Source: Actinospica robiniae DSM 44927 (GTDB taxonomy: Bacteria; Actinomycetota; Actinomycetes; Streptomycetales; Catenulisporaceae). From it: a stretch of 64,000 nucleotides of DNA. The stretch lies in assembly GCF_000504285.1 (NCBI RefSeq), contig NZ_KI632511.1:4585372-4649371 (forward strand). The letters are read 5' to 3'. Positions 1 to 64,000 of this stretch are shown here, one piece after another; the first letter of the stretch is position 1; every line of letters begins with the position of its first letter. The position numbers and the translations under genes are program-made. The notes below the pieces were generated by a model, which did not search any database, had not been told where the DNA came from, and worked only from the letters and a program-made list of their open reading frames with translations.

Positions 1-146
1 GCGCGGAACCGGCGGGCGAAATGCGCGGTGGACATGTAAGCGGTACGCGCAAGCTCGGCTACGTCGAGTGGCCGCGCGTACTCGCGGTCCATCAGGTCGC
101 GGGCGCGACGCAGATGGGCGAGATTGGCGAGTTCCTCCGGCGTCAC
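1..146 (-). CDS. AraC-family transcriptional regulator (N-terminal fragment, runs off left edge)
   Basis: The reverse strand reads from a GTG at 146-144 as VTPEELANLAHLRRARDLMD, followed by a DVAELARTAYMS helix-turn-helix stretch and FARRFR. This is the usual start of short actinobacterial AraC-type regulators whose DNA-binding domain is at the extreme N-terminus. Only about 48 residues are inside the window; the rest lies to the left. Such proteins commonly sit next to a glyoxalase-fold gene, but that side is not visible. The family call is firm, while target genes and effector are unknown. Confidence 0.8.
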   Translation of the reverse strand, partial: MTPEELANLAHLRRARDLMDREYARPLDVAELARTAYMSTAHFARRFR

Positions 147-201
147 GGTTCGAGCCTATCAGCGTGCTCAGTGGTTGCTAAGAGTCCCGCGAATCCGCAG
201 G

Positions 202-864
202 TCATGAGTCGATTGAGAGACGCCGAGCCCCGATACCAGCGCGGCCGGCGCCACCCGCGCGGCCGAGCTGGGCCGGATGCGTCACGGCCTCCTCCAGCTG
301 CGCCGCGAGGGAATGGATGGTGGCGCTGACGAGGTAGGTCTCGACGCCCGCGTCCATGAACCGCCGCACCGGGCCATTGGAACTCATGCCGAGCGAGTCG
401 TCCGAAGCCTCGACCACCATGACCCGCGCCCGCGGAAAGCGGCCGCGAAGGTTGGACAGCAACATCAGCCCGATCCCCGGCGGCACCAGCAACACGTCAG
501 CCGTCGGGGGCGCGGCGTTGAAGTCGAGAACGACGTAGTCCTCACCGAGGGAGGAAGCGAGCAGCGACCTGACATGGTCGGACATGCGCAGCGCCGAGGC
601 GACGATGGTGACGCGGTCGTAGCTGATGGCCGCCTCAGACGGCTCGGCTCCCGGCCAGGCAGTTGGAGCCGGCGCCTGCGCTGGGGTGGTCGTTGCGGTC
701 GTCGCCGCCGTCGGAATGGCCGAGATCGACGCGAGCGGCTCATCGCCCCGTGTGATCACCAGCTCCTCGCCGCTCCGTAGCGCCTCGATCATGGCCACGA
801 CGTCCTCCGGCAGGCAGCTCACGTCGATGCAGCGCGACCATCTGACCTGATCCATGCCCTTCAT
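202..864 (-). CDS. Phd-like N-terminus fused to a receiver-like domain; function unknown
   Basis: This 220-aa protein is not recognised as a known full-length family. Residues about 12-50 (CIDVSCLPEDVVAM, then GEELVITRGDEPLASI) closely resemble the DNA-binding part of Phd/YefM antitoxins. A Pro/Thr/Ala-rich linker (about 51-78) follows. Residues about 80-200 show the rhythm of a CheY-type receiver fold (DVLLVPPGIGLMLLSNLRGRFPRARVMVVEAS, broken here as DVLLVPPGIGLML and RGRFPRARVMVVEAS, then FMDAGVETYLVSATIHSLAAQL), but without the usual acidic pocket and phospho-acceptor Asp. It may therefore be a non-phosphorylated pseudo-receiver regulator. No toxin gene is next to it. It is divergent from murE with about 50 bp between. 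The start at 864 has a GGAGGG about 13 nt upstream, and an internal ATG three codons later is possible. Domain assignments are by eye. Confidence 0.6.
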   Translation of the reverse strand: MKGMDQVRWSRCIDVSCLPEDVVAMIEALRSGEELVITRGDEPLASISAIPTAATTATTTPAQAPAPTAWPGAEPSEAAISYDRVTIVASALRMSDHVRSLLASSLGEDYVVLDFNAAPPTADVLLVPPGIGLMLLSNLRGRFPRARVMVVEASDDSLGMSSNGPVRRFMDAGVETYLVSATIHSLAAQLEEAVTHPAQLGRAGGAGRAGIGARRLSIDS

Positions 865-914
865 ACTGACATCTGGCCCTCCGCGCAGTCACGACCGAAG
901 GAGCAACCCGCCCG

Positions 915-2390
915 ATGAAGCTCGCCGACGTCCTCGATCAGAACCAGTACCGGCTGGTGCAGGGAACCCTCGACACCGAGATCTCGGCAGGGGTGACCGC
1001 CGACACGCGAAACGTCGAGCGTGGATCGCTGTTCGTCGCCGTCGCCGGCCATCGCCGAGACGGCCACACCATGCTCCACGAGGCTTTCGAGAAGGGCGCG
1101 GTGGCGGCGCTCGTCACCGATCCCGAGAGCGCGGCGCCGGCGGGGATGACAGTCGTCGAGGTACCGGACACGCTGGCCGCGGTCTCGTTCACCGCCGCCC
1201 GCCTGCAAGGAGAACCGGGGCGGTCGATGAAGGTCGTATCGATCACCGGAACCAACGGCAAGACCTCGATCGCGGCCATCCTCGAATCGATCCTCGGGCA
1301 CCTCAGCCCCGCTCCCGTCGGAGTCATCGGCACCGGCGGGCCGCGGATCGATCAGACTCCGCTGCCCTTGAAGGTCAGTACCCCGACCACGCCGCTGGCC
1401 AATGAACTGCAGGCGATTCTGCGTGCCATGGCGGACCGGCACACGGAAACCGTCGTCATGGAGGCGTCTTCGCTCGCGCTGGTCGAACACCGTGTCGACC
1501 ACGCTTTCACCGACATCGGCGTGTTCACCAACCTCTCGCACGACCACCTCGACGATCACGGAAGTATGGAGGCCTACCGGCAAGCCAAGATGCTGCTGTT
1601 CTCCGGGCTCTCCGGCCAGGCCGTGGCCAATGCCGACGACCCGGTTACCGCCGAGATCCACACCTTGATGCCGGGCCGCGTGACGACCTTCGGCATCGAG
1701 CAGGACGCCGACTACCGCGCCGTCGACGTCCGCGTCTCCACCGCCGGCACCGCATTCACGCTGCTTCACCAAGGGCAGCGGCACGAAGCCGGCTTCCCCG
1801 TGCCCGGACTCTTCGCCGCCTCCAACGCCCTGGCCGCGATCGTCGTGTGCCGACTTCTGGGATACGAACTCGAAGACGTCCTGCCGGCGCTCAAGGCGGT
1901 CGGGCAGATCCCAGGGCGCATGCAGACACTAAGCCTGGCCGACGGCACGACGGTCGTCGTCGACTACGCTCACAGCCCTGATTCCCTCGAGAAGGTCCTG
2001 GACACGCTCCGCGGCCTGACCGCGAACGGCAGACTCATCACCGTCTTCGGCTGCGGCGGCGACCGCGACCCGGCCAAGCGCGCGCCCATGGGCGCCATCG
2101 CGGGCCGGCTGTCCGATCACGTGGTCATCACGAGCGACAACCCGCGCATCGAAGACCCCGAGTCGATTCTCGACGCGATCGAGGCGGGCCTCGGCCCGAC
2201 AGGTACGTCGTACGACCGGATCACGGACCGCCGCGAAGCCATCGCCCGCGCCCTGTCCGTCGCACGCCCCGGCGACACCGTGCTGATCGCGGGCAAGGGC
2301 AGCGAGGATCACCAGATCATCGGTGACCGCAAGATTCCATTTCAGGACATTGCCGTAGTCCGCCAGCTCGCCGAGATCGTCACGCACTGA
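915..2390 (+). CDS. murE: UDP-N-acetylmuramoyl-dipeptide--diaminopimelate ligase (MurE-type)
   Basis: This is a 491-aa Mur ligase of the usual MurE length. It adds diaminopimelate to UDP-MurNAc-L-Ala-D-Glu in the cytoplasm using ATP. The N-terminal UDP-binding domain is followed by the ATP-binding loop GTNGKT at residues 112-117. The C-terminal domain carries DNPR at 408-411, the motif linked to meso-DAP recognition. The ATG at 915 has an AAGGAG about 11 nt upstream. It is not in a division/cell-wall (dcw) cluster: its neighbours are convergent murQ (11-bp 3' overlap) and a divergent putative regulator. This suggests a second, recycling-linked copy, perhaps used where other bacteria use Mpl. 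Whether another murE exists elsewhere cannot be seen here. Confidence 0.9.
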   Translation: MKLADVLDQNQYRLVQGTLDTEISAGVTADTRNVERGSLFVAVAGHRRDGHTMLHEAFEKGAVAALVTDPESAAPAGMTVVEVPDTLAAVSFTAARLQGEPGRSMKVVSITGTNGKTSIAAILESILGHLSPAPVGVIGTGGPRIDQTPLPLKVSTPTTPLANELQAILRAMADRHTETVVMEASSLALVEHRVDHAFTDIGVFTNLSHDHLDDHGSMEAYRQAKMLLFSGLSGQAVANADDPVTAEIHTLMPGRVTTFGIEQDADYRAVDVRVSTAGTAFTLLHQGQRHEAGFPVPGLFAASNALAAIVVCRLLGYELEDVLPALKAVGQIPGRMQTLSLADGTTVVVDYAHSPDSLEKVLDTLRGLTANGRLITVFGCGGDRDPAKRAPMGAIAGRLSDHVVITSDNPRIEDPESILDAIEAGLGPTGTSYDRITDRREAIARALSVARPGDTVLIAGKGSEDHQIIGDRKIPFQDIAVVRQLAEIVTH

Positions 2391-3321
2391 CCTCGCCGAC
2401 TGCCTGCCCTGCCGCCCCCAGCGCCACGATCGCGGGACGGACGCGGCCGTCTGCGGCGGCGAGGGCGTCGCGGGCATGGAGCGGCGGGACGTCGGCGAGG
2501 AGGGCGACGAGCGCGGTCTTGACCTGACCGTCTGCCGCGGCGAGCGCGGCGGCGCAGACGTCGGTCGGCTCGCCGGTCGCCTCGGTCAGGATCGTCAGGA
2601 GCCTGCCACGCAGTTTCGCGTTGCTGGCACTCATCTCCACCATCAAGTTCGAGTACGTACGCCCGAGCAGCACCATCAGCGCGGTCGACAGGGTATTGAG
2701 GATCAGCTTCTGCGCGGTGCCCGCTTTCAGCCGGGTCGAGCCGGCCACGGCTTCGGGGCCGGTGTCGGCGGCGAGGTGGACGTCGGCCCACTGCGCCAGC
2801 TCGGCCTGCGGGTTGGCGCTCACCAGCACGGTGAACGCGCCGGCCGCGCGGGCAGTGCGGAGCGCTCCGCCGACGTAGGGCGTGCGTCCGCTCGCGGTCA
2901 GGCCCACGGCGACGTCGGCGCCGGTCACCACGGCGGCTTCCCGGGCGCCGTCCTCCGGGTCGTCCTCGCTGTTCTCCACCGGCGTCTCCAGCGCGGCGCG
3001 GCCGCCGGCGTGGTGGGCGAGGATGACACCGGGCTCCAGGCCGTACGTCGGGATCAGCTCGGCCGCGTCCATCACGGCGAGGCGGCCGGAGGTGCCCGCG
3101 CCGAAATAGTGCATCCGCCCGCCCGCGCCCAGCCGCGCGGCCGCCTCGTCGACGACGCGCGCGAGCTGCGGCAGCACCGCGGCCACCGCCTCGGGCACCT
3201 TGTGGTCCTCGGCGTTGAGCATCCGAAGCAGCTCGATCGTGGGCACCAGGTCGATCTCGGTGGTGCGCGGATTGCGTTCCTCGGTGGGGGCCTGCACGCG
3301 GGGGGCGTACTGAGTGCTCAT
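2380..3321 (-). CDS. murQ: N-acetylmuramic acid 6-phosphate etherase
   Basis: MurQ cleaves the lactyl ether of MurNAc-6-phosphate, giving GlcNAc-6-phosphate and D-lactate. The 313-aa protein has the sugar isomerase (SIS) fold: GAGTSGRLAVMDAAEL near residue 75, GLTASGRTPYVGGAL, and the family signature GSTRLKAGTAQKLILN. The chosen start is the ATG at 3321 (MSTQYAPRV) because AAAGGA lies about 7 nt upstream; a frame-open extension of nine codons has no such site. The 3' end overlaps convergent murE by 11 bp. It is divergent from the ABC importer at 3668 and probably shares its control region. A DeoR-type regulator sits at the end of this cluster. Confidence 0.95.
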   Translation of the reverse strand: MSTQYAPRVQAPTEERNPRTTEIDLVPTIELLRMLNAEDHKVPEAVAAVLPQLARVVDEAAARLGAGGRMHYFGAGTSGRLAVMDAAELIPTYGLEPGVILAHHAGGRAALETPVENSEDDPEDGAREAAVVTGADVAVGLTASGRTPYVGGALRTARAAGAFTVLVSANPQAELAQWADVHLAADTGPEAVAGSTRLKAGTAQKLILNTLSTALMVLLGRTYSNLMVEMSASNAKLRGRLLTILTEATGEPTDVCAAALAAADGQVKTALVALLADVPPLHARDALAAADGRVRPAIVALGAAGQAVGEVSA

Positions 3322-3485
3322 CACGCAGTCCTTTCGGCCGGGCGTCAAGGCGCTGGACCGTCGGCAGCCGAGCCCAACGGCATGGGGAAGTCGTACGGTG
3401 CTTTCCCACCGATCTCCGGCAAGCTCGCGGAAGGCACCGGCGAGATTCGAGCTCAGCGTGGGTGACGCTCAGCAAGCATGGCGTT

Positions 3486-3548
3486 AAGTTCCGTCGAGGT
3501 CAACTTCGTAAGTTAATTATTGACGAACCTTCAGGGCGCTCCTATCAT
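3486..3548 (+). promoter_or_regulatory. Promoter and candidate operator between murQ and the importer
   Basis: The +strand promoter is TTGACG (3520-3525), a 17-nt spacer, and TATCAT (3543-3548), close to the vegetative consensus. Just upstream is an inverted repeat AACTT-CGT-AAGTT (3502-3514), preceded by another AAGTT at 3486-3490. On the reverse strand TTGACC (complement of 3498-3503) could serve murQ. The repeat abuts the -35 box, so a repressor there could block both directions. This whole gap (3322-3667) carries no gene. A related palindrome lies at 62425-62441. Confidence 0.65.
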
Positions 3549-3585
3549 CGGCTCACCGCACCACCACGACTCGATGCACGAGCGC

Positions 3586-3615
3586 GCGTCCGACCTGCAC
3601 CCACGCGTCGGACGC
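3586..3615 (+). other. Leader hairpin upstream of the importer gene
   Basis: GCGTCCGAC (3586-3594) and GTCGGACGC (3607-3615) form a perfect 9-bp stem with a 12-nt loop in the predicted 5' leader, about 50 nt before the binding-protein start. No U-tract follows, so it is not a classic terminator. The second importer in this window also has a 9-bp leader hairpin. Confidence 0.4.
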
Positions 3616-3667
3616 CATATCCCGGCAGCACCACCTCAACCGCGGCCGATCGGAGATCCGACGCATC

Positions 3668-5485
3668 ATGAACCGGCTCCACCGTCTTCGCGCCCCGCTC
3701 GCCCTGGCGGCCTGCGCGGGCCTGCTCGCAGCCTGCTCGTCCGGGGGCGGGAAAACCTCGTCGTCCCAGCTGGTCTACACGTCCGTGGACGCGACGAACC
3801 CGATCACGGCGGGCGCGCCGATGAATCCGTTCAACGCGTCCGGCAACTACTTCCCCAGCTACGACACCATGCAGCTGGGCTTCGACAAACAGAATCCGAA
3901 GGATCCCGACGACTTCTTCCCCGGCCTCGCGGCGAGCTGGACGATCAGTTCCACCGGGATCACGGTGAAGCTGCAGCCGGGCGCGAAGTGGTCCGACGGA
4001 ACGCCGGTGACCCCGGCCGACATCAAGCTCTCCATGGCCATCGCCCTGACTCAGGGCAGTGCGACCGTCGGCGCCGGCTTCCTGACGCAGGGCCTTGACG
4101 TCGGCTCGGTCACCGAGGTCGACGCCTCCACGGTGCAGATCGACCAGGCCGCCGGGGGCACGAACCTGAACTTCGCCCGGCTGGTGCTCGGGCAGTACAT
4201 CGTGCCGAGCTCGGTCTACGGCTCGCTGGTGCCCTCGAGCATCTGGAGCACCATCGACGATCTGGCCTCTGCCGACTCGGCCACCGCGTCGGCCGCGGTG
4301 ACGAAGCTCAACGCGATCGGCAAGGCCGTCTCGGCCTTCTCGCCGGCCAAGGACGTCTCGGCCGGCCCGTTCGTCATCGCGCGGGTCAACCCGGGCTCGG
4401 CCGAACTGACCCGCAACCCGGACTTCTACGCGCTCTCCAAGATCGTGCCGAGCGAGGTGATCCTGCGGCACTTCAGCGGGAACTCCGACATCTGGGGCTA
4501 TATGAAGAGCGGCGAGCTGGACTCGGCGCCCTACACCTCGATGCCGACGAACATCCTCGACTCGGTGCTCAAGACCGGTTACACCCGCGTCGATTCGGCC
4601 TCGTTCGTCGACGCGGCGATCGCCTTCAACGAGAGTGACGCCCCCTACGGTCAGGCCGCGGTGCGCCAGGCGCTGGCCTACGTGATCGACCGGCAAGCGG
4701 TGACGAAGGTCGGCGAGCCGGTGGGCGGCACCGCCGCGAGCGATCTGACCGGCATGGTCGAGTCGGCGACGAAGCAGTGGCTCACGCCTTCGCAGATCTC
4801 GTCACTGAACCCTTACTCACCGGATCAGACCAAGGCGGCGTCGCTGCTGACCGGAGCGGGCTTCAAGAAGTCCGGTTCGCAGTGGCTGCTGCCGGACGGC
4901 ACGCCGTGGAAGATCACGCTTCAGACGGTCAGCGGCTTCAGCGACTGGAACGCCGCGGCCACAGTCGTCTCCTCCGAGCTCGACTCCTTCGGGATTCCGA
5001 CCCAGGTGAAGCTGACCTCTGACTTCGCCACCTACAAGACCGACATGGCCGCGGGCAAGTACGCGGTCGGGTTCTGGCTGATCGCGCTCGGCCCTTCGGC
5101 TTCGGCGGCCTACCAGCGCCTCTACGGCCAGGACGACGGCTACACCGCGAACGCCAACGGCACCGTGACGCACGCGGACGGCGGCGGCAACTGGCAGCAC
5201 ACCCCGACCAGCTACACCGTCAACGGCACCGCCATCGACCCGGGTCTGCTGACCGCGCAGCTGGCCACGCTCTCCGCCACGGCACAGCAGACGCAGGTGC
5301 AGCAGCTGGCGCTCGCCACGAACGAGCAGATGCCGGTGATCCCGATCTGGGATTACACCAACGTCAACTTCACCTACGACAAGCGCTTCACCGACTTCCC
5401 GGGCGCGAGCTCGCCAGACATCAATGGTCTGATGTACAACCAGCCGGGCGTGTGGATGATGCAGGGCTACGTCAAGGCCAAGTAG
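3668..5485 (+). CDS. Dipeptide/oligopeptide ABC transporter substrate-binding lipoprotein
   Basis: This is a 605-aa family 5 (DppA/OppA-like) solute-binding protein. Residues 1-23 form a lipoprotein signal peptide ending in LLAAC, so Cys23 would be lipidated and the protein anchored outside the membrane. The body has the family pattern of a lobe-I domain (LAASWTISSTGITVKLQPGA broken as LAASWTISS and VKLQPGAKWSDGTPVT) and a later VRQALAYVIDRQAV segment. It starts a five-gene operon with two permeases and two ATPases. Family 5 proteins bind peptides but also some oligosaccharides. The neighbourhood (murQ, murE, D-aminopeptidase, amino-sugar kinase) suggests muropeptides or cell-wall peptides; that is inference. 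Confidence 0.88.
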   Translation: MNRLHRLRAPLALAACAGLLAACSSGGGKTSSSQLVYTSVDATNPITAGAPMNPFNASGNYFPSYDTMQLGFDKQNPKDPDDFFPGLAASWTISSTGITVKLQPGAKWSDGTPVTPADIKLSMAIALTQGSATVGAGFLTQGLDVGSVTEVDASTVQIDQAAGGTNLNFARLVLGQYIVPSSVYGSLVPSSIWSTIDDLASADSATASAAVTKLNAIGKAVSAFSPAKDVSAGPFVIARVNPGSAELTRNPDFYALSKIVPSEVILRHFSGNSDIWGYMKSGELDSAPYTSMPTNILDSVLKTGYTRVDSASFVDAAIAFNESDAPYGQAAVRQALAYVIDRQAVTKVGEPVGGTAASDLTGMVESATKQWLTPSQISSLNPYSPDQTKAASLLTGAGFKKSGSQWLLPDGTPWKITLQTVSGFSDWNAAATVVSSELDSFGIPTQVKLTSDFATYKTDMAAGKYAVGFWLIALGPSASAAYQRLYGQDDGYTANANGTVTHADGGGNWQHTPTSYTVNGTAIDPGLLTAQLATLSATAQQTQVQQLALATNEQMPVIPIWDYTNVNFTYDKRFTDFPGASSPDINGLMYNQPGVWMMQGYVKAK

Positions 5486-5623
5486 TCCCGCGGCCACCCG
5501 GACAGGTCCCACCCGGCGCACAGGGCCCGAAACAGGGTTCTGAGCGTGACCCGGCGGGTATGGAGACGGCCGTCGGCTGCCTCCGTACCCGCCGGTACCT
5601 ACCCCCGAAGGAGCTGGACGCAG

Positions 5624-6616
5624 GTGAAAACCCTGATCCGGCGGTTGCTGCCGAAGCTGGCCGCCGGGCTCGTGATGATCTGGGCCGTGGCGAGCTTCAC
5701 CTTCTTCCTCGTGCACGCGCTGCCCGGCAACCCCGGTGACGCGGCGTACGAGAACTACATCCTGGCCGGCATGCCCCCCGAGCAGGCGCAGGCGAAGGTG
5801 GCCTCGATCTACGGCTTCACCTCGCACGACCCGCTGCTTGCGCAGTACCGCGGCTACATCTGGCGTCTGCTGCACGGCGACCTGGGGCAGTCCATCTCTT
5901 ACAGCGGCGTCCCGGTCACCCACGTGCTGCGGGCCGCGGCGCCGTGGACCATCTTCCCGGCGCTGGCGGGGCTGATCATCGCCTTCCTCGTCGGCACCAG
6001 CGGCGGGGCGCTGGCCGCGGTCAAGCGCTCGAGCCGGTGGGGCGGGGTGCTGTCGATGTCAGGCTCCTTTTTCGCCGGGATCCCCGCGTTCGTACTCGCG
6101 CTGGTCCTGGCGTTCCTCTTCCACACCGAGTGGAACCTGCTCCCCTACGGCGACACCAGCGACGTGACCTTGACTCCTGGTTTCAACGGGCCCTACATCG
6201 CCTCGGTGATCCAGCACGCGGTCCTTCCGGTGGCGACGTACGCGTTGCTCGCTTACGGCGGCTGGCTGCTGACCATGAAGTCGAGCGTGATCTCAGTGCT
6301 CGGTGATGACTTCATCCTGGCCGCGGAGTTGCGCGGCCTGCACCCGCGCACCCGGATGCGGTACGTCTCGCGCAACGCGATCCTGCCGATGTTCACCATG
6401 TTCGCCCTCTCCATCGGATACTTGCTGGGCGGATCGGTGCTGGTGGAGAACGTGTTCGACTATCCGGGCCTGGGCAACGTGCTGTTCCAGGCGATCGGCG
6501 CCCGCGACTATCCGCTGATGTCCGGCGCGTTCCTGCTGATCACCGTCGCGATCGTGCTGGCGAACATCGTGGCCGACCTGCTCTATACCGTGATCGATCC
6601 GCGAGTGAGGCGTTGA
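5624..6616 (+). CDS. ABC transporter permease, DppB type
   Basis: This 330-aa inner-membrane permease begins with a first transmembrane helix (KLAAGLVMIWAVASFTFFLV) followed by HALPGNPGD, the usual DppB/OppB opening. It has about six helices and the EAA-like segment ELRGLHPRTRMRYVSRNAIL that contacts the ATPases. The GTG at 5624 is preferred because GAAGGAG lies 10 nt upstream. The frame is open 26 codons further 5' but that part is Arg-rich and unlike the family. It lies 138 bp after the binding-protein gene and ends 2 nt before the next start. Partner of the DppC-type permease that follows. Confidence 0.88.
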   Translation: MKTLIRRLLPKLAAGLVMIWAVASFTFFLVHALPGNPGDAAYENYILAGMPPEQAQAKVASIYGFTSHDPLLAQYRGYIWRLLHGDLGQSISYSGVPVTHVLRAAAPWTIFPALAGLIIAFLVGTSGGALAAVKRSSRWGGVLSMSGSFFAGIPAFVLALVLAFLFHTEWNLLPYGDTSDVTLTPGFNGPYIASVIQHAVLPVATYALLAYGGWLLTMKSSVISVLGDDFILAAELRGLHPRTRMRYVSRNAILPMFTMFALSIGYLLGGSVLVENVFDYPGLGNVLFQAIGARDYPLMSGAFLLITVAIVLANIVADLLYTVIDPRVRR

Positions 6617-6618
6617 CG

Positions 6619-7464
6619 ATGACGACCTTGCGTGTGCTCACACGCCGGCCGGGACGCGTGATCGGCCTGCTGATCCTGCTGTTGTTCGCGTTGATGGCCG
6701 TGGCCGGCCCCAGTCTCTACTCGGGCACGCTGGCCGTGGACCCGAACGCCATCTACTCCTCACCCAGCTCGCAGCACTGGCTCGGCACCGACTTCGCCGG
6801 CTCGGACGTGTTGCAGGAGATCGTGGTCGGCGCCCGCTACGTGCTCGAGACCGCAGCGCTCTCCGCGTTGTTCACCGCCGTGATCGGCACCGCCGTCGGG
6901 CTGGTGGCGGGCTACCATCGCGGACCGGCCGACTCGGCGCTGATGCGGCTGACCGACTTCGTGCTGACGATCCCCGGGCTGCCGCTGCTGATCGTGCTCT
7001 CCACGATCTGGAGCTTCGGCCAGCCGTACGAGATGGCGATCGCCCTCGGTGTGACCGGCTGGGGCGGCGTGGCGCGGGCGGTGCGGTCGCAGACCCTTTC
7101 GTTGCGTGAGCGCGGATTCCTCGAAGCCGCCCGCGGCCTTGGCCTCTCCTCCCGCCACGTGATCGTCAGGGAGCTGCTGCCGAACCTGGCGCCGTTCGTG
7201 GCGATGAACATGCTGCTGGCGGTGATCGCGTTCATGGGCGCGGAGGTGGCGCTGTTCTTCCTCGGGGTGGTGCCGTTCTCCAGCAGCAACTGGGGCGTGA
7301 TGCTCAACCAGGCGGTGTTCTCCGGCGGCGCCATGGACAGCCCGGCCGCGCTGAGCTACCTGCTGGCGCCGCTGGTGTGCATCCTGCTGATCACGATCGG
7401 CATCGTGCTGTTCCTCGACGCCGTCGACGAACTGTTCAACCCGCGGCTGAGGGAGCGTCCGTGA
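6619..7464 (+). CDS. ABC transporter permease, DppC type
   Basis: The 281-aa permease has an N-terminal helix (GLLILLLFALMAVAGPSL), then the DppC-type periplasmic stretch with SQHWLGTDFAGSDVLQEIV, and the EAA loop RGFLEAARGLGLSSRHVIVRE in two parts. About six helices in all. The ATG at 6619 starts 2 nt after the previous stop; an in-frame TTG two codons earlier is possible. The 3' end overlaps the next ATPase gene by 4 nt (GTGA), so translation is probably coupled. Confidence 0.88.
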   Translation: MTTLRVLTRRPGRVIGLLILLLFALMAVAGPSLYSGTLAVDPNAIYSSPSSQHWLGTDFAGSDVLQEIVVGARYVLETAALSALFTAVIGTAVGLVAGYHRGPADSALMRLTDFVLTIPGLPLLIVLSTIWSFGQPYEMAIALGVTGWGGVARAVRSQTLSLRERGFLEAARGLGLSSRHVIVRELLPNLAPFVAMNMLLAVIAFMGAEVALFFLGVVPFSSSNWGVMLNQAVFSGGAMDSPAALSYLLAPLVCILLITIGIVLFLDAVDELFNPRLRERP

Positions 7465-8486
7465 TCGACACCGCCTGGCAGACAGACGCCCCGGCCTCGG
7501 AGTACACCGAGGTCCTCGTGCGCGACCTGACCGTGTGCTTCCGCACCGACCGCGGCGAGGAACTGCCGGCCGTCGCGCACGCCGACCTGACCCTGCCGGC
7601 GGGCAAGATCACCGGCCTGGTCGGCGAGTCGGGGTCGGGCAAGTCCACCCTCGCGTTCTCGCTGCTCGGCGCCGTGCCCCCGCCGGGCCGGATCACCTCG
7701 GGCTCCGTGCACATGACCGGGATCGGCGACGTCACCAAGCTCTCTGGCGCGAAGCTGCGCCGGATACGCGGCGGCAAGGTCGGCTACGTCTTCCAGGCGT
7801 CGCAGAACTCGTTGAATCCGCTCAAGACCGTCGGCAAGCAGCTGCTCGATCTCGGCCGGGCGCACGACGTGGAGTACCTGCCGGGTCTGGTGCGCCGGGC
7901 TCGCGAGCTGTGCGAGCTGATGGGCATGGACGGCAAGCGGGTGCTCGATTCCTACCAGCACGAGCTGTCCGGCGGCATGCGCCAGCGAGTGGGGATCGTC
8001 TTCGCTCTCGTCCTCAATGCCAGAGTCCTGGTTCTCGACGAGCCGACGACGGCGCTGGACATGCTCTCGCAGGCGGCGGTACTGAAGATCATCGGCCAGG
8101 TGCACAAGGACATCGGCCTCACGACCCTCATCGTCACCCACGACATGGGCGTCGTCTCCGAGCTCGCCGACCGGCTCGCTGTGATGTACGGCGGCCGCAT
8201 CGTCGAGGACGGTCCGGCGGAACAGGTGCTGCAGCGACCCTCGCACCCCTATACACGGGCTCTGATCAACGCGACAGCGCGGGTCTCCGGGGACATCTCG
8301 CGGGCCAAGGCGCTGCCGGGCCGCCCGCCCGACCTGGTCTCGATCCCCAAGCAGGGCTGCGTGTTCCGCGAGCGCTGCGCTTTCGCGATGGACCGCTGCG
8401 CGACCGAGGAGCCGCCGTTGCAGATCTGGGAGGGCGAGCGCCGCCGCGCCTGCCACGCCGACGCGCAGGAAGTGATCGGGTCGTGA
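7461..8486 (+). CDS. ABC transporter ATP-binding protein, DppD type
   Basis: This 341-aa ATPase powers the importer. Visible motifs are the P-loop GESGSGKST (55-63), the signature LSGGMRQR (169-176), Walker [13 protein letters not shown], and the C-terminal oligopeptide-transporter extension with paired cysteines (GCVFRERCAFAMDRC). The latter often binds an iron-sulfur cluster in this family. The GTG at 7461 overlaps the preceding stop as GTGA. The frame is open 28 codons upstream but those residues are the shadow of the permease gene. It pairs with the DppF-type ATPase that follows, again with a 4-nt overlap. Confidence 0.9.
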   Translation: MIDTAWQTDAPASEYTEVLVRDLTVCFRTDRGEELPAVAHADLTLPAGKITGLVGESGSGKSTLAFSLLGAVPPPGRITSGSVHMTGIGDVTKLSGAKLRRIRGGKVGYVFQASQNSLNPLKTVGKQLLDLGRAHDVEYLPGLVRRARELCELMGMDGKRVLDSYQHELSGGMRQRVGIVFALVLNARVLVLDEPTTALDMLSQAAVLKIIGQVHKDIGLTTLIVTHDMGVVSELADRLAVMYGGRIVEDGPAEQVLQRPSHPYTRALINATARVSGDISRAKALPGRPPDLVSIPKQGCVFRERCAFAMDRCATEEPPLQIWEGERRRACHADAQEVIGS

Positions 8487-9526
8487 TCGAGGCCAGCGGC
8501 ATAGCGCGGACGTTCCACGCACACGGAGCCTTCACCGGCGCTCGGGTCATCCAGGCCCTCCGGGGCATCGACTTCACGCTGCCGGACGGCGGAGCCGTCT
8601 CGTTCATCGGCGAATCCGGCTGCGGCAAGACGACGCTCGGCCGGATCCTCGCCGGGCTCGAGACCTTCGACGCGGGCGAGCTGACCGTCGACGGCCAGTC
8701 CGTCTCCGGGCTCAGCCATCACAAGCGCGCCGAGATCTTCCGAACGGTCCAGATGGTCCATCAGGACCCGTACTCGGTACTGAACCCGACCCGCACGGTC
8801 GCCACCACGCTCCGGGATCCGTTAAGGATGACGGCGAAGCGGGAGGGCAAGGGCGACGGCCGCGACGCGCTCGGCGCGCGTGCGCGGGAACTGCTCGAAC
8901 TCGTCGGCCTCGACCCGGACGGCGTCCTGCCGAAGTACCCGCACCAGCTCTCCGGCGGGCAGCGCCAGCGCGTGGTCATCGCCCGCGCGTTGACGGTGAA
9001 TCCGAAGGTCCTGATCGCCGACGAGGCCGTCTCGATGATCGACGTGTCGATGCGGCTGGGCATCCTCAGCCTGCTCCGGGACCTGCGCACACGGCTCGGC
9101 ATCGGCCTGGTCTTCATCACGCACGACGTCGCGACGTCCCGGTACCTCGGCGACGGCGGCGAGTTGCACGTGATCTACCGCGGCGAAGTGGTCGAGCGCG
9201 GCCCGGTAGAGACGGTGATCCAGTCGCCGACGCACCCGTACACGCAGTGCCTGCTCTCGGCCGTCCCCGTGCTCAAGGGCCTCGAGGAGCCCGGACCCGA
9301 CCGCCTCGCGCCGCGGGCACTGATGGACGCGACCGTCGAGACCCCCGGCTGCCTCTTCGAGCCGCGTTGCCCATTCGCCACGGAAAAGTGCCGCGACGAG
9401 CACCCGACGCTGGTCCAGGAGCAGATCGACGGTGTCGAGGTGGAGCACGCGTGCTTCCACCCGGCGATCCGCAGCGTCGCGGCCGTCGAACTCGACGCCG
9501 ACGTGGAAAGCCGGGACCTGCCCTAG
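8483..9526 (+). CDS. ABC transporter ATP-binding protein, DppF type
   Basis: The second ATPase of the importer is 347 aa. The P-loop GESGCGKTT starts at residue 43, the signature is LSGGQRQRV, and the C-terminal Cys-rich extension GCLFEPRCPFATEKC is present. Walker B reads IADEAVSMID where most relatives have DEPVSALD; the key D-E pair is kept. Leu114 is encoded by TTA (8822-8824), a codon read by the bldA tRNA in streptomycete-type bacteria. The GTG start at 8483 overlaps the previous stop. The stop codon lies only 6 bp before the left terminal repeat of element A. Confidence 0.9.
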   Translation: MIEASGIARTFHAHGAFTGARVIQALRGIDFTLPDGGAVSFIGESGCGKTTLGRILAGLETFDAGELTVDGQSVSGLSHHKRAEIFRTVQMVHQDPYSVLNPTRTVATTLRDPLRMTAKREGKGDGRDALGARARELLELVGLDPDGVLPKYPHQLSGGQRQRVVIARALTVNPKVLIADEAVSMIDVSMRLGILSLLRDLRTRLGIGLVFITHDVATSRYLGDGGELHVIYRGEVVERGPVETVIQSPTHPYTQCLLSAVPVLKGLEEPGPDRLAPRALMDATVETPGCLFEPRCPFATEKCRDEHPTLVQEQIDGVEVEHACFHPAIRSVAAVELDADVESRDLP

Positions 9527-9771
9527 CGCGCATTGATGATCGGCTGAGTGCTCGCCGCTTCGCGTCGCCCGTCTTGTCTGGCGACCCACCCACCCGTTGC
9601 GTTGGCGGGGCGGGTTGCGGTTTCAAGATCTCGCCGCCGGCGGGCCCTTCCCTCGGAGAGAGTGCCGGGGCTGCGTGGTCGCTGGCGTCAACGGGGCGGG
9701 CTGTTGTTCGGGGTGGTGGGGTTGCGGGTGTGTGCTCTCTCCTCGGTTGGTCCCCGGAGGCAATCAGGAAC

Positions 9772-9844
9772 CTGCCGGGAGGTCAAGCGGCGGTGGTTTC
9801 CGTTGATGGTGAATCATGCATCGCGCCGCTTGACCTCCCGGCAG
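9772..9844. repeat. Long hairpin A1 of element A
   Basis: CTGCCGGGAGGTCAAGCGGC (9772-9791) pairs perfectly with 9825-9844, enclosing a 33-nt loop. Outside a 3x3 internal loop (AAC/AAC) the stem continues with ATCAGG/CCTGAT, and further out GCTCTCTCCTCGG pairs with CCGAGGAGAGAGC. One of four copies in the window. Confidence 0.85.
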
Positions 9845-10475
9845 AACCCTGATCGGGCTTCGCCTGCCCGACCGAGGAGAGAGCCCACCCCCTGAGGCAG
9901 ATGTGCGAGCTGCGCTCGGGCCGAGTCCCGTGGCCCGGTCGCATTTCTCCTCCTTCAACGCAGGGGAGCACGTCCGAGTGTCCGGAAATCTCCAGGATTT
10001 TTGTTTATACGGTAAAAGCCGGATGCGCGGTTTTTATCGGTGGCGGCGTCTAGCATGGAAGAGTAGGGATCGGGGCTTGTGGCGGGAGGGTGGTGGACGG
10101 GTTGTGGCCCAAGACGGTGCAGGATTTCCCTTCGGGGTGTGACCGGGCCGCGCGATCCTGCGCGGTGCGCGAGCACCTGGCGGATCGGACCACGGCGATG
10201 CAGAATCCTTCCGCATCGAACGCGGGCCTGCGGGATTCCGCCGCGAGGCCTGGGATCAAGGTCGATCGCACCAAGGCGATGCACGATTCAGCAGCAAGCG
10301 CGACCCGAGCACCGACCCTTCACACGGATCAAGGATCCGGATGGCAGGACCACGGCAATGCAGGATTCCTCCGGACCGAGCGTGACCGGGCCACGGGATG
10401 GGACTCGGCCCGAGCGCAGCTCGCACCGGACCCTCAGGGGGTGGGCTCTCTCCTCGGTCGGGCAGGCGAAGCCCG

Positions 10476-10566
10476 ATCAGGGTTCTGCCGGGAGGTCAAG
10501 CGGCGCCATGCAGGATTCACCATCAACGGAGACTGCCGCCGCTTGACCTCCCGGCAGAACCCTGAT
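10476..10566. repeat. Long hairpin A2 of element A (29-bp perfect stem)
   Basis: 10476-10504 is exactly complementary to 10538-10566, giving a 29-bp stem with a 33-nt loop that contains CATGCAGGATTCACC. The outer GGGCTCTCTCCTCGG and CCGAGGAGAGAGC segments extend the structure. It is the inverted counterpart of hairpin A1. Confidence 0.85.
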
Positions 10567-10871
10567 TGCCTCCGGGGACCGGCCGAGGAGAGAGCACACC
10601 CCCGGCACCCGACCATCCCGAACCCCAGCCCGCCCCACCAACGCCAGCACCCACGCAACCCCGGCACTCTCTCCGAGGAAGGGCCCGCCGGCAGCGATTT
10701 TCGTCTTGAAACCGCAGGCCACCCCGTTACGCAACGGGTGGGCGGGTGGTCAGACAAACAGGGCGACGCGAAGCGCCCGCCCCACCCCGACAACCACCCC
10801 GACCCGACCCGACGAACCACCACGCCCCCACCGGCACCCAGCCGATCATCAACTCGCAGTAGAGCAATAAA

Positions 10872-10905
10872 GCGCCCCGCGCCGGCTGCTGCCGGTGCGG
10901 GGCGC
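10872..10905 (-). terminator. Terminator of the secreted repeat protein gene
   Basis: GCGCCCCGCGCCGGC and GCCGGTGCGGGGCGC form a 15-bp stem (one G-T pair) with a TGCT loop. Read on the minus strand it is followed by TTTATT. It lies 35 bp beyond the stop of the minus-strand gene at 10940. Confidence 0.75.
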
Positions 10906-10939
10906 GGACTTCTGTCAGTGGTTGATGGTTGACTTAGCG

Positions 10940-11515
10940 TTAGTAACGGAAGATCCGGACCACGCTCGAGCCCTGGACCGAGCACCGGAGGTGCCCCTGG
11001 GCGTCACACTCGGTGTGGTTGCCGCGCACCACGATCTGGACGGAGCCGGCGTTGCGCAGGGCGCGGTAGTCGGCGTTGTCATTCGAGCGCACGCGGACGA
11101 CGCTCGAGCCGGTGTGCAGCGCGCCCGGCCAGTCGCTGCCGGGACGCTGGCTGCGCAGTACCAGCGGGCCCACGTTGTTGCTGACCTCGACCACGATGCT
11201 CCGGTCGCGGCGGCGGTCGCGGCGGTCCGCGATGACGCCACGGTTCTCGGTGATGACTCCACGGTCCGCGATGACGCCACGGTTCTCGGTGATGACGCCG
11301 CGGTCGGCGATGATGCCGCGGTGGTTCTCGTCGGTGCCGCGGCGGTCGTCGTGGCCGCGGTCGGGGGCCGAGTGCCCCGGCAGCCGGCAGCTGTCGCAGT
11401 GGAGCGCGACGGGCCGGCCGTGGGACTCGGCCGCGAAGGCGGTGACGGGCGTGCTGACCAGGGCCGCGGCAGAAAGCGCCGCGGTGAGGGCAGCGACCTT
11501 GAGAGAGCGGTTCAT
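10940..11515 (-). CDS. Secreted protein with tandem GVIADR/GVITENR repeats; function unknown
   Basis: This 191-aa protein starts with a clear signal peptide (KVAALTAALSAAALVSTPV then AFAA, cleavage near residue 28), so it is exported. A charged Asp/Arg-rich middle follows, with a 14-residue unit (RGVIADRGVITEN) repeated about 2.5 times; the DNA shows matching 42-bp tandem repeats around 11240-11320. The C-terminal third (VVEVSNNVGPLVLRSQ to SSVVRIFRY) is beta-rich with few cysteines. GGAGGAA lies 7 nt before the ATG at 11515. No enzymatic motif is seen, and repeat copy number is likely to vary between strains. Confidence 0.75.
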   Translation of the reverse strand: MNRSLKVAALTAALSAAALVSTPVTAFAAESHGRPVALHCDSCRLPGHSAPDRGHDDRRGTDENHRGIIADRGVITENRGVIADRGVITENRGVIADRRDRRRDRSIVVEVSNNVGPLVLRSQRPGSDWPGALHTGSSVVRVRSNDNADYRALRNAGSVQIVVRGNHTECDAQGHLRCSVQGSSVVRIFRY

Positions 11516-11642
11516 GGGGTTCCTCCAGGCGTGAGGGGATCTGTCCTGGAGAGTAAGAGGTAGATTCAGTAGAATTGTGGACCATCATCCTTTCGGGTGG
11601 TGTCGCTGCTCCGACCGGATGACGCCGCCCTGCTCAGCCCGC

Positions 11643-13019
11643 TCAGCCTTCGAGCATCGAGCCCGGATTCAGGATCCCCTGCGGATCCAGCGCCGACTTG
11701 ATCCGCCGGTTCAGGGCGAGCACTTCAGGGCCCAGATAGGCGGGCAGCCAGGCGCGCTTGAGCCGGCCGACGCCGTGCTCGCCGGTGATGGTGCCGTCGA
11801 GGGAGAGGGCGAGGTCCATCACGGCGTCGAACGCGAGCGCGGCCCGGGCGGCGCAGTCCGGATCGCCGGCGTCGTACACGATCATCGGGTGGGTGTTGCC
11901 GTCCCCGGCGTGCGCGACGAGGGCGATGGTCAGGCCGTACTCGGCGGCGATCGCCTCGATCCCCTCGACCAGCGCGGGCAGGGCCGGCAGCGGGACGCCC
12001 ACGTCTTCGAGCAGCAGGTCGCCGCGCTGTTCGAAGGCGGGCAGCACCATCCGCCGGGCGACGGCGAGGGCCTCGCCCTCGTCCGGGTCGTCGGTGGTGT
12101 GGACTTCGGTGGCGCCGTGCCCGGCGCAGATCTCGCCGACGGCCTCGATCTCGGCGGCGGCCGCCGCGCCGGGCGCGTCGGAGCGCACCAGCAGCAGCGC
12201 GCCGGCGCCGCGGTCGAGGCCCATGCCGAGCTTGTCCTCGACCGCGTTCACGCTCGTACGGTCCATCAGTTCGAGCACCGACGGCCGCAGCCGCGCGGTG
12301 ATCGCGAGCACGGCGTCGGCGGCCGAGACCAGGTCGGGGAACGCCGCCACCAGCGTCGAGGCGGGAGCCTGCGCGGGCAGCAGCCGCAGCGTGACCTCGG
12401 TGATCACGCCGAGGCAGCCCTCGCTGCCGACGAACATCCTCGTCAGCGAGAACCCGGCCGCGTCCTTGATCCGGGGGCCGCCGAGGCGCACGGCGGTGCC
12501 GTCGGCCAGCACTACCTCGAGGCCGAGCACGTAGTCCCCGGTGACGCCGTACTTCACGCAGCACAGGCCGCCGGCGTTGGTGGCCACGTTGCCGCCGATG
12601 GAGCTCGTCTCGAAGGAGGACGGATCCGGCGGGTACCAGAGCCCTTGCGCCGCGGCGGCCCGCTTGACCTCGCCGTTGAGCGCGCCGGGCCCGACCACGG
12701 CGACCCGGGTGTCGGGGTCGATGTGCACCGAGCGCATGTGCTCGAGGGCGAGCATCACGCAGCCGTCCACCGCGCTCGCCCCGCCGGACAGGCCGGTGCC
12801 GGCGCCGCGCGGGATCACCGGCACGCCGTGCCGCCCGGCCCAGCGCACGATCGTCTGCACCTCGCTGGTGCAGGTGGGACGCACCACCGCGCGCGGCGAG
12901 CCGACCTTCGCGTCTCGGGCGCGGTCGCGGCGGTAGCCCTCGATGATCGACGGATCGGTCACGACGCGACCGGCCGGCAGCAGCGCCGAGAGCACGTCAA
13001 CCGAGTCTCGTCCTCGCAT
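11643..13019 (-). CDS. FAD-binding oxidoreductase, glycolate oxidase GlcD / D-lactate dehydrogenase family
   Basis: This 458-aa flavoenzyme has an N-terminal FAD-binding type 4 domain (pyrophosphate loop RGAGTGLSGG at 71-80, then SSIGGNVATNAGG and GSEGCLGVITEVTL). The C-terminal cap has HAGDGNTHP and ITGEHGVGRLKR, typical of GlcD and FAD-linked D-lactate dehydrogenases that oxidise D-2-hydroxyacids. Its start overlaps the end of the upstream kinase gene by 23 nt, so the two are one operon. MurQ releases D-lactate, so oxidation of that D-lactate to pyruvate is a sensible role here. Glycolate or another 2-hydroxyacid cannot be excluded. Confidence 0.88.
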   Translation of the reverse strand: MRGRDSVDVLSALLPAGRVVTDPSIIEGYRRDRARDAKVGSPRAVVRPTCTSEVQTIVRWAGRHGVPVIPRGAGTGLSGGASAVDGCVMLALEHMRSVHIDPDTRVAVVGPGALNGEVKRAAAAQGLWYPPDPSSFETSSIGGNVATNAGGLCCVKYGVTGDYVLGLEVVLADGTAVRLGGPRIKDAAGFSLTRMFVGSEGCLGVITEVTLRLLPAQAPASTLVAAFPDLVSAADAVLAITARLRPSVLELMDRTSVNAVEDKLGMGLDRGAGALLLVRSDAPGAAAAAEIEAVGEICAGHGATEVHTTDDPDEGEALAVARRMVLPAFEQRGDLLLEDVGVPLPALPALVEGIEAIAAEYGLTIALVAHAGDGNTHPMIVYDAGDPDCAARAALAFDAVMDLALSLDGTITGEHGVGRLKRAWLPAYLGPEVLALNRRIKSALDPQGILNPGSMLEG

Positions 13020-14025
13020 CCCCGGTTCCTCCTTCCGCCATGAGCTGTGCGTGCAGTGCCGGATCCGGCGCCTGGGTGAGAGCGGCGAGCCAGGCAGCTC
13101 CGGCCGCGCCGTCCGTGGCCGCGTGGACCGGTGCGTCCGGCCAGGTCTCGGCGAGTGCGGCGCGCACCAGCAGGTCGACGTGCATGCCGGGCTGCAGCAC
13201 GCCGCCGGCGAGCACGATCGGCGTGGTGTCGCCGGGTTCGCGGATGTGGCAGAGAGCTGCGACGAGGAGCCGGGCCGCCTCGGCGAGGACGTGCTGCGCG
13301 ACGGGGTCGGCCGCGGCCGCGCCCGCCAGTACGCGCGGAACGAGCGCCGCGAGATCCACCGGCGGCCTCTCGTTCACGGCGGCGATCAGCGCGGACGCCA
13401 GAAATCTGGTCTCCCCCGGCTCGCCGCCTTCGGGCGGCTTGGGGATCGGGTCCAGGTAGGCGGCGATCACGTTGTGCAGCAACGCGCTGCGCGGCCCCGA
13501 ACCGTCGAGCGCGGCCAGGGCGGCACGGACTGCCTGCCGACCGATCCAGAACCCTGATCCGTCGTCGCCGAGCAGCCAGCCGTTCCCGTCCCGCCACCGG
13601 CACGGCCGGCGCCCGACCATCTCGGCTGCGACCGCGCCGGTGCCGGCGATGAGCACCGAGCCGTCGGATTCCGGCGTGCCGGCGGCGAACGCGGCGGCCA
13701 CGTCGGAGACGATGCGCACTTCGCAGCGCAGCCCCACGGCTTGCCAGAGTGCTGCGAACACGGCGGCAGTGCCCGGCTCCGCGGCGACCTTGCTCTCCCC
13801 GGCCATCCCGACGACACAGGCTTCCACCTCGCCCGCGTCGTGCCCGGCCAACGCTTCCCTCATCGCGGCGCCGATGTTCTCGGCGGCTCGGGAGACGCCC
13901 CGCGCGATCGGGTTGCCGCCGCTCGCCCGCCCGATGCCGAGCCGCTGACCCGACGCCGCGTCCGCGGCGAGCGCGCGGGTCGAAGTGCCGCCGACGTCGA
14001 GGCCGAGCACCAGTCGGGCAGACAT
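12997..14025 (-). CDS. BadF/BadG-family N-acetylglucosamine / N-acetylmuramic acid kinase
   Basis: A 342-aa ASKHA-fold sugar kinase. The phosphate-1 loop is LDVGGTSTRA (residues 9-18), the second phosphate motif is LIAGTGAVAAE, and the adenosine motif is IVLAGGVLQPG. The GNGWLLGDDGSGFWIG segment is typical of GlcNAc kinases and of MurK, which phosphorylates both MurNAc and GlcNAc. GGAGG sits about 9 nt before the ATG at 14025. It is followed by the FAD oxidoreductase with a 23-nt overlap. With murQ nearby, a kinase that makes MurNAc-6P is needed, so MurK-like activity is the most useful hypothesis. Confidence 0.87.
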   Translation of the reverse strand: MSARLVLGLDVGGTSTRALAADAASGQRLGIGRASGGNPIARGVSRAAENIGAAMREALAGHDAGEVEACVVGMAGESKVAAEPGTAAVFAALWQAVGLRCEVRIVSDVAAAFAAGTPESDGSVLIAGTGAVAAEMVGRRPCRWRDGNGWLLGDDGSGFWIGRQAVRAALAALDGSGPRSALLHNVIAAYLDPIPKPPEGGEPGETRFLASALIAAVNERPPVDLAALVPRVLAGAAAADPVAQHVLAEAARLLVAALCHIREPGDTTPIVLAGGVLQPGMHVDLLVRAALAETWPDAPVHAATDGAAGAAWLAALTQAPDPALHAQLMAEGGTGDARTRLG

Positions 14026-14061
14026 GGAACGCGAGCCTCCGGGTTCTTCGAACTGATGTGG

Positions 14062-14200
14062 TTTCCTGTGGGATGCTGCCAGCGCAGCGGCAGGAAATCA
14101 ACAGCAGGGCTCTGCTGTATCGGCAGAATCAGCTACCTGTGACACACCGGCCGCGCGAGGCCGTGGGCTCTTGACGCGTTCGTCGGGCCTGCCGCACAGT
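14062..14200. promoter_or_regulatory. Divergent control region: inverted repeat and promoter for the D-aminopeptidase
   Basis: TTTCCTG (14062-14068) and CAGGAAA (14091-14097) form an inverted repeat, with an inner CTGCC/GGCAG. They lie between the divergent kinase and D-aminopeptidase genes. On the + strand TTGACG (14171-14176), an 18-nt spacer and CACAGT (14195-14200) form a moderate promoter whose start point would be close to the ATG at 14208. The DeoR-type regulator encoded downstream is a candidate binder; this is inference. Confidence 0.45.
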
Positions 14201-14207
14201 AATCCGC

Positions 14208-14252
14208 ATGAGTGGTCATCTTTGGTCAGGGCTCGCGGGGCAGGACCGGTGA
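14208..14252 (+). CDS. Upstream mini-ORF (14 aa) coupled to the D-aminopeptidase gene
   Basis: ATG at 14208 encodes MSGHLWSGLAGQDR and stops at a TGA (14250-14252) that overlaps the GTG start of the D-aminopeptidase as GTGA. The ATG is 7 nt after a candidate -10 box, so the transcript may be leaderless. The next gene has only a weak ribosome site, which would make re-initiation after this mini-ORF useful. No direct evidence of translation exists; a chance frame cannot be ruled out. Confidence 0.4.
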   Translation: MSGHLWSGLAGQDR

Positions 14253-15082
14253 GGATCCTCATCTCCGCGGACATGGAGGGCGCGACCGGCGTCACCTGGC
14301 CCGGCGACGTGGAACCCGGTACAGCCGGCTGGGAACGCTGCCGGACGCTGCTCACCGACGACGTCAACGCGGCGGTGGCGGGCCTGTGCGAGGGCGGCGC
14401 CGACTCGGTCGTCGTCAACGACGCGCACTCGACCATGCGGAACATCAAGATCGAGTGCTTAGATCCCCGCGCGACGCTCATCTCCGGGCGGCACAAGGCT
14501 TTGTCGATGCTCGAAGGCGTCGACGACCCCGAAGTGGCCGGCGTCGTGATGCTCGGCTACCACGTGGGCGCGGGCGCGGAGGGCGTGCTGGCCCACACCT
14601 ACCTGCCGAACACCATCACCGCCGTCTACGTGGACGGGCAGCTCGCCAGCGAGGGCCGGCTGAACACGCTGGTCGCCGAGGAGCTCGGCGTGCCGGTGAT
14701 CCTGGTCACCGGCGACGACCGGACCTGCGCCGACGCCGCCGAGTACGCGCCGAAAGCCCGCACTGCGGCCGTGAAGCGGCACGTCTCGCGATACGCCGCC
14801 GAATGCCCTCCACCCGCAGCAACCAGTGCACTGATTCACGATGCGGCGGTCGAGGCGGTCGCGCTGGCCGGCTGCCTGACCCGGTCGGCGGCAACGAGCC
14901 ACCAAGTGGAGGTCGAGTTCGACGCGACCCACCTTGCCGCGGCGGTCACGGTCATCCCGGGCGTCAAACAGGTGGGAGCGCGGCGGGTCGCGTACGAATC
15001 AGAGTCCGCGTACGCGATGATCCGCTGCTTCAAGGCCCTGACGGTCGTGGCCTCCGCCGCGGTGGAGGCCCTGTATGGGTAA
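14249..15082 (+). CDS. M55-family D-aminopeptidase, DppA type
   Basis: The 277-aa protein matches the zinc D-aminopeptidase DppA family, which releases N-terminal D-amino acids from peptides such as D-Ala-D-Ala. The expected metal ligands are present: Asp8 and Glu10 (SADMEG), His60 (NDAHSTM), His105 (GYHVGAG) and Glu135 (LASEGRL). It starts at the GTG at 14249, overlapping the stop of a 14-codon mini-ORF. Leu71 is a TTA codon (14459-14461). It overlaps the following DeoR gene by 8 nt. In the cell-wall recycling setting it would free D-alanine in the cytoplasm. Confidence 0.9.
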   Translation: MRILISADMEGATGVTWPGDVEPGTAGWERCRTLLTDDVNAAVAGLCEGGADSVVVNDAHSTMRNIKIECLDPRATLISGRHKALSMLEGVDDPEVAGVVMLGYHVGAGAEGVLAHTYLPNTITAVYVDGQLASEGRLNTLVAEELGVPVILVTGDDRTCADAAEYAPKARTAAVKRHVSRYAAECPPPAATSALIHDAAVEAVALAGCLTRSAATSHQVEVEFDATHLAAAVTVIPGVKQVGARRVAYESESAYAMIRCFKALTVVASAAVEALYG

Positions 15083-15878
15083 GGCCGAGGACCTGCTCGC
15101 CACAGTGCTGCCGGAGGAGCGCCGGCTTCAGGTGGCGGCCCTGCTGCGGCGCGACACCCGGGTGCGGGTGGAGGAGCTCGCCGACCGGTTCGCGGTGTCC
15201 GGGGAGACGATCCGGCGCGACCTGAAGGTGCTCGAGGACCGCGGCGTCGCCCGGCGCGTCTACGGCGGCGCGGTCGCCACGGACGGCGGCTGGCTGCGCA
15301 GCGAGGACCTGCACGACGCCCGCCGGGCCCAGCGGGCCATCGCGTCGGCCGCGGCGTCGCTGGTCGAGCCCGGCGAAACCGTGATGCTCGGGCTCGGCTC
15401 GCTGGTGACCGAGACGGCCCGGGCGCTCCCGTCGAGTTTCGCCGGCCGGGCGCTGTGCGCCTCGGTCCCCGCCGCGACCGTCCTGGCCGCCCGCCCCGGC
15501 ATCGAGGTGCACCTGGCCGGCGGCCTGCTCCGCCGCCCCGACCTGGCTTGCACCGACGACTCGGCCGAGCGCTTCTTCGACCGCTTCTTCGCCCGCCGCG
15601 CCTTCCTCGCCGCCGACGGCCTGGACCCGCGGGCCGGACTGACCTGCGCCCACCTCGAAGAGGTGCCGGTGCACCGGGCCCTGATCCGCCAAGCCGCGGA
15701 GTGCTACGTCCTCGCCGACGCGCCGAAGCTCGGCACCGTCGCGGTCGGCCGGGTGGCGGGCCTCGCCGAGCTCGCCGGCATCATCACCGACGACGCGGCC
15801 GACCCCGACCTCGTCCAAGCCCTCGAACACGGCGGCGCCCGGATCCTGATCGCGCCGCAGGTCCCCCGTTCGGGCTAA
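15075..15878 (+). CDS. DeoR/GlpR-family transcriptional regulator
   Basis: A 267-aa DeoR-type repressor. The N-terminal winged helix includes RRLQVAALLRRDTRVRVEEL and AVSGETIRRDLKVLEDRGVARRVYGG (broken here in two), and the C-terminal sensor domain has the sugar-phosphate-binding type fold (LVEPGETVMLGLGSLVTETA in two parts, VHLAGGLLRR, FLAADGLDPRAGLTCAHLEE). Such proteins usually sense phosphorylated sugars, which fits GlcNAc-6P or MurNAc-6P made by this cluster. It overlaps the D-aminopeptidase gene by 8 nt, so both are co-transcribed. Targets are inferred only. Confidence 0.88.
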   Translation: MGKAEDLLATVLPEERRLQVAALLRRDTRVRVEELADRFAVSGETIRRDLKVLEDRGVARRVYGGAVATDGGWLRSEDLHDARRAQRAIASAAASLVEPGETVMLGLGSLVTETARALPSSFAGRALCASVPAATVLAARPGIEVHLAGGLLRRPDLACTDDSAERFFDRFFARRAFLAADGLDPRAGLTCAHLEEVPVHRALIRQAAECYVLADAPKLGTVAVGRVAGLAELAGIITDDAADPDLVQALEHGGARILIAPQVPRSG

Positions 15879-16003
15879 GTAAGACCATTGTCGAAGCGCG
15901 GCGCGACCCCGGGCCAGGTCCACGCGCGATCACGTTCACTCGTTCGGCCCGCGCTCGGGCGGCGAGCCGCATCCGGCGGGCCAGAGCGGGTAGCCAGTGG
16001 GGC

Positions 16004-17143
16004 ATGGATCAGCAGGGCCGACACGCGGTGAGCCCAGGACTGCGCCGGGCCTCCGAGTACGCCTGGCGGCTGCTGATCCTCGGCGTGGCCGTCTACGTGG
16101 TCTTTCGGCTCGCGCTGCGGTTCGAGCTGGTGTTCGTGGCGCTGTTCATCGCACTGATCCTCAGCTCGCTGCTGCGGCCGCCGGTCAACACGCTCGGCCG
16201 GCACATGCCGCGGGCGCTGGCGCTGGTGACCACCGCGGTCGGCGCGCTCGCGGTGCTGGCCGGAGTGGCCTGGCTGGTGGAGTACTCGGTGGCGGAGCAG
16301 AGCAGCGACCTCGGCGACGAGTTCCGCGGCGGGATCAACCAGATCAAACAGTGGCTGGAGGGGCCGCCGTTCCACGTGAAGGCCAGCACGCTCTCCGACC
16401 TGCAGAGCAAGATCGGCACCTACATCTCGCAGCACCGCTCGTCGCTGCTCTCCCAGGCGATCAACGAGGCGAGCCGGGTGGTGGACGTGGTCACGGTGCT
16501 CGCGCTGGCCGTGTTCTGCTCGGTGTTCTTCACCCATTCGGGCGTGCAGATCTGGCGCTGGTTCCTACGCCAGGTGCCGGAGCAGGTCAGGGACCTGTGG
16601 GACCGCTGCGGCCAGACGGCGTGGCACACCTTCGCCGGATACACCCGCGGGATCATCATGGTCGCGGCGGCGAACGCGGTGATGGTGGGCGTCTCGCTGA
16701 AACTGCTTCAGGTGCCGCTGGTGCTGCCGCTGACGCTGCTGGAGTTCCTGGCCAGCTTCGTCCCGCTGGTCGGTTCGCCGATCGCGATGGCGGTGGCCAC
16801 GATCGTGGCGCTGGCCTCGCGGGGGGTGACCACGGCGGTGGTCGTGCTGGTGCTGATCGTGGTGTTCGGCCAGATCGAGGGGCACGTGCTGCAGCCGTTC
16901 GTGATGGGCTGGGCGGTGCGGCTGCACCCGGTGGCGGTGGCGGTGTGCGTGATCGCCGGGACCATCGTGGCCGGCCTGCTCGGCGCGGTGGTGGCGGTGC
17001 CGCTGGTCTCGATCGCGTGGGCGGTGACGAAGGTGCTGCGCGGTCGCGCGGATCCGAGCGACGGCGACCCCGGTCCCGGCCCCGGGAACATCGAGGGGAT
17101 TCCGCCGGGCCGCTCGCCCGAGCCCTCGACCGGCGAGGCCTGA
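16004..17143 (+). CDS. AI-2E family transporter (putative permease)
   Basis: This 379-aa integral membrane protein belongs to the AI-2E/UPF0118 family (relatives TqsA and YdiK). It has a pair of N-terminal helices (YAWRLLILGVAVYVVFRLAL in pieces, then VFVALFIALILSSLLRPPV), a soluble middle of about 100 residues, and a C-terminal helix bundle with FVPLVGSPIAMAV and FGQIEGHVLQPFVMG, both family hallmarks. The tail is Pro/Gly-rich. The ATG at 16004 follows GTGGGG closely. The frame is open far upstream, but that is the shadow of the DeoR gene. Substrate unknown; a role in autoinducer export cannot be assumed. Confidence 0.85.
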   Translation: MDQQGRHAVSPGLRRASEYAWRLLILGVAVYVVFRLALRFELVFVALFIALILSSLLRPPVNTLGRHMPRALALVTTAVGALAVLAGVAWLVEYSVAEQSSDLGDEFRGGINQIKQWLEGPPFHVKASTLSDLQSKIGTYISQHRSSLLSQAINEASRVVDVVTVLALAVFCSVFFTHSGVQIWRWFLRQVPEQVRDLWDRCGQTAWHTFAGYTRGIIMVAAANAVMVGVSLKLLQVPLVLPLTLLEFLASFVPLVGSPIAMAVATIVALASRGVTTAVVVLVLIVVFGQIEGHVLQPFVMGWAVRLHPVAVAVCVIAGTIVAGLLGAVVAVPLVSIAWAVTKVLRGRADPSDGDPGPGPGNIEGIPPGRSPEPSTGEA

Positions 17144-17171
17144 GCGCGGCGGCCGGTCGGGCGGAAGAGCC

Positions 17172-17927
17172 TCAGTCGGCCGGCGGCCCGTCGAACTCGC
17201 GCGAGACGATGGTGACCCGGCCGGTCTCCCGGTCGAAGCGGACAGTGTCCAGGCCCATCTGCTCGAGCTCGGCCACGAAGGCCGCGTGCTCGACGGTGTG
17301 CAGGGCTATGACGCCGAGGCTGGGTTCGGTCGCCTCGGACAGCTGCGCGAGCACGCCCTCCATCAGGCTCTGGGTGGAGGCCGAGGGCAGCGGCTCGTCC
17401 ACCTCGACGTGCACCATCAGCTGCTCGATGCCGGTGTCCACCCAGCGTGCGTGCGAGATCCAGATGTTGCGCACGGCCGGGTACTCGCGCACCCGCTCGG
17501 TGAAGGCGGCACGCAAGGCCAGCGCGTGCGGGTCGGTGGTCCAGCTCAGATGCAACCGCTCGCCATTGCCCTGGCGGCCGCGCTGACGCAGCGTCTGCTG
17601 CACCAGCGGCACCGGCACCCGCGCCCAGCCGTTCTCGGCGAACACCAGCAGCGTGCGCACGCCGGTGTGCCCGGTGATGTCCATCAGCCGCAGCGCGTCG
17701 CAGTGCACGGACGCACTGGCCTCGGGCATCCGGTGCACCCGGCACTCCTCACTCACGTACGCGGGCAGTGCGGGGGCGCCGCCCTCGTCCTGGACGAAGA
17801 CCACCTGGCCCTCGCCCTGCACGGGCACGTAGACGCCGTGGTCGACCAGAGCGGCGAGCAGAGCATCCGATTCGGAGGCGGCGGCCTGGCGGTCGAGGAC
17901 GTCGGCGAGCGCGGTGTTGACGGTCAT
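17172..17927 (-). CDS. SseB-like protein, function unknown
   Basis: This 251-aa soluble protein resembles the actinobacterial SseB/SseB_C family. The N-terminal half has VYVPVQGEGQVVFVQDEGG (shown in part) and ends in a segment about vertical strands, and the C-terminal half has WISHARWVDTGIEQLMVHVE. The ATG at 17927 is chosen because TATGCT lies 7 nt before it on the minus strand, as in leaderless transcripts; four more codons upstream are open. No signal peptide or catalytic motif is seen. It is divergent from the metallophosphoesterase gene with about 50 bp between. Confidence 0.7.
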   Translation of the reverse strand: MTVNTALADVLDRQAAASESDALLAALVDHGVYVPVQGEGQVVFVQDEGGAPALPAYVSEECRVHRMPEASASVHCDALRLMDITGHTGVRTLLVFAENGWARVPVPLVQQTLRQRGRQGNGERLHLSWTTDPHALALRAAFTERVREYPAVRNIWISHARWVDTGIEQLMVHVEVDEPLPSASTQSLMEGVLAQLSEATEPSLGVIALHTVEHAAFVAELEQMGLDTVRFDRETGRVTIVSREFDGPPAD

Positions 17928-17979
17928 GGGGCGAAGCATAGGGAAGGATGACGGTATCCCGGGACGCTCTTGGTTTTCT

Positions 17980-18852
17980 ATGCTGGGAAATGTGGTTAAT
18001 GGTCTTGCGAACGGTACCGACAGCCCGAGCGGCCGGCTGTGGGCTATCAGTGATCTGCATGTCGCTCTGGCGGAGAATCAACGCTTCGCCGAAGCGCTCG
18101 AACCCGCCTCGCCGGCCGACTGGCTGCTGGTCGCGGGCGACGTGGCGGAGACGGTCGGCACCGTCGCGCGCACGCTGGAAGTGCTCGCGGGCCGGTTCGC
18201 TCAAGTGGTGTGGGTGCCGGGTAACCACGAGTTGTGGACGCACCCGAGCGACCCGGTGCAGCTGCGCGGCGACGAACGTTATCAGCACATTGTCTCCCTC
18301 TGTCGGCAATCGGGTGTGCTGACGCCGGAGGATCCGTATCCGATCTGGCCGCACGGGAAGTCCGGTCCGGTGGTGATCGCACCCTTATTCGTGCTCTACG
18401 ACTATTCGTTCATGCCGGAGGGCGCCCGCTCGCCCGAGGAGGGCCTGGCGATCGCGCACGAGGCCGGAATCGTCGCGACGGACGAGTATCTGCTGCATCC
18501 GGATCCTTATCCGGGCCGGGCGGAATGGTGCGCGGCTCGAGCGCAGTACTCGGAGAAGCGGCTGGCCGAGATCGATCCGTCCCTGCCGACGGTACTGGTC
18601 AACCACTTTCCCCTCGTCAGGGAACCGACCAGGATCCTGCGTTACCCGGAGTTCGCGCAGTGGTGCGGGACGACGCGGACCGCGGACTGGCACCTGCGCT
18701 TCCGGGCCGAAGCGGTCGTGTACGGGCACTTGCACATTCCCCGGACGACGTGGCACGACGGTGTGCGCTTCGAAGAGGTCTCCCTCGGCTACCCGCGCGA
18801 GTGGGGGCGTCGGGATCGGCGGCCCGCGCTGCGGCAGATCCTGCCCGCCTGA
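17980..18852 (+). CDS. Calcineurin-type metallophosphoesterase
   Basis: The 290-aa protein has all the metal-binding blocks of the calcineurin-like phosphoesterase fold: ISDLHVA, VAGDVAE, VPGNHELW, LVNHFPL and YGHLHIP. It is cytoplasmic, with no signal peptide. In many actinomycetes this family member lies beside the phosphopantetheinyl transferase gene; here that gene is about 5 kb away. The start at 17980 (MLGNVVNGL) leaves room for the divergent promoter; the frame is open 22 codons further. One Leu codon is TTA (18385-18387). Its last 236 bp are overlapped on the other strand by the DedA gene. Substrate unknown. Confidence 0.85.
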   Translation: MLGNVVNGLANGTDSPSGRLWAISDLHVALAENQRFAEALEPASPADWLLVAGDVAETVGTVARTLEVLAGRFAQVVWVPGNHELWTHPSDPVQLRGDERYQHIVSLCRQSGVLTPEDPYPIWPHGKSGPVVIAPLFVLYDYSFMPEGARSPEEGLAIAHEAGIVATDEYLLHPDPYPGRAEWCAARAQYSEKRLAEIDPSLPTVLVNHFPLVREPTRILRYPEFAQWCGTTRTADWHLRFRAEAVVYGHLHIPRTTWHDGVRFEEVSLGYPREWGRRDRRPALRQILPA

Positions 18853-19483
18853 ACCGGATCCGCCTGCGCACCAGGCGGATCAGGATCAGCAGCGGCAGGA
18901 AGAGGACGGACAGCGCGACGGCCAGGTCCACGGTGTGCTCGGAGCCGGGGACGAACACGCCCACGGCGTAGCCGGCCGTCGTCACCCCGGCCGTCCACAG
19001 CACCGCGCCGAACGTCTGCCAGCACACGAAGAAGCGGGCCGGCACACCGACGGCTCCGGCGGTCGGCCCGATCACGGTGCGCACGACCGGCACGAACCGC
19101 GAGATGATCAGTGCTCTGCGGATGCCGAAGCGCACCAGCAGCCGCTCGGTGCGGTCGAAGGCCGTGGCCACGTGGACGCCGCCGGCGCGGGCGCGGAGCC
19201 TGCCACCGGCGCGGCGGCCGAGCAGGTAGCCGAGCTGGGTGCCGAGCACCGTTCCGGCCGTGGCCGCGGCCAGCACCCACGGCAGGCCTAATCGGGCCGG
19301 CCCGGTACCTACCGCGCAGAGCAGACCGGCCGTCAGCAGCAGCGAATCGCCCGGCAGCACGAAGCCGATGAGCAAGCCGGTCTCGGCGAACAGCACCAGG
19401 AAGATGCCGGGGATCGCGCCGTGGCCGAGCCAGGCGAGCAGTGCTCCCGCGTTGAACAGCGTCGTCATCTCTCCCGACCCCAC
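18617..19483 (-). CDS. DedA/SNARE-associated family membrane protein with an unusual C-terminal tail
   Basis: DedA proteins are inner-membrane transporters linked to lipid-carrier recycling and membrane homeostasis. Family marks are FAETGLLIGFVLPGDSLLLT (in part), YLLGRRAGG, RFGIRRALIISRFVPVVRT and GAVGVPARFFV, and there are about five helices. The normal domain ends near residue 210. A further about 78 residues, rich in Arg, Ala and Ser, read through sequence antisense to the metallophosphoesterase gene. This tail is probably not conserved and may reflect loss of an older stop codon. The start is a GTG at 19483, or the ATG at 19468. Confidence 0.8.
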   Translation of the reverse strand: MGSGEMTTLFNAGALLAWLGHGAIPGIFLVLFAETGLLIGFVLPGDSLLLTAGLLCAVGTGPARLGLPWVLAAATAGTVLGTQLGYLLGRRAGGRLRARAGGVHVATAFDRTERLLVRFGIRRALIISRFVPVVRTVIGPTAGAVGVPARFFVCWQTFGAVLWTAGVTTAGYAVGVFVPGSEHTVDLAVALSVLFLPLLILIRLVRRRIRFRRAGSAAARAADPDAPTRAGSRGRPLRSAHRRATSSGECASARTRPLRPGSAGASPRSASSRTTARTPGNAGSWSVP

Positions 19484-19636
19484 GTCTCGAGCGTCCCTGT
19501 CCTTATAGCCTCGTCGTACGCGGCGCCGCGGTCATGGGGGACAGCACCCCTCGTGTGGTGGGGTTTTCCCCACCGCTTCATCGGCGGGATGGCTCTTAAG
19601 CTGGGAGAAGACAGCATTCGGGCGGAGAGGGACGTG

Positions 19637-20851
19637 ATGGGCGGACGAGGGGACGCGCTGCGGCGCACCATGCTGCGGGACCTGCCGCGCACGGTGGGGC
19701 AAGGGCTGACCGAGTCGCTGCTCGCGCTGTTCGGCGGCGTCCCGCTGCTCGTCCTGTCGCTGGTCGGAGTCGGCCTGGTGCCGCTCGGCGTCGGCCTGCT
19801 GCTCGCGCCGGCCGCGCTGCACGGGGTCCGTTCACTCGCGCAGCTGAGACGCCGACGAGCGGCGCAGTGGCTCGGCGCGCCGGTCGCCGAGCCCTACCGG
19901 GCGGATCAGCGCCACGTTTTCCGGGATCCGGCGACGTGGCGGGATCTGCTCTGGCTGGCCGTCAACATCCCGGTCGGGTTGGCCCTCGGACTGGTCCCGC
20001 TGATCTTCGTCGGCGGCGGGATCAACTTCGTCGTGCTGGGCACGGTCTGGGGGTTCTCCATGTGGCCGGACCCGATGATCTCGATCCTCGCGTTTCTCCT
20101 CGCCGCGCTCCTGCTGTGCCTCGCGCCCGCGGCCGGCCGCGGCGCGCTCAAGCTGAACGCGCTGGTCAGCTCGGGCATGCTGGCGCCGAGCCGCCGGGCG
20201 CTGGCCGCACGGGTCGAGGGGCTGACCCGGTCGCGGGCCGAGGTGCGCGACGCGTCGGCGTTGGAGCTGCGGCGGATCGAGCGCGATCTGCACGACGGCG
20301 CGCAGGCCCGGCTGGCCGCGCTCGGGCTGAGCATCGGGCTGGCCGAGCAGCTGGTCCACCAGAACCCTGACGAGGCCGTACAGATCCTGACCGAGGCCCG
20401 GGCCTCGAGCGGGCAGGCGCTGGCGGACCTGCGCAGCCTGGTGCGCGGGATCCTGCCGCCGGTGCTGGCCGAACGCGGCCTGGAGGGGGCGGTCGCGGCG
20501 CTGGCGGCCGCGCTGCCGCTGCCGGTCGAGGTGCGCTTCGAGCCGGGGGTCGCAATGCCCGAACCCGCGGAGTCCGCGCTCTACTTCGCCATAGCCGAGG
20601 CGCTCGCGAACGTGGCCAAGCACAGCGAGGCCCGGCGGGCCGTGGTGCGGGTGGGCAACACCGGGCAGGGCTCCGCGGCCCGGATCGTGGCCCGGATCGA
20701 GGACGACGGCGTGGGCGGCGCCGACCCGGCGGCCGGCAGCGGGCTGCGCGGCGTGGAGCGTAGGCTCGCCGCGTTCGACGGCGTCGTGGCCGTCGCGAGC
20801 CCGGCCGGCGGCCCGACCGTGGTGACATTGGAGGTACCGTGCGGGTATTGA
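19637..20851 (+). CDS. Two-component sensor histidine kinase (NarL-type, HisKA_3)
   Basis: The 404-aa protein has an N-terminal membrane sensor with three or four hydrophobic stretches (GGVPLLVLSLVGVGL, VNIPVGLALGLVPLIFVGGG, ISILAFLLAALLLCL). It then has a dimerisation/phosphoacceptor domain with RRIERDLHDGAQARL (His219), and an ATPase domain with ALANVAKHS, DDGVGGADP and GLRGVERRL. It would autophosphorylate and pass phosphate to the response regulator that overlaps it by 13 nt. The start at 19637 follows GGAGAGG; in-frame alternatives lie at 19634 (GTG) and 19589. Signal unknown; such systems often sense envelope stress. Confidence 0.87.
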   Translation: MGGRGDALRRTMLRDLPRTVGQGLTESLLALFGGVPLLVLSLVGVGLVPLGVGLLLAPAALHGVRSLAQLRRRRAAQWLGAPVAEPYRADQRHVFRDPATWRDLLWLAVNIPVGLALGLVPLIFVGGGINFVVLGTVWGFSMWPDPMISILAFLLAALLLCLAPAAGRGALKLNALVSSGMLAPSRRALAARVEGLTRSRAEVRDASALELRRIERDLHDGAQARLAALGLSIGLAEQLVHQNPDEAVQILTEARASSGQALADLRSLVRGILPPVLAERGLEGAVAALAAALPLPVEVRFEPGVAMPEPAESALYFAIAEALANVAKHSEARRAVVRVGNTGQGSAARIVARIEDDGVGGADPAAGSGLRGVERRLAAFDGVVAVASPAGGPTVVTLEVPCGY

Positions 20852-21483
20852 TCGCCGAGGACCAGGTCCTGCTCCGGGACGGCCTCATCAGGCTGCTGAC
20901 GGCCTTCGAGATGGAGGTGGTCGCGGCCGTCGACAACGGGCCCGAGCTCGAGCGGGCGCTGGTCGAGCTGCGACCCGACGTCTCGGTGGTGGACGTGCGG
21001 CTGCCGCCGACCTTCACGAACGAGGGGCTGAGCGCGGCCATCGCCGGTCGGGCCCGGGTCCCCGGCCTGCCGATCCTGATCCTCTCCCAGCACGTGGAGC
21101 CGCTCTACGCCCGCGAACTGCTCTCCGACGGCGGGCACGGGCTCGGCTATCTGCTCAAGGACCGGGTCTCGGACGTGCGCCGCTTCGTCGAGGCGGTGCG
21201 CGCGGTGGCCGAGGGCGGCACCGCGATGGATCCCGAGGTCATCACGGCCCTGCTGCTGCGGCGCTCGCGCGAGGCACCGCTGCTGAGCCTGACCGCGCGC
21301 GAGCGGGAGGTGCTGGCGGTGATGGCGGAAGGGCGCACCAACGCCGGGATCGCGGCACGGCTGGTGGTCTCGGAGAAGGCCGTGAGCAAACACATCAACA
21401 ACATCTTCATGAAGCTCGGCCTGTACCCCGACGAAGACGACAACCGCCGCGTGCTCGCCGTGCTCGCCTACCTCAACGGCTGA
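20839..21483 (+). CDS. LuxR/NarL-family response regulator
   Basis: This is a 214-aa response regulator. The receiver domain has the acidic pair in LIAEDQ, the phospho-acceptor Asp52 (VVDVRLP) and the conserved Lys in YLLKDRV. The C-terminal LuxR helix-turn-helix runs from LTAREREVLAVMAEG to SEKAVSKHINNIFMKL. It starts at a GTG that lies inside the kinase gene, so the two are translationally coupled. The target genes are unknown. Receiver-to-HTH spacing and length are normal for the family. Confidence 0.92.
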   Translation: MRVLIAEDQVLLRDGLIRLLTAFEMEVVAAVDNGPELERALVELRPDVSVVDVRLPPTFTNEGLSAAIAGRARVPGLPILILSQHVEPLYARELLSDGGHGLGYLLKDRVSDVRRFVEAVRAVAEGGTAMDPEVITALLLRRSREAPLLSLTAREREVLAVMAEGRTNAGIAARLVVSEKAVSKHINNIFMKLGLYPDEDDNRRVLAVLAYLNG

Positions 21484-21614
21484 GCCGCGCCCCCTGGTAT
21501 ACCCGGAGCGAAACGATCGTCGAATCCGGGCGTGAATCAGGACTCTGTTTTATTTCGGCGCCCGCGCCCCGCCGCGGGCGGCATGGTCGGCTGGAATATC
21601 CCGGAGCGGAATTT

Positions 21615-21911
21615 CTATGCGGCCTCAGGCTCAATGATCCGATCCCTGAGGTAATCGGCCACGGCGGCCGGACTCTGGTACAGCCGGGTCAGGTTCGCCG
21701 GCAGATCGAGCCCGGTGCGGGCGGCCAGCCGGACCCGGACCTCGGTCCGGGCCAGGGAATCGAGGCCCTGATCTCGGAAGGAACGGGCCGGGTCGACGCA
21801 CCAGCGGGCGCCCGGCTTGAAATCGCGCAACACCTCGGCGGTGATTTCGCGCACCAACTCCCCCACGGTATCGACCGGGGCCTCGTACGGGGATGATCCG
21901 AACTCGAGCAT
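21615..21911 (-). CDS. Stand-alone acyl carrier protein
   Basis: The 98-aa protein has the ACP four-helix pattern with the phosphopantetheine attachment site at Ser52 in DQGLDSLARTE. The start at 21911 (MLEFGSS) has TGTGGAG about 7 nt upstream; 24 more codons are open but do not look like protein. No ketosynthase, adenylation domain or fatty-acid gene is adjacent, so its pathway is unknown. A phosphopantetheinyl transferase that could activate it is encoded 1.5 kb away on the same strand. It is more like a biosynthetic carrier than a housekeeping AcpP, but that is judged by eye. Confidence 0.8.
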   Translation of the reverse strand: MLEFGSSPYEAPVDTVGELVREITAEVLRDFKPGARWCVDPARSFRDQGLDSLARTEVRVRLAARTGLDLPANLTRLYQSPAAVADYLRDRIIEPEAA

Positions 21912-22259
21912 AGTCCAACTCCACAGGCTCGCTCTTAAGGGATGCGTCACTCGCGGATTCGACCTGAGGCAGCCGTAACTCACGGCTATCCCTTTGATCT
22001 CCCTTTAACGCCCCTGCCAAACAGTGTAGTCGAGAACTGAGCTAACCCGGACCACCGTCTCACCCGGTGATCTCGCCCTGTTCAGCTCGATCTTTGCGAC
22101 GCGGGGAACCGGTGCGGAAAAGATTTGAAAATGCAATTGCGCGCGGCCCCGGCCCGGCCCCGGCCGGCCTCCCGCAGGCCCCTGATCAACACGGCGCCCG
22201 CCGGTCCCTGGCCGATACGGCCGGGGCGCGGCGGGCGCCGTGGGGCGGACGGGACGGCT
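21912..22259. other. Gene-free gap upstream of the acyl carrier protein gene
   Basis: No coding region is supported here. A TACACT-like -10 box (complement of 22023-22028) may serve the ACP gene, but no good -35 box accompanies it. A short AT-richer patch (22113-22140) precedes a run of C/G before the prs stop codon. Confidence 0.4.
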
Positions 22260-23213
22260 CTACCCGAGCGGGGCCTGGAACAGGGCGCTGACGGACTCGC
22301 CGTTGTGGATCCGGCGCACCGCCTCGGCCAGCGCCGGCGCCACCGAGAGGACCGTCAACTTCTCCGTGCGCTCCTCGACCGGCGGCAGCGGCACCGTGTT
22401 GGTGCACACGATCTCCAGCACGTCCGGCTGGTCGCTCAGCCGCTTGAGCGCGCCGGACGCGAACAGCCCGTGCGTGCAGGCCACCCGGACCGAGGCGGCG
22501 CCGAGGTCGCGCAGCCGGTCGAGTACCTCGAGCACGGTGCTGCCCTTGGCGATCTCGTCGTCGAGCACGATCACGTCCCGCCCGGCGATCTCGCCGATCA
22601 CGGAGGTGATCACCACCCGGTCGTCGGCCAGCCGCTGCTTGGCCCCGGCCGCCACCGGCAGCCCGAGCAGCCGCCCGAACGCGGCCGCCTCCTTGACGTT
22701 GCCGAGGTCGGGCGAGACCACGACCGCGTTGCCGAGGTCGTACTGGCGGAAGTGCAGGGCGAGCTCGCGCAGCGCGTGCAGGTGGTCCACCGGCACGCTG
22801 AAGAACCCGTGCACCTGCGGGGAGTGCAGCGCCATCGCCAGCACCCGGCCGGCCCCGGCCGTCACCAGCAGGTCGGCCACCAGCCGGGCCCCTATGGAGA
22901 TGCGGGGCGCGTCCTTCTTGTCCGAGCGGGCGTAGGCGTAGTAGGGCATGACCACGGTGGTGCGGGCGGCCGAGGCGCCCCGCGCGGCGTCGAGCATCAG
23001 CAGCAGCTCGACGAGGTGCTCCTGAACCGGCGTCACCAGGGGCTGGATCAGGAAGACGTCCCGCTCGCGGCAGTTCTCCTGCAGCTGGACCTCGAGGCAG
23101 TCGGTGGAGAAGCGGCTGACCCGGACCGGATGCAGCGGGACACCGAGGTGCGAACACACTTCGGCGGCCAGCTCGCGGTGGGCGCTGCCGCTGAAGACGG
23201 CGATGTCGCGCAT
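22260..23213 (-). CDS. prs: Ribose-phosphate pyrophosphokinase (PRPP synthetase)
   Basis: The 317-aa enzyme makes 5-phosphoribosyl-1-pyrophosphate from ribose-5-phosphate and ATP, the precursor for purines, pyrimidines, His, Trp and NAD. It has the class-I features: FSGSAHRELA at the N-terminus, the flexible-loop region with YYAYARSDKKDAPR, and the PRPP-binding loop VIVLDDEIAKGSTV. Length is normal. The ATG at 23213 (MRDIAVFSG) has GGAGG 10 nt upstream; 18 more codons are open without a site. The gene stands alone on the minus strand. Whether it is the only prs of the genome is not visible; divergent second copies are known in actinomycetes. Confidence 0.92.
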   Translation of the reverse strand: MRDIAVFSGSAHRELAAEVCSHLGVPLHPVRVSRFSTDCLEVQLQENCRERDVFLIQPLVTPVQEHLVELLLMLDAARGASAARTTVVMPYYAYARSDKKDAPRISIGARLVADLLVTAGAGRVLAMALHSPQVHGFFSVPVDHLHALRELALHFRQYDLGNAVVVSPDLGNVKEAAAFGRLLGLPVAAGAKQRLADDRVVITSVIGEIAGRDVIVLDDEIAKGSTVLEVLDRLRDLGAASVRVACTHGLFASGALKRLSDQPDVLEIVCTNTVPLPPVEERTEKLTVLSVAPALAEAVRRIHNGESVSALFQAPLG

Positions 23214-23361
23214 GGGTATGGTCCTCCGTCGCTCGGGCGGTGTCGCTCCCATGGTCGCAGAACCCATGATCGATGCGCGAGGGCTGGAGCCGTCGGTGGC
23301 GCGGTACGGGGGGCCGGCCGGCGGGCGCCGCGGCTGATGCGCCGTCAGCCGCGTGAGCCTT

Positions 23362-24075
23362 TCAGCGGGGGAGCACGATGGCGGTCAGGATCAGGTCCTC
23401 GCGCACCAGCCAGCGCCCGGTGAACCCGGTCAGCTCGCGGCCTTGGAACAGTGGCCCGGGCACACCCAGCCTGGCGGTGAACCGCCCGTGCTCCGGCTCG
23501 AACGTCACCGCCGCGTCCTCGAAGTCGAGCCAGCGTTCGGCGAGCGGGTACCAGGCCTTGTAGACGGCCTCCTTGGCGCAGAAGAGCAACCGGTCCCAGT
23601 GCACCGACGGCTCGATCCCGGCCAGCCGCTCCAGCCGGTCGCGTTCCTCCGGCAGGCTGATCAGCTTGAGCAGGCCGTCCGGCAGCTCGGCGTTGGGCTC
23701 GGCGTCGATGCCGATGGTGGCGATCTGCGCGGTGCGCGCGAGCACCGCGCCGCGGTAGCCGGCGCAGTGCGTGATGCTGCCGATGATCCCGGCCGGCCAG
23801 AGCGGCTCGCCGCGCGGGCCGGCCGGGATCGCCCGGGGCGGCAGGTCGAGCCGGGCCAGGGCGCGGCGGGCGCAGGCGCGGCCGGTGGCGAACTCGGCGC
23901 GGCGGGAGGGCACCGCGCGCTCGACCCGCTCGACCTCACCCGGCAGCGGCTCCTCGCCGAGGTCGCGCCGGGTGTCCACGGCCACGGCGGGCTCGGGCAC
24001 GATCGTCGCGATCAGGGCGGGCGCCCCGTCGTCGCGGAGCGGCTGCGTCGGGGTCGCGGACTGGGCGCTTTCCAT
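23362..24075 (-). CDS. 4'-phosphopantetheinyl transferase (Sfp/EntD type)
   Basis: This 237-aa enzyme transfers 4'-phosphopantetheine from CoA to a Ser of carrier proteins. The core motifs are present: GSITHCAGYRGAVLA, the Mg-binding IGIDAEPNAEL, and WDRLLFCAKEAVYKAWYPL (its first half holds the FCAKEAVYK block). The ATG at 24075 is supported by TACGAT exactly 7 nt upstream, the pattern of a leaderless transcript. The frame is open much further upstream but overlaps the promoter region of the STAND gene. The orphan ACP at 21615 is an obvious possible substrate; larger PKS/NRPS systems elsewhere may be the main ones. Confidence 0.88.
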   Translation of the reverse strand: MESAQSATPTQPLRDDGAPALIATIVPEPAVAVDTRRDLGEEPLPGEVERVERAVPSRRAEFATGRACARRALARLDLPPRAIPAGPRGEPLWPAGIIGSITHCAGYRGAVLARTAQIATIGIDAEPNAELPDGLLKLISLPEERDRLERLAGIEPSVHWDRLLFCAKEAVYKAWYPLAERWLDFEDAAVTFEPEHGRFTARLGVPGPLFQGRELTGFTGRWLVREDLILTAIVLPR

Positions 24076-24319
24076 GGCAATGATCGTAGACACCGGGCGG
24101 GCCGCGGTACACCGCGGGCGGCCGCGACGGCGCCGTCGGGCCGCGCCGCCGCGTGCGGCCCAGATCGACATTCCCCGGTGGTTTCCTGAAGGAGGGCCAA
24201 GAATTCGCGCCCTCACACGCTCGAGACGGAAAATCCACCTCAACCATTCCCTTCCGCGATACGTGTGTGTTGTCATAGGGAGCCCACAGGGCATGGGCTT
24301 CGCTCGAGGGGGCGCGACT

Positions 24320-26455
24320 ATGACTGAGGCAGGCAAAGACGCCGGCCGTGGAGCGGGTGGGGGCGCGGAGCGCACCTGCCGTTTGCCGTACCTGCTACGG
24401 GAACCGGTGGGCCGTGAGCGCGAGTCTGCGTGGCTGGACGAGGTCTCGGCGCCCGGGCCGGCGGTGGGCGGTGCCGCGCCGCAGGTCGCCGCTTCGGCCG
24501 CGGTCGCGCTCGTCACCGGCCCGGCCGGGGTGGGCAAGACCGCGTTGGCCGTGCACTGGGCCGGGCACGCGCGCGCCCGCTTCCCGGACGGCCTGCTCTA
24601 CGCGGATCTGCGCGGCCGCACGGCGGCGCCGGAGCGGTCGGCCGAGGTGCTCGGCCGCTTCCTGCGCGCGCTCGGCACCGCGGCGGAGCAGCCGCCGAAA
24701 GACCCGGGCGAAATGCTCCTGCATTACCGCTCGCTGCTCAAAGACCGCAGAATTCTCATCGTGCTCGACGACGCCGCATCAGTCACACAAGTCAGCTCAC
24801 TGCTTCCGGACATTGGACCTTGCATGGTGATGGTCACCAGTCGCACCGAGCTCACCGGGATCGAAGGCGCGCGGCATCTCATGCTCGACGCCGTCGACTT
24901 CACCCCCGCCTACCGCGCCCTGCCGAAGCCGGCCCGGCGCCTGCTGCGCCTGCTCGGCCTGCACCCCGGGCCCGAGCTGTGCCTGCCCGCCGCGGCCGCA
25001 CTGGCCGGCCTCGAACCGGCGCACACCCAGCCGCTGCTCGACGCGCTCGCCGAGGCCGGGCTGATCGAGTCGCTGCCGACGATCCCGGCGCGGCTGCGCC
25101 TGCCGGACGCCGTCGCCGCCTTCGCCCTGGCGCGAGCCGAGCGGGAGGAGCCGGCCGAGGAGCTCAGGGTCGCGCGACGGCGGGTGCTGCAGTGGTACCT
25201 GCACGGCTCCTATCTGGCGAGCGGGCACGCCGACCTGGACTGCTACCGCGCCGTCGAGCTCTCCTTCACCATGGCCCGGCACCGGCCGCCGGTGATCGCG
25301 GGCCCGCGCGCGGCCCTGGAGTGGTACGACCGGGAGTGGACCAACCTGCTCTCGGCGCTCGACGCGGCCGAGGAGCACGGCTTCCCCGACCTGCTCTGGC
25401 AGCTCGCCGCGACGCTGCGGCACGCGTACCTGCGGCCGGACCGGGTGGAGGCCTGCCTCGCGCTGCAGCGGATCGCGCTCGCCTCGGCCCGCCGCCGGCG
25501 CAACCGGCACGCCGAGGCGGTCACGCTCGACAGTCTCGCCCTCGCGCTGCGCCGGGCCGGCCGGCTCGAGGAGGCCGGGGAGGCCAACCGCTCGGCCATC
25601 GCGCTCTGGCAGCTGCGCGGCGAGCGGCTGCCCGAGGCGCTGGCCCGGCTGACCCAGGCGCGGCTGCTGGCGGACGAACGCGACTGGTCGCACGCCGTCC
25701 CGCTCGGCTGGGCGATCGTGGCGAGCGCGGAAGGCCTCGGCGAGCGGCGGCTCGAGGCGGCGGCCCTCGGCCTGTTGGCCGAGGGGTACGCCGAGACCTG
25801 CCGGTTCGAGGAGGCAAGGCTGCTGCTGCACGAGGCGGTGGCGATCTACCGCGCCGAGCCGTGGGCGGTGGGCCTGGCCGACGCCCTGTGGAACACCAGC
25901 AGGGTACTGCGCCAGGTCGGCCGCCCGGCCGCCGCGCTCGGCCCGGCCCGGGACGCGCTGGCGCAGGCCGAGCTCACCTCGGACGGCGTCCGGCAGGGCC
26001 GCACCCTGCTCGAGCTCGCCCGGGTCTGGCACGCGAACGGCCACGACGAGAAGGCGCTGGCCACCTTCCAGCGTGCCACCGCCCAGGCGCGGCTGTGCCT
26101 GGACCGCGGCGGCGAGGCGCGGGCCCTCGGCAGCGTCGCCGAGTACTACCGCGCCCACGGCGACCTGAGCGCGGCGCACGCGTTCGACGAGCGGGCGGTC
26201 GAGATCTCCCGCATCGCCGGCGACCGCTGGCAGCTGGCGCTGAGCCTGGATCAGGCGGCCGAGACGCTCGATCGGCTCAAGCAGAGCGTGGCGGCGCGGC
26301 GGGCGCGGCAGGAGGCGTACGCCTTGTTCGAGCCGTTCGACGAACCGCGGGCGCACCAGGCGCGGGGCGCACTCGCCGGCGCGCTCGACCCGGGACCACC
26401 TTCTAGGCTGAACCACAGAGACCGGCGGACCGTGCACGACGGCGGGCCCGGCTAG
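24320..26455 (+). CDS. STAND-type NB-ARC/TPR protein, AfsR-like but without DNA-binding and ARC parts
   Basis: The 711-aa protein resembles the ATPase and TPR portions of AfsR/SARP-type regulators. The P-loop GPAGVGKT is at 67-74, Walker B is ILIVLDDAAS, and the sensor is MVMVTSRTEL. Right after this the sequence jumps to YRALPKPARRLLRLLGLHPG, so the helical ARC segment with the usual GLPLA motif (about 80 residues) is missing. No SARP or other DNA-binding domain precedes the P-loop. The C-terminal half (about 300-680) is TPR-like helical repeats. The start at 24320 follows GAGGGGG. It may act as a protein-interaction switch rather than a transcription activator; that is inference. Confidence 0.75.
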   Translation: MTEAGKDAGRGAGGGAERTCRLPYLLREPVGRERESAWLDEVSAPGPAVGGAAPQVAASAAVALVTGPAGVGKTALAVHWAGHARARFPDGLLYADLRGRTAAPERSAEVLGRFLRALGTAAEQPPKDPGEMLLHYRSLLKDRRILIVLDDAASVTQVSSLLPDIGPCMVMVTSRTELTGIEGARHLMLDAVDFTPAYRALPKPARRLLRLLGLHPGPELCLPAAAALAGLEPAHTQPLLDALAEAGLIESLPTIPARLRLPDAVAAFALARAEREEPAEELRVARRRVLQWYLHGSYLASGHADLDCYRAVELSFTMARHRPPVIAGPRAALEWYDREWTNLLSALDAAEEHGFPDLLWQLAATLRHAYLRPDRVEACLALQRIALASARRRRNRHAEAVTLDSLALALRRAGRLEEAGEANRSAIALWQLRGERLPEALARLTQARLLADERDWSHAVPLGWAIVASAEGLGERRLEAAALGLLAEGYAETCRFEEARLLLHEAVAIYRAEPWAVGLADALWNTSRVLRQVGRPAAALGPARDALAQAELTSDGVRQGRTLLELARVWHANGHDEKALATFQRATAQARLCLDRGGEARALGSVAEYYRAHGDLSAAHAFDERAVEISRIAGDRWQLALSLDQAAETLDRLKQSVAARRARQEAYALFEPFDEPRAHQARGALAGALDPGPPSRLNHRDRRTVHDGGPG

Positions 26456-26568
26456 CAGCCGGCTAGCGCCGTCGGCCTTCGCCCGCGCACCGCGCACCGC
26501 GACCTCCGGGTGGCACCGCAACCCCGCGCAGCGCGCGACCCGGCCACGGCGCAACCCCTGTGAGGACC

Positions 26569-27609
26569 ATGATGACCGAGCGTTCCGCCTTCTCCCCCGA
26601 CGATCTCGCCGTGCCGCTGATCCAGGCGCCGATGGCCGGCGGGCCGTCCGCTCCGGTGCTCGCCGCGGCGGTCGGCTCTGCCGGCGCGCTCGGGTTCCTG
26701 GCAGGCGGGTACCTGCCGACGGCGACGCTGGGCGCGCAGATCGTCGAGCTGCGGGCGTCGCTCGGCGGCGGCGTGCCGTTCGGCGTCAACCTGTTCGTGC
26801 CGCAGCCGGTGGCCGAGCCGCACGCGGTGGCCGCGTACCGTGAGGGGCTGGCGGCGGAGGCCGAGCAGCTCGGCGTCACGCTGCCGGAGCCGGATCTCGA
26901 GGACACCGGCGACTGGGCGGAGAAGATCAGCCTGCTGCTTCAAGACCCGGTGCCGGTGGTCTCCTTCACCTTCGGCCTGCCCGAGGCCGAGGTGATCGCT
27001 CGACTGCGCAGCCAGGGCACATACACCGTGGCCACGGTGACGACGCGCGACGAAGCACGCGCGGCCCAGGCAGTCGGCGTGGACGCGTTGTGCGTGCAGG
27101 GTCCTGAGGCGGGCGGCCACCGGGGCACGTTCGACCCGGCTGCCGCTCCGTCGACGACCTCGCTCGACGAACTCCTCGGCCAGGTCTCCGCGGTCGTCGA
27201 TCTCCCGCTCATCGCCGCGGGCGGCGTCAGCACCGCGAAGGACGTGGCCCGGCTGCGCGCCGCGGGCGCGCGGCTCGTCCAGGCGGGCACGGCGTTCCTG
27301 CGCGCGGACGAGGCCGGGACGCAGCCGTTGCACCAAGCGGCGTTGGCCGACGAGCGGTTCACCGAGACCGTGCTCACCCGGGCGTTCTCGGGTCGCTGGG
27401 CCCGCGCCCTGCGCAACGGCTTCACCGACCGTCATCCGCACGCCCCCGCCGCGTACCCGGCGCTGCATCAGCTGACGAGTCCGCTGCGGGCCGAGGCGGT
27501 GCGGCGCTCGGACGCGGACTGGCTCAGCCTCTACGCCGGAGTCGGCTTCCGTGCGGCGCGAGCGGAGCCGGCCGCAGCGATCGTCGCGCGGCTGAGCGCC
27601 GCGGCGTAG
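26569..27609 (+). CDS. Nitronate monooxygenase (2-nitropropane dioxygenase family)
   Basis: This 346-aa flavin (FMN) enzyme has a TIM-barrel of the NPD/FabK family. Family marks are IQAPMAGGPSAPVLAAAV at the N-terminus, CVQGPEAGGHRG near the active site (the His of this block is the catalytic base in relatives), LIAAGGVSTAKDV and VQAGTAFLRADEAG. It oxidises alkyl nitronates such as propionate-3-nitronate. The ATG at 26569 has an AGGA just upstream; the ATG at 26572 is equally possible. Its stop is 3 nt before the NADAR gene. A FabK-like enoyl reductase role is less likely but related in fold. Confidence 0.85.
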   Translation: MMTERSAFSPDDLAVPLIQAPMAGGPSAPVLAAAVGSAGALGFLAGGYLPTATLGAQIVELRASLGGGVPFGVNLFVPQPVAEPHAVAAYREGLAAEAEQLGVTLPEPDLEDTGDWAEKISLLLQDPVPVVSFTFGLPEAEVIARLRSQGTYTVATVTTRDEARAAQAVGVDALCVQGPEAGGHRGTFDPAAAPSTTSLDELLGQVSAVVDLPLIAAGGVSTAKDVARLRAAGARLVQAGTAFLRADEAGTQPLHQAALADERFTETVLTRAFSGRWARALRNGFTDRHPHAPAAYPALHQLTSPLRAEAVRRSDADWLSLYAGVGFRAARAEPAAAIVARLSAAA

Positions 27610-27612
27610 GGC

Positions 27613-28248
27613 ATGATGGCGCGCATGCAGAGCACGGGTGAGCGGACGACCGACGATCCCCCGGCCGTCGCCGGCGCTGCGACCGCGGCGCGCAGGCGGG
27701 CGGAGTTGGTCGAGGCGATCGAGTCGGGCGCCACGCCGAAATGGCTGATGTTCTGGGGCCACCGGCCGGAGCGGGACGGGTCGATCGGCAAGGGCTGCCT
27801 CTCCCAGTGGTGGCCGTGCCGCTTCTCCGTGGACGGCGTCGCCTACTCCTCGGCCGAGCACTGGATGATGGCCGGCAAGGCCCGCCTGTTCGAGGACGAG
27901 CAGGCGCTCGCCCGCATCCTGGCGGCCCCGACGCCGGCCGAGGCGAAGAACCTGGGACGCACCGTGCGCGGCTTCGACGACGACCGCTGGGCCGACGCCT
28001 GCTTCGACCTGGTGGCGGCGGGCAACGTGGCGAAGTTCGGGCAGGACCCGGCCCTGCGCGACTACCTGCTCGGCACCCGGGCACGGGTGCTGGTCGAGGC
28101 CAGCCCGGTGGACCGGGTCTGGGGCATCGGCCTCGCCGCCGACGACCCGCGCGCCGCCGACCCGCGCCGGTGGCGCGGCGGCAACCTGCTCGGCTTCGCG
28201 CTGATGCAGGCGCGCGAGGAACTCGCCGCACTGCAGACACACGAGTAG
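27613..28248 (+). CDS. NADAR family protein (YbiA-like N-glycosidase fold)
   Basis: The 211-aa protein belongs to the NADAR/DUF1768 family. Family motifs are LMFWGH, GCLSQWWPCRFSVDGV, YSSAEHWMMAGKARLF and FGQDPALRDYLLGT, ending with VWGIGLAADDP and WRGGNLLGFALM. Characterised members hydrolyse riboflavin-pathway intermediates or remove ADP-ribose from modified bases. It directly follows the flavin-dependent monooxygenase gene (3-nt gap), so co-transcription is likely and a link to flavin metabolism is conceivable. The first Met codons at 27613, 27616 and 27625 are all possible starts. Confidence 0.88.
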   Translation: MMARMQSTGERTTDDPPAVAGAATAARRRAELVEAIESGATPKWLMFWGHRPERDGSIGKGCLSQWWPCRFSVDGVAYSSAEHWMMAGKARLFEDEQALARILAAPTPAEAKNLGRTVRGFDDDRWADACFDLVAAGNVAKFGQDPALRDYLLGTRARVLVEASPVDRVWGIGLAADDPRAADPRRWRGGNLLGFALMQAREELAALQTHE

Positions 28249-28284
28249 CCGAGCGCCGCCGACTGAGCGCTCGGATACGATTCC

Positions 28285-28336
28285 TTCACAGAATTCTCAT
28301 ACATCCTTCACAGCACACTCATATCGCCTCTATGGT
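28285..28336 (+). promoter_or_regulatory. 11-bp-spaced direct repeats and promoter upstream of the alpha/beta hydrolase
   Basis: TTCACAG and CTCATA alternate every 11 bp: TTCACAG (28285), CTCATA (28296), TTCACAG (28307), CTCATA (28318). The second TTCACA (28307-28312) could also be a -35 box, with TATGGT (28331-28336) as -10. Head-to-tail 11-bp units resemble PhoP (PHO) boxes and also SARP heptamers. Which regulator binds is not known. Confidence 0.5.
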
Positions 28337-28377
28337 TCTGCGATCGGGTATCGGCAGACGACTGAGGGGAACCGCAC

Positions 28378-29253
28378 GTGCTCCAGGACTACGCCACCGG
28401 CACCGTGGCATCGGCGGACGGGACGAAGATCGGCTTCAGGTACCGCGGGAGCGGACCGGCTGTGGTGCTGGTGCACGGCTCGATGGAATCAGGGCTCAAC
28501 CACGTGGCGCTGGCCGACGCGCTCGCGGACCGGTACACGGTCTTCCTGCCGGACCGGCGCGGGCGCGGACTGAGCGGTCCGCACGCGGCGGACCACAGCC
28601 TGGCCACCGAGGTCGCCGACATCCACGCGGTGGTGGCGCAGGCGGGGGCGAGCCGGATATTCGGAGTGAGCGCGGGCGGCCTGGTCGCGCTCGCGACCGC
28701 GCGCCGGCACGGCCGCCTGATCGACAAGGTCGCGCTCTACGAGCCGGCGCTCGTGCTCGCCGACTCCTTCTACGACAACGCCTGGCTGCCCCGGTTCGAC
28801 GCGCAGATCGCCGCCGGCAAGGTCACCGCGGCCATGGTCACCTCGATGTTCGCGCTACGCCTGGCCCCGACCGGTCTGAAGGTCATCCCGCGCCCGCTGC
28901 TCGCCGCGCTCACCGGCATGATGCTCAGCGGCGAGGACAAGGCCGCCGGTCCCGGCGACGTCACCATGCGCCGCCTCGCCCCGACCATCCGGTACGAGGG
29001 CGTCATCATCGGCGAGGCCAAGGGCACCGAAGCGGAATACGCCGACGTCGCCGCCGAGGTGCTGCTGCTCAGCGGCGGCAGAGGCCTGGCATGGCTCCGC
29101 CCCGGCCGCGACGCGCTCGTTCGTACGCTGCCTCACTCGCGGACGGTGGAGTACCCCGAACTGGACCACGGCGGCTCCAGCGACGTCACGAAGGCGAACC
29201 CCAAGGGGCGGCCCGACTTGGTTGCCCGGGACCTCAGCAAGTTCTATGCCTAG
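28378..29253 (+). CDS. Alpha/beta-fold hydrolase
   Basis: This 291-aa cytoplasmic protein has the alpha/beta hydrolase pattern: oxyanion-hole segment VVLVHGSMESG, nucleophile elbow GVSAGG (Ser), a middle acidic block, and a late His in ELDHGGSS. No signal peptide is present. It starts at a GTG with GAGGGGA about 6 nt upstream. The substrate is unknown. It follows the NADAR gene after 129 bp containing its own repeat-rich promoter, so it is probably a separate transcription unit, perhaps phosphate- or SARP-responsive. Confidence 0.8.
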   Translation: MLQDYATGTVASADGTKIGFRYRGSGPAVVLVHGSMESGLNHVALADALADRYTVFLPDRRGRGLSGPHAADHSLATEVADIHAVVAQAGASRIFGVSAGGLVALATARRHGRLIDKVALYEPALVLADSFYDNAWLPRFDAQIAAGKVTAAMVTSMFALRLAPTGLKVIPRPLLAALTGMMLSGEDKAAGPGDVTMRRLAPTIRYEGVIIGEAKGTEAEYADVAAEVLLLSGGRGLAWLRPGRDALVRTLPHSRTVEYPELDHGGSSDVTKANPKGRPDLVARDLSKFYA

Positions 29254-29269
29254 ACGCGCCTGCTACCTC

Positions 29270-29306
29270 GGCCCTGGCACCTACGCTTCGCTACGGTGCC
29301 GGGGCC
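29270..29306 (+). terminator. Strong hairpin after the alpha/beta hydrolase gene
   Basis: GGCCCTGGCACC (29270-29281) and GGTGCCGGGGCC (29295-29306) form a 12-bp stem (one G-T pair) with a 13-nt loop, 16 bp after the stop codon. No U-tract follows directly. A T5 run occurs about 30 nt later. Confidence 0.55.
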
Positions 29307-29685
29307 TACGTACGGGCGCACGGCAACCTGTTGCTTTTTGGGGCACGGCCCCAAGCCCCGCGCCGGGGACACCCCGGACCCCGCGCATGGCTTGGGCGGG
29401 TGGTGAGGGATGGTCGGCGGCTGGGCGAGGGCTGGGGCTGCGCAGGATGACGGGGAGTATCAGGGCTCGTAGGCTCTGCGGGTTCTGGGTAGGCGGCGCA
29501 GCGATGTCCGTGTTTGCTGGGGTCCGTGCGAGAAGTGGGCGCGGGTGCGCTGACCTGGGCGGGGAATCGGGGCGGGTGGGGGCGCTCACCTGAGCGGCGT
29601 AGCTGCGATTTGTCCGGAATGCGGCGATTATCGGATCGTGTCAGATTTGGTCTTGCCCCAGTCAAAACACTCTCAAGGAGGAGAC
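29307..29685. other. Gene-free gap before the small hydrophilic protein gene
   Basis: No credible gene is seen on either strand; the open frames present have no ribosome site and no recognisable family. The sequence is G-rich on the + strand, including a GGGGCACGGCCCC inverted patch near 29339. The promoter of the following gene must lie in the last about 100 bp. Confidence 0.4.
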
Positions 29686-29907
29686 ATGGGCAAGAAGGGA
29701 AAGGCTCAGCGCAAGCCCGCTCGGGCTCAGCAGCAGGCCGCCCGTCCCGGCCAGGACGCCTTCGGCGAGGCCGATGAGCGTTCGGCATATCCCGGCCAGT
29801 CGCAGCGGTCTGACGCCATGGGCGAGACCGGCGAGCGTTCCGCGCAGCCGGGACGTGGCCAGGGCCAGCGCGCGAAGCGCCCCGGGCAGAAGGGCGCGAA
29901 TGTCTGA
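29686..29907 (+). CDS. Small Arg/Gln/Gly-rich hydrophilic protein, function unknown
   Basis: This 73-aa protein starts at an ATG with an excellent ribosome site (AAGGAGGAG, 29676-29684). It begins MGKKGKAQRKPARAQQQAAR and has two related units, GEADERSAYPGQ and GETGERSAQPGR, separated by about 20 residues, and ends in a basic stretch. There is no signal peptide or membrane segment. The composition (no Cys, few hydrophobics) suggests an intrinsically disordered, perhaps nucleic-acid-binding or stress-related protein. A terminator follows. It is a stand-alone gene and is probably highly expressed, judged by its ribosome site. Confidence 0.75.
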   Translation: MGKKGKAQRKPARAQQQAARPGQDAFGEADERSAYPGQSQRSDAMGETGERSAQPGRGQGQRAKRPGQKGANV

Positions 29908-29937
29908 CGGGACTGATTCGCGCTAGGTAGGCCCTGC

Positions 29938-29966
29938 ACGGGGCGCGCCCAACGGGTGCGCCCCGT
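29938..29966 (+). terminator. Terminator of the small hydrophilic protein gene
   Basis: ACGGGGCGCGCCC (29938-29950) and GGGTGCGCCCCGT (29954-29966) form a 13-bp stem (one G-T pair) with an AAC loop, about 30 bp after the stop. The stem could also stop the minus-strand tricorn transcript. Confidence 0.75.
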
Positions 29967-30016
29967 TTGCATGCGCGGAACAGGGCTGCGGGGAACGGGG
30001 GCGGGCGCGCTTTCGG

Positions 30017-33000
30017 CTAGGAGTTGCCGCGCGGGGGCAGCGGGGGGCGGCGGCGGTCGGGGCGGGGGGTGGAGGTGGGCGGCTCCGCGGCGGCCGGGCG
30101 CTTCTCGAGCAGGTCGAGGGCCACCTGCACGGCCGCCTCCAGCTGCGTGTTGCGGCCGGATTCCCAGTCCAGCGGGCCGCGCACGACCTCCACGTCCGGC
30201 TCGACGCCGTGGTTCTCGATGCCGAAGCCCACGCCGGGGAACCACGCGGCGTTGCGCGGGACGGTGATCTGGGTGCCGTCCACCAGCGTGTGGCGCCCGG
30301 TCATCCCCACCACGCCGCCCCAGGTCCGCTGGCCGACCACCGGGCCGAGGCCGAGCTCGCGGAAGGCCGCGACGATCACGTCGCCGTCCGAGCTGGTCGC
30401 CTCGTCGGCGATCGCCACGACCGGGCCGCGCAGCGCGTCGCGCGGGTAGCGGGCCGGGCGCCGGCCGCGGGTGAAGTCCCAGGCCAGCACCTTCCGGCTG
30501 AGCTTGTCGAGCACCAGCTGGGAGACGTTGCCGCCGGCGTTGCCGCGCACGTCGAGGACGAGGGCCGGGTAGTTGAACTCGCGGCGCAGGTCGCGGTTGA
30601 ACTGGGCCCAGCCGGAGCCGCCGAGGTCCGGGATGTGCAGGTAGCCGCAGCGGCCTTCACTCAGTTGGCGTACTTTCGCGCGGCGCTGCAGCACCGTGTC
30701 CTGGTAGCGGACCGGCCGCTCGTCGCTCAGCGGGGTGACCGCGATCCGGCGCAGCGAGCCGTCCGCCGCGGTACGCAGCACCACCTCGATCGTGGTGCCG
30801 CCGGTGCCGGCGAGCAGCGGAAGCGGGCCGAGCAGCGGGTCCGGGGCGCGGCCGGCGATCTCCACCACCTCGTCGCCGGGCCGCACGCCGTGCGCGGCGA
30901 GCGGGGCGCGGGCGCGCGGGTCGGAGGACTCGCCGGTCAGCACCCGGTCGATCAGCCAGCGGCCCTGCTCGTCGCGGTGCACGTCCACGCCGAGCAGGCC
31001 GAGCGGACGCTGCGGCCGGGCCGGCCCTTCTCCGAGCCGCGAGGCGACCACGTAGGCGTGCGAGGTGCCGAGCTCGCCCAGCAGCTCCTGCAGCACGTCG
31101 CTGAAGTCGTCCGGGCTGGCCACCCGGGCGATCAGCGGCTCGTACTGCTCGGTCAGCGCGTCCCAGTCGAGCCCGCACATGCCCGGGTCCCAGTACTGGT
31201 CGCGCACCACGCGCGCGGCCTCGCGGTAGGCCTGGCGCCATTCGGCCGCCGGGTCCACCGTGTGCGTGATCCGCCGCAGGTCCACGGTGAACGCGCGGTC
31301 CGGGTCGGCGATGCTCAGCACGCTGAGTTCGCCGTCGCTCAAGTACACCAGGGCGGTGCCGTCGCCGGAGACCGCGTACGCGTCGACGTCCTCGGCCAGC
31401 ACCTCGGTCTGGCCGGCGTCGAGGTCGAAGTACTCGAGCACGGGCTGGCCGGACAGGTCGTCCGGGTTGGCGAAGGTCTGGCCGAGCGCGCCGGAGATGG
31501 GCCAGCGCAGCCACACCACGCCGCCGTCCACCGGCGCCGGATCCGAGTACTTCGAGGCGATCACCGGGAACGGCAGCAGCCGCTCCACCAGCGCGTCCGG
31601 GTCGACCCGGACGGTGCCGTCGTTGGCCGGCGGGGCCAGCGCGGTGCCGTCCGGGGCGCGGCCCTCGACCGGGATGGAGAAGGGCGCGAGCACGTCCACG
31701 GCCAGCGGCACCAGGTAGGGCCGGCAGCCGAGCGGGAAGGACATGTCGCCGGTGTGCACGTCGTGCACCGGATCGAAGCCGCGCCAGGAGAGGAAGACCA
31801 GGTAGTGCCCGTCCCGGGTGAAGCAGGGTCCTTCGTCCTCGAACCGTCCGGTGGTGACGTCGTAGATCTTGTCGGACGCGGCGATCTGCACCAGCCGGAT
31901 CCGCCGCAGCGACTTGTGCGCGACCGCCTGCGACCAGGCCAGCCACTTCGAGTCGGGCGAGAAGGCGAGGCCGGTGAGCGGGCCGTAGGCGGAGCGGACC
32001 ACGTCGCGCACGGCCCCGTCCGCGGCCTGCACCAGCAGCAGCCGGCCGTCGCTGGTGGCGACGGCGAAGACCGAGCCGTCGGGCGCGGCGGTGAACGCGA
32101 CCACGCGTCCGATCGCGCCGCGGGCGATGACCCGCGGCGCGGGGACGGGCGGCGGCTGCTCCCAGCCGCCGGTGTCGGCCACGTCGCCCGGCCCGAGCCG
32201 GTCGGCCGGGGCGCTGTGCCCGGGCGAGGGCGCGATCGCGATCTCGTCCTCGCCCTCGGCGTCGCTGACCCAGGCGACCTCGTCCGCGCCGATCAGCGCC
32301 GGCAGCCGGTTGTGCACGCCCGGCGTGTCGGCCAGGACCCGGGCCGGGCCGTCGTGGTGGGTGAGCCAGTAGAGGCTGCCGCGCACCTGCACCACGCTCG
32401 CCCGGCCGTCCCGGTCGCAGTCGAAGCCGCCGAGGTTGTAGGACGCGGGGACCTGATACGGGCGGCGTCCGGTGCGGGCGCCGCCGAGCGGGATGTCGAG
32501 CGCGCGCGGGGCCGGGTGTTCCAGGCTCTCGAGCAGGTAGAGGTCGCCGGCGTGCTGGTAGACCACGCGTTCGCCGTCGGTGGCCGCGTTGCGGGCGTAG
32601 AAGGTGTCGTGGTCGCTGTGCCGGCGCAGGTCGGTGCCGTCGGGACGGCAGGAGTAGAGGTTGCCGATGCCCTCGTGGTCGGACAGGAAGGCCACCCGCA
32701 GCGGTCCCCCGCCGCCGTCTTCGCCGCCGATGAGCATGGGCGCGGCCAGGTGGCCGCCGATGCCCTCGAGCAGCCGCTGCCCGTCCAGCCAGAGACGTCC
32801 GGTCGCGCCGCCCCGGTAGCGTTTCCAGCCCGCCGGCTCGTGCGACGGGGTGCCGGTGAGCAGCAGCACGTGTTCGGAGGTGACGGCGGCTTCGGACACC
32901 GGCCCCCAGGGCAGCCGGCTGGCGAGCGAGCCGTCCAAGGGCAGCGAGTACGCCCACGTATAGCGGCTGAAGGGCTGGTGGAACGAGGAGACGCCGAGGA

Positions 33001-33328
33001 TCTGACCGCCCGGCAGCCAGCCGAGCACGCGCGTGTCGTCGCTGCCGGACCAGCTCAGCCGCATCGCCGGGCCGCCCTCGACCGCGGTGGTCCACACCTC
33101 CGGCGTCGGGGCGAGCCAGCTCGTCCAGGCCAGGGTGGCGCCGTCCGGCGAGATCCGCGGGTTGGCCACCCGCATCCGGTCCGCGGTCACCCGCCAGGCG
33201 CGGCCCACCGAGCCGTCGGCGGCGAGCGCGGCGAGCCAGACGTCGTCCTCGGCCACGAAGGTCAGCAGCGAGCCGCGAACGTGGGGATAGCGCAGGTAGC
33301 CGGGCCCGTGTTCGCTGCGCGACTGCAT
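30017..33328 (-). CDS. Tricorn-type protease (S41 family)
   Basis: The 1103-aa cytoplasmic protease has the tricorn layout: two beta-propeller regions (about 1-350 and 350-680), a helical segment with YREAARVVRDQYWDPGMCGLDWD (in part), a PDZ domain (about 770-860) and an S41 catalytic domain. The Ser756-His757 pair (GTSHAY) and the nucleophile region TSSDGD (Ser979/980) match the tricorn active site, as does a Glu in the IENHGVEPD block. It would degrade peptides produced by larger proteases, releasing di- and tripeptides. The tail is Pro/Arg-rich. The gene stands alone; the ATG at 33328 has no clear ribosome site. Confidence 0.92.
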   Translation of the reverse strand: MQSRSEHGPGYLRYPHVRGSLLTFVAEDDVWLAALAADGSVGRAWRVTADRMRVANPRISPDGATLAWTSWLAPTPEVWTTAVEGGPAMRLSWSGSDDTRVLGWLPGGQILGVSSFHQPFSRYTWAYSLPLDGSLASRLPWGPVSEAAVTSEHVLLLTGTPSHEPAGWKRYRGGATGRLWLDGQRLLEGIGGHLAAPMLIGGEDGGGGPLRVAFLSDHEGIGNLYSCRPDGTDLRRHSDHDTFYARNAATDGERVVYQHAGDLYLLESLEHPAPRALDIPLGGARTGRRPYQVPASYNLGGFDCDRDGRASVVQVRGSLYWLTHHDGPARVLADTPGVHNRLPALIGADEVAWVSDAEGEDEIAIAPSPGHSAPADRLGPGDVADTGGWEQPPPVPAPRVIARGAIGRVVAFTAAPDGSVFAVATSDGRLLLVQAADGAVRDVVRSAYGPLTGLAFSPDSKWLAWSQAVAHKSLRRIRLVQIAASDKIYDVTTGRFEDEGPCFTRDGHYLVFLSWRGFDPVHDVHTGDMSFPLGCRPYLVPLAVDVLAPFSIPVEGRAPDGTALAPPANDGTVRVDPDALVERLLPFPVIASKYSDPAPVDGGVVWLRWPISGALGQTFANPDDLSGQPVLEYFDLDAGQTEVLAEDVDAYAVSGDGTALVYLSDGELSVLSIADPDRAFTVDLRRITHTVDPAAEWRQAYREAARVVRDQYWDPGMCGLDWDALTEQYEPLIARVASPDDFSDVLQELLGELGTSHAYVVASRLGEGPARPQRPLGLLGVDVHRDEQGRWLIDRVLTGESSDPRARAPLAAHGVRPGDEVVEIAGRAPDPLLGPLPLLAGTGGTTIEVVLRTAADGSLRRIAVTPLSDERPVRYQDTVLQRRAKVRQLSEGRCGYLHIPDLGGSGWAQFNRDLRREFNYPALVLDVRGNAGGNVSQLVLDKLSRKVLAWDFTRGRRPARYPRDALRGPVVAIADEATSSDGDVIVAAFRELGLGPVVGQRTWGGVVGMTGRHTLVDGTQITVPRNAAWFPGVGFGIENHGVEPDVEVVRGPLDWESGRNTQLEAAVQVALDLLEKRPAAAEPPTSTPRPDRRRPPLPPRGNS

Positions 33329-33384
33329 AGATCAATGCTTGGACAGTCCCGGGGCCCGGGCAACCGTGGTCGTCCGGAAGATTC

Positions 33385-34215
33385 CTACGGCGCCGGTTTG
33401 CGCCCCACCGCGACGTACCCGGAGTAGCGGGCCACGTCCGCGCCGAGCGGGTCGGGCCGGTCGTCGGCCGGATCGGGGCGCCAGTGGATGATGTCCACCA
33501 GGCCCGGCTCGGCCAGTTCGTACCCGGTGAACAGCTCGGCCACCTCGGTCTTGCTGCGGAAGGTGAGCCGGTGGCTGGCGCGGGTGTAGAGCTGGGAGGC
33601 GCCGCGGGCGTTCTCCGGCTGGTAGTCGGCGGTGCCGTGGCTGACGGCGAGGTACGAGCCCTGAGCCGTGACGTCGCGGTACGCGCGGACCAGGCCGGGG
33701 GCGTCGTCCTCGGCCGAGACGAAGTGCAGCACGGCCAACATGATCACGCCGACCGGGCGGCTCAGGTCAAGGAAGTCGGGCACCACGGAGTGCTTCATCA
33801 CGGTGTCCACGTCGCGCAGGTCCGCGTGCACGACGGTGGCGTTGGGCACGTCCTGGAGCAGCACGATGCTGTGCGCGATGGCGACCGGGTCCACGTCCAC
33901 GTAGACGGTCCGCGCCTGCGGGTTGAGCGCGAGGGCGATGTCGTGGGTGTTGCCGCCGGTGGGTATGCCGGAGCCGAGGTCGAGGAACTGGTCCACGCCC
34001 ATGCTGCTGAGGTAGCCGACGGCGCGGTGCAGGAAGGCCCGGTTGGCCCGGGCGATCTGCGGCATGTCGGGCCAGTTGCGCAGGTTCTCCTCGGCCAGGG
34101 TGCGGTCCGCGGCGAAGTTGTAGGAGCCGCCGAGGTAGAAGTCGTACATGCGGGCGGCGGAGGGCCGTTCGATGTCCACCTCGTCGGGTACCCAGGCGGG
34201 ACGGTGGTTCGACAC
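33385..34215 (-). CDS. SAM-dependent methyltransferase, DUF574 family
   Basis: The 276-aa protein belongs to an actinomycete-expanded SAM methyltransferase family (DUF574). Typical marks are IERPSAARMYDFYLGGSYNF, FLDLGSGIPTGGNTHDIA (the SAM-binding glycine loop), VYVDVDPVA and VLHFVSAEDD. The GTG at 34215 is chosen because AGGAGG lies 6 nt upstream; 28 codons further are open but non-conserved. These genes are numerous in streptomycete-like genomes and often lie beside regulators; substrates are mostly unknown. A large inverted repeat lies just upstream. Confidence 0.88.
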   Translation of the reverse strand: MSNHRPAWVPDEVDIERPSAARMYDFYLGGSYNFAADRTLAEENLRNWPDMPQIARANRAFLHRAVGYLSSMGVDQFLDLGSGIPTGGNTHDIALALNPQARTVYVDVDPVAIAHSIVLLQDVPNATVVHADLRDVDTVMKHSVVPDFLDLSRPVGVIMLAVLHFVSAEDDAPGLVRAYRDVTAQGSYLAVSHGTADYQPENARGASQLYTRASHRLTFRSKTEVAELFTGYELAEPGLVDIIHWRPDPADDRPDPLGADVARYSGYVAVGRKPAP

Positions 34216-34284
34216 AGCGGCCTCCTGCGTTCTCACCGGCCCGTCTCGATGCGCCGGGCCCGACGGGTTGTCACTTGATGCGAT

Positions 34285-34363
34285 CGTACCCTTCCGCACG
34301 GTCGCTCGACGAGGGGTGGGCGGACCCGCTTCAGGGCGAGCGGAGGGCGTGCGGAAGGGTACG
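34285..34363. repeat. 16-bp perfect inverted repeat between two minus-strand genes
   Basis: CGTACCCTTCCGCACG (34285-34300) is exactly complementary to 34348-34363, with a 47-nt interior that can pair further (GCTCG/CGAGC). It lies 32 bp after the stop of the membrane-protein gene and about 70 bp before the methyltransferase start. It may be a terminator or a regulator-binding site. Confidence 0.7.
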
Positions 34364-34395
34364 GCTGCGGCGCGGGCCGCGCGGGTGACGGCCGA

Positions 34396-35043
34396 TCAGG
34401 CGGCCGGCCAGCCGCCCTGCTGCGGCGGCTGCTGGTAGGGCTGCTGCGGCGGCTGCGGCTGCGCGGGCTGGCCGTACTGCGGTGCGTACTGCTGCGGCGG
34501 GTAAGGCTGCTGCGGGTATTGCTGGGGCGGGTACGGCTGCTGAGGCTGCTGATACTGCGGCTGCTGGTACTGCGGCTGGGCGGGCCGGGCCTGCGGCGGC
34601 ACCGCGCCGTACGGCTGCTGCGGCGGGTAGGGCTGCTGCGCGGCGTTGAACTGGGGCGGGTACGGGGTGTTGCCCGGAGGGAAGGGACCGGCGCCGGCCA
34701 CGGCCGCCGGGCCGGTCGCCGTGGCGCCGCGCCGCTGCCGGATCCGGATCTCGCTGGCCAGCCAGAACCCGCTGCCGGCGATCATCAGCGGGCCGACCAC
34801 GAACATGATGACGGCTTCGCGGTGGTTGGAGGACTCCTGGTCGGACAGGCTCCGGTTGCTCGTCTCGCCGTGGTCGGTGACCTCGCAAGTGTCGCCCTGC
34901 TGCATGGTCTGGCCGCCGCAGTCGGCCGGGTTGGCCCAGGTGGCCTTGGCGATGAGGATGAGCGCGGCGCCGAAAACGATGCCCAGCACCGAGTAGATCA
35001 GGCTCTTGGTGGTGCCGGAGCGTATGGTGGATCTGCTAGCCAT
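34396..35043 (-). CDS. Two-helix membrane protein with Pro/Gln/Tyr-rich C-terminal tail
   Basis: This 215-aa protein has two transmembrane segments (SLIYSVLGIVFGAALILIA and VIMFVVGPLMIAGSGFWLA) separated by a hydrophilic loop with two Cys (NPADCGGQTMQQGDTCEVTD, in part). The last about 95 residues are repeats of YPPQQPY-like and PQYQQPQ-like units, a low-complexity cytoplasmic or extracytoplasmic tail. The ATG at 35043 has CGGAG about 12 nt upstream. Similar tails occur in actinobacterial membrane and signalling proteins that cluster proteins at the cell pole or membrane, but no specific function is known here. Confidence 0.78.
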   Translation of the reverse strand: MASRSTIRSGTTKSLIYSVLGIVFGAALILIAKATWANPADCGGQTMQQGDTCEVTDHGETSNRSLSDQESSNHREAVIMFVVGPLMIAGSGFWLASEIRIRQRRGATATGPAAVAGAGPFPPGNTPYPPQFNAAQQPYPPQQPYGAVPPQARPAQPQYQQPQYQQPQQPYPPQQYPQQPYPPQQYAPQYGQPAQPQPPQQPYQQPPQQGGWPAA

Positions 35044-35197
35044 AACGGGTCGGTCTCCGAGCGGTCGAAAGGACAGGATGCGCAGGCCGCTCCCGACGCC
35101 CCGTCCGCGGCTCCGCCGACCCGGACTCAGCCGGGACTGGCGGGCATGGTACCGCGGGCCGGACTCGCAGTGCACTTATGTTCAATAGTCTGAGACG

Positions 35198-35899
35198 TCA
35201 CCAGTCGAAGTCCAGGCCCTGCGCGTCGGCCGGGGTGGCGCTCAGCCCGCTCGGGCTGCTGTAGCCGCTGATGGTCATGCCGATGTTCGAAGGCGCCGAG
35301 CCGACCGGGACCTGGCCCGCGGCGATGTCCTTGACCTGCACCGTCGAGGTCTCGGAGAAGTAGGCCTCGCCGTTGCCGGAGACCCCGCCGAAGTCGCCGT
35401 TGACGGTCTCGATCGACCCGTCCGAGTTGAGCGCGGTGACGAGGCCGACGTGGTCGGCGAAGGTGCCGTGGGTCTTGCCGGATGGCACGACCACGTCGTA
35501 GACGACCGCGTCGCCCACCCGCGGGCGGTAGGACGGGTCGGTGTGCAGGGTGCCGTGGTCGACTCCGTAGTTGTAGAAGCTCACCGCGCCCGCGTCGAGG
35601 TTGCCGGTGCCGGTGATGGTGGAGCCGGAGGCGTTCTGCCAGATCCACTTGGCGAAGTCCGCACACCAGTACTCGGCCGTGCCCTGGTTCCCGGTGCAGC
35701 TCGTGCCGAACGCCGAACCGCCGAGCGAGTTGGGCGCCGGGTTGACCTGCGAGCACGTGCCGGCGCCCTTGCCCGCGTTCGCCAGCGCCAGCGCGGCGAC
35801 GTCGCCGGAGTCGGTCGCCCACGCTGCCGCCGGCGTCAGCACCGCGATACCCGCGGCAAGCAGGGCGGCGGCCGGAAGAGTACAGACATGACGGTACAT
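35198..35899 (-). CDS. Secreted CHAP-domain hydrolase (peptidoglycan amidase/endopeptidase type)
   Basis: The 233-aa protein has a signal peptide (PAAALLAAGIAVLTPAAAWA, residues 9-28), so it is exported. The CHAP-type cysteine-histidine pair is Cys79 (AEYWCADFAKW) and His150 (TFADHVGLV). CHAP enzymes cut peptidoglycan cross-bridges or amide bonds. The start at 35899 (MYRHVC) is most compatible with the signal peptide; 26 more codons are open. It lies 82 bp after the ABC ATPase gene on the same strand and may be co-transcribed with the importer, giving a cut-and-import pair; that is inference. Confidence 0.82.
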   Translation of the reverse strand: MYRHVCTLPAAALLAAGIAVLTPAAAWATDSGDVAALALANAGKGAGTCSQVNPAPNSLGGSAFGTSCTGNQGTAEYWCADFAKWIWQNASGSTITGTGNLDAGAVSFYNYGVDHGTLHTDPSYRPRVGDAVVYDVVVPSGKTHGTFADHVGLVTALNSDGSIETVNGDFGGVSGNGEAYFSETSTVQVKDIAAGQVPVGSAPSNIGMTISGYSSPSGLSATPADAQGLDFDW

Positions 35900-35981
35900 A
35901 CCGGGGATTATCCGTCCTTTCGCCGACGGAGCGGCGCCGTGCGCGGGCGTTTCGCCGACATTCGCCGGCGTACTCACCCCG

Positions 35982-37649
35982 TCAGGCCGCCGCCCCGAGC
36001 GCGGGCAGCTCCGGCACCGCGGCGAGCAGGGCCCGGGTATACGGGTCCTGCGCTCGCGCGAGCTCGGCCGCGGGCAGGATCTCGACCACCCGTCCGGCCT
36101 CCATCACCGCGATCCGGTCACTCACCTGGCGCACCACGGCCAGGTCGTGCGCGATGAACACCAGGGTGAGCTCGAACTCGTCGCGCAGCTCCCGCAGCAG
36201 CCTGACCACCTGCGCCTGGGTGGTCACGTCGAGCGCGGAGACCGGCTCGTCGCACACCACCAGCCGCGGCCGCAGGATCAGGGCCCTGGCGATCGCGGCG
36301 CGCTGCCGCTGCCCGCCGGAGAGCTGGTGCGGATAACGGTGGTAGAGCCCGCGGTCGAGGCCGACCCGCTCGAGGATCTCGCCGACCGACGCGGTCAGCC
36401 GCTCGCGGTCCTTCTCCCCCTGCACCCGCAGCGGCTCCGCGATCGACTCGCCGACGCTGCGCCGGGGGTTGAGCGAGGAGGCCGGGTCCTGGAAGATCAG
36501 CTGCATCTCGCGGCGGTGCTGACGCAGGGCCCTGCCGCGCCAGGAGTCGAGCGGGCGGCCGTCGAACTCGATCGTGCCCGCGGTCGGCTGCTGCAGCCGG
36601 ACGAGCGAGCGGCCGAGCGTGGTCTTGCCGCTGCCGCTCTCCCCCACGATGCCGAGCGACTCGCCCTCGCGCAGCTCCAGGTCGACGCCCGCCACCGCGC
36701 GGGTCTGCGCCGCCCCGCGCTTGGCCGGGAAGGTCACCTCCAGCCCGCGCACGCGCACCAGCGGCCGCCGGGCCGCGTCGGCCGGCTCGCGCTGCGGCAG
36801 TTCGGCGTCCAGCCGGGGGATCGCGGCGAGCAGCGCCTGCGTGTACGGGTGCTGCGGCGTGGTCAGGACCTCGCCGACCGGCCCGCGTTCGACCTGCTCG
36901 CCGGACTTGAGCACGAGCACCTCGTCCACGTTGCCGGCCACCACGGCCAGGTCGTGGCTGATCAGGATCATGCTCATGCCGGTCTCGCGGCGCAGCTCGG
37001 AGAGCAGTTCGAGGATCTGCGCCTGCACTGTGGCGTCGAGCGCGGTGGTCGGCTCGTCGGCCACCAGCACGCGCGGCTCGAGTGCGATCGCCATGGCGAT
37101 CAGGGCCCGCTGCCGCATGCCGCCGGAGAACTCGTGCGGGTACGCGCGGTACTTGCCCGCCGCGTCGATGCCCACCTTCTCCAGCGCCTCGGCCGCCCGC
37201 GCCGCGGCCTGCTTGCGGCCCTCGCCGAAGTGCAGCCGGCGCACCGTCGCGATCTGCTCGCCGACCCGGCGGTACGGGTCGAGGCTGGTCAGCGGCTCCT
37301 GGAAGATCATGGCCAGTTCGCGGCCGCGGATCCGGCGCAGCGTGCGCTCGTCCGCGGAGTTCACCTCGATCTCGTCCTCGACCTCGCCCCCGGCCGAACG
37401 GGGACGCACCAGGATCCGGCCGCCGACCCGCGCCGCCGTGCCGCGGTGCAGACCGAGCAGAGCCAGCGCCGCGGCCGACTTGCCCGAGCCGGATTCGCCG
37501 ACCAGACCGAGCGCCTGACCCTGGGCCAGCTCGAAGCTGAGGCCGGCCAGGGCGGTCGCCTCGGGTCGGCCGGGGCCGCCGGGGAAGGCCACCCGCAGGT
37601 CCTCGACCCGAAGCGGCGCCGTCCCGGAGGTGTGCGGGTTCTGCGTCAT
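35982..37649 (-). CDS. Fused dual ATP-binding protein of a dipeptide-type ABC importer
   Basis: The 555-aa protein contains two complete ABC ATPases, equivalent to DppD and DppF joined in one chain. The first half has [18 protein letters not shown] and [12 protein letters not shown]; the second has [18 protein letters not shown] and [11 protein letters not shown]. The Cys-rich extensions seen in the unfused ATPases of the first importer are missing. It starts at the ATG at 37649, overlapping the permease stop as ATGA. It energises the two permeases encoded upstream on this strand. The frame is open 343 codons further 5', but those are a permease shadow. Confidence 0.92.
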
Positions 37650-38635
37650 GCCAGCCTCACTCGGGGGTCGAGCACCGCGTAGAGCACGTCGGCGACGGCG
37701 TTCGCGGCGATGATCAGGGTCGCGGCCAGCAACGTGATCCCGGTGACCACGGGCAGGTCCACGTTGGTCGCCGAGTCCACCATGAGCTTGCCCAGGCCCG
37801 GCAGGCCGAACAGGGACTCGGTGAACACGGCGCCGGCCAGCACCCCGCCGATGTCCACGGCGGCCATGGTGGCGAGCGTGGGCAGCGCGCCGCGCACCGC
37901 GTGCCGTAGCACCACCCGGCGCTCGCTGTAGCCGTACGCGCGCAGGGTCCTGATATGGTCCTGGCCGAGCGACTCGAGCACCCCGGCCCGGGTCAGCCGG
38001 AGGTAGCCGCCGGCCGTGACCAGCGCGATGGCGAGCCAGGGCAGCAGCAGGTTCTGGAACCACTGCCCCGGGTTCTGGGTGAGCGGCACGTACGTCGGGA
38101 ACGGCAGCACCTGGAACCAGACGCAGAACACGAGCAGCAGCAGCAGGGCCAGCACGAACAGCGGCGTGGCGCTGAAGGTCATCGCCACGGTCGTGGTCAC
38201 CCGGTCGCGCAGGCCGTTCGGGCGCAGCGCCGCGAACAGGCCGAAGCCGATGCCGACAGCGAGCCAGATCACCGAGGCGCCGACGGCCAGCGAGAGGTCC
38301 ACCGGCAGGCGGTCCAGCAGCATCTGGGTGACCGGCTCGTTGCTCTGGAACGAGAAGCCGAGACAGGGCGCGGAGCACCAGGTGGTGCCCACCCCGTTGT
38401 CGTAGCGGTGCCCGACGAACAGGGAGCTGATGAAGGTCCAGAACTGCGCGACGATCGAGCGGTCCAGCCCCATCGAGTGGCGCACCTGGGCGAGTTCGCC
38501 CGCGTCGCAGCGCTTGCCGCAGGCGAGCACGGCCGGGTCGCCCGGCATCAGGTAGAAGAGCCCGTAGACGAGGGCGGAGAGCACGAGCAGCACCGCGAGC
38601 GCCGAGAGCAGGCGGCGGAACAGGAAGACGATCAC
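37646..38635 (-). CDS. ABC transporter permease, DppB type (second importer)
   Basis: The 329-aa permease starts with FLFRRLLSALAVLLVLSALV and YLMPGDPAV, the DppB opening. An unusually long periplasmic loop (about 35-115) has four Cys (CGKRC and TTWCSAPC), which could form disulfides. The EAA loop is RTLRAYGYSERRVVLRHAV. The GTG at 38635 overlaps the stop of the DppC-type gene as GTGA, and its own stop overlaps the ATPase start as ATGA. Gene order is binding protein, DppC, DppB, fused ATPase, different from the first importer. Confidence 0.9.
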   Translation of the reverse strand: MIVFLFRRLLSALAVLLVLSALVYGLFYLMPGDPAVLACGKRCDAGELAQVRHSMGLDRSIVAQFWTFISSLFVGHRYDNGVGTTWCSAPCLGFSFQSNEPVTQMLLDRLPVDLSLAVGASVIWLAVGIGFGLFAALRPNGLRDRVTTTVAMTFSATPLFVLALLLLLVFCVWFQVLPFPTYVPLTQNPGQWFQNLLLPWLAIALVTAGGYLRLTRAGVLESLGQDHIRTLRAYGYSERRVVLRHAVRGALPTLATMAAVDIGGVLAGAVFTESLFGLPGLGKLMVDSATNVDLPVVTGITLLAATLIIAANAVADVLYAVLDPRVRLA

Positions 38636-39582
38636 CGCGTCTCGCTCCTCGGGTCGGCCGCCCTGCGTACCGCTTCACCCAGACCGGTGAAGATCAGCAC
38701 GCACAGCAGCAGGGTCACGGCCGGCACAAGCACGTAGGTCGGGTCGGCCTGGAACCAGTCGGCGGCGCTCGAGAGCATCTGCCCCCAGCTCGGTGTGGGC
38801 GGCTGCACGCCCAGGCCGAGGAAGGAGAGGCCCGCCTCGGCCACCATGTTCCCCGGCAGCGCCAGCGCCGTGTAGGTGGCCACCGGCGCGGCCAGGCCGG
38901 GCAGGATCTCGCGCAGGGCGATCCGCCAGGTGCTCGCGCCGTAGAGCCGGGCGGCCGAGACGAAGTCGCGCTCGCGCAGCACCAGCGTCTCGGCACGCAC
39001 GATCCGGGCGGTGGCCGCCCAGCCGAGGCCGGCCAGGATCAGGCACAGCAGCAGCGGCCGCGAGAAGGTCTGCGGCACCACCGCCAGCAGGGCGATCGCG
39101 AAGAAGAGGTAGGGCAGGGCCAGGGCCAGGTCGGTGAACCGGCTCAGCACCCCGTCGATCCACCGGTTGCCCAGTCCCGCGGCCAGCCCGATGAGCAGGC
39201 CCAGCAGCAGCTGTCCGAGCGTGGCCCCGGCCGCCACCATGAGCGAGATCCGGGCGCCGTAGAGCAGCCGGGCGAACACGTCGCGCCCGGTGGCCGGCTC
39301 CACCCCGAGCCAGTGCGAGGAGCTGATCCCGCCGAAGGAGCCGAGCGGGCTGCCGCCGGCGGCCGAGTTCAGCAGGGTGTCGTGGTAGGTGTTCGGATCC
39401 TGACCTTCGAGCCCGGAGAGCACCGGGGCCAGGATCGCGGCCAGGACGAGCAGGAGGACGAGCACGAGCGCGGTCTTGCCGCCCGGCCTGGCCCACAGGC
39501 GGGCCAGGAGCACGGGCGGCTTGACCGTCTCGTCCGCCGACGGAGCCGGGGCGTCCGTCGGCGCGGCGATCAGGCTGGACAT
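38632..39582 (-). CDS. ABC transporter permease, DppC type (second importer)
   Basis: This 316-aa inner-membrane permease has an N-terminal cytoplasmic stretch, a first helix (TALVLVLLLVLAAILAPVLS), a periplasmic loop ending in SSHWLGVEPATGRDVFARLL, and the EAA loop FVSAARLYGASTWRIALRE. About six helices are predicted by eye. The start at 39582 is 30 bp after the binding-protein stop, so the genes form one operon. The next gene overlaps by 4 nt. Confidence 0.9.
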   Translation of the reverse strand: MSSLIAAPTDAPAPSADETVKPPVLLARLWARPGGKTALVLVLLLVLAAILAPVLSGLEGQDPNTYHDTLLNSAAGGSPLGSFGGISSSHWLGVEPATGRDVFARLLYGARISLMVAAGATLGQLLLGLLIGLAAGLGNRWIDGVLSRFTDLALALPYLFFAIALLAVVPQTFSRPLLLCLILAGLGWAATARIVRAETLVLRERDFVSAARLYGASTWRIALREILPGLAAPVATYTALALPGNMVAEAGLSFLGLGVQPPTPSWGQMLSSAADWFQADPTYVLVPAVTLLLCVLIFTGLGEAVRRAADPRSETR

Positions 39583-39612
39583 TCGCGTTCTACTTCTCTG
39601 CCGCTGCGGCGG

Positions 39613-41307
39613 CTACTTGACCGAGACCGAGGAGATGTCGTACCAGCCGCGCCACTGGTCCACGTACGTGTTCTTCACCGCGGTGCCGTGCAGCACGACG
39701 TCGTTCGCGGTGTAGAGCGGCACGGTCAGCGCGAGCTTGCCGATCTGGGCGTCGAGGTCGCCCCAGGCCTGCTGCGCCTTGGTGTAGTCGGTGATCTGGT
39801 TGATCTGGTCGATCTGCGCCTCGACCGCCTTGTCGTCGTACTGGGCGAGGTTGAAGTTGCCGCCGCCCTGCACGATGTCCCGGCCGTCGAAGATCGGGGT
39901 GAGGAACGGCGCGCCGCTCGGCCAGTCCGCGCCCCAGCTGAACAGGCTCAGCGCCGGCTCGGTGGTCGTGTTGGTCACGACGCTCTGGTAGTTCGAGTCG
40001 TCGATCGGGTCCAGCTTCAGGGTGATCCCGGCCTTGGCGTACGCCTGCTGCAGCGCGGCCGCGTCCTGCGGGTCGTTGTTGTCGTACGCCAGCTGGACGG
40101 TCAGCCCGTTCGGGTAGCCGGCCTGGGCCAGCAGCTGCTTGGCCTTGGCCGGGTCGCCGGTGGCACCGGCCGGGAAGTAGTCGTACGGGTGGTACGCGGC
40201 GCCGATGCTCGGCGGGGTGAACGTGGTCAGCGCGGTGGCCAGCTGGCTGCCGCCCTGGGCGTTGACCAGCGCGGTGCGGTCCACGGCGTAGGAGAAGGCC
40301 TCGCGCACCGACTGGTTGTCGAACGGCGCCTTCTTGGTGTTGAACGCGAGGTAGGTCGTGTCCGGGAAGTTGCCGCTGGTCAGCCGGGACTTGAGGGCCG
40401 GCTGCGCGGAGGACCTGGCCAGGGTGGCGGCGTCCACGTCGGTGTCGGTGGTGATCGCGTCGGCGTCCTGGCCGACCGAGGCGGCGAGCCGCTGGTCGAT
40501 CACCGTGGACGAGAGCCCGAGGCTGATGTCGATGGTGTCGGGGCAGGCCAGCCGCTGGGTGTCGGTGGTCTTGCTCCAGTAGGTGTTGCGGGTCAGGACC
40601 AGGTTCTTGCCCTTGTTGAAGGTCTTGATGGTGTACGGGCCGGAGGAGACCGGGGCGGCGTTGTAGTTCTTGCCGGTGTCCGAGGCCTTGGGCACCGGGG
40701 CGAACTGGGTCTCCGCGGCCAGGTACGGGAAGTCGCCCTCGGACTTGCGCAGGTGGAAGACGATGGTGTTCGTGTCCGGGGTGGCGATCGAGGCCAGGTC
40801 CGGGTTCGAGCCGTACGGGCCCTGGTAGGCCGAGCCGCCGATCAGCCAGTCGCGCAGGTAGGGCGGGCTGCCGGCGAGCTGCGAGGAGAAGGAGCGCTCG
40901 ATGCCGTACTTGATGTCGGCCGTGGTGATCGGCTGCCCGTTCGCGTACTTCAGCCCGGATTTCAGGTGGTAGGTCCAGACGGTCGCGTTGTCGCTGGACT
41001 CGCCGGTGTCGGTGGCGAGGTCCGGCACCACGGTCCGGCCGTTGTCGCCGGCCACCGAGTCGCGGGTGGTCAGGGTGCGGAAGAGCAGGCGCGGGATGGC
41101 GCCGCCGCCGGAGGTGTAGAGCTCGGCCGGGTCCAGGCCGGTGTCCTCGGTGGCCTGGTCGAGCACCTGGAGGGTGCCGCCGGCGCAGGTGGCCGCGTCG
41201 AAAGCGGCGGCGGAGGCGGTGGAGCTCGAACTGCCGCAGGCGGCGGCGAGCGAACCGATCAACGCGGCGATTCCGGTGAAAGCGGCGAGCCGTATTCGTC
41301 GGGACAC
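39613..41307 (-). CDS. Dipeptide/oligopeptide-type ABC substrate-binding lipoprotein (second importer)
   Basis: A 564-aa family 5 solute-binding protein with a lipoprotein signal peptide ending LAAAC (Cys24). Family segments are PDLATDTGESSDNATVWTYHL (in part), VREAFSYAVDRTALV and KAKQLLAQAGYPNG. It starts the operon of permeases and fused ATPase that follows at lower coordinates. Its mRNA has a long leader of about 297 nt that begins with a 28-codon ORF and contains a 9-bp hairpin. The substrate is unknown. The nearby secreted GH3 enzyme suggests sugars, and the CHAP enzyme suggests peptides. Confidence 0.9.
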   Translation of the reverse strand: MSRRIRLAAFTGIAALIGSLAAACGSSSSTASAAAFDAATCAGGTLQVLDQATEDTGLDPAELYTSGGGAIPRLLFRTLTTRDSVAGDNGRTVVPDLATDTGESSDNATVWTYHLKSGLKYANGQPITTADIKYGIERSFSSQLAGSPPYLRDWLIGGSAYQGPYGSNPDLASIATPDTNTIVFHLRKSEGDFPYLAAETQFAPVPKASDTGKNYNAAPVSSGPYTIKTFNKGKNLVLTRNTYWSKTTDTQRLACPDTIDISLGLSSTVIDQRLAASVGQDADAITTDTDVDAATLARSSAQPALKSRLTSGNFPDTTYLAFNTKKAPFDNQSVREAFSYAVDRTALVNAQGGSQLATALTTFTPPSIGAAYHPYDYFPAGATGDPAKAKQLLAQAGYPNGLTVQLAYDNNDPQDAAALQQAYAKAGITLKLDPIDDSNYQSVVTNTTTEPALSLFSWGADWPSGAPFLTPIFDGRDIVQGGGNFNLAQYDDKAVEAQIDQINQITDYTKAQQAWGDLDAQIGKLALTVPLYTANDVVLHGTAVKNTYVDQWRGWYDISSVSVK

Positions 41308-41470
41308 GAGGAATCCTTCTCTTTGCGAAAGGCGAAGTGATTCCGGGCAGGGCGAAGCCGAGCCCGGTGGTGATAAGCACGGTGGAGACGCGCGAACGAA
41401 CGCGCGGAAAGCCGGTGAAAACGCCGCGGAAGACCACGAGAGCGGGTCTGCGGCGACTCGACGCCGGGGG

Positions 41471-41494
41471 CGGGACGGCCGGAAAGCCGTCCCG
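41471..41494 (-). other. Leader hairpin of the second importer
   Basis: CGGGACGGC (41471-41479) and GCCGTCCCG (41486-41494) form a perfect 9-bp stem with a 6-nt loop. It lies 24 nt after the stop of the leader ORF and 164 nt before the binding-protein gene. No U-tract follows, so it may be a Rho-type or translational control element. Confidence 0.5.
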
Positions 41495-41517
41495 TCTGCG
41501 GCGGAGCTAGCGGGACA

Positions 41518-41604
41518 TCAACACAGGATGTCGGCGACGCTGTGCGCGCTCATACCGATCAGAACGACCTCATGGGTCGTCGGTCGGGGCGCGCTCAGGT
41601 TCAT
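41518..41604 (-). CDS. Leaderless leader peptide (28 aa) upstream of the second importer
   Basis: The ORF begins MNLSAPRPTTHEVVLIG and ends ADILC followed by TGA. Its ATG lies exactly 7 nt after a TAGAAT -10 box, so transcription is predicted to start at the ATG itself. The last sense codon is TGT, an uncommon Cys codon at this GC content. No hydrophobic signal or enzyme motif is present. Short regulatory peptides ahead of ABC importer genes are known in actinomycetes, but this sequence is not one I recognise. Confidence 0.55.
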   Translation of the reverse strand: MNLSAPRPTTHEVVLIGMSAHSVADILC

Positions 41605-41611
41605 GGTGGTG

Positions 41612-41641
41612 ATTCTAAGAGCGGGCTGAGTACAGGGTCAA
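41612..41641 (-). promoter_or_regulatory. Promoter of the second importer operon
   Basis: On the minus strand TTGACC (complement of 41636-41641), an 18-nt spacer and TAGAAT (complement of 41612-41617) match the vegetative consensus at five of six positions in each box. The start point would be at the ATG of the leader peptide (41604). Confidence 0.75.
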
Positions 41642-41712
41642 ACCCCGCCCCCGCTCACTACATCACGGTTTCATCACTCCTTTCTCGAATTCGTTCACCG
41701 AGGCGTCGCGGA

Positions 41713-44700
41713 TTACGGCAGGGCCCATTGCTGGTTGCTCGCGCCGCTGCAGGACCAGATCTCCAGTTGCGTGCCGGAGCCGCCGGATCCGGTGTCATCC
41801 AGGCACTTGCCCGACTGTGGGTTGACGAGTTCGCCGCTCGACAGCGGCTGCCAGTTCTGCGCGGCGGTGCCGTTGCAGGTGTAGAGATCGACCAGCGTGC
41901 CGTTGGCAGTGCCGGCGGCGACGACGTCGAGGCACTTCCCGAGCGCCTTGAGCGTGCCGTTCGGCTCAGCCGTCCAGCTCTGCGCGGTCGTGCCGTTGCA
42001 GGTGTAGACCTGGACCGGCGTGCCGTCCGCGCTGTTGTCGCTGCGCACATCGACGCAGAGCCCTGCGTAGCCGGTCACGGTGCCGGCCACCGCGGCCGGC
42101 GAGACCCACGACTGGTTGGAGGTGGCGCCGCAGGTCCAGATCTGTACCTGGGTGCCGGAGGCGCCGTAGCCGGTGTCGTCGAGGCACTTGCCGGACTGCG
42201 GGTTGAGCAGTTCGCCGTTGGACTGCGGTGTCCACACCTGGGCACCGGTGCCGTTGCACGTGTAGAGGTCGACCAGCGTGCCGTTGGCCGTACCGCCGCC
42301 GACGACGTCCAGGCATTTGCCGAGCGCCTGCACGGTGCCGTTGGCCTCCTCGGTCCATTGCTGGCCGTTGGTTCCGTTGCAGGTGTAGACCTCGACCTTG
42401 GTCGCGTCGGCGTTGCTGTCCGCGGCGATGTCGAGGCAGAGCCCTGTGTATCCGACCAGCGGTGTGGCAGCGATACCTCCGGTGGAGGCGACCACGGTCC
42501 AGGTGAACGTGGTGGAGGCCTGAGCGCCGTTACCGTCCTTGGCGGTGACGGTCACGGTGCTGGTGCCGGCGGTCGTCGGCGTGCCGGTGATGAGCCCGCT
42601 CGACGAGATCGACAGGCCGGAGGGCAGACCCGAAGCCGTGTACGTCGCGGTCTGCCCGGAGGTCGAGTCGCTCGCGGCGAGTTGCACGGACACGGCCGTG
42701 CCCGCCGAACCCTCCTGCGGGCCGGGGTTCGTCAGCGTGACCGGCTGCCCGAGCTGGGTCGAGGTCACCGAGAGCGTGCCGCTGAGCGGAAGCGAGCCGG
42801 TGGCGTCCGCGTCGCCGACGGAGATGCCGTAGCTGCCGGTGCTGGTCGCCCACGCGTTCGAGGACGTGTTCCAGTACTGCAGGTTCTGCTGCGCGAGCTG
42901 GAAGGTGACGGTCTGGCTGGCGCCGGCCGCGAGGTTGACGCGGGCGAAGCCCTCGAGCTGCCGTGGTGGCTGGCCGGAGGCGGACGGATCGGTGACATAC
43001 AGCTGCGCCACGTCAGCGCCCGCGCGTGAGCCGGTGTTGGTGACGGTGGCAGTCACCGTGGCGGTGCCGCCCGCGGTGAGCGTGCCGACGTGCAGGTTGC
43101 TGTAGGAGAAGGTGGTGTAGGAAAGGCCGTAGCCGAAGGGGAAGAGCGGCGTCAGACCCTTGGCGTCGTACCAGCGGTAGCCGACGTCCACGCCCTCGGA
43201 GTACTGGACGGTGCCGCCGCTGCCCGGCCACTCGGCCGTCGTGGAGGCCGGGACCTGGGAGAGCGAGGTCGGGAAGGTCACGGTCAGGTGGCCGGACGGG
43301 TTGTAGGAGCCGAACAGCACGTTGGCGATGGCCGTGCCGTCCTCCTGGCCCGGGTACCAGGCCTCGAGCACTCCCTTGACCGAGGAGAGCCACGGCATGG
43401 TGACCGCGGATCCGGTGTTGAGCACCACGACCGTGTTCGGGTTCGCCGCGGCGACAGCCGAGATCAGCGAGTTCTGGGCACTGGACAGGTCGATGCTGCT
43501 GAGGTCCGAGCCTTCCGACTCGAAGTCGCTGGCGAAGACCACCGCGACCTTCGCCGCGGCGGCTGCGGCCGCGGCCGAGGAGTTCGAGGTGCCGGCGTCG
43601 TAGGTGACCGTGGTCCCGCTCGGCGCGGCGGCGGTGATCCCCTGCAGCGGGGTGACCGTGCCGCTCGAATTCACCCCCGCGCTGCCGCCGCCGTCGCTCT
43701 GCGGGCTGGTGGACGCGTCGGCGCCGATGACCGCGATCGAGTTGTCGGCGGAACCGAGCGGGAGCACGCTGCCCGAGTCCTTGAGCAGGACGGTGCCCTC
43801 TTCGGCCAGCGACGTCGCAGCCGTCTGATCCGCGGTGTCCGTCGCAGCCTGCGCCGGGGAGCCCGAGGTCGGCTTATCGAAGAGCCCGTACGCGAACATC
43901 TGAGTGAGGGTCTGCGAGACCAGCGCGTTCAACGTGGCCTGGCTCACCGAGCCGGAGTTGACCGCGGACGTCAGGGCACTGCCGTAGTAGCCGTCGGAGC
44001 CCGGCATGTCCATGTTCAGGCCCGCGTTGGCCGACGCGGCGGTGGCGTGTGTGCCGCCCCAGTCCGAGGTGACGAACCCGGTGAAGCCGAACTGCTGGCG
44101 CAGCACGGTCGTCAGGAGATACGGGTTCTGACACGCGGCGGTGCCGTTGATGTAGCTGTAGGAGCACATCACCGAGGACGCGTCGCCCTGCTGCACCGCC
44201 GCCTGGAACGCGGGCAGGTAGATCTCCTGCTCGGCCTGGGTGCTCACGACCGCGTTGTCGCTCGAGGTGTTGCGGTTGGTCTCCTGGTTGTACACGGCGA
44301 AGTGCTTGACCTGCGCCATGACCCCGGTGGACTGCACGCCGCGGATGTCGGCCGAGCCGAGTTGCCCGTTGAGGTAGGGATCCTCGCCCACTGATTCGAA
44401 GGCACGGCCCCAGCGCGGGTCGCGCACGATGTTGATGGTGGGCCCGAGGTCGACGGTGGTGCCCTTGGCCGCCTGCTCGGCGCCGATCACCTGGCCGTAC
44501 TGCTGCTCGGCCGAGGTGTCCCAGGTCGCGGCGACCGAGACCGGCGCCAGCAGCTGGGTGACGTTGGACAGGCCGTCGCCGACGCCGGCCGGGCCGTCCT
44601 CCAGGTTCATCGCCGGGATGCACAGCGAGCCGATGGCCGGGATGAACCCGACGTAGCTCGACCCGCCCGATCCGGTGGCCAGCGCCACTTTCTGCGCGAG

Positions 44701-44946
44701 CGTCAGGTGCGACATCAGGGAGCTGACCCGCTGGGAGACGGGCGCCGAGGAGCCGACCCAGGGGCAGGAAGTGGACGAGGCCTCGGCGGTGCCGGTACCG
44801 CCGAACGCGGCGACCACGCCGGCCGAGAGGGTGACCAGGGCGACGCCGAGCGCCCGCCCGCGCAGGCGCGAGCGGGTGGTGGTGCGGGTGGTGGTGCGGT
44901 GACTCCGGGTCTTGCGGTGGGTGGGGGTGTTGCCAGGGTCGGGCAC
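41713..44946 (-). CDS. Secreted GH3 beta-glucosidase with Ig-like and two ricin-type lectin modules
   Basis: The 1077-aa exoenzyme has a basic N-terminus plus hydrophobic signal ([19 protein letters not shown]), a GH3 catalytic domain with KHFAVYNQE and nucleophile Asp295 ([11 protein letters not shown]), the C-terminal GH3 domain ([12 protein letters not shown]) and a fibronectin-like domain ([13 protein letters not shown]). A putative Ig domain ([20 protein letters not shown]) and two ricin-B/CBM13 lectin modules with QxW repeats (QQW, QVW, QSW; QSW, QNW, QQW) follow. It hydrolyses beta-linked oligosaccharides outside the cell. The GTG at 44946 has GGAGG 4 nt upstream; ATGs at 44967 and 44988 are alternatives. 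Confidence 0.9.
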
Positions 44947-45077
44947 GATGCCTCCATGCCGTGGCATGCCGGCAGTCCGGCACGCCACGTTGTCCGCGCG
45001 AACAAACCGTCATGCGGATGAAAGCGCGCCCCCACGCCGCCGTCAATTGGTCCAGGCCAATCGACGGACCGAGTGGA

Positions 45078-45341
45078 TCAGCCGGCGGGCCGCGGCGCCC
45101 ATCGCCGCCACGCGGCGAAGAAGCACAGGACGCAGAGCAGCGCGATGGCGGCCGTGGCCCGGTGTCCCGCGCTCCGGCCGACGAACTGGTCGATCCACCA
45201 CCGGGCCAGCGGCGTCAGGATCATGGCCGAGACCACGTAGTCGGCCGTACGACGGCGCCGCGACCAGGACCGCCAGCGCTCGCTGACGAGCGCGAGCACC
45301 GCGAACACCGAGATTCCGGCCAGTGCGATGATGCTGATCAT
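45078..45341 (-). CDS. Small membrane protein, function unknown
   Basis: This 87-aa protein has an N-terminal hydrophobic helix (ISIIALAGISVFAVLALV), a basic Arg-rich loop (WRSWSRRRRTADYVVS), a middle hydrophobic stretch (VVSAMILTPLARWWI) and a final helix (ATAAIALLCVLCFFAAW). The ATG at 45341 has AAGGGGG 5 nt upstream. No family is recognised. It lies between the GH3 gene and the divergent MatB gene. Confidence 0.65.
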   Translation of the reverse strand: MISIIALAGISVFAVLALVSERWRSWSRRRRTADYVVSAMILTPLARWWIDQFVGRSAGHRATAAIALLCVLCFFAAWRRWAPRPAG

Positions 45342-45432
45342 CAATCCCCCTTGACTTCCATGCCTTACTTTAGCGCTGCGCCGCGCGTCCTGCTACGCGT
45401 CGTGGGGGGGGTCCGCGAGTACGGTAGGGCTC

Positions 45433-46854
45433 ATGGACCTGCTTTCCTCCCTGCGCGCCGACGCGACCGACCGGCCTGAATCCGTGCACGTCGCGGGCGA
45501 GGGGCTCAGCCGGGGCGATTTGCTCGCGGCGGCGGGGGCGGTGGCGCGGCGGATCGCCGGGGCTCCTGCGGTCGCCGTCCGGGCCACGCCGTCGCTCACG
45601 ACCGTGGTCGGGGTGCTCGGCGGACTGCTCGCGAGTGTGCCGGTGGTGCCGATCGCCCCGGACAGCGGCGCGGGCGAACTCGGGCACGTGCTGCGCGACA
45701 GCGGCGCGGCGGTGTTGCTCGCCGGAGCGGACGAGGCCGGGTCGCTCGGCTCGCCGTGGAAGGAATGCGGTGTGCCGCTGGTGCCGGTCTCCACGGCGGA
45801 ACGCGGCGACATGCCGTCCGGGCCGGTCCCCTCGGAGCAGGCCACGGCCCTGATTCTCTACACCTCGGGCACCACTGGTGTGCCCAAGGGCGTGCCGGTC
45901 ACCGGCCAGGCGATCGCCGCGGATCTCGACGCCCTCGCCGAGGCCTGGGCGTGGACCGAGGAGGACACGCTCGTCCATGGGCTGCCGCTGTTCCACGTGC
46001 ACGGGCTGGTGCTCGGCGTGTTGGGCGCGCTGCGCACGGGATCGCGGCTGATGCACACCGGCCGGCCCGCGCCCGAGGCGTACGCGAAGGCGGGCGGGTC
46101 GCTCTACTTCGGCGTGCCGACGGTCTGGTCCCGGGTGTGCGCGGAGGCGTCGGCGGCCGCCGCGCTCAGCGGGGCGCGGCTGCTGGTCTCCGGCTCGGCC
46201 GCGCTGCCGGCGCCGGTCTTCGCGCGGATGCACGAGCTGACCGGGCACAAGCCGGCCGAGCGCTATGGCATGACGGAGACGCTGATCACCGTCGCGGCCC
46301 GCGCGGACGACGAGGACCGCCGACCGGGCGCGGTCGGGCGGCCGCTGGCGGGAATCGAGACCAGGCTGGTGGACGACGCGGGCGAGCCGGTGGCGTGGGA
46401 CGGCGCCACCGTCGGCAGCCTGCAGGTGCGCGGCGCCACCGTGTTCGACGGCTACCTGCGCCGCCCGGACGCGACCGCGGAGTCGTTCACCGCGGACGGC
46501 TGGTTCCGCACCGGCGACATGGCGGTGCTCGAGCCGGACGGCACGCACCGCATCGTCGGGCGGGCCTCGACCGACCTGATCAAATCAGGGGGCTACCGGA
46601 TCGGCGCGGGCGAGATCGAGAACGCGCTGCTCGGCCATCCGGGCGTGCGCGAGGCCGCTGTGGTGGGCGTGCCGGACGAGGATCTCGGGCAGCGCATCGT
46701 GGCCTACGTGGTGGCCGAGGGCGTCGCAGAGCCCGAACTCATCGACCTCGTCGCGCGCGAACTGTCGGCGCACAAGCGTCCGCGCGCTGTGGTGTTCCTG
46801 GACGCGCTGCCCCGCAACGCGATGGGGAAGGTGCGCAAGGACCAACTGGGCTGA
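45433..46854 (+). CDS. matB: Acyl-CoA synthetase, MatB-like malonyl-CoA synthetase
   Basis: The 473-aa ANL-family enzyme activates a carboxylic acid with ATP and CoA. Motifs are LYTSGTTGVPKG (P-loop), LPLFHVHGLVLGVLG, RYGMTET, WFRTGDMA, LIKSGGYRIGAGEIEN and a C-terminal NAMGKVRK Lys. The sequence resembles the malonyl/methylmalonyl-CoA synthetase MatB of Streptomyces coelicolor as I remember it, including length and the PLFHVHGL block. The ATG at 45433 has a weak GTAGGG. It stands alone; no malonate decarboxylase or uptake gene is next to it. It would supply malonyl-CoA for fatty-acid or polyketide synthesis. Confidence 0.85.
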   Translation: MDLLSSLRADATDRPESVHVAGEGLSRGDLLAAAGAVARRIAGAPAVAVRATPSLTTVVGVLGGLLASVPVVPIAPDSGAGELGHVLRDSGAAVLLAGADEAGSLGSPWKECGVPLVPVSTAERGDMPSGPVPSEQATALILYTSGTTGVPKGVPVTGQAIAADLDALAEAWAWTEEDTLVHGLPLFHVHGLVLGVLGALRTGSRLMHTGRPAPEAYAKAGGSLYFGVPTVWSRVCAEASAAAALSGARLLVSGSAALPAPVFARMHELTGHKPAERYGMTETLITVAARADDEDRRPGAVGRPLAGIETRLVDDAGEPVAWDGATVGSLQVRGATVFDGYLRRPDATAESFTADGWFRTGDMAVLEPDGTHRIVGRASTDLIKSGGYRIGAGEIENALLGHPGVREAAVVGVPDEDLGQRIVAYVVAEGVAEPELIDLVARELSAHKRPRAVVFLDALPRNAMGKVRKDQLG

Positions 46855-47059
46855 GTACCCGGGCGCGAGGGCTGGGTAAGGGCGTCGCGCGGTCGGCATT
46901 TGTTGCCCCGTCTGACGAAACGCCGCGGGCCGCGGGCCCGGACGAGGGTGCTTTGCGCAAGCTTGGCCAAGGGGCACAGGACAGTGCCTTGACGTGGCAG
47001 GCCCGGCGGCAGGAGATTCAGGGCACCCACCTTACCCGCGAGTAACCTGGAGGTCGCCG

Positions 47060-48658
47060 ATGCCCGTCCATGGTCGCACGCGCCGTCGCAGAAGCCCGAG
47101 TCTGCTGGGCGCCGCCGCGCTCGTCCTGCCCGCCCTGCTCACCGCCGCGCCGCCGGCCTCGGCCGCGAGCGCCGCGGTGAGCACCACCGCGCTGACCCTC
47201 ACCATGCCCGACGGCACCGGACTGACCGCCGAGCTGACCCGGCCGAGCGGCTCCGGGCCGCATCCGGCGATCGTGTTCATCGACAGCTGGGCCACCCCCG
47301 ACTTCGAGTACCTGCTCCAGGCGCAGCAGTTCGCCGCCGACGGCTACATCGTGCTCGAATACGACCCGCGCGGCTTCTACTCCTCCGGCGGGAGCATCGA
47401 CGTGGCCGGGCCGCAGGACGTCGCCGACGTCTCCAGCGTGATCAGCTGGCTGCTGGCGAACACCTCGGCGAACCCGGCCGAGATCGGCGTGGGCGGGGTC
47501 TCCTACGGCGCCGGGCTCTCCCTGCTCGCGGCCGGGCACGACCCGCGGATCAAGGCCGTGGCGGCCATGAGCGCCTGGACGGACCTGGACTATTCGCTCT
47601 ACCCGAACAGCACGCGGCACCAGGAGTCCACCGACCTGCTCGCGGCCGCGGCCGAGCTGACCGGGACGCTGAGCCCCGACTTCCAGAACATCCTGGACGA
47701 CTTCTACGGCGACACCGACATCTCCGACGTGCTCAGCTGGGGCGCGGTCCGCTCGCCGCAGACGTACGTGGACTCGATCAACGCCAACGGCGCGGCCGTG
47801 TTCATCTCCAACGGCCTGCAGGACAGCATCTTCGCGCCCAACCAGCTCCTGCCGTTCTACAACGACCTGAGCACGCCGAAGTACCTGATGCTCCAGCCCG
47901 GCGACCACGCCACCTCGGAGGCCTCGGGTCTGCTGGGGCTGGACAACACGGTCTGGGACCACGCGCACGCCTGGTTCGACCACTACCTCACCGGCGCGGC
48001 GAACGGGATCGACACGCAGGCCCCGGTCCAGGTCGAGCCGATCGGCGGCTCCTCGTATCAGGGGTATGCGAGCCCTGCGGCGATGACCGCCTCGTCCACG
48101 ACCTACCAGCTCGGTGCGAAGAACTGGCTCGGCACCGGCAGTCTGAGCACCGGCGCGGCCGGCAGCTTCACCACCAAGACGAATGCGGGCACGGCGTCCT
48201 GCGCGGCCGGCGGCACGCTGGAGGTCAGCGGCATCCTGACCCAGTTCTTCGACGCGCCGCCCTCGTGCTGGCTGCCCGCGATCAACCGCTCGGACGACGC
48301 GGTATGGCAGTCCTCTGCGTTGTCCGCGACCGACCACGTGCGCGGGACCGCGAGCCTGAACCTGACGGTGACCCCGAGCGCTTCGTCCGGCACGCTCTAC
48401 GCCTACCTGTACGACGTCGATCTGCTCGACGACGGGACGCTGATCTCGTACCTGCCCTACAGCTACAGCGGCGCCACGCCCGGCAAGCCGCTGCAGATCA
48501 GTGCCCAGTTCCTCACCACGTCGTACGACATCCCGGCCGGCGACAGCGTCGCGCTGGTACTTGGCACCAAGGACCCGCTCTTCCTCGACGCCGACCAGTC
48601 CGGCAGCACCGTGGCCTTCGGCGGGCCGTCCAGCCTGACCCTGCCGCTCGGCCGCTGA
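47060..48658 (+). CDS. Secreted S15/CocE-type alpha/beta hydrolase
   Basis: This 532-aa exoenzyme has a signal peptide (LLGAAALVLPALLTAAPPASA, in part; cleavage near 35). The alpha/beta hydrolase domain carries YDPRGFYSSGG, the nucleophile Ser148 (GVGGVSYGAG), and later Asp (GLQDSIFAPN) and His (PGDHATSE) candidates. The C-terminal about 180 residues form a jelly-roll like that of Xaa-Pro dipeptidyl-peptidases and cocaine esterases (SLNLTVTPSASSGTLYAYLYD in part). Acyl-peptide or ester substrates are both possible. GGAGG lies 7 nt before the ATG at 47060. Confidence 0.85.
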   Translation: MPVHGRTRRRRSPSLLGAAALVLPALLTAAPPASAASAAVSTTALTLTMPDGTGLTAELTRPSGSGPHPAIVFIDSWATPDFEYLLQAQQFAADGYIVLEYDPRGFYSSGGSIDVAGPQDVADVSSVISWLLANTSANPAEIGVGGVSYGAGLSLLAAGHDPRIKAVAAMSAWTDLDYSLYPNSTRHQESTDLLAAAAELTGTLSPDFQNILDDFYGDTDISDVLSWGAVRSPQTYVDSINANGAAVFISNGLQDSIFAPNQLLPFYNDLSTPKYLMLQPGDHATSEASGLLGLDNTVWDHAHAWFDHYLTGAANGIDTQAPVQVEPIGGSSYQGYASPAAMTASSTTYQLGAKNWLGTGSLSTGAAGSFTTKTNAGTASCAAGGTLEVSGILTQFFDAPPSCWLPAINRSDDAVWQSSALSATDHVRGTASLNLTVTPSASSGTLYAYLYDVDLLDDGTLISYLPYSYSGATPGKPLQISAQFLTTSYDIPAGDSVALVLGTKDPLFLDADQSGSTVAFGGPSSLTLPLGR

Positions 48659-48665
48659 GACCGGC

Positions 48666-49571
48666 TCAGCGACGCAACGTCACCTCGCTCGGCGCTTTGA
48701 ACTGGGCGAGCGAGGTGACGGTGGCGGGGGTGCGCAGCCCGGCGTTCTCGGCGAACAGCTTGCGCGCCGCGTCGAAGGACACCTCGTCGTCGGCGACGGT
48801 CGCGGCGAGATCGTAGAGGTCGTAGATCTCGTCCGTCATCTCGTCGAAGGGCCCGGCGCCGAGGCCCCAGATGTCCCACAGCAGCGTCTCGACCTTGTTG
48901 AGGTCGGACAGGTCCAGCCTTATGTTCCCGCTCACGAACCACTCCCCCACCATCGGCGGCTCGGTCATCCCCAGGCCGAACTCCTTCGGGTCGGCCTGGC
49001 CGGATCGGATGAGCTGCCAAGCCTTCCCCGCGACGAGGAAGCGGTCGCGCGGCACGTCCATCGGGTCGAAGGGCATCGAGTAGCCCTCAACGATCTGGGC
49101 GTCGGCCAGCAGCCAGCCGCGCTCGGCGTCCCAGTACTCGGTCACGACGTGGTCGCTGTGGAAGCCGTCGTCTCCGAAGTAGTCGGCGAAGCCGGAGCGG
49201 ATGCGGGCCGGGATGCCGGCGTGGCGCAGCAGCGAGCAGTGCAGCAGCGCGAAGTCGCGGCAGATCCCGACGAAGCGGTCCTCGAAGGCGCGCGCTTCGG
49301 TGAGCGCGGCGCCGTTCCGCTCGGCCACCAGGCGCAGGATCTCGTCCACATAGCGGGATTCCGCGTCCTCGCGCAGCCGGTCCGGCAGGAGTTCGACGCC
49401 GAAGTGCCCGCCCTCGAGCCGGTGTACGAACAGCCCGCGGACGATGCGGGCGAGCGCGGCCGGATCGGCGGGCAGGTCGTGGTAGAGCGGTGCGAAGGCC
49501 CCGGGGTCGCTGAAAAGGCTCTGGGTGGCGTAGAACCGCGCGGCCTCGGAATCCAGTGCGGCGACAGGCAT
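48666..49571 (-). CDS. Transglutaminase-like domain protein
   Basis: The 301-aa cytoplasmic protein has the transglutaminase-type catalytic triad: Cys104 (VGICRDFALL), His141 (SDHVVTEYW) and Asp157 (LLADAQI). The N-terminal part is specific, and the C-terminal about 100 residues (LRLDLSDLN motif onwards) are helical. Members of this family can be proteases or peptide N-glycanase-like enzymes rather than cross-linkers. No signal peptide is seen. It is convergent with the S15-type hydrolase gene (8 bp apart) and divergent from the FtsX operon. Confidence 0.82.
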   Translation of the reverse strand: MPVAALDSEAARFYATQSLFSDPGAFAPLYHDLPADPAALARIVRGLFVHRLEGGHFGVELLPDRLREDAESRYVDEILRLVAERNGAALTEARAFEDRFVGICRDFALLHCSLLRHAGIPARIRSGFADYFGDDGFHSDHVVTEYWDAERGWLLADAQIVEGYSMPFDPMDVPRDRFLVAGKAWQLIRSGQADPKEFGLGMTEPPMVGEWFVSGNIRLDLSDLNKVETLLWDIWGLGAGPFDEMTDEIYDLYDLAATVADDEVSFDAARKLFAENAGLRTPATVTSLAQFKAPSEVTLRR

Positions 49572-49702
49572 GAGAGTCCCCTAGTCGATCAGTTGTTCGA
49601 ATATTCTGCCGACCTCGGCCATGCTGCCATATTCCTCCGCCGAAAATCGAGGGCGACGCGCCGCCGCCGGCCCGATCCGTTGATCGCGGCGGGCGCTTGG
49701 AC

Positions 49703-49751
49703 CTTGTCCTAAAAGACAAGGCTCTGCGATAATGACTTTGTGAAAGCGCTT
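49703..49751 (+). promoter_or_regulatory. Promoter and two palindromes of the FtsX-type operon
   Basis: TTGTCC (49705-49710), a 17-nt spacer and GATAAT (49728-49733) form a good promoter. The palindrome CTTGTC-CTAAAA-GACAAG (49703-49720) covers the -35 box. A second palindrome, AAGCGCTT (49744-49751), resembles a LacI-type operator core and overlaps the predicted start site. Both could be repressor sites. Confidence 0.65.
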
Positions 49752-49799
49752 ACTCGCATACGCCCCGGCCTTCCGGCGCACTCGGCCCGGGCCCGGTGA
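49740..49799 (+). CDS. Leaderless mini-ORF (19 aa) coupled to the FtsX-type operon
   Basis: GTG at 49740 is 7 nt after the GATAAT box, so the transcript is predicted to start at this codon. It encodes VKALTRIRPGLPAHSARAR and ends in a TGA that overlaps the GTG of the first permease (GTGA). That permease has no ribosome-binding site of its own, so it may depend on re-initiation after this mini-ORF. The overlap with an operator-like palindrome is a caution against reading too much into the frame. Confidence 0.5.
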   Translation: MKALTRIRPGLPAHSARAR

Positions 49800-52700
49800 C
49801 CGCCGCCATCCGGGCCCTGCGCAGCCGGTTCGGCGCCCTCGCGGTGACCGCGCTCGCGGTCGCGGTGGCCTCCGGATTCGCCGCGTTGGCGACCGACGCG
49901 TGGACGGTCGCGCTGCCGCGCGGGATCGCCGCGGACATCGCGAACTCGCCGGAGAACGGGGTCGTGGTCAACGGTTCGGCCGACTCGATGTCGGCGCTCA
50001 GCCGGCAGGCCGGCGAGGTGCGCACGGTGGTGGCGCGGTCCGGACCGGCCGGGACGTTCGGGATAGACCAGATCATCGAGTCGGCCACCTTCGACCTGAG
50101 CCAGGTCCCGCCGGCGAAGCAGAACACGGTCGCGCCGCCGCAGACCTACGCCGTCTCGCTCCCGGCCGTCGCCGGATCCACCGCGCTGGTCCAGGGAAGC
50201 TGGCCGTCCGACCCCGCGGGCGGCACCGACCCGGTGATCCCGGTCGCGCTGCCGGTGCCCGCTCTGCGCATGGCGCATCTGAGCGTCGGGCAGACCTTCA
50301 CGTTGTGGAACAGCTCCACCAACGCGCCGGAGCGCTTCCACGTCACCGGCAGCTTCCGCTATCTCGACCCGTCCACCGCGGGCGGCCCGTGGAACACGAT
50401 CGGCAGCAGCGGCATCGAATATGACGGGCCGTTCACCCTGATCGGCCCGATGGTGGCCACCGTCGGCGCGTTCACCGGCGGCACCCTGCCGATCGTGTCG
50501 GGCGTCTGGGTCATCCGGCCGGCCCTCGGCCCCGGTCTCGACGTGGCGACCGTGCGCAAGTCCCTCGACGCGATGCTCGATACGACGAAGGCTTCTTATA
50601 TCGTCTCGCTGAGCTCGGTCTGGGGCTTCTCCGTACAGACCCACCTGCCGGCGCTGCTGGCCCAGCTGCCGTCCCGGATCACCGCCGGGCGGGCCGAGTT
50701 GCTGGCCGAGACCCTGCTGCTGGCCACGCTCGCGGCCATCGCCATCGCGGTCTCCTGCGGAAACCTGGTCGGACGCGGCGAGGCGCAGTCCGCGCTGCTG
50801 CGCTCCCGCGGATCTCCGCGCCGCGTGCTGGTGTCCGGATACGTCGCCGACAGCCTGATCCTGCTGGCCTCCTCGGCGATCGGCGCGGGTATCGAAGACC
50901 TCTACAGCGGCAGCCGCTGGGGATTGACCTCGGGCCCGGCTCCGGCCGAGGCCTGGATCGCCGCCATCGCCGTGGGCGTCGCCGGCGCGCTGGCCGTGCT
51001 CGCCCGCGCCGCCGTCCCCCCGCGCGCCGCCGACATCGCCGCCGCGACCGGCCGGCAGCTCGGCGCTCCGGCGCTCGTGCGGGCCGGCCTGGACGGCGCG
51101 CTGGTGGTCCTGGCCGCGCTCACGCTCTGGCAGGCGGAGCACGCCGGGCTGACCGCGGGGACCACCTCGGGCGGAAGCGGCGCCGTGCTCGCGGTCACCC
51201 TCGCGCCCGCGGTGGTCACGCTCGCCGGCGCGGCCGTCTGCGGCCGACTGGTCACCGCCACCGCCAAACTGAGCGAGCGGATGGCCGAACGCGTGGCCAG
51301 CCTTCCGGTGCGGCTCGCCGCCTGGGAGCTCGCCCGCACACCGCTGCGCTACCTGGTGCCCGCGCTGCTGTGCGTGGCGTCCGTGGCCGGCTGCGCGTAC
51401 GCGGCCGGCCAGGACGCCAGCCAGATCCGCTCGGCACACGACCAGGCCGCGTTCTCGGTCGGCGCGGATGCCTCGCTCACGCTGGTGAACCCGGTGGACG
51501 TCGGCCAGGTCGGCACCGTCACCCGGCAGCCCGGCGTCCTCGGCGCCACACCGGAGATCTTCGAAGGCACCGGAAGCAGCGATCTGATGGCCGTCGACAG
51601 CCACACCGCGGCGCAGACCGTCGCTCTGCGCGCCGACCTCGCCGACGGCCACCCGGCCGAGGACTGGTCCGCGATCACCCCGGCCGCCGATCCCGGCATT
51701 CCGGTGCCGGGCAAGCCCGACGCGCTCGGCCTGACCATCACCCTGACCGCGCCCGGTCTCGGCTCGACCTCGCCCATCCTCGACATCGAAGACGCCGTGG
51801 GCCTGACCTACCAACTCCCCCTCGGCACGCTGCCCGCCGACGGCCGCGTCCACACCCTGTTGACGGCAACCGGCGCGCTCGGCGACGGCGGCGCGGCCTA
51901 TCCGCTCCGGATCACGGGCCTCAGCCTGGGTTACACGCTGCCGCCGGTCGGCTCCATCACGGCCACGGTCGACGTCGCGGCGCTGCTGGCGCGAGCCGTC
52001 GGCAGCGGGACGACCGCGGCGTTCCCCGGCGCCCAGCAGCTCGCCATGAAGTCCTGGACGCGTACGGTGAGCTCGACGCTCGAGCCGTACATGGGCAGGC
52101 TCGACTGCCCGGTCCCGGCCGGCTCGACGATCATCGACACGGACGACGCCCGGACCGACGGGGTGGGGCCGTCTCTGCCGGACGGAGCGGCCGGCGTGAA
52201 CGGCTCCGGCGCACGGGTCTCGTTCTCCACCGGCGAAGGGCTCGACATGTCGGTGTTCTGTGAATCCTCGCCGGTGGTCGGCACCCTGACGCTGGGCACC
52301 GGCGGAGCCGGCCCGCTCCCGGTCCTGGCCACCGCGTCGTACCTGCACGACAATTCCCTGAAGCCGGGATCCGTGGTGAGCGCGAACGTCGCCGGAGTAC
52401 CGCTCAAGCTGGTCATCAAGGCCTCGGTCACCTCCTTCCCCGGGCTGCCCCTCGACTCGCAGGACGCGCTGGTCGTCGACCTCGGCGCGTTGGGCGCCGC
52501 CCTCACCGCCCAGGGCGGCCGACTTCCGGCGGCCTACGTATGGCTGATGCACACGGCCGGCCAGAACGCCCCGGCGAGCCTGCCGGCCGGCGCGTCGGTG
52601 CGCACGGCGAAACAAGTCGCCGCGGGCCTGCTCGCGGATCCGTTGGCCCGCGTACCACAGCGGGTGATCACCCTCGGCGCGCCCGTCCTGGTCGGACTCG

Positions 52701-53068
52701 CCCTGCTCGGCCTGCTCGTCTCGCTGCTCGCCGCGGCGCGAGGCGCCGCCGCCAGAGACGTCGTGCTGGCAGCTCTCGGCACCACCCGTCCGCAGCGCGC
52801 CGTGCTCGCCTGCGTCCTGTACACGGCCGTGGTGACGCCCGCGGTGGTGCTCGGCGGCCTGCTCGGCTTCGCCTTATGCAGACTCCTGATACCAGGGTTC
52901 GTACTGGCGCCGGACGGTACGGCGCCCACCCCGTCCCCGCTGGTGCTGCTGGCCGAGCCGTGGACCGTGCTCGCGGGCGTGCTCATCCTGATCGCGGCGG
53001 TGGCCGCGGCTCTGATCGCCTCGCTCCGGCGGGGCGACCCGCTCGCGCTGGCCCGGAACGGAGGCTGA
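49796..53068 (+). CDS. FtsX/MacB-type ABC permease (large)
   Basis: This 1090-aa membrane protein has an N-terminal helix (FGALAVTALAVAVASGFAAL), a large extracytoplasmic domain (about 35-290), a central membrane cluster (about 295-490), another large extracytoplasmic domain (about 530-960), and a C-terminal helix group (VLVGLALLGLLVSLLAAARG and after). This is the double layout of FtsX-like permeases of the LolCDE/MacB class, which move or extract hydrophobic molecules or regulate cell-wall enzymes. The GTG at 49796 lacks a ribosome site. Leu1027 is TTA (52874-52876). It pairs with the next permease and two ATPases. Confidence 0.85.
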   Translation: MTAAIRALRSRFGALAVTALAVAVASGFAALATDAWTVALPRGIAADIANSPENGVVVNGSADSMSALSRQAGEVRTVVARSGPAGTFGIDQIIESATFDLSQVPPAKQNTVAPPQTYAVSLPAVAGSTALVQGSWPSDPAGGTDPVIPVALPVPALRMAHLSVGQTFTLWNSSTNAPERFHVTGSFRYLDPSTAGGPWNTIGSSGIEYDGPFTLIGPMVATVGAFTGGTLPIVSGVWVIRPALGPGLDVATVRKSLDAMLDTTKASYIVSLSSVWGFSVQTHLPALLAQLPSRITAGRAELLAETLLLATLAAIAIAVSCGNLVGRGEAQSALLRSRGSPRRVLVSGYVADSLILLASSAIGAGIEDLYSGSRWGLTSGPAPAEAWIAAIAVGVAGALAVLARAAVPPRAADIAAATGRQLGAPALVRAGLDGALVVLAALTLWQAEHAGLTAGTTSGGSGAVLAVTLAPAVVTLAGAAVCGRLVTATAKLSERMAERVASLPVRLAAWELARTPLRYLVPALLCVASVAGCAYAAGQDASQIRSAHDQAAFSVGADASLTLVNPVDVGQVGTVTRQPGVLGATPEIFEGTGSSDLMAVDSHTAAQTVALRADLADGHPAEDWSAITPAADPGIPVPGKPDALGLTITLTAPGLGSTSPILDIEDAVGLTYQLPLGTLPADGRVHTLLTATGALGDGGAAYPLRITGLSLGYTLPPVGSITATVDVAALLARAVGSGTTAAFPGAQQLAMKSWTRTVSSTLEPYMGRLDCPVPAGSTIIDTDDARTDGVGPSLPDGAAGVNGSGARVSFSTGEGLDMSVFCESSPVVGTLTLGTGGAGPLPVLATASYLHDNSLKPGSVVSANVAGVPLKLVIKASVTSFPGLPLDSQDALVVDLGALGAALTAQGGRLPAAYVWLMHTAGQNAPASLPAGASVRTAKQVAAGLLADPLARVPQRVITLGAPVLVGLALLGLLVSLLAAARGAAARDVVLAALGTTRPQRAVLACVLYTAVVTPAVVLGGLLGFALCRLLIPGFVLAPDGTAPTPSPLVLLAEPWTVLAGVLILIAAVAAALIASLRRGDPLALARNGG

Positions 53069-53070
53069 CC

Positions 53071-55245
53071 ATGCGTACCAAGCGTCTGCTCGACGCCGCC
53101 CTGCTCGGCTGGCGCCGCCCGGCCACGATCGCGCTCGCCGTCGTCGCCGCCGCCTGCGTGGCCGGTGCCTGCACCACCACGCGCGCGGATATCGCCGCCC
53201 GATCGCACACCCTCAATGCCCTGATGGCGCAGAGCCCGGCGGACCTGGAGACCGTCACCACGAACGTGTCGGACACCGCCTTCGAACAGCTCGTCAGCCC
53301 GGTCACCGCGAATGCCGTCGCCGACACGACATCCAGCGTCTACAACGTGCTCAAGTCCCGATTCGCGCTCGCCCCGCGGGCCCAATCCTGGGGCAGCGTG
53401 GTGGACAACGGCCACCAGCTCGAGCATGCGCCGGCCGCGATCCAGCCGACCGGCTGGAACCCGCCCGTGCTGACGCTCGGCTACTTCGAGAACGACCAGC
53501 AGCACGCCGAACTGGTCTCCGGCCGCTGGCCCGCGAAGGTGACCCAGACCTCGAGCGACATCGACACGGCCGAGATCGCGGTGACGCAGGACACGATGAA
53601 ACTGCTGCACGCCAAGCTCGGCGCGACGCTCGACGACGGCCAGTCCACCTCGTGGGCCGGCAACCTGAAGCTCGAAGTGGTCGGGGTGATCGCGCCCATA
53701 CAACCGCAGAACGCGTACTGGCAGTCCACCGGCGTCATCCAGACACCGATCAAGAACACCCCGGGCCTCGGCGCGCCGCCCAATTGGGACCTCGGCGCTT
53801 TGATCTCGCCTGACGCGCTCTCCTCGGGTCTGCTCTCCAGCTGGAACACCGTGGTCAGCTTCACCGCCCCGCTCGACACCCAGATGACGGCAGACCAAGG
53901 CACCGCACTCCAGCAAGATCTCACGACCGACCTTGCCGCCGCGACGCAGCAGATGAGCGACCAGGACCAAGGCATCGTGGGCTTGCAGTTCGAAAGCCAG
54001 ATCGGCCCGCTCCTGCTCGCTTTCATCGACGCGCAGTCCGCCGGCGAGCTGCAGACGGCGATGCCGGAGGCAGGGCTGGGCGCGATCGCGCTGCTCGCGC
54101 TGCTGCTGCTGTTGCGCTGGACCGTCGTGGTGCGGCTCGCGGCGAACGAGACGTTCCGCGCCCGAGGGGCGAGCCTGTGCTGGCTCGCGATCGAAGCGGC
54201 CGGTGAATCCGCCGCCGTCGTTCTGCCGATCGGCGCCGCCGGCTGGGCGATCGGCGTCCTCCCGGGCCGAACACCGCCACGCGAGCTGGTCGTCATCAGC
54301 GCTCTGCTGATCCTCGCCCTGCCCGTCGCGATCGGCCTGTGGACCTTCTGGCGGCACCGAGCCATCGACAAGCGCCGCGTCCGCCGCGAGAGCCATCAGC
54401 CCCGCACGTCCGGCTACCGCGTGGCCAGACGGACCGTACTGTTCGCGACCGTCGCCGTGGTCTGCGCGCTGAGCCTCCAGCAGTCGCACGCGCACGGCCT
54501 GTCCCCGGCGACGGGGATCGACGCCGTCTCCGCGCTCGCGCCGATCGCGGCGGCGGGCCTGGCCACCCTGGTCGCGGCGGCCCTCGCGCCGCAGGCGATC
54601 AGGATGCTGCTGCGGCCGGTCCGGGCCCGCCGCGGCGTGGTCGGGCTGCTCAGCCTGACCAGGATGGCGCGGGTACCCGGGCCGGCCCTGGTGATCCTGC
54701 TGGTCCTCAGCCTCGCGCTGTGCACCGCGGACCTGTCCGTCGCACTCGAGCGCACCCCCGCCGCCCACGGCGGCGCGGCGGTCGGCTCCAGCGCGGCCGA
54801 CGCCGCCCAAGCCGGGCTGCTGATGCACCAGTCCGTCAAGGTCCTGCTCACGATACTGGCCGGCCTGTCCGTGGGAACGGCCTGCCTGGTGGTCGCGCTG
54901 GTGGCGCTCGGCGACGCGACCGAGCGCCGGGCTTCGGCGGCACGGCTCTCGGTCATGGGCCTGACCGGAACGCAGCAGCGCAGCCTCACCCTGGCCGAGC
55001 TGTCCGCGCCGCTCGCGCTGGCCTGCCTCTGCGCCAGCCTCAGCGCCACCCCGCTGCTGTGGGTGGTGCGCCCGGCCCTGCGCCAAGGTTTCACCGGCGA
55101 CCCGCGGATGACCTGGTTCTGCTTGGCCGTGCCCGTGCTCATCGTCATACCGGCCGCCCTCGCGACCGGCCTGGCCGGCGCGGGCCTGGCCCGGCGCGGC
55201 CCGACCGGCTCACTGCGCGGCGGCGACTACGCGGAAGGGATCTGA
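53071..55245 (+). CDS. FtsX/MacB-type ABC permease (second)
   Basis: The 724-aa membrane protein starts with a helix (TIALAVVAAACVAGACTTT), has an extracytoplasmic domain (about 35-320), then a helix group (LGAIALLALLLLLRWTVVV onwards) and a C-terminal group with LVVALVALGDATERRASAARLSVMG (in part), the cytoplasmic loop typical of FtsX-like domains. The ATG at 53071 has GGAGG 6 nt upstream and is 2 nt after the previous stop. With the first permease it probably forms a heterodimer fed by the ATPases below. Transported substrate unknown. Confidence 0.85.
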   Translation: MRTKRLLDAALLGWRRPATIALAVVAAACVAGACTTTRADIAARSHTLNALMAQSPADLETVTTNVSDTAFEQLVSPVTANAVADTTSSVYNVLKSRFALAPRAQSWGSVVDNGHQLEHAPAAIQPTGWNPPVLTLGYFENDQQHAELVSGRWPAKVTQTSSDIDTAEIAVTQDTMKLLHAKLGATLDDGQSTSWAGNLKLEVVGVIAPIQPQNAYWQSTGVIQTPIKNTPGLGAPPNWDLGALISPDALSSGLLSSWNTVVSFTAPLDTQMTADQGTALQQDLTTDLAAATQQMSDQDQGIVGLQFESQIGPLLLAFIDAQSAGELQTAMPEAGLGAIALLALLLLLRWTVVVRLAANETFRARGASLCWLAIEAAGESAAVVLPIGAAGWAIGVLPGRTPPRELVVISALLILALPVAIGLWTFWRHRAIDKRRVRRESHQPRTSGYRVARRTVLFATVAVVCALSLQQSHAHGLSPATGIDAVSALAPIAAAGLATLVAAALAPQAIRMLLRPVRARRGVVGLLSLTRMARVPGPALVILLVLSLALCTADLSVALERTPAAHGGAAVGSSAADAAQAGLLMHQSVKVLLTILAGLSVGTACLVVALVALGDATERRASAARLSVMGLTGTQQRSLTLAELSAPLALACLCASLSATPLLWVVRPALRQGFTGDPRMTWFCLAVPVLIVIPAALATGLAGAGLARRGPTGSLRGGDYAEGI

Positions 55246-55247
55246 TC

Positions 55248-56180
55248 GTGTCCGATCTGCTCACCCCGGAGGCCGGCCACGCCACGCCGCGTGCCGACCC
55301 GGCCGAAGCCGCCGTCGAGTGCCACTCGCTGGTGCGCATCTACCGCACCGGCAACCTCGAGGTGCAGGCGTTGCAGGGCCTTGAGCTGCGGGTCGAGCGC
55401 GGCGAGCTCGTCGCGGTCGTCGGCGCGTCCGGCAGCGGGAAGTCCACGCTGCTGGGCATCCTCTCCGGCCTCGACGCGCCGTCCGCCGGCTCGGTGCGGG
55501 TGGACGGCCGGGAACTGGCCTCGCTCTCAGCGAAGGAACGGCTGGACTACCGGCGGCGCACCGTCGGATTCATCTGGCAGAGTCCGCCGCGCAACCTCAT
55601 CCCGCACCTGACCGCGGCCGAGAACGTGGCGATGCCGCAGCGCTTCATCGGCATCCGCCCCCGTGCCCGCCGAGCCCGCGCGCTGGAGCTGCTCGATTCG
55701 ATGGGCGCGCTCTACTGCAAGGACCGCGTCCCCGGCCAGCTCTCCGGCGGCGAGCAGCAGCGCGTGGCGATCGCCGTCGCCCTGGCCAACAACCCGGCAC
55801 TGTTGCTCGCCGACGAACCCACCGGCGAACTCGACTCGGACACCGCCCAAGAGGTCTTCACCGCGTTGCGCGAAGCCAACTCCGTGCACGGAGTCACGAC
55901 GGTGATCGTCACGCACGACGAGGCCGTGGCCGGCCAAGTCCGCCGCACCGTGGCGATCCGCGACGGCCGCACCTCGACCGAGACCCTCCGCCCGGGCGCG
56001 GACGCGACGGAGGAGGCGGAAGAGGTCGAGTATGTAGTCGTCGACCGCGCGGGCCGCATGCAGCTGCCCCACGAGCTGGTCGACCAGTACGGAATCAGGG
56101 ATCGAGTCCGGCTGACCAGGGAGACCGGCCACGTCGGCGTGTGGCCGGACAAAGACAAGGCACAGGAGATATCCGAATGA
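55248..56180 (+). CDS. ABC ATPase (LolD/MacB class) with AbrB-like C-terminal extension
   Basis: The 310-aa ATPase has VVGASGSGKST (P-loop), QLSGGEQQRVA (signature), LLLADEPTGELDS (Walker B) and TVIVTHDE (H-loop), all as in the LolD/MacB class. Residues 261-310 form an extra domain, EYVVVDRAGRMQLPHELVDQ and then YGIRDRVRLTRE, which looks like the swapped-hairpin fold of AbrB/SpoVT proteins. Its job could be dimerisation or regulation. The GTG at 55248 follows GGAAGGGA. The stop overlaps the next ATPase start as ATGA. Confidence 0.88.
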   Translation: MSDLLTPEAGHATPRADPAEAAVECHSLVRIYRTGNLEVQALQGLELRVERGELVAVVGASGSGKSTLLGILSGLDAPSAGSVRVDGRELASLSAKERLDYRRRTVGFIWQSPPRNLIPHLTAAENVAMPQRFIGIRPRARRARALELLDSMGALYCKDRVPGQLSGGEQQRVAIAVALANNPALLLADEPTGELDSDTAQEVFTALREANSVHGVTTVIVTHDEAVAGQVRRTVAIRDGRTSTETLRPGADATEEAEEVEYVVVDRAGRMQLPHELVDQYGIRDRVRLTRETGHVGVWPDKDKAQEISE

Positions 56181-56893
56181 GCGAACTACTTGTCGCAACT
56201 TCCGTCACCCGCGACTTCGGCTCCGGCCGCAATCAGGTGCACGCGCTGCGCGGGGTCTCGCTCTCGGCCGCGCCCGGCACCGTCGTGGCCGTGCGCGGGC
56301 GGTCCGGCTCCGGCAAGACCACGCTGCTCAACATCCTCGGCGGCCTGGATCTGCCCACCAGCGGCACGGTCCAGGTGCAGGGCCGCGACCTGGCCGCGCT
56401 CTCGCCGCGTCAGCGGGTCCTGCTGCGCCGCGAGACGATCGGCTTCGTCTTCCAGTCCTTCGGCCTGATCCCGTTCCTGTCCGCGGCCGAGAACGCGAGC
56501 GTGCCGCTGCGGATCTCCAGCGCGGACCCGAAGCAGCGCGACGAGCGGGTGCGCCGGGTGATCGAGCTGGTCGGCCTGGCCGGGCACGCCGAGCACCGGC
56601 CGGCCGAGCTCTCCGGCGGCCAGCAGCAGCGGGTCGCGATCGCGCGCGCGCTGGTGCAGGGCCCGCGCATCCTGATCGCGGACGAGCCGACCGGCCACCT
56701 CGACTCGCGGCACGGTATGACGATCTGGCGGCTGCTGCGCGAGATCGCCGAGACCGAGGGCACCGCGATCGTGGTCAGCACGCACGACCGCCGCGTCGCC
56801 GAGTTCGCCGACCTCGTGCTCGACCTGCGCGACGGGCTGGTCGCCGAGAGCGAGACCGAGGGGAGCAGTGTCCCGGCCGCTCGTACCAGCTGA
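56177..56893 (+). CDS. ABC ATPase (LolD/MacB class)
   Basis: The 238-aa ATPase has VRGRSGSGKTT (P-loop), FQSFGLIPFLSAAEN (Q-loop region), LSGGQQQRVA (signature), ILIADEPTGHLDS (Walker B) and VVSTHDRR (H-loop). It has no extension, unlike its partner. It overlaps the preceding gene by 4 nt and has AGGAG 8 nt before the ATG, so it is part of the same operon. The two ATPases may form a heterodimer under the two permeases. The following ROK gene starts 20 nt after its stop. Confidence 0.9.
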   Translation: MSELLVATSVTRDFGSGRNQVHALRGVSLSAAPGTVVAVRGRSGSGKTTLLNILGGLDLPTSGTVQVQGRDLAALSPRQRVLLRRETIGFVFQSFGLIPFLSAAENASVPLRISSADPKQRDERVRRVIELVGLAGHAEHRPAELSGGQQQRVAIARALVQGPRILIADEPTGHLDSRHGMTIWRLLREIAETEGTAIVVSTHDRRVAEFADLVLDLRDGLVAESETEGSSVPAARTS

Positions 56894-56913
56894 ATCTGGG
56901 TTACATTCCAGTA

Positions 56914-58206
56914 ATGACGAGCACGCGGATCGCCGACTCGGCCCCGGCCCAGCCCTGGAGCAGCCGCACCCTGCGGGTGAACAACGAGCGCGTGCTGCTC
57001 GAGCGGCTGCGGGCCTCCGGCGCCACGTCCCGGGCCGAGCTCGCCCGCGTCACCGGCATCTCGAAGCCGACCGTCTCGGCCGCGCTCGGCAACCTCGAGC
57101 GGGCGGGCCTGGTGCGCGAGACCGGCGAGATGGCCACCGCGTCCGGCCGCGGGCGCTCGGCCGTGCTCTACGAGGTGAACCCGACCGCGGGCTACGTCGT
57201 CGGCATCGACATCGGACGGTCCCGGATCCGGGTCGCGCTGGCCGATCTGGACGGCACGCTGCGCGGAAGGCGCGAGGTGCCGACCGCGATCGAGGAGGCG
57301 CGGCCGGCCGACGCGTCGACCGCGGACTCGATCGTGGCCACCGCATCCGGACTGGCCCGCGAGGTGGTGGCCGAGGCGGGGCTCGAGTGGGACCGAGTCG
57401 TGCACACCGTCGTGGGCACGCCGGGCGTCTTCAACCCCGACACCGACGAGGTCCGCTACGCCGGCAGCCTGCCCGGCTGGGGCCGCGCCGGAGTGGTCGA
57501 GCGGCTGCGGAGCGAGTTGGGCACAAGTCTGGCCGTGCACAACGACGCGAACCTGGCCGCGCTCGGCGAGTACGCCTTCGGCGCGGGCCGCGGCTGCCCA
57601 CTGCTGGTGTTCCTGATGGTGGGCACGGGAGTCGGCGCCGGCATCGTGGTCAACGGCGAGGTCTTCGGCGGAGCGCACGGCGCAGCCGGCGAGGTCGGCT
57701 ACCTGCCGTTCCCGCCGGGGCAGAACCTCGACGGCCCAACTGGCCGTGCGGCCCGCAAGGATTCTGACCCCGCCGAGGCCGAGGCTCCGCACAACGCGTT
57801 CCTGCAGCGGGGCATGCTCGATGCCGCGGCCGGCGGCAGCGCGGTCGTACACCTCGCGGCCACCGCCGGTTCCCGCGAAGCGGGCAGCCCGAAGGCAGTC
57901 TTCGACGCCGCCCGCGCCGGCGACACGGCCGCCCTCACGGCCGTGCGCGCCGAAGCCGCGCGCCTCGCCCACGCGGTCGCCTCGATCGCCGCGATGCTCG
58001 ACCCCGCCCTTGTCATCCTCGGTGGCGGCATAGGCGACAACGCAGACCTGCTGCTCGACCCGCTGTACGACGCCCTCGAGACCCTGACTCCGCTGCGCCC
58101 ACCCGTAGTCGCCGCGGCGCTCGGCGGCGACGCCGTCCTGCTCGGCGCCATCGCGACCGCCCTGACCACCGCCCGTGAGTACGTGTTCGAAGGCCGTCGG
58201 CTCTAG
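56914..58206 (+). CDS. ROK-family transcriptional regulator without the usual zinc-binding motif
   Basis: This 430-aa ROK (repressor, ORF, kinase) protein has an N-terminal winged helix (SRAELARVTGISKPTVSAAL then GRGRSAVLYE) and a sugar-kinase-like domain (VVGIDIGRSRIRVA, VVGTPGVF, HNDANLAALGEY, GTGVGAGIV, HGAAGEVGYLPF). After GYLPF, where most ROK proteins have a CxCGxxGCxE zinc motif, there is PPGQNLDGPTGR and no cysteines. No ribosome site precedes the ATG; TACATT lies 7 nt upstream, as in leaderless mRNAs. It is a candidate regulator for the GH9 cellulase or the amino-sugar cluster. Its stop codon adjoins element B. Confidence 0.85.
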   Translation: MTSTRIADSAPAQPWSSRTLRVNNERVLLERLRASGATSRAELARVTGISKPTVSAALGNLERAGLVRETGEMATASGRGRSAVLYEVNPTAGYVVGIDIGRSRIRVALADLDGTLRGRREVPTAIEEARPADASTADSIVATASGLAREVVAEAGLEWDRVVHTVVGTPGVFNPDTDEVRYAGSLPGWGRAGVVERLRSELGTSLAVHNDANLAALGEYAFGAGRGCPLLVFLMVGTGVGAGIVVNGEVFGGAHGAAGEVGYLPFPPGQNLDGPTGRAARKDSDPAEAEAPHNAFLQRGMLDAAAGGSAVVHLAATAGSREAGSPKAVFDAARAGDTAALTAVRAEAARLAHAVASIAAMLDPALVILGGGIGDNADLLLDPLYDALETLTPLRPPVVAAALGGDAVLLGAIATALTTAREYVFEGRRL

Positions 58207-58491
58207 GTCTCGGCTGAGTGCTCGTGGGCCTCGGTGGCTTGTCGGGTCGGGGTGGTTGTCGGGGTGGGGGCGGCCGCTTCGCGCCGCCCGGTTCTTCTGT
58301 CCACCCGCCCACCCGTTGCGTTGGCGGGGCGGCCTGCGGTTTCAAGATCTCGCCGCCGGCGGGCCCTTCCCTCGGAGAGAGATGCCGGGGTTTGTGGGGT
58401 GCTGTCGTTGGTGGGGCGGGCTGTTGTTCGGGATGGTGGAGTTGCGGGGGTGTGCTCTCTCCTCGGTCGGTCCCCGGAGGCAATCAGGAAC

Positions 58492-58564
58492 CTGCCGGGA
58501 GGTCAAGCGGCGGAGGTTTCCGTTGGTGGTGAATCCTGCAGCGCGCCGCTTGACCTCCCGGCAG
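58492..58564. repeat. Long hairpin B1 of element B
   Basis: CTGCCGGGAGGTCAAGCGGC (58492-58511) pairs perfectly with 58545-58564 around a 33-nt loop, as in hairpin A1, with the same AAC/AAC internal loop below it. Confidence 0.85.
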
Positions 58565-59273
58565 AACCCTGATCGGGCTTCGCCTGCCCGACCGAGGAGA
58601 GAGCCCACCCCCTGAGGGTCCGGTGCGAGCTGCGCTCAGGCCGAGTCCCATCCCGCGGCCCGGTCACGCTCGGTCCGGAAGAATCCTGCATTGCCGTGGT
58701 CCTGCCATCCGGATCCTTGATCCGTGTGAAGGGTCGGTGCTCGGGTCGCGCTTGCTGCTGAATCGTGCATCGCCTTGGTGCGATCGACCTTGATCCCAGG
58801 CCTCGCGGCAGAATCCCGCAGGCCGGCCGCGTTCGATGCGGAAGAATCCTCCATCACCCTGATCCGGCCATCTCGATCCCCGATCCGCGCGAAGAGGTCG
58901 GTGCTCGGGTCCGCAGCCCGGTCGCACCCCGAGGGGAAATCCTGCACCGCTTTCGGCCACACCCCGTCCACCACCCCTCCCATCACAAGTCCTGATCCCC
59001 TTACTCTTCCATGCTAGACGCCACCACCGACAAAAACCGCGAATCAGGCTTTCACCGGATAAGCAGAAATTACTGGAGATTTCCGGGCACTTGCTCGTGC
59101 TCCCCGGCGTTGAAGGAGTAGAGAGGAAGAGCGGCCCAGAACGGCGATGCAGAATCTTTCCGCGCCGAGCACGACCGGGCCACGGGCTCGGACCCGGGCC
59201 CGAGCGCAGCTCGCACCACTCCCCAGGGGGTGGGCTCTCTCCTCGGTCGGGCAGGCGAAGCCCGATCAGGGTT

Positions 59274-59346
59274 CTGCCGGGAGGTCAAGCGGCGCCATGC
59301 ACAATCGACCATCAACGGAAACCACCGCCGCTTGACCTCCCGGCAG
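59274..59346. repeat. Long hairpin B2 of element B
   Basis: The same 20-bp stem (59274-59293 with 59327-59346) and a 33-nt loop. Unlike hairpin A2, the next base pairs are interrupted (GGTTC opposite GTTCC), so the perfect part is 20 bp. Confidence 0.85.
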
Positions 59347-59556
59347 GTTCCTGATTGCCTCCGGGGACCGGCCGAGGAGAGAGCACACACCCGCAACCCC
59401 ACCACCCCGAACCCCAGCCCGCCCCACCAACGACAGCAACCACGCAGCCCCGGCACTCTCTCCGAGGGAAGGGCCCGCCAGCGGCGTTTTTCGTCTTGAA
59501 ACGCAGGCCACCCCACCAGCGCTCAGCCGATCATCAATTCGCGATAAAGCAAGAAG

Positions 59557-59596
59557 AAGGCCCCACCCCCGGAGTGCGGTACGGGAGTGAGGCCTT
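59557..59596 (-). terminator. Terminator of the cellulase gene
   Basis: AAGGCCCCACCCCCG (59557-59571) and CGGGAGTGAGGCCTT (59582-59596) form a 15-position stem with two mismatches and a 10-nt loop. On the minus strand it is followed by CTTCTTCTTGCTTT, so it can end the GH9 transcript. Confidence 0.65.
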
Positions 59597-59620
59597 CGGT
59601 CTCAGTGGGCTGCCTCTCGG

Positions 59621-60127
59621 CTAGCTGGTCCGGATTGCGTTGTCATCCTCGACGAACGTGGTCGTGCCGCCCTTGCTGTCCTTCTCGGTCCCGGTGAACT
59701 TGAGCGTCACCGCCTGCCCGGCGTAGCTCGAGATGTCGTAGCTGTGCTGGGTGTAGCCCGCGGCCGCGTCCAGGTTGGAGAACGTTGCCAGGGTGGTGAG
59801 CACCGTGCCGGAGGAGTTGAGCGGCTGGACGGTGAAGGTGTCCGGCTTGGCGGTCTTGGTGTTCTCCGTGCTGTCGATGTGCAGCCAGAACGACACCGTC
59901 GCGTCGCAACCGGACGGGATCGTCACGGTCTGCGCGAGCGTGCTCTTGCCCTTATTGGTCCCGTTGCCGTTGAAGCGGGCCATCCAGCTGCCGCCGTGCG
60001 GGCTCTGGCCACCTGCTTTGGTGATCGGCAGGCTGCCCGACTGCGAGGTCTCGACCCACGGCGTCACCGAGTTGCCGTTCTCGAAGCCGCGATCGCTGAG
60101 CACCTGCGTCGCGGTGCACGCGCTCAC
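59621..60127 (-). pseudogene. Detached C-terminal module of the GH9 cellulase (frameshifted remnant)
   Basis: Reading from a GTG at 60127 gives 168 residues: VSACTATQVLSDRGFENGNS, a region with SWMARFNGNG, and a jelly-roll-like stretch (ATVSFWLHIDSTEN, TFTVQPLNSSGTV, DISSYAGQAVTLKFTGTEKD). This resembles accessory modules found at the C-terminus of secreted actinobacterial enzymes. It has no signal peptide and starts inside the end of the GH9 gene (GTGA overlap), in the -1 frame. It most likely was, or is, the last domain of that protein. A 1-nt indel, a sequencing error or programmed frameshifting could each explain it. Confidence 0.6.
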
Positions 60128-62367
60128 GCCGCCCTCACCGTGAGGGTGAGGGTGGTCGAGTGGCTGCCCGAGGCGGCCTTCCCGGTCACCTTGATCCGGT
60201 ACGTGCCCGGCGCCACCGCCGAGGTGGTCTTCACCGTCGCCTTGGAACTCGCGCCGGCGCTGACCGAGGCCGGGCTGAAGGAGACCTTCACGCCGTTCGG
60301 CACGTTGGTCGCGGTGAACGAGACGTTTTCGGCCCGGCCGCCGCTGACGGCCGTCGAGACCGTGGCAGTGGCCGACGATCCGGCCGTCACCGCCGGTGAG
60401 GACGAAGGCACCGCGATCGAGAAGTCGTTGGCGGAGGCGGAACCGAGCAGCGACTCCTGCAGTGAGCCGGCGAGGACGAGACCGCCGTCCATATCGAGCG
60501 CGGGCTCGCTGCTCTGCCAGGACCGGACGTCGTCCACGTACTCGCTGCCCTTGCCGGTGAACGTGGTGAAGGAGTCGTTCTCGCACTTGACCATGCCGTC
60601 CATCAGGTCGCCGAGGCCGCCCTTGAAGTTCGACTTGCCGTTGGGCCCGTTGACCACGGCGCCGGTGTCCACCTTCGTCGAGAGGTTCTCCAGCTGCCCG
60701 CCCATGCACTCCGGGTAGGTCGTGCCGACGCCGGCGACGAACGTGGTTCCCCACGCGTTCCCGCCGAGCAGCCAGTCGCGCTGCTCGCCCGCGAAGGCGG
60801 CGTACTCGGTGTCACCGCTGAGCTTCTGGTAAAGCGCCTCGGTGGAGATGAAGCCGAAGGTGTGCGAGTCCACGTCGAAGTCCGCGTAGTCGCCGCCCTC
60901 GCGGAAGATGTCCGAACCCGCCGTGCTCACCGCGGCGGAGAGCTGGGACTTGAGATCGGCCACCAGGCCGGACTGGGAGACCGCGAGCCCGGATGGGCTG
61001 CCCGCGTCGCCGATCGCGGTGTACAGGTCGGAGTGGGCCAGGGCGCTGACGTCGTACAGGTTCAGCGTGTCCTGCCCGGAGTCGGCGGAGATGTAGTCCG
61101 ACGCCCAGGTGGCCGCCTGAGTCAGGTAGCCGGCATAGCTCGGCTCGCTCCGGCCCATGTCCTGCTCGGCCCGCACGATCTCGGTGGCGCCCAGCTCCAT
61201 CGCGTCGTGCCAGATGCCCTCGGGGTAGTAGGCCTCGGGCAAGGTCGAGGTCAGGTTGTCGTCCTCCGCCGCCGATGTGTCCGCCAGGGCGTAGAGCGAC
61301 GTGGCGTCGGCGAGCTCGGTCTGCGCGCCTGCGGTGTTGCCGGCGAGCTCGTCCTGCTGTGCGGCGAAGGCGAACGCGGCCGAGACCCGCCCGACGACGT
61401 CCGGCGAGATCTTCGCGCCCGGCGCGGCCGCCTCGAACACCGGCCGGTGCGCAGCGGCCCAGTAGTCGGCGGAAGTGGTGTCGGAGTCGTCCGCCTGCGG
61501 CTGGCGCCAGATGTCGTGGTCGCCGAAGTAGGTGGTCTCATCCCCCGCGCCGATGCCGACCTGGAGGTAGAGCGTCTTGGTGGACGGGTTCCACATCTGA
61601 TTCAGATATGACGTCCCGTACTGGGCCTCGGCGGTCAGCGCAGTCGGGGCCGAAGCGCCGAGCGACAGGCTGGAGGCGTAGAGCAGATCGTCGGCGTATG
61701 CGGTGGTGAAGGTGAACTTGAGGTAGTCGCCAGCGTCGAACCACCCGCCCTCGGCGTTCACCGCGGTCGCCCCGGAAAGCTTGACCAGCGCGCCGCTGAT
61801 CTGGTCGCCGGTGCCTCCGTCGCTGTCCGCGATGAAGGTCGGGGTCTGATACACCGTCGCGCTCGCGTCGTTCAGGTGCGAGGCGGACCGTCCGAGCGAA
61901 GCGGAGGCGACCTGCGATGCGCCGTCGCGCTGGTTCTGGAAGAAGTTGACCGCGTCCGAGACCAAGGGCCCGTAGAGCGACGAGGCGCTCTCGATCTGGA
62001 AGGTGTCGGAGGTCGCCGCGTCGGTCCCCGACACGGTGACGTGGTAGGTCCCGGCAGCCGTGACGCCGGAGAAGTCGATCGGGTAGACGTCAGGGTACGA
62101 AGAGTTCCATTTGCCGCGACTGCTGGTGGTGACTGTTCCCTTCATAACGGTGGCGCCTGCGGAGTTGATCACCTTGTAGGTCTCGCCGGACACCGCGGCC
62201 GGGGCCATGAGGTAGGCGATCTTGGTGTCGGACGGCAGATAGCCGACCTGGTCCGTGCGTAGCTGCGGCGAAGCCGCCGCGTAGGCCGCCGGCCCGGACA
62301 CCACGACCGAACACACCACGCCGAGAGCCGTGGCCGCCGCCAGGGACGCGACATGTCGCTTGGACAT
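60124..62367 (-). CDS. Secreted GH9 cellulase (endoglucanase) with Ig-like N-terminal domain
   Basis: The 747-aa exoenzyme has a signal peptide (SLAAATALGVVCSVVVSGPA with AYAA cleavage). An N-terminal Ig-like domain follows (LRTDQVGYLPSDTKIAYLMA), then the GH9 (alpha/alpha)6 domain with GGWFDAGDYLKFTF (catalytic Asp region), YFGDHDIWRQPQ, and SWQSSEPALDMDGGLVLAG near the C-terminal Glu. A beta-sandwich domain (FSIAVPSSSPAVTAGSSATA in part) ends the chain. It cuts beta-1,4-glucan. The ATG at 62367 has CAGGAG 6 nt upstream. The reading frame stops at 60124, but a further module continues in the -1 frame. Confidence 0.9.
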   Translation of the reverse strand: MSKRHVASLAAATALGVVCSVVVSGPAAYAAASPQLRTDQVGYLPSDTKIAYLMAPAAVSGETYKVINSAGATVMKGTVTTSSRGKWNSSYPDVYPIDFSGVTAAGTYHVTVSGTDAATSDTFQIESASSLYGPLVSDAVNFFQNQRDGASQVASASLGRSASHLNDASATVYQTPTFIADSDGGTGDQISGALVKLSGATAVNAEGGWFDAGDYLKFTFTTAYADDLLYASSLSLGASAPTALTAEAQYGTSYLNQMWNPSTKTLYLQVGIGAGDETTYFGDHDIWRQPQADDSDTTSADYWAAAHRPVFEAAAPGAKISPDVVGRVSAAFAFAAQQDELAGNTAGAQTELADATSLYALADTSAAEDDNLTSTLPEAYYPEGIWHDAMELGATEIVRAEQDMGRSEPSYAGYLTQAATWASDYISADSGQDTLNLYDVSALAHSDLYTAIGDAGSPSGLAVSQSGLVADLKSQLSAAVSTAGSDIFREGGDYADFDVDSHTFGFISTEALYQKLSGDTEYAAFAGEQRDWLLGGNAWGTTFVAGVGTTYPECMGGQLENLSTKVDTGAVVNGPNGKSNFKGGLGDLMDGMVKCENDSFTTFTGKGSEYVDDVRSWQSSEPALDMDGGLVLAGSLQESLLGSASANDFSIAVPSSSPAVTAGSSATATVSTAVSGGRAENVSFTATNVPNGVKVSFSPASVSAGASSKATVKTTSAVAPGTYRIKVTGKAASGSHSTTLTLTVRAA

Positions 62368-62424
62368 TGCAGACTCCTGAATGGGTACGCCGCGCGCGCG
62401 AGTGAGAAGCACACAGGGCGAGGT

Positions 62425-62441
62425 AGTTAAGTTTACTAACT
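62425..62441 (-). promoter_or_regulatory. Palindromic operator upstream of the cellulase gene
   Basis: AGTTAAGTTTACTAACT contains AGTTA/TAACT (7-nt centre) and AAGTT/AACTT (4-nt centre) inverted repeats, about 58 bp before the start. It resembles ROK-family operator patterns and shares the AAGTT/AACTT half-sites with the importer promoter at 3486-3514. The ROK gene at 56914 is a candidate partner. Confidence 0.55.
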
Positions 62442-62647
62442 TGCTCGCACCGTACTGAGCCGCCGCCACGCCGTCAAGAGTTCGGGCGAAGCGGCGGGAA
62501 GCTCCTCTGAAGCCCGTCTGCAGTCCCGCTGAAGCCCCCTTTCAGTTACCTGGCGAAGGGCGCGTCAAGGCACATATTCATCGGGGGACGAGGGTGATGG
62601 GGACGCGCATGCCGCCTCGGTCGGCCGCGCGCTCCTGCCGTCGCTGC

Positions 62648-63313
62648 TCAGTGCGCGAGGGCTGCGACGGCTTCGGGGACCGGGACGTCGCCGGCGATCA
62701 CTTCGATGGTCTGGCGCGAGGTGCCCGGGGTGGCGAGCAGCTCGGCGATCACGGCCGCGGCATCGTCGCGCGGGATGAAGCCGCCGCCGGTGCTGCGGTC
62801 GATGCGGACCTTGCCGGTGCCGGGCTCGTTGCGCAGCGTGCCGGGGCGCAGCACGGTCCAGTCGAGGTCGGTGCGCGCGCGGATGTCGTCGTCCGCGGCG
62901 CCCTTGGCCCGCAGGTAGGCGCGCAGCACGGGGTCGCCGTCGAAGCGCGAGTGGGCGTCGGCGCCCATCGAGGAGAGCATCACGTAGCGGCGCACCCCGG
63001 CCTCCTCTGCGCCGTCGGCGAGCAGCACGGCGCCCGCGCGGTCCATCGTCTCCTTGCGCTCCGAGCCGCTGCCGGAGCCGGCGCCCGCGGCGAAGACGAC
63101 CGCGTCGGCTTGGGCGCCCTCGATCGCGCGGGCGACGTCGTCGACCGAGGCGGATTCGAGGTCGAGCACCACGGGCTCGGCCCCGGCCGCGCGCACCTCG
63201 TCGGCGTGCTCGGGCTGCCGGATCAGGCCGACCACGTGATCGCCGCGCTCGCTGAGCAGCCGGCTCAGCCGGAGAGCGATCTGTCCGTGTCCACCCGCGA
63301 TCACAATGCGCAT
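62648..63313 (-). CDS. NAD(P)-binding Rossmann-fold protein (atypical SDR, YwnB/NmrA-like)
   Basis: The 221-aa protein has the dinucleotide-binding motif GGHGQIALRLSRLL at the N-terminus, AVVFAAGAGSGS and YVMLSSMGAD, then WTVLRPGTLRNEPGTG, typical of atypical short-chain dehydrogenases of the YwnB/NAD(P)H-binding class. The catalytic Tyr-x-x-x-Lys is not seen, so it may act as a sensor or epimerase-like protein. The ATG at 63313 has no strong ribosome site. It stands alone between the cellulase and a transporter gene. Confidence 0.82.
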   Translation of the reverse strand: MRIVIAGGHGQIALRLSRLLSERGDHVVGLIRQPEHADEVRAAGAEPVVLDLESASVDDVARAIEGAQADAVVFAAGAGSGSGSERKETMDRAGAVLLADGAEEAGVRRYVMLSSMGADAHSRFDGDPVLRAYLRAKGAADDDIRARTDLDWTVLRPGTLRNEPGTGKVRIDRSTGGGFIPRDDAAAVIAELLATPGTSRQTIEVIAGDVPVPEAVAALAH

Positions 63314-63422
63314 GCGGCGAGTCTAAGTTCGGGGCCGCGGCGCCGCCCGCCCGGTTGGGCGGTTCGGTGACGGCGGGCCCGGCCGCCGCGACCGTGCCGC
63401 GCCCGGGCCTGCCGGCGCCTGG

Positions 63423-64000
63423 TCAGCCAGGCAGCTTGGCCTCGCCCGCCGCGGCCGCGGCCGGCTTGGGCAGGGTGGGCAGACCGGGCAGGCTCGGCAT
63501 CGCCTTGGCCAGCGCACTCGGCAGCGGGAAGCCGGGGATGGCCGGGCGGCGCGCGCCGAGGAAGACCGGGGTGGGCAGCGGCTCCGGGATCACCAGCAGC
63601 CCCTCGATCGGCGAGGGCTCCACGGTCAGGCGCGGCAGCGGACGGTCCAGCCAGCGCGGGAGCCACCAGTTCCACCGGCCGAACAGGTGCATCGCGGCCG
63701 GGACCAGCACCGTGCGCAGCACGAACGCGTCCAGGAGGACGGCCGCGGCCAGGCCGATGCCGAACTCGCCGATCACCCGCTGGCTGCCCACCGCGAAGGA
63801 GCAGAAGACGCAGATCATGATCGTCGCGGCCGCGGTGATCACCCGCGAGGTCTCCACCTGGCCGAGTTTGACCGCCCGGGTGGTGCAGCCGGCTCTGCGC
63901 CATTCCTCGTGCATCCGGGAGACCAGGAAGACCTGGTAGTCCATGGACAGGCCGAACAGGATCGCGATCAGCATCACCGGGAGGAAGGCCTCGACCGGCC
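63423..64000 (-). CDS. MMPL-family transporter, C-terminal part (runs off right edge)
   Basis: The visible part reads VMLIAILFGLSMDYQVFLVSRMHEEW, then VITAAATIMICVFCSFAVG and IGLAAAVLLDAFVLRTVLVPAAM, the last transmembrane block of the RND-related MMPL exporters. A GRWNWWLPRWLD segment and a Pro-rich tail end the protein. MMPL proteins move lipids or lipopeptides across the membrane. The N-terminal two thirds lie outside the window. Confidence 0.9.
   Translation of the reverse strand, partial: PVEAFLPVMLIAILFGLSMDYQVFLVSRMHEEWRRAGCTTRAVKLGQVETSRVITAAATIMICVFCSFAVGSQRVIGEFGIGLAAAVLLDAFVLRTVLVPAAMHLFGRWNWWLPRWLDRPLPRLTVEPSPIEGLLVIPEPLPTPVFLGARRPAIPGFPLPSALAKAMPSLPGLPTLPKPAAAAAGEAKLPG

Follow-up and report, generated by a model that had tools for sequence, protein, structure and literature searches.

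The DNA analysed here (the window) is a 64,000-nucleotide stretch of Actinospica robiniae DSM 44927 that sits in a single 9.92-Mb contig of the genome. Next to the stop codon of an ABC-transporter ORF lies element A, a 1,334-bp near-palindrome (9526-10859) with terminal inverted repeats, arms of ~375 nt, two long hairpins and GCAGGATTC-like motifs in its core, and an inverted second copy lies in the same window (Table 1). The original prediction, made from the sequence alone, had described 19-bp terminal repeats with one mismatch, and these were found as TTGATGATCGGCTGAGTGC at 9533-9551 against the reverse complement of 10834-10852. The inverted arms it described were also recovered, with a main repeat of 287 nt at 89% identity that extends, if gaps are allowed, to the full arms of Table 1. 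Both predicted hairpins are strong, folding at -38.2 (left) and -46.6 kcal/mol (right) with z scores of -7.0 and -11.7, and none of the shuffled sequences folded equally well. The repeated core motif, TGC(A/G)xGATTC-like, occurs at 9811 on the minus strand and at 10509 in addition to the five positions of the array, and its strict form TGCABGATTC is confined, within the 64-kb window, to the two element copies. In the genome, the motif TGC(A/G)(A/C/G)(A/G)ATYC is about four times denser in the masked copies than outside, which is an underestimate because many unpaired copies stayed in the background.

Table 1. Coordinates of element A, its parts and the second copy in the window.
Feature	Position	Strand	Remarks
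Non-autonomous element	9526..10859	+	Strand is the orientation of the lost DUF222-HNH gene; ends taken from aligned genomic copies
Left-boundary TA	9524..9525	.	Bases 1-2 of the TAG that ends the upstream ABC-transporter ORF (7535-9526)
Right-boundary TA	10860..10861	.	Putative target-site duplication
Left terminal inverted repeat	9526..9551	+	GCGCGCATTGATGATCGGCTGAGTGC; family consensus NNGCGANTTGATGATCGGCTGAGTGC
Right terminal inverted repeat	10834..10859	-	Minus-strand reading CTGCGAGTTGATGATCGGCTGGGTGC
Left inverted arm	9556..9929	+	Complementary to the right arm, 87% over 379 nt
Right inverted arm	10400..10775	-	Pairs with the left arm; no fixed left/right difference (30 copies)
Left hairpin, 30-nt stem	9763..9853	+	GATGCATGATTCACC (minus strand) in the loop
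Right hairpin, 33-nt stem	10476..10566	+	ATGCAGGATTCACC in the loop
Leader and first-codon remnant of the DUF222-HNH gene	9946..10104	+	GTGGTGGACGGG at 10090; ~71-72% identity to the leaders of L104 and L089
TGC(A/G)xGATTC-like motif array	10118..10385	+	10118, 10199, 10229, 10280, 10359; candidate protein-binding sites
3' tail and right arm common to gene-bearing copies	10359..10793	+	86% identity to L104 and L089
Second window copy	58206..59544	-	Eroded left terminal repeat; TA at 58204-58205 (within the upstream ORF's TAG stop codon) and at 59545-59546

Two points of the prediction needed correction. The extent of 9533-10852 captured the element but fell short of its ends: alignment of twenty genomic copies with their flanks, and then of 48 paired copies, places the ends further out, at 9526 and 10859, with a TA outside each, and the family terminus reads YTA/NNGCGANTTGATGATCGGCTGAGTGC (also written YTA/NNGCGANTTGATGATCGGC; the slash marks the boundary) in most of the 48. 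An intact coding frame is absent, as had been stated. Longer copies, however, carry a gene whose leader and start-codon region are homologous to 9946-10104.

The reservation that only the two window copies might exist proved unfounded. When the genome was searched with terminal and arm motifs, as had been proposed, the 21-base arm motif gave 115 forward and 105 reverse matches (2 and 0 for the reversed control) and the terminal motif gave 67 and 75 matches by strand (0 and 0 for the control). Each copy provides one arm per strand, and the 9.9-Mb chromosome therefore carries ~105-115 dispersed copies of the family with conserved termini; a whole-element search returned at least 140 matching pieces among the 40 candidate places scored. 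The cores differ between copies by insertions and deletions, and the copies are diverged, eroded and in many cases interrupted by other insertion sequences. Those nested in element copies are of the IS256/Mutator, IS110, IS1182-like and IS630 types (L087, L088, L090, L091, L095, L100, L105, L177), and one 447-aa IS256-type transposase recurs in several copies. Among the terminal matches listed, only two with at most one mismatch fall within the 2.9 Mb between 5.0 and 7.9 Mb, against dozens between 1.9 and 5.0 Mb, and the copy-poor region is possibly the chromosome core.

Recent movement is documented for one gene-less copy. The copies at 3,588,208 and 8,365,425 agree at 99.4% of positions over 1,448 bp, have unrelated flanks and lie 4.8 Mb apart, and two gene-bearing copies of another subfamily at ~311 kb and 3.234 Mb are near-identical (arms 93-98%). 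Two paralogous empty sites place the insertion point at CTAG. At the first, the empty sequence GGCGGAACGGCTGATC/TAGATGT near 2.687 Mb corresponds to the occupied GGCGGAACGGCTGATCTA-element-TAGAT near 3.327 Mb (in short form, GGCTGATC/TAGATGT and GGCTGATCTA-element-TAGAT), and both flanks combined are consistent with one extra TA, although the right side there shares only 5 bases. The second site is a small repeat ending ACGGCCTAG. Empty versions stand at 6.40 Mb and, in the form GCGGCCTAG, at 313.8 kb, and the one at 8.367 Mb holds the element; in short form, ACGGC/CTAG repeats against ACGGCCTA-element, this site supports the insertion point. As regards the suggested flanking duplications, TA stands at both boundaries in most of the 48 paired copies, and the duplication itself is supported by the single first site. 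A 3-bp duplication (TAG/CTA) was rejected because the third base of the end pairs, read by hand, does not covary. A second palindromic repeat of ~190-200 bp is also dispersed in the genome (17 matches; L212 at ~313,600-313,840 and L213-L227); some of its copies end in CGGCCTAG, and at least one has a copy of the large element at its CTAG end. The arms of 30 short copies were tried as subfamily markers and rejected, for left and right show no fixed difference, being 86.0% identical within copies and 84.7%, 87.0% and 85.8% identical between copies. The simplest cause of this interchangeability would be recombination between arms, which would invert the core.

The longer relatives that had been suggested do exist. 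The full-length form of ~2.6 kb consists, in order, of TA, a terminal inverted repeat, a hairpin arm of ~375 nt, a leader, a DUF222-HNH gene, a motif array, a second hairpin arm, a terminal repeat and TA; its gene encodes an HNH endonuclease and no recognisable transposase. In the main subfamily, six copies hold an ORF ending in the HNH domain (L083/L133, L104, L092, L089, L111 and L129, although a start-motif search did not locate the gene start of L129), and two more are interrupted by IS256-type elements (L091 and L100). Copies missed by the DUF222 profile were found by inspecting the space between widely spaced arms. Pairwise dN/dS among five main-subfamily copies is 0.15-0.25, indicating purifying selection on the gene. 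Element A aligns to L104 and L089 over the arms, the 5' leader and the tail, with the ORF missing, and because it has kept the leader, the start-codon region and the 3' tail and lacks the remainder, it is an internal-deletion, non-autonomous derivative. A search with the leader of the main gene type gave 82 matches in the sequence analysed, from which it follows that most gene-less copies arose by deletion within the main subfamily. The earlier suggestion of a non-autonomous transposable element is therefore upheld by the copy number, the conserved termini, the insertion at CTAG with TA, the duplicated pair and the gene-bearing relatives.

The MITE-like status of element A is likewise well supported. 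Dispersed copies with conserved termini, terminal repeats bounded by TA (its duplication supported at one site), and an internal deletion relative to L104 and L089 were all found. Like bacterial MITEs, element A has terminal inverted repeats, a short boundary duplication and many copies, lacks an intact gene and originated by internal deletion of longer gene-bearing copies. It differs from them in its length (1.3 kb, large for a MITE), most of which is taken up by inverted arms, and in its partner gene, which encodes an HNH endonuclease and no known transposase.

The protein encoded by the longer copies is of the DUF222 (13E12 family) type. L083 scores 45.6 bits against the DUF222 Pfam profile (curated cut-off, 24.4), and L104 and L089, which are 87-94% identical and near-identical to L083, fall below detection by the profile. 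Matches to HNH (PF01844) were obtained in the proteins scanned, and C376, C381, H392, H393, C412 and H416 of the C-terminal HNH domain are invariant in 27 proteins. The predicted structure (pLDDT 79, pTM 0.73) comprises a helical DUF222 part and an HNH domain; in a search against the PDB the former had no convincing match, and HNH domains alone matched, weakly. NCBIfam gave a weak HNH-level match to IscB, far under its cut-off, and PADLOC gave none. The linker between the two domains (L083, L085, L092) contains repeats of AGMKDPSAHV and similar sequences. At the DNA level these repeats look like the GATGCAGGATTC motif found in the non-coding tail, which would fit an expansion of motif arrays into the ORF.

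Taken together, we consider it probable, at roughly 60%, that element A is MITE-like, having arisen by internal deletion from a palindromic transposon specific to this lineage, and that the DUF222-HNH protein would mobilise it in trans. In the mechanism we propose, the protein would bind the terminal, hairpin-loop and internal motifs, cut the element ends and CTAG with a 2-nt stagger that would yield the TA duplication, and move gene-less copies in trans, with homologous recombination between arms keeping left and right interchangeable. The protein is favoured as the mobiliser because its gene is the sole one recognised in the ~2.6-kb copies and is under selection, and because the derivatives keep the ends and the motif array. 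We infer the mobilising enzyme and do not regard it as established, since the IS630/Tc1-like insertion at TA/CTAG and the uncoupling of gene and arms at one locus, described below, count against it. We know of no catalytic precedent for a transposase that relies on HNH alone. The stronger claim that DUF222-HNH (13E12) proteins are a previously unrecognised class of transposition enzyme, in which an HNH nuclease excises a palindromic element and inserts it at CTAG with a 2-bp TA duplication, mobilising many gene-less copies, is accordingly put forward as tentative.

The alternative that survives best, though we think it unlikely, is that an IS630/Tc1-mariner DDE transposase moves the element in trans and the DUF222-HNH gene is cargo. 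The TA at both boundaries and the CTAG preference are features of that group, of which ISY100 makes a TA duplication (PMC2170065), and the genome has five DDE_3 matches. The element's gene-bearing copies, in contrast, lack a DDE transposase, its long hairpin arms set it apart, and the only DDE_3 gene observed between element arms belongs to a nested insertion. The terminal repeat of the intact two-copy IS630 (L177/L178), TAGTGCCGTATCAGGCTACATTC, is unlike that of the element, and the other DDE_3 loci have no element-like ends; IS630 terminal repeats were therefore rejected as the source of the element ends for lack of similarity, L177/L178 being the only loci with identifiable repeats. Purifying selection on the DUF222-HNH gene also speaks against a mere passenger. 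The element resembles IS630 in the TA duplication, supported at a single site, and in the CTAG preference, whereas neither DDE_3 in full-length copies nor repeats shared with the resident IS630 were found.

Less probable still is that the protein is a homing-type endonuclease whose gene invaded an existing palindromic repeat, repeats and genes then having spread largely by gene conversion. At L084 (8,248,814), the DUF222 protein shares only 41% identity with the main type and the arms around it are 87-95% identical to those of element A, so gene and arms can be uncoupled, and a gene swap or homing-like invasion is possible at this locus. The interchangeable arms fit such a history, as does the frequent gene conversion of REP13E12 loci of Mycobacterium tuberculosis that is reported in a 2026 preprint (PMC13061034). 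However, the retention of one gene type's leader by most gene-less copies, and of the start-codon region as well by element A, argues that gene-less copies descend from gene-bearing ones, and gene conversion by itself cannot account for an identical copy, termini included, at a site with unrelated flanks.

The position of the copies relative to genes raises a further alternative. Of the 87 ends tested, 20 (from 20 of 48 copies, ~40%) have their boundary TA within a long ORF's stop codon, as is also the case for both window copies, against 12 of 168 control CTAG sites, and a converging long ORF ends within 60 nt of 45 of the 87 ends against 22 of the 168 controls; since each copy is read in two directions and each control site in one, the per-copy enrichment is smaller, roughly threefold. 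These frequencies, together with the strong hairpins, would suit a host-domesticated repeat, acting as a bidirectional terminator or mRNA stabiliser at gene 3' ends or as a chromosome-architecture site, whose mobility is incidental. We regard this as very improbable, because selection against gene disruption gives the same bias and the copies are diverged, eroded and riddled with other insertion sequences. A CTAG target plus such selection can suffice to explain the bias, insertions at stop codons or gene 3' ends surviving because neighbouring genes stay intact, and the role of a genome-architecture repeat, which had also been considered, may be a secondary one. REP/BIME palindromes with TnpA-REP (REPtrons) are numerous hairpin-forming intergenic repeats near gene ends. 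The element shares their abundance, hairpins and location, but is far larger and has classical terminal inverted repeats and TA boundaries, and no Y1 transposase was seen in its gene-bearing copies. The remaining suggestion, a structured non-coding RNA locus, agrees with the length, the folding and the absence of an intact ORF, but is hardly credible given that Rfam gave no match above the gathering score and that the element is a symmetric palindrome with an indel-variable core and descends from a protein-coding element.

DUF222 is widespread (108 of the 148 genomes sampled from the class), and the arms are not. By self-comparison, five of the six Pfam-DUF222 genes in the genome of the window are flanked by inverted arms, and the sixth (L082) has an arm-like match on one side only; a congener (G002) also has a DUF222-HNH gene flanked by related arms. 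Among 40 DUF222 loci, long inverted arms were found at 5 of 6 in this genome, at 1 of 3 in congeners and, within 1.5 kb, at 0 of 31 in other genera. The other-genus loci scored 19-31 bits in a test whose pooled control had a median of 24 and reached 172 bits, the 99% threshold being conservative because that control paired related loci of the same genus. It follows from the 0 of 31 that DUF222-HNH proteins do not generally work with such arms. Multi-copy, dispersed genes for DUF222 with a C-terminal HNH domain are shared with the 13E12/REP13E12 repeats of Mycobacterium and other actinobacteria, but in the sampled genomes outside the genus the gene comes without inverted arms. The repeated unit of genome G052 comprises the gene and a leader of ~120 nt that carries an SOS-box-like GAACATATGTTCGA; the unit stops close to the stop codon, and inverted terminal repeats were not found in these units (L180-L189). 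The paralogues have an abrupt common 5' boundary and a palindromic CTGACGC..CGTCAG start, the box in their leaders being LexA-box-like. The arm-less unit and the 31 arm-less loci together indicate that the palindromic architecture is lineage-specific, and it looks genus-specific. Clear but diverged homologues were found in two congeners only, with marginal matches elsewhere, a conserved 22-mer of the arm gave a single unrelated chance match in the genomes of other species, and plasmid and phage collections held no similar DNA. At one congener locus (L075, G001:C406), a 609-bp inverted repeat (96%) flanks an IS256-type transposase gene and adjoins element-like arms, and several contigs of that draft end inside arms.

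Few multi-copy genes of unknown role are as common in Actinobacteria as those for DUF222-HNH proteins. The REP13E12 regions of M. tuberculosis are described as having no defined biological function in the 2026 preprint (PMC13061034), titles and abstracts of the papers listed for DUF222 or 13E12 yielded no description of terminal repeats, and as far as we have found the family had not previously been tied to such an element. The present study ties such a gene to a mobile unit whose ends and target site are defined, which has moved recently and has non-autonomous derivatives, and the question of whether its nuclease is a mobility enzyme thereby becomes testable. If the DUF222-HNH protein is indeed such an enzyme, it would represent a new chemistry for DNA transposition.

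Follow-up and report, generated by a model that had tools for sequence, protein, structure and literature searches.

An ABC importer operon of the oligopeptide type in Actinospica robiniae is preceded by a short leader open reading frame (ORF) which, judging from comparison with related genomes, probably belongs to a cysteine-responsive leader whose sensor would be ribosome pausing at a single UGU codon; we put the probability of this reading at roughly 80%. Leaders of this general kind are known, and what is new is the single-UGU form together with the peptide importer as target. The window that we analyzed is a stretch of 64,000 nucleotides, in which the leader, on the minus strand, is flanked by a glycoside-hydrolase-like gene (41713-44988) and the importer operon and reads TTGACC-18-TAGAAT, 7 nt, the ATG at 41604, a 28-codon ORF, TGT-TGA, and a 9-bp hairpin. 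Its features, by position in the window, are as follows.

41641-41636, minus strand: -35 box TTGACC, from the promoter scan
41617-41612, minus strand: -10 box TAGAAT, with a spacer of 18 to the -35 box and 7 nt ahead of the ATG
41604-41518, minus strand: leader ORF of 28 codons, MNLSAPRPTTHEVVLIGMSAHSVADILC, from similarity to NF042937 and conservation upstream of orthologs
41521..41538, minus strand: codons of the motif V-A-D-I-x-C, kept in orthologous leaders
41521..41523, minus strand: invariant Cys codon TGT, the proposed regulatory codon
41514..41532, minus strand: possible small stem GACATC/GATGTC, weak, around the TGT and extending into the stop codon
41494-41471, minus strand: 9-bp G+C-rich hairpin 3' of the ORF, from folding against shuffles
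41344-41310, minus strand: hairpin holding the importer-gene Shine-Dalgarno sequence AGAAGGA, from folding against shuffles
39613..41307, minus strand: substrate-binding lipoprotein of the oligopeptide-type ABC importer, from sequence similarity
38632..39582, minus strand: importer permease of the DppC/OppC type, from sequence similarity
37646..38635, minus strand: importer permease of the DppB/OppB type, from sequence similarity
35982..37700 (gene start provisional), minus strand: two-domain importer ATPase, GsiA-like at a score below the cut-off, with gene order kept in relatives

The original prediction had described a promoter, TTGACC-18-TAGAAT, that starts the RNA exactly at an ATG, a 28-aa ORF that closes in TGT before the stop codon, and a leader of 297 nt. 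Both boxes and the 7-nt spacing are present, and since 7 nt separate the -10 box from the ATG at 41604, the RNA is predicted to start on the A of that codon. The ORF was found as described, and 297 nt agrees with the distance between its ATG and the GTG at 41307 with which the binding-protein gene begins. This promoter was the sole promoter-like match between 39000 and 42500, where shuffled sequences gave 0.1. The entire 64 kb was scanned on each strand for ORFs of 14-45 codons that have TGT in the last six codons and lie 5-8 nt downstream of a sigma-70-like promoter; no second ORF of the leader kind was found.

The leader is closely tied to the importer. When the binding protein was used to search 147 genomes of the order, it returned 72 orthologs (at least 580 bits), separated by a clear gap from the paralogs (at most 404 bits). 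Upstream DNA was read for all 72 orthologs and for 18 of the many paralogs, and the leader motif [VIL][ASC]D[ILVNM]xC was located near a stop codon at 72/72 ortholog loci versus 0/18 paralog loci. The original prediction, which linked the peptide to the importer, had named orthologous leaders without the ORF as the case that would speak against it; all 72 carry the ORF, and the link stands. Short ORFs are common in G+C-rich DNA, but the split between orthologs and paralogs, together with the presence of a single ORF of this kind in the window, makes a chance ORF beside a promoter barely credible: it is refuted by conservation. Among the Streptomyces-type genomes common to the class-wide search (described below) and the search of the order, all 19 with the leader have the ortholog, and none of the 20 listed genomes without the leader is among the 72 with it. 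(The labels Streptomyces-type, mycobacterial-type, and Catenulispora-type are presumptive and were assigned from kinship, genome size, and named loci.) No such leader precedes six orthologs from Actinomadura and Paractinoplanes; it is thus dispensable for the importer.

The binding protein is 88% identical in A. durhamensis and 83% identical in A. acidithermotolerans, and the operon order of binding protein, two permeases, and ATPase is kept in relatives. Its best solved relative is 2wok, oligopeptide-binding protein 2 of clavulanic acid biosynthesis (E 8e-85). A weak second match to such a binding protein (29% over 102 residues) was observed on the plus strand at about 4583-4864 of the window; this is probably what the original prediction had counted as the first importer, and the 64-kb ORF and promoter scan found no leader of the same kind near it.

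The promoter arrangement recurs in the orthologous leaders. A promoter score of at least 9/12 at the fixed place before the ATG was obtained for 61/72 leaders versus 0.2% of shuffled upstream stretches, the -35 box being TTGACA in 55 and TTGACC in 9, and the gap from the -10 box to the ATG was 6 or 7 nt in 66/72. Given this spacing and the near absence of a purine-rich Shine-Dalgarno-like tetramer, which was present in only 1/72 leaders, the leader ORF is predicted to be leaderless throughout the orthologs.

Against the NCBIfam models, the leader peptide matched a single one, NF042937 (Ms4533A family Cys-rich leader), with an E value of 4.4e-6 and 26.8 bits, below the 31-bit cut-off. No Pfam match was found for the peptide, and no Rfam match at the gathering score was found within the window. 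When genomes were searched with NF042937, the three Actinospica copies scored 24.6, 24.6, and 21.9, and orthologous leaders in Catenulispora-type and Streptomyces-type genomes scored above the cut-off. In the window's own family, exactly one match was found in 12/14 genomes (9 above the cut-off), versus 0/14 control genomes; the sister genus had a match in 9/10 genomes, all 9 above the cut-off. All 12 matches in the family lie directly upstream of the binding-protein ortholog and carry the same motif, and the two family genomes with no match (G001 and G012) have no binding-protein ortholog above paralog level. Homology to members that pass the cut-off is thus evident from motif and position, in 12/12 family genomes with a match and at 72/72 orthologs. 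That the Actinospica copy itself falls below the family cut-off, and that it has one Cys codon rather than a run, are among the points that we count against a cysteine leader.

Class-wide, NF042937 matched in 44/393 genomes. Fourteen of these 44 matches came without loci: four of them (three Streptomyces-type ones and that of the window itself) turned up again among the orthologs, and the other ten (nine mycobacterial-type and one other) were left out of locus inspection. Five Streptacidiphilus loci have a clearly related leader of the ..QVALLAMCAHSVSDNLCCR type, one of which gave no match when searched with NF042937. NF042938 was considered as a neighbouring leader family and dropped, as the model is Erm55, an rRNA methyltransferase.

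We next consider selection on the peptide. V, D, and C of the motif were present in 72/72 orthologous leaders and A in 70/72, with silent variation in the codons for V (GTG, GTC, and GTA) and I (ATC and ATT); one Cys follows the Asp in 62/72 leaders and two in 10. Over the last 20 codons of length-matched Streptomyces-type leaders, pS was 0.20 and pN 0.10 in a set of 31 leaders, and pS was 0.22 and pN 0.10 in a set of 29, whereas the N-terminal codons of the same sets gave pS 0.29 and pN 0.33 (31 leaders) and pS 0.44 and pN 0.40 (29 leaders). Since pN/pS is about 0.5 in the former region and pN is close to pS in the latter, it is the C-terminal end of the peptide that matters, and not its N-terminal part. 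In the core, the lower pS hints that the RNA is under an additional constraint. Peptide-level conservation could also reflect a small functional protein that is encoded upstream of the importer by chance, but the N-terminal part is unconstrained and one Cys codon has an invariant third base (see below), which protein function cannot explain; we regard this alternative as highly improbable.

The most constrained codon of all was the terminal Cys codon, which was TGT in 72/72 orthologous leaders, in 42/42 leaders of the first leader set (including 14/14 mycobacterial-type leaders), and in 5/5 Streptacidiphilus leaders. These counts come from related sequences and are not independent events, so the control is the nearby Cys codon in the same molecules, which was TGC in 51/52 cases among the orthologous peptides. 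Across ten genes of the window, Cys was encoded by TGC 44 times and by TGT 3 times. The same codon recurs in a second leader family, cis_reg_atten, which has 13 matches in the window's own genome (G000, L186-L198), 10 of them above the cut-off; all 13 have TGT as the last Cys codon, and the other Cys codons are TGC in 6/7. Ms4527A-type loci in relatives likewise had TGT as the last Cys codon in 10/10 usable cases out of 12 loci fetched, the two left out being L061, whose match starts at 1401 and not 1501, and L066, which has no terminal Cys in frame and TGC as its last Cys codon. Since this codon is common to two families that differ both in their cores and in the RNA that follows, decoding is a simpler reason for its fixation than RNA structure. 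We infer that UGU, read by wobble, would be decoded more slowly and be more sensitive to the supply of Cys-tRNA.

The leader also occurs before another target. At all 14 mycobacterial-type loci inspected, a leader ORF ending in VADIACCR or similar is followed by a lipoprotein gene, and the one such lipoprotein that we tested is a sulfate-binding protein (TIGR00971, 174.7 bits versus a cut-off of 155.5). One leader family thus precedes a sulfate importer in the mycobacterial type and a peptide importer in another group. Since sulfur is common to the two targets, cysteine is the most likely signal. This bears on the alternative of an arrest peptide that senses a cue other than Cys-tRNA, perhaps a small molecule or a peptide taken up from outside and lodged in the exit tunnel; UGU would then be the stall site and not the sensor. 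Invariant V, D, and C and purifying selection on the last 20 codons do exceed what a codon counter needs, but cysteine is the factor common to the sulfate and peptide importers, and the second leader family, with its other core, shares only the terminal UGU; we therefore consider a non-cysteine cue unlikely.

In the cysteine-responsive scheme that we favor, for which we infer the start site, translation, the cysteine signal, the direction of the switch, and the role of the nascent chain, the mRNA would start at the leader AUG and be loaded with ribosomes immediately, with no Shine-Dalgarno sequence. When Cys-tRNA is ample, the ribosome would pass the single UGU and leave at the stop codon, and importer expression would stay low. 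When Cys-tRNA is scarce, the ribosome would pause at UGU, which is wobble-read and rare in this genome, and the conserved nascent chain (ALIGVTxxxVADIx type) in the exit tunnel would probably strengthen the pause. By covering the end of the ORF and the adjoining RNA, the paused ribosome would relieve a block in the next 100-250 nt; the importer would then be made, and peptides would be taken up as a cysteine source. The attenuation or sensing device of the original prediction is plausible by homology to published mycobacterial systems. A leader ORF that merely delivers ribosomes or protects the RNA, through leaderless loading and re-initiation with no sensing, would agree with the promoter spacing, which predicts a leaderless ORF. 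The end of the ORF, however, lies 94-247 nt from the gene in 32/33 leaders, too far for coupling (the distance in the other, which has a run of N, is 476 nt), and the codon-level invariance of TGT would be left unexplained, making such a role very unlikely.

How a paused ribosome would act on the spacer is less clear-cut. The 9-bp hairpin of the original prediction is present as CGGGACGGC-TTTCCG-GCCGTCCCG, with 9 Watson-Crick pairs, albeit 23 nt past the stop codon rather than the 24 nt given. Folded with short flanks, it reached -20.4 kcal/mol (z -4.8, with 0/200 shuffles as stable), and no T run follows it. It did not prove to be a general part of the device: of two other Actinospica genomes, A. 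durhamensis has a similar hairpin with changed bases at the same place (GGGACGGCCCTCGCGTCGTCCC) and A. acidithermotolerans has a different one, and Catenulispora-type leaders have varied hairpins. Since the hairpin is not widely conserved, the output may lie at the level of transcription or of translation. The block in the spacer has about an even chance of being transcriptional, through a hairpin or Rho; a translational block, through an occluded Shine-Dalgarno sequence, is somewhat less likely, and some other mechanism less likely still. No intrinsic terminator with a T run, as expected of a classical attenuator, was found on the minus strand between 39000 and 42500; typical terminators are described as rare in Actinobacteria in excerpts of PMC2965389.

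Other structures were folded in the same region. The stem GACATC/GATGTC over the TGT was no better than shuffles (-7.5 kcal/mol, z -0.5), and the Shine-Dalgarno hairpin at 41344-41310 (-13.3 kcal/mol, z -2.8) belongs to the window and is not regular in relatives. This hairpin, the match to NF042937, and the wide conservation of the leader are additions to the original prediction. In Streptomyces-type leaders, a stem whose 5' arm starts in the stop codon (GACGC/GCGTC and variants) was present in 45/63 versus 11.1 in shuffles (maximum, 19), a count that is inflated by relatedness and that used 5-nt arms, set after a test with 6-nt arms had given 12/63 (shuffles, 1.9). One doubly changed pair (GACGT/ACGTC) was seen, and there was no T enrichment behind the stem. 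These sequence data are suggestive of a hairpin that Streptomyces-type leaders conserve across the stop codon and whose 5' arm would be covered by a ribosome at UGU. When 33 leaders were folded whole and minus the ORF, there was no consistent sign that a paused ribosome would expose the Shine-Dalgarno sequence; this is a crude model, and a translational switch is compatible with its result.

Two further candidates were rejected. A 1-2-3-4 attenuator built from GACATC, GATGTCCCG, CGGGAC, and GTCCCG was dropped because segment 2 would also lie under a ribosome pausing at UGU, in addition to its first stem being no better than shuffles and its second segment, GATGTCCCG, being altered in A. durhamensis. 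A Rho site had been considered from the C-over-G bias of the spacer, but this indication is weak, as the bias is also present upstream of 17/18 paralogs; the sole difference in that comparison was a pyrimidine content of 0.63 in leader spacers versus 0.57 in paralog upstream regions. Alignment A2 excludes L081, whose spacer contains a run of N.

In later papers, Canestrari 2020 (10.1111/mmi.14498) is the reference given for regulation by the supply of cysteine, in one case as translation attenuation. The closest known relatives of the present leader are those of the Ms4533A family (NF042937), which it resembles in its C-terminal motif, its leaderless-type promoter spacing, and its place before an importer gene; unlike that family, the Actinospica copy is below the cut-off, has one Cys, and precedes an oligopeptide-type importer, whereas mycobacterial-type loci have a lipoprotein gene (for a sulfate-binding protein at the one locus tested). 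With cis_reg_atten (NF042934) and Ms4527A (NF042936) it shares a short leader ORF and TGT as the last Cys codon, whereas their conserved core differs, being of the RRHVDLxRVSSAxC type. Leaderless polycysteine short ORFs have been described in mycobacteria, with cysteine attenuation suggested (Shell 2015, PMC4633059, in excerpt). Like those ORFs, which lie upstream of sulfur genes, the present one is short, predicted to be leaderless, and equipped with a C-terminal Cys codon, but it has a single Cys codon instead of a run of adjacent ones, a conserved peptide ahead of it, and a peptide importer as its target. Excerpts of Seliverstov 2005 (PMC1262725) describe, in Mycobacterium among others, candidate cys leader peptides that lack obvious terminators and for which Rho was proposed; these share with our leader a Cys codon near the stop, the lack of a conserved terminator, and a pyrimidine-rich spacer, and differ in having Cys-codon runs and preceding other operons. 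The classical ribosome-mediated attenuators of Actinobacteria, trp and ilvB1 (PMC1262725 and PMC13236596, both in excerpt), likewise place a leader peptide with regulatory codons ahead of an operon, whereas no T-run terminator was found here and the RNA structure is not conserved.

Beyond this locus, we tentatively suggest that actinobacterial cysteine leaders may be one-codon arrest peptides and not Cys-codon counters, in which a conserved nascent chain and an invariant UGU in place of UGC would confer hypersensitivity to Cys-tRNA. At least two families would obey the UGU rule, and one of them would act on sulfate importers in mycobacteria and on those for peptides in Streptomyces and its relatives. 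In the literature that we searched, which did not cover Canestrari 2020, we found no mention of a peptide importer as the target of a cysteine leader or of a fixed-UGU rule. If the cysteine-responsive reading is true, peptide uptake in Streptomyces and relatives would be under the control of cysteine supply with one codon as the sensor, and a function would be gained for many short ORFs annotated just as "putative leader peptide"; if the one-codon arrest-peptide reading is also true, peptide uptake would join the cysteine regulon of these bacteria. Because both leader families have a fixed UGU, replacing it with UGC would offer a sharp and cheap test of sensing.

Additional sequence elements were observed near the leader start. 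Upstream of the -35 box in L031 and L032, an inverted repeat, GTGAC-N6-GTCAC, was found by eye, and it resembles a CRP-type site. About 40-80 nt before the leader ATG, the Catenulispora-type leaders L004-L011 have a common stretch, GTAACGATC..GTCCATATACC, also read by eye, which is a candidate regulator site. Finally, in L004-L010 and most Streptomyces-type leaders, the mRNA 5' end AUGUC is complementary to the GAC-AU codons of the VADI motif, a match that is absent in Actinospica and Streptacidiphilus; where this match occurs, the 3' end of the ORF might mask the leaderless AUG with which the ORF begins.
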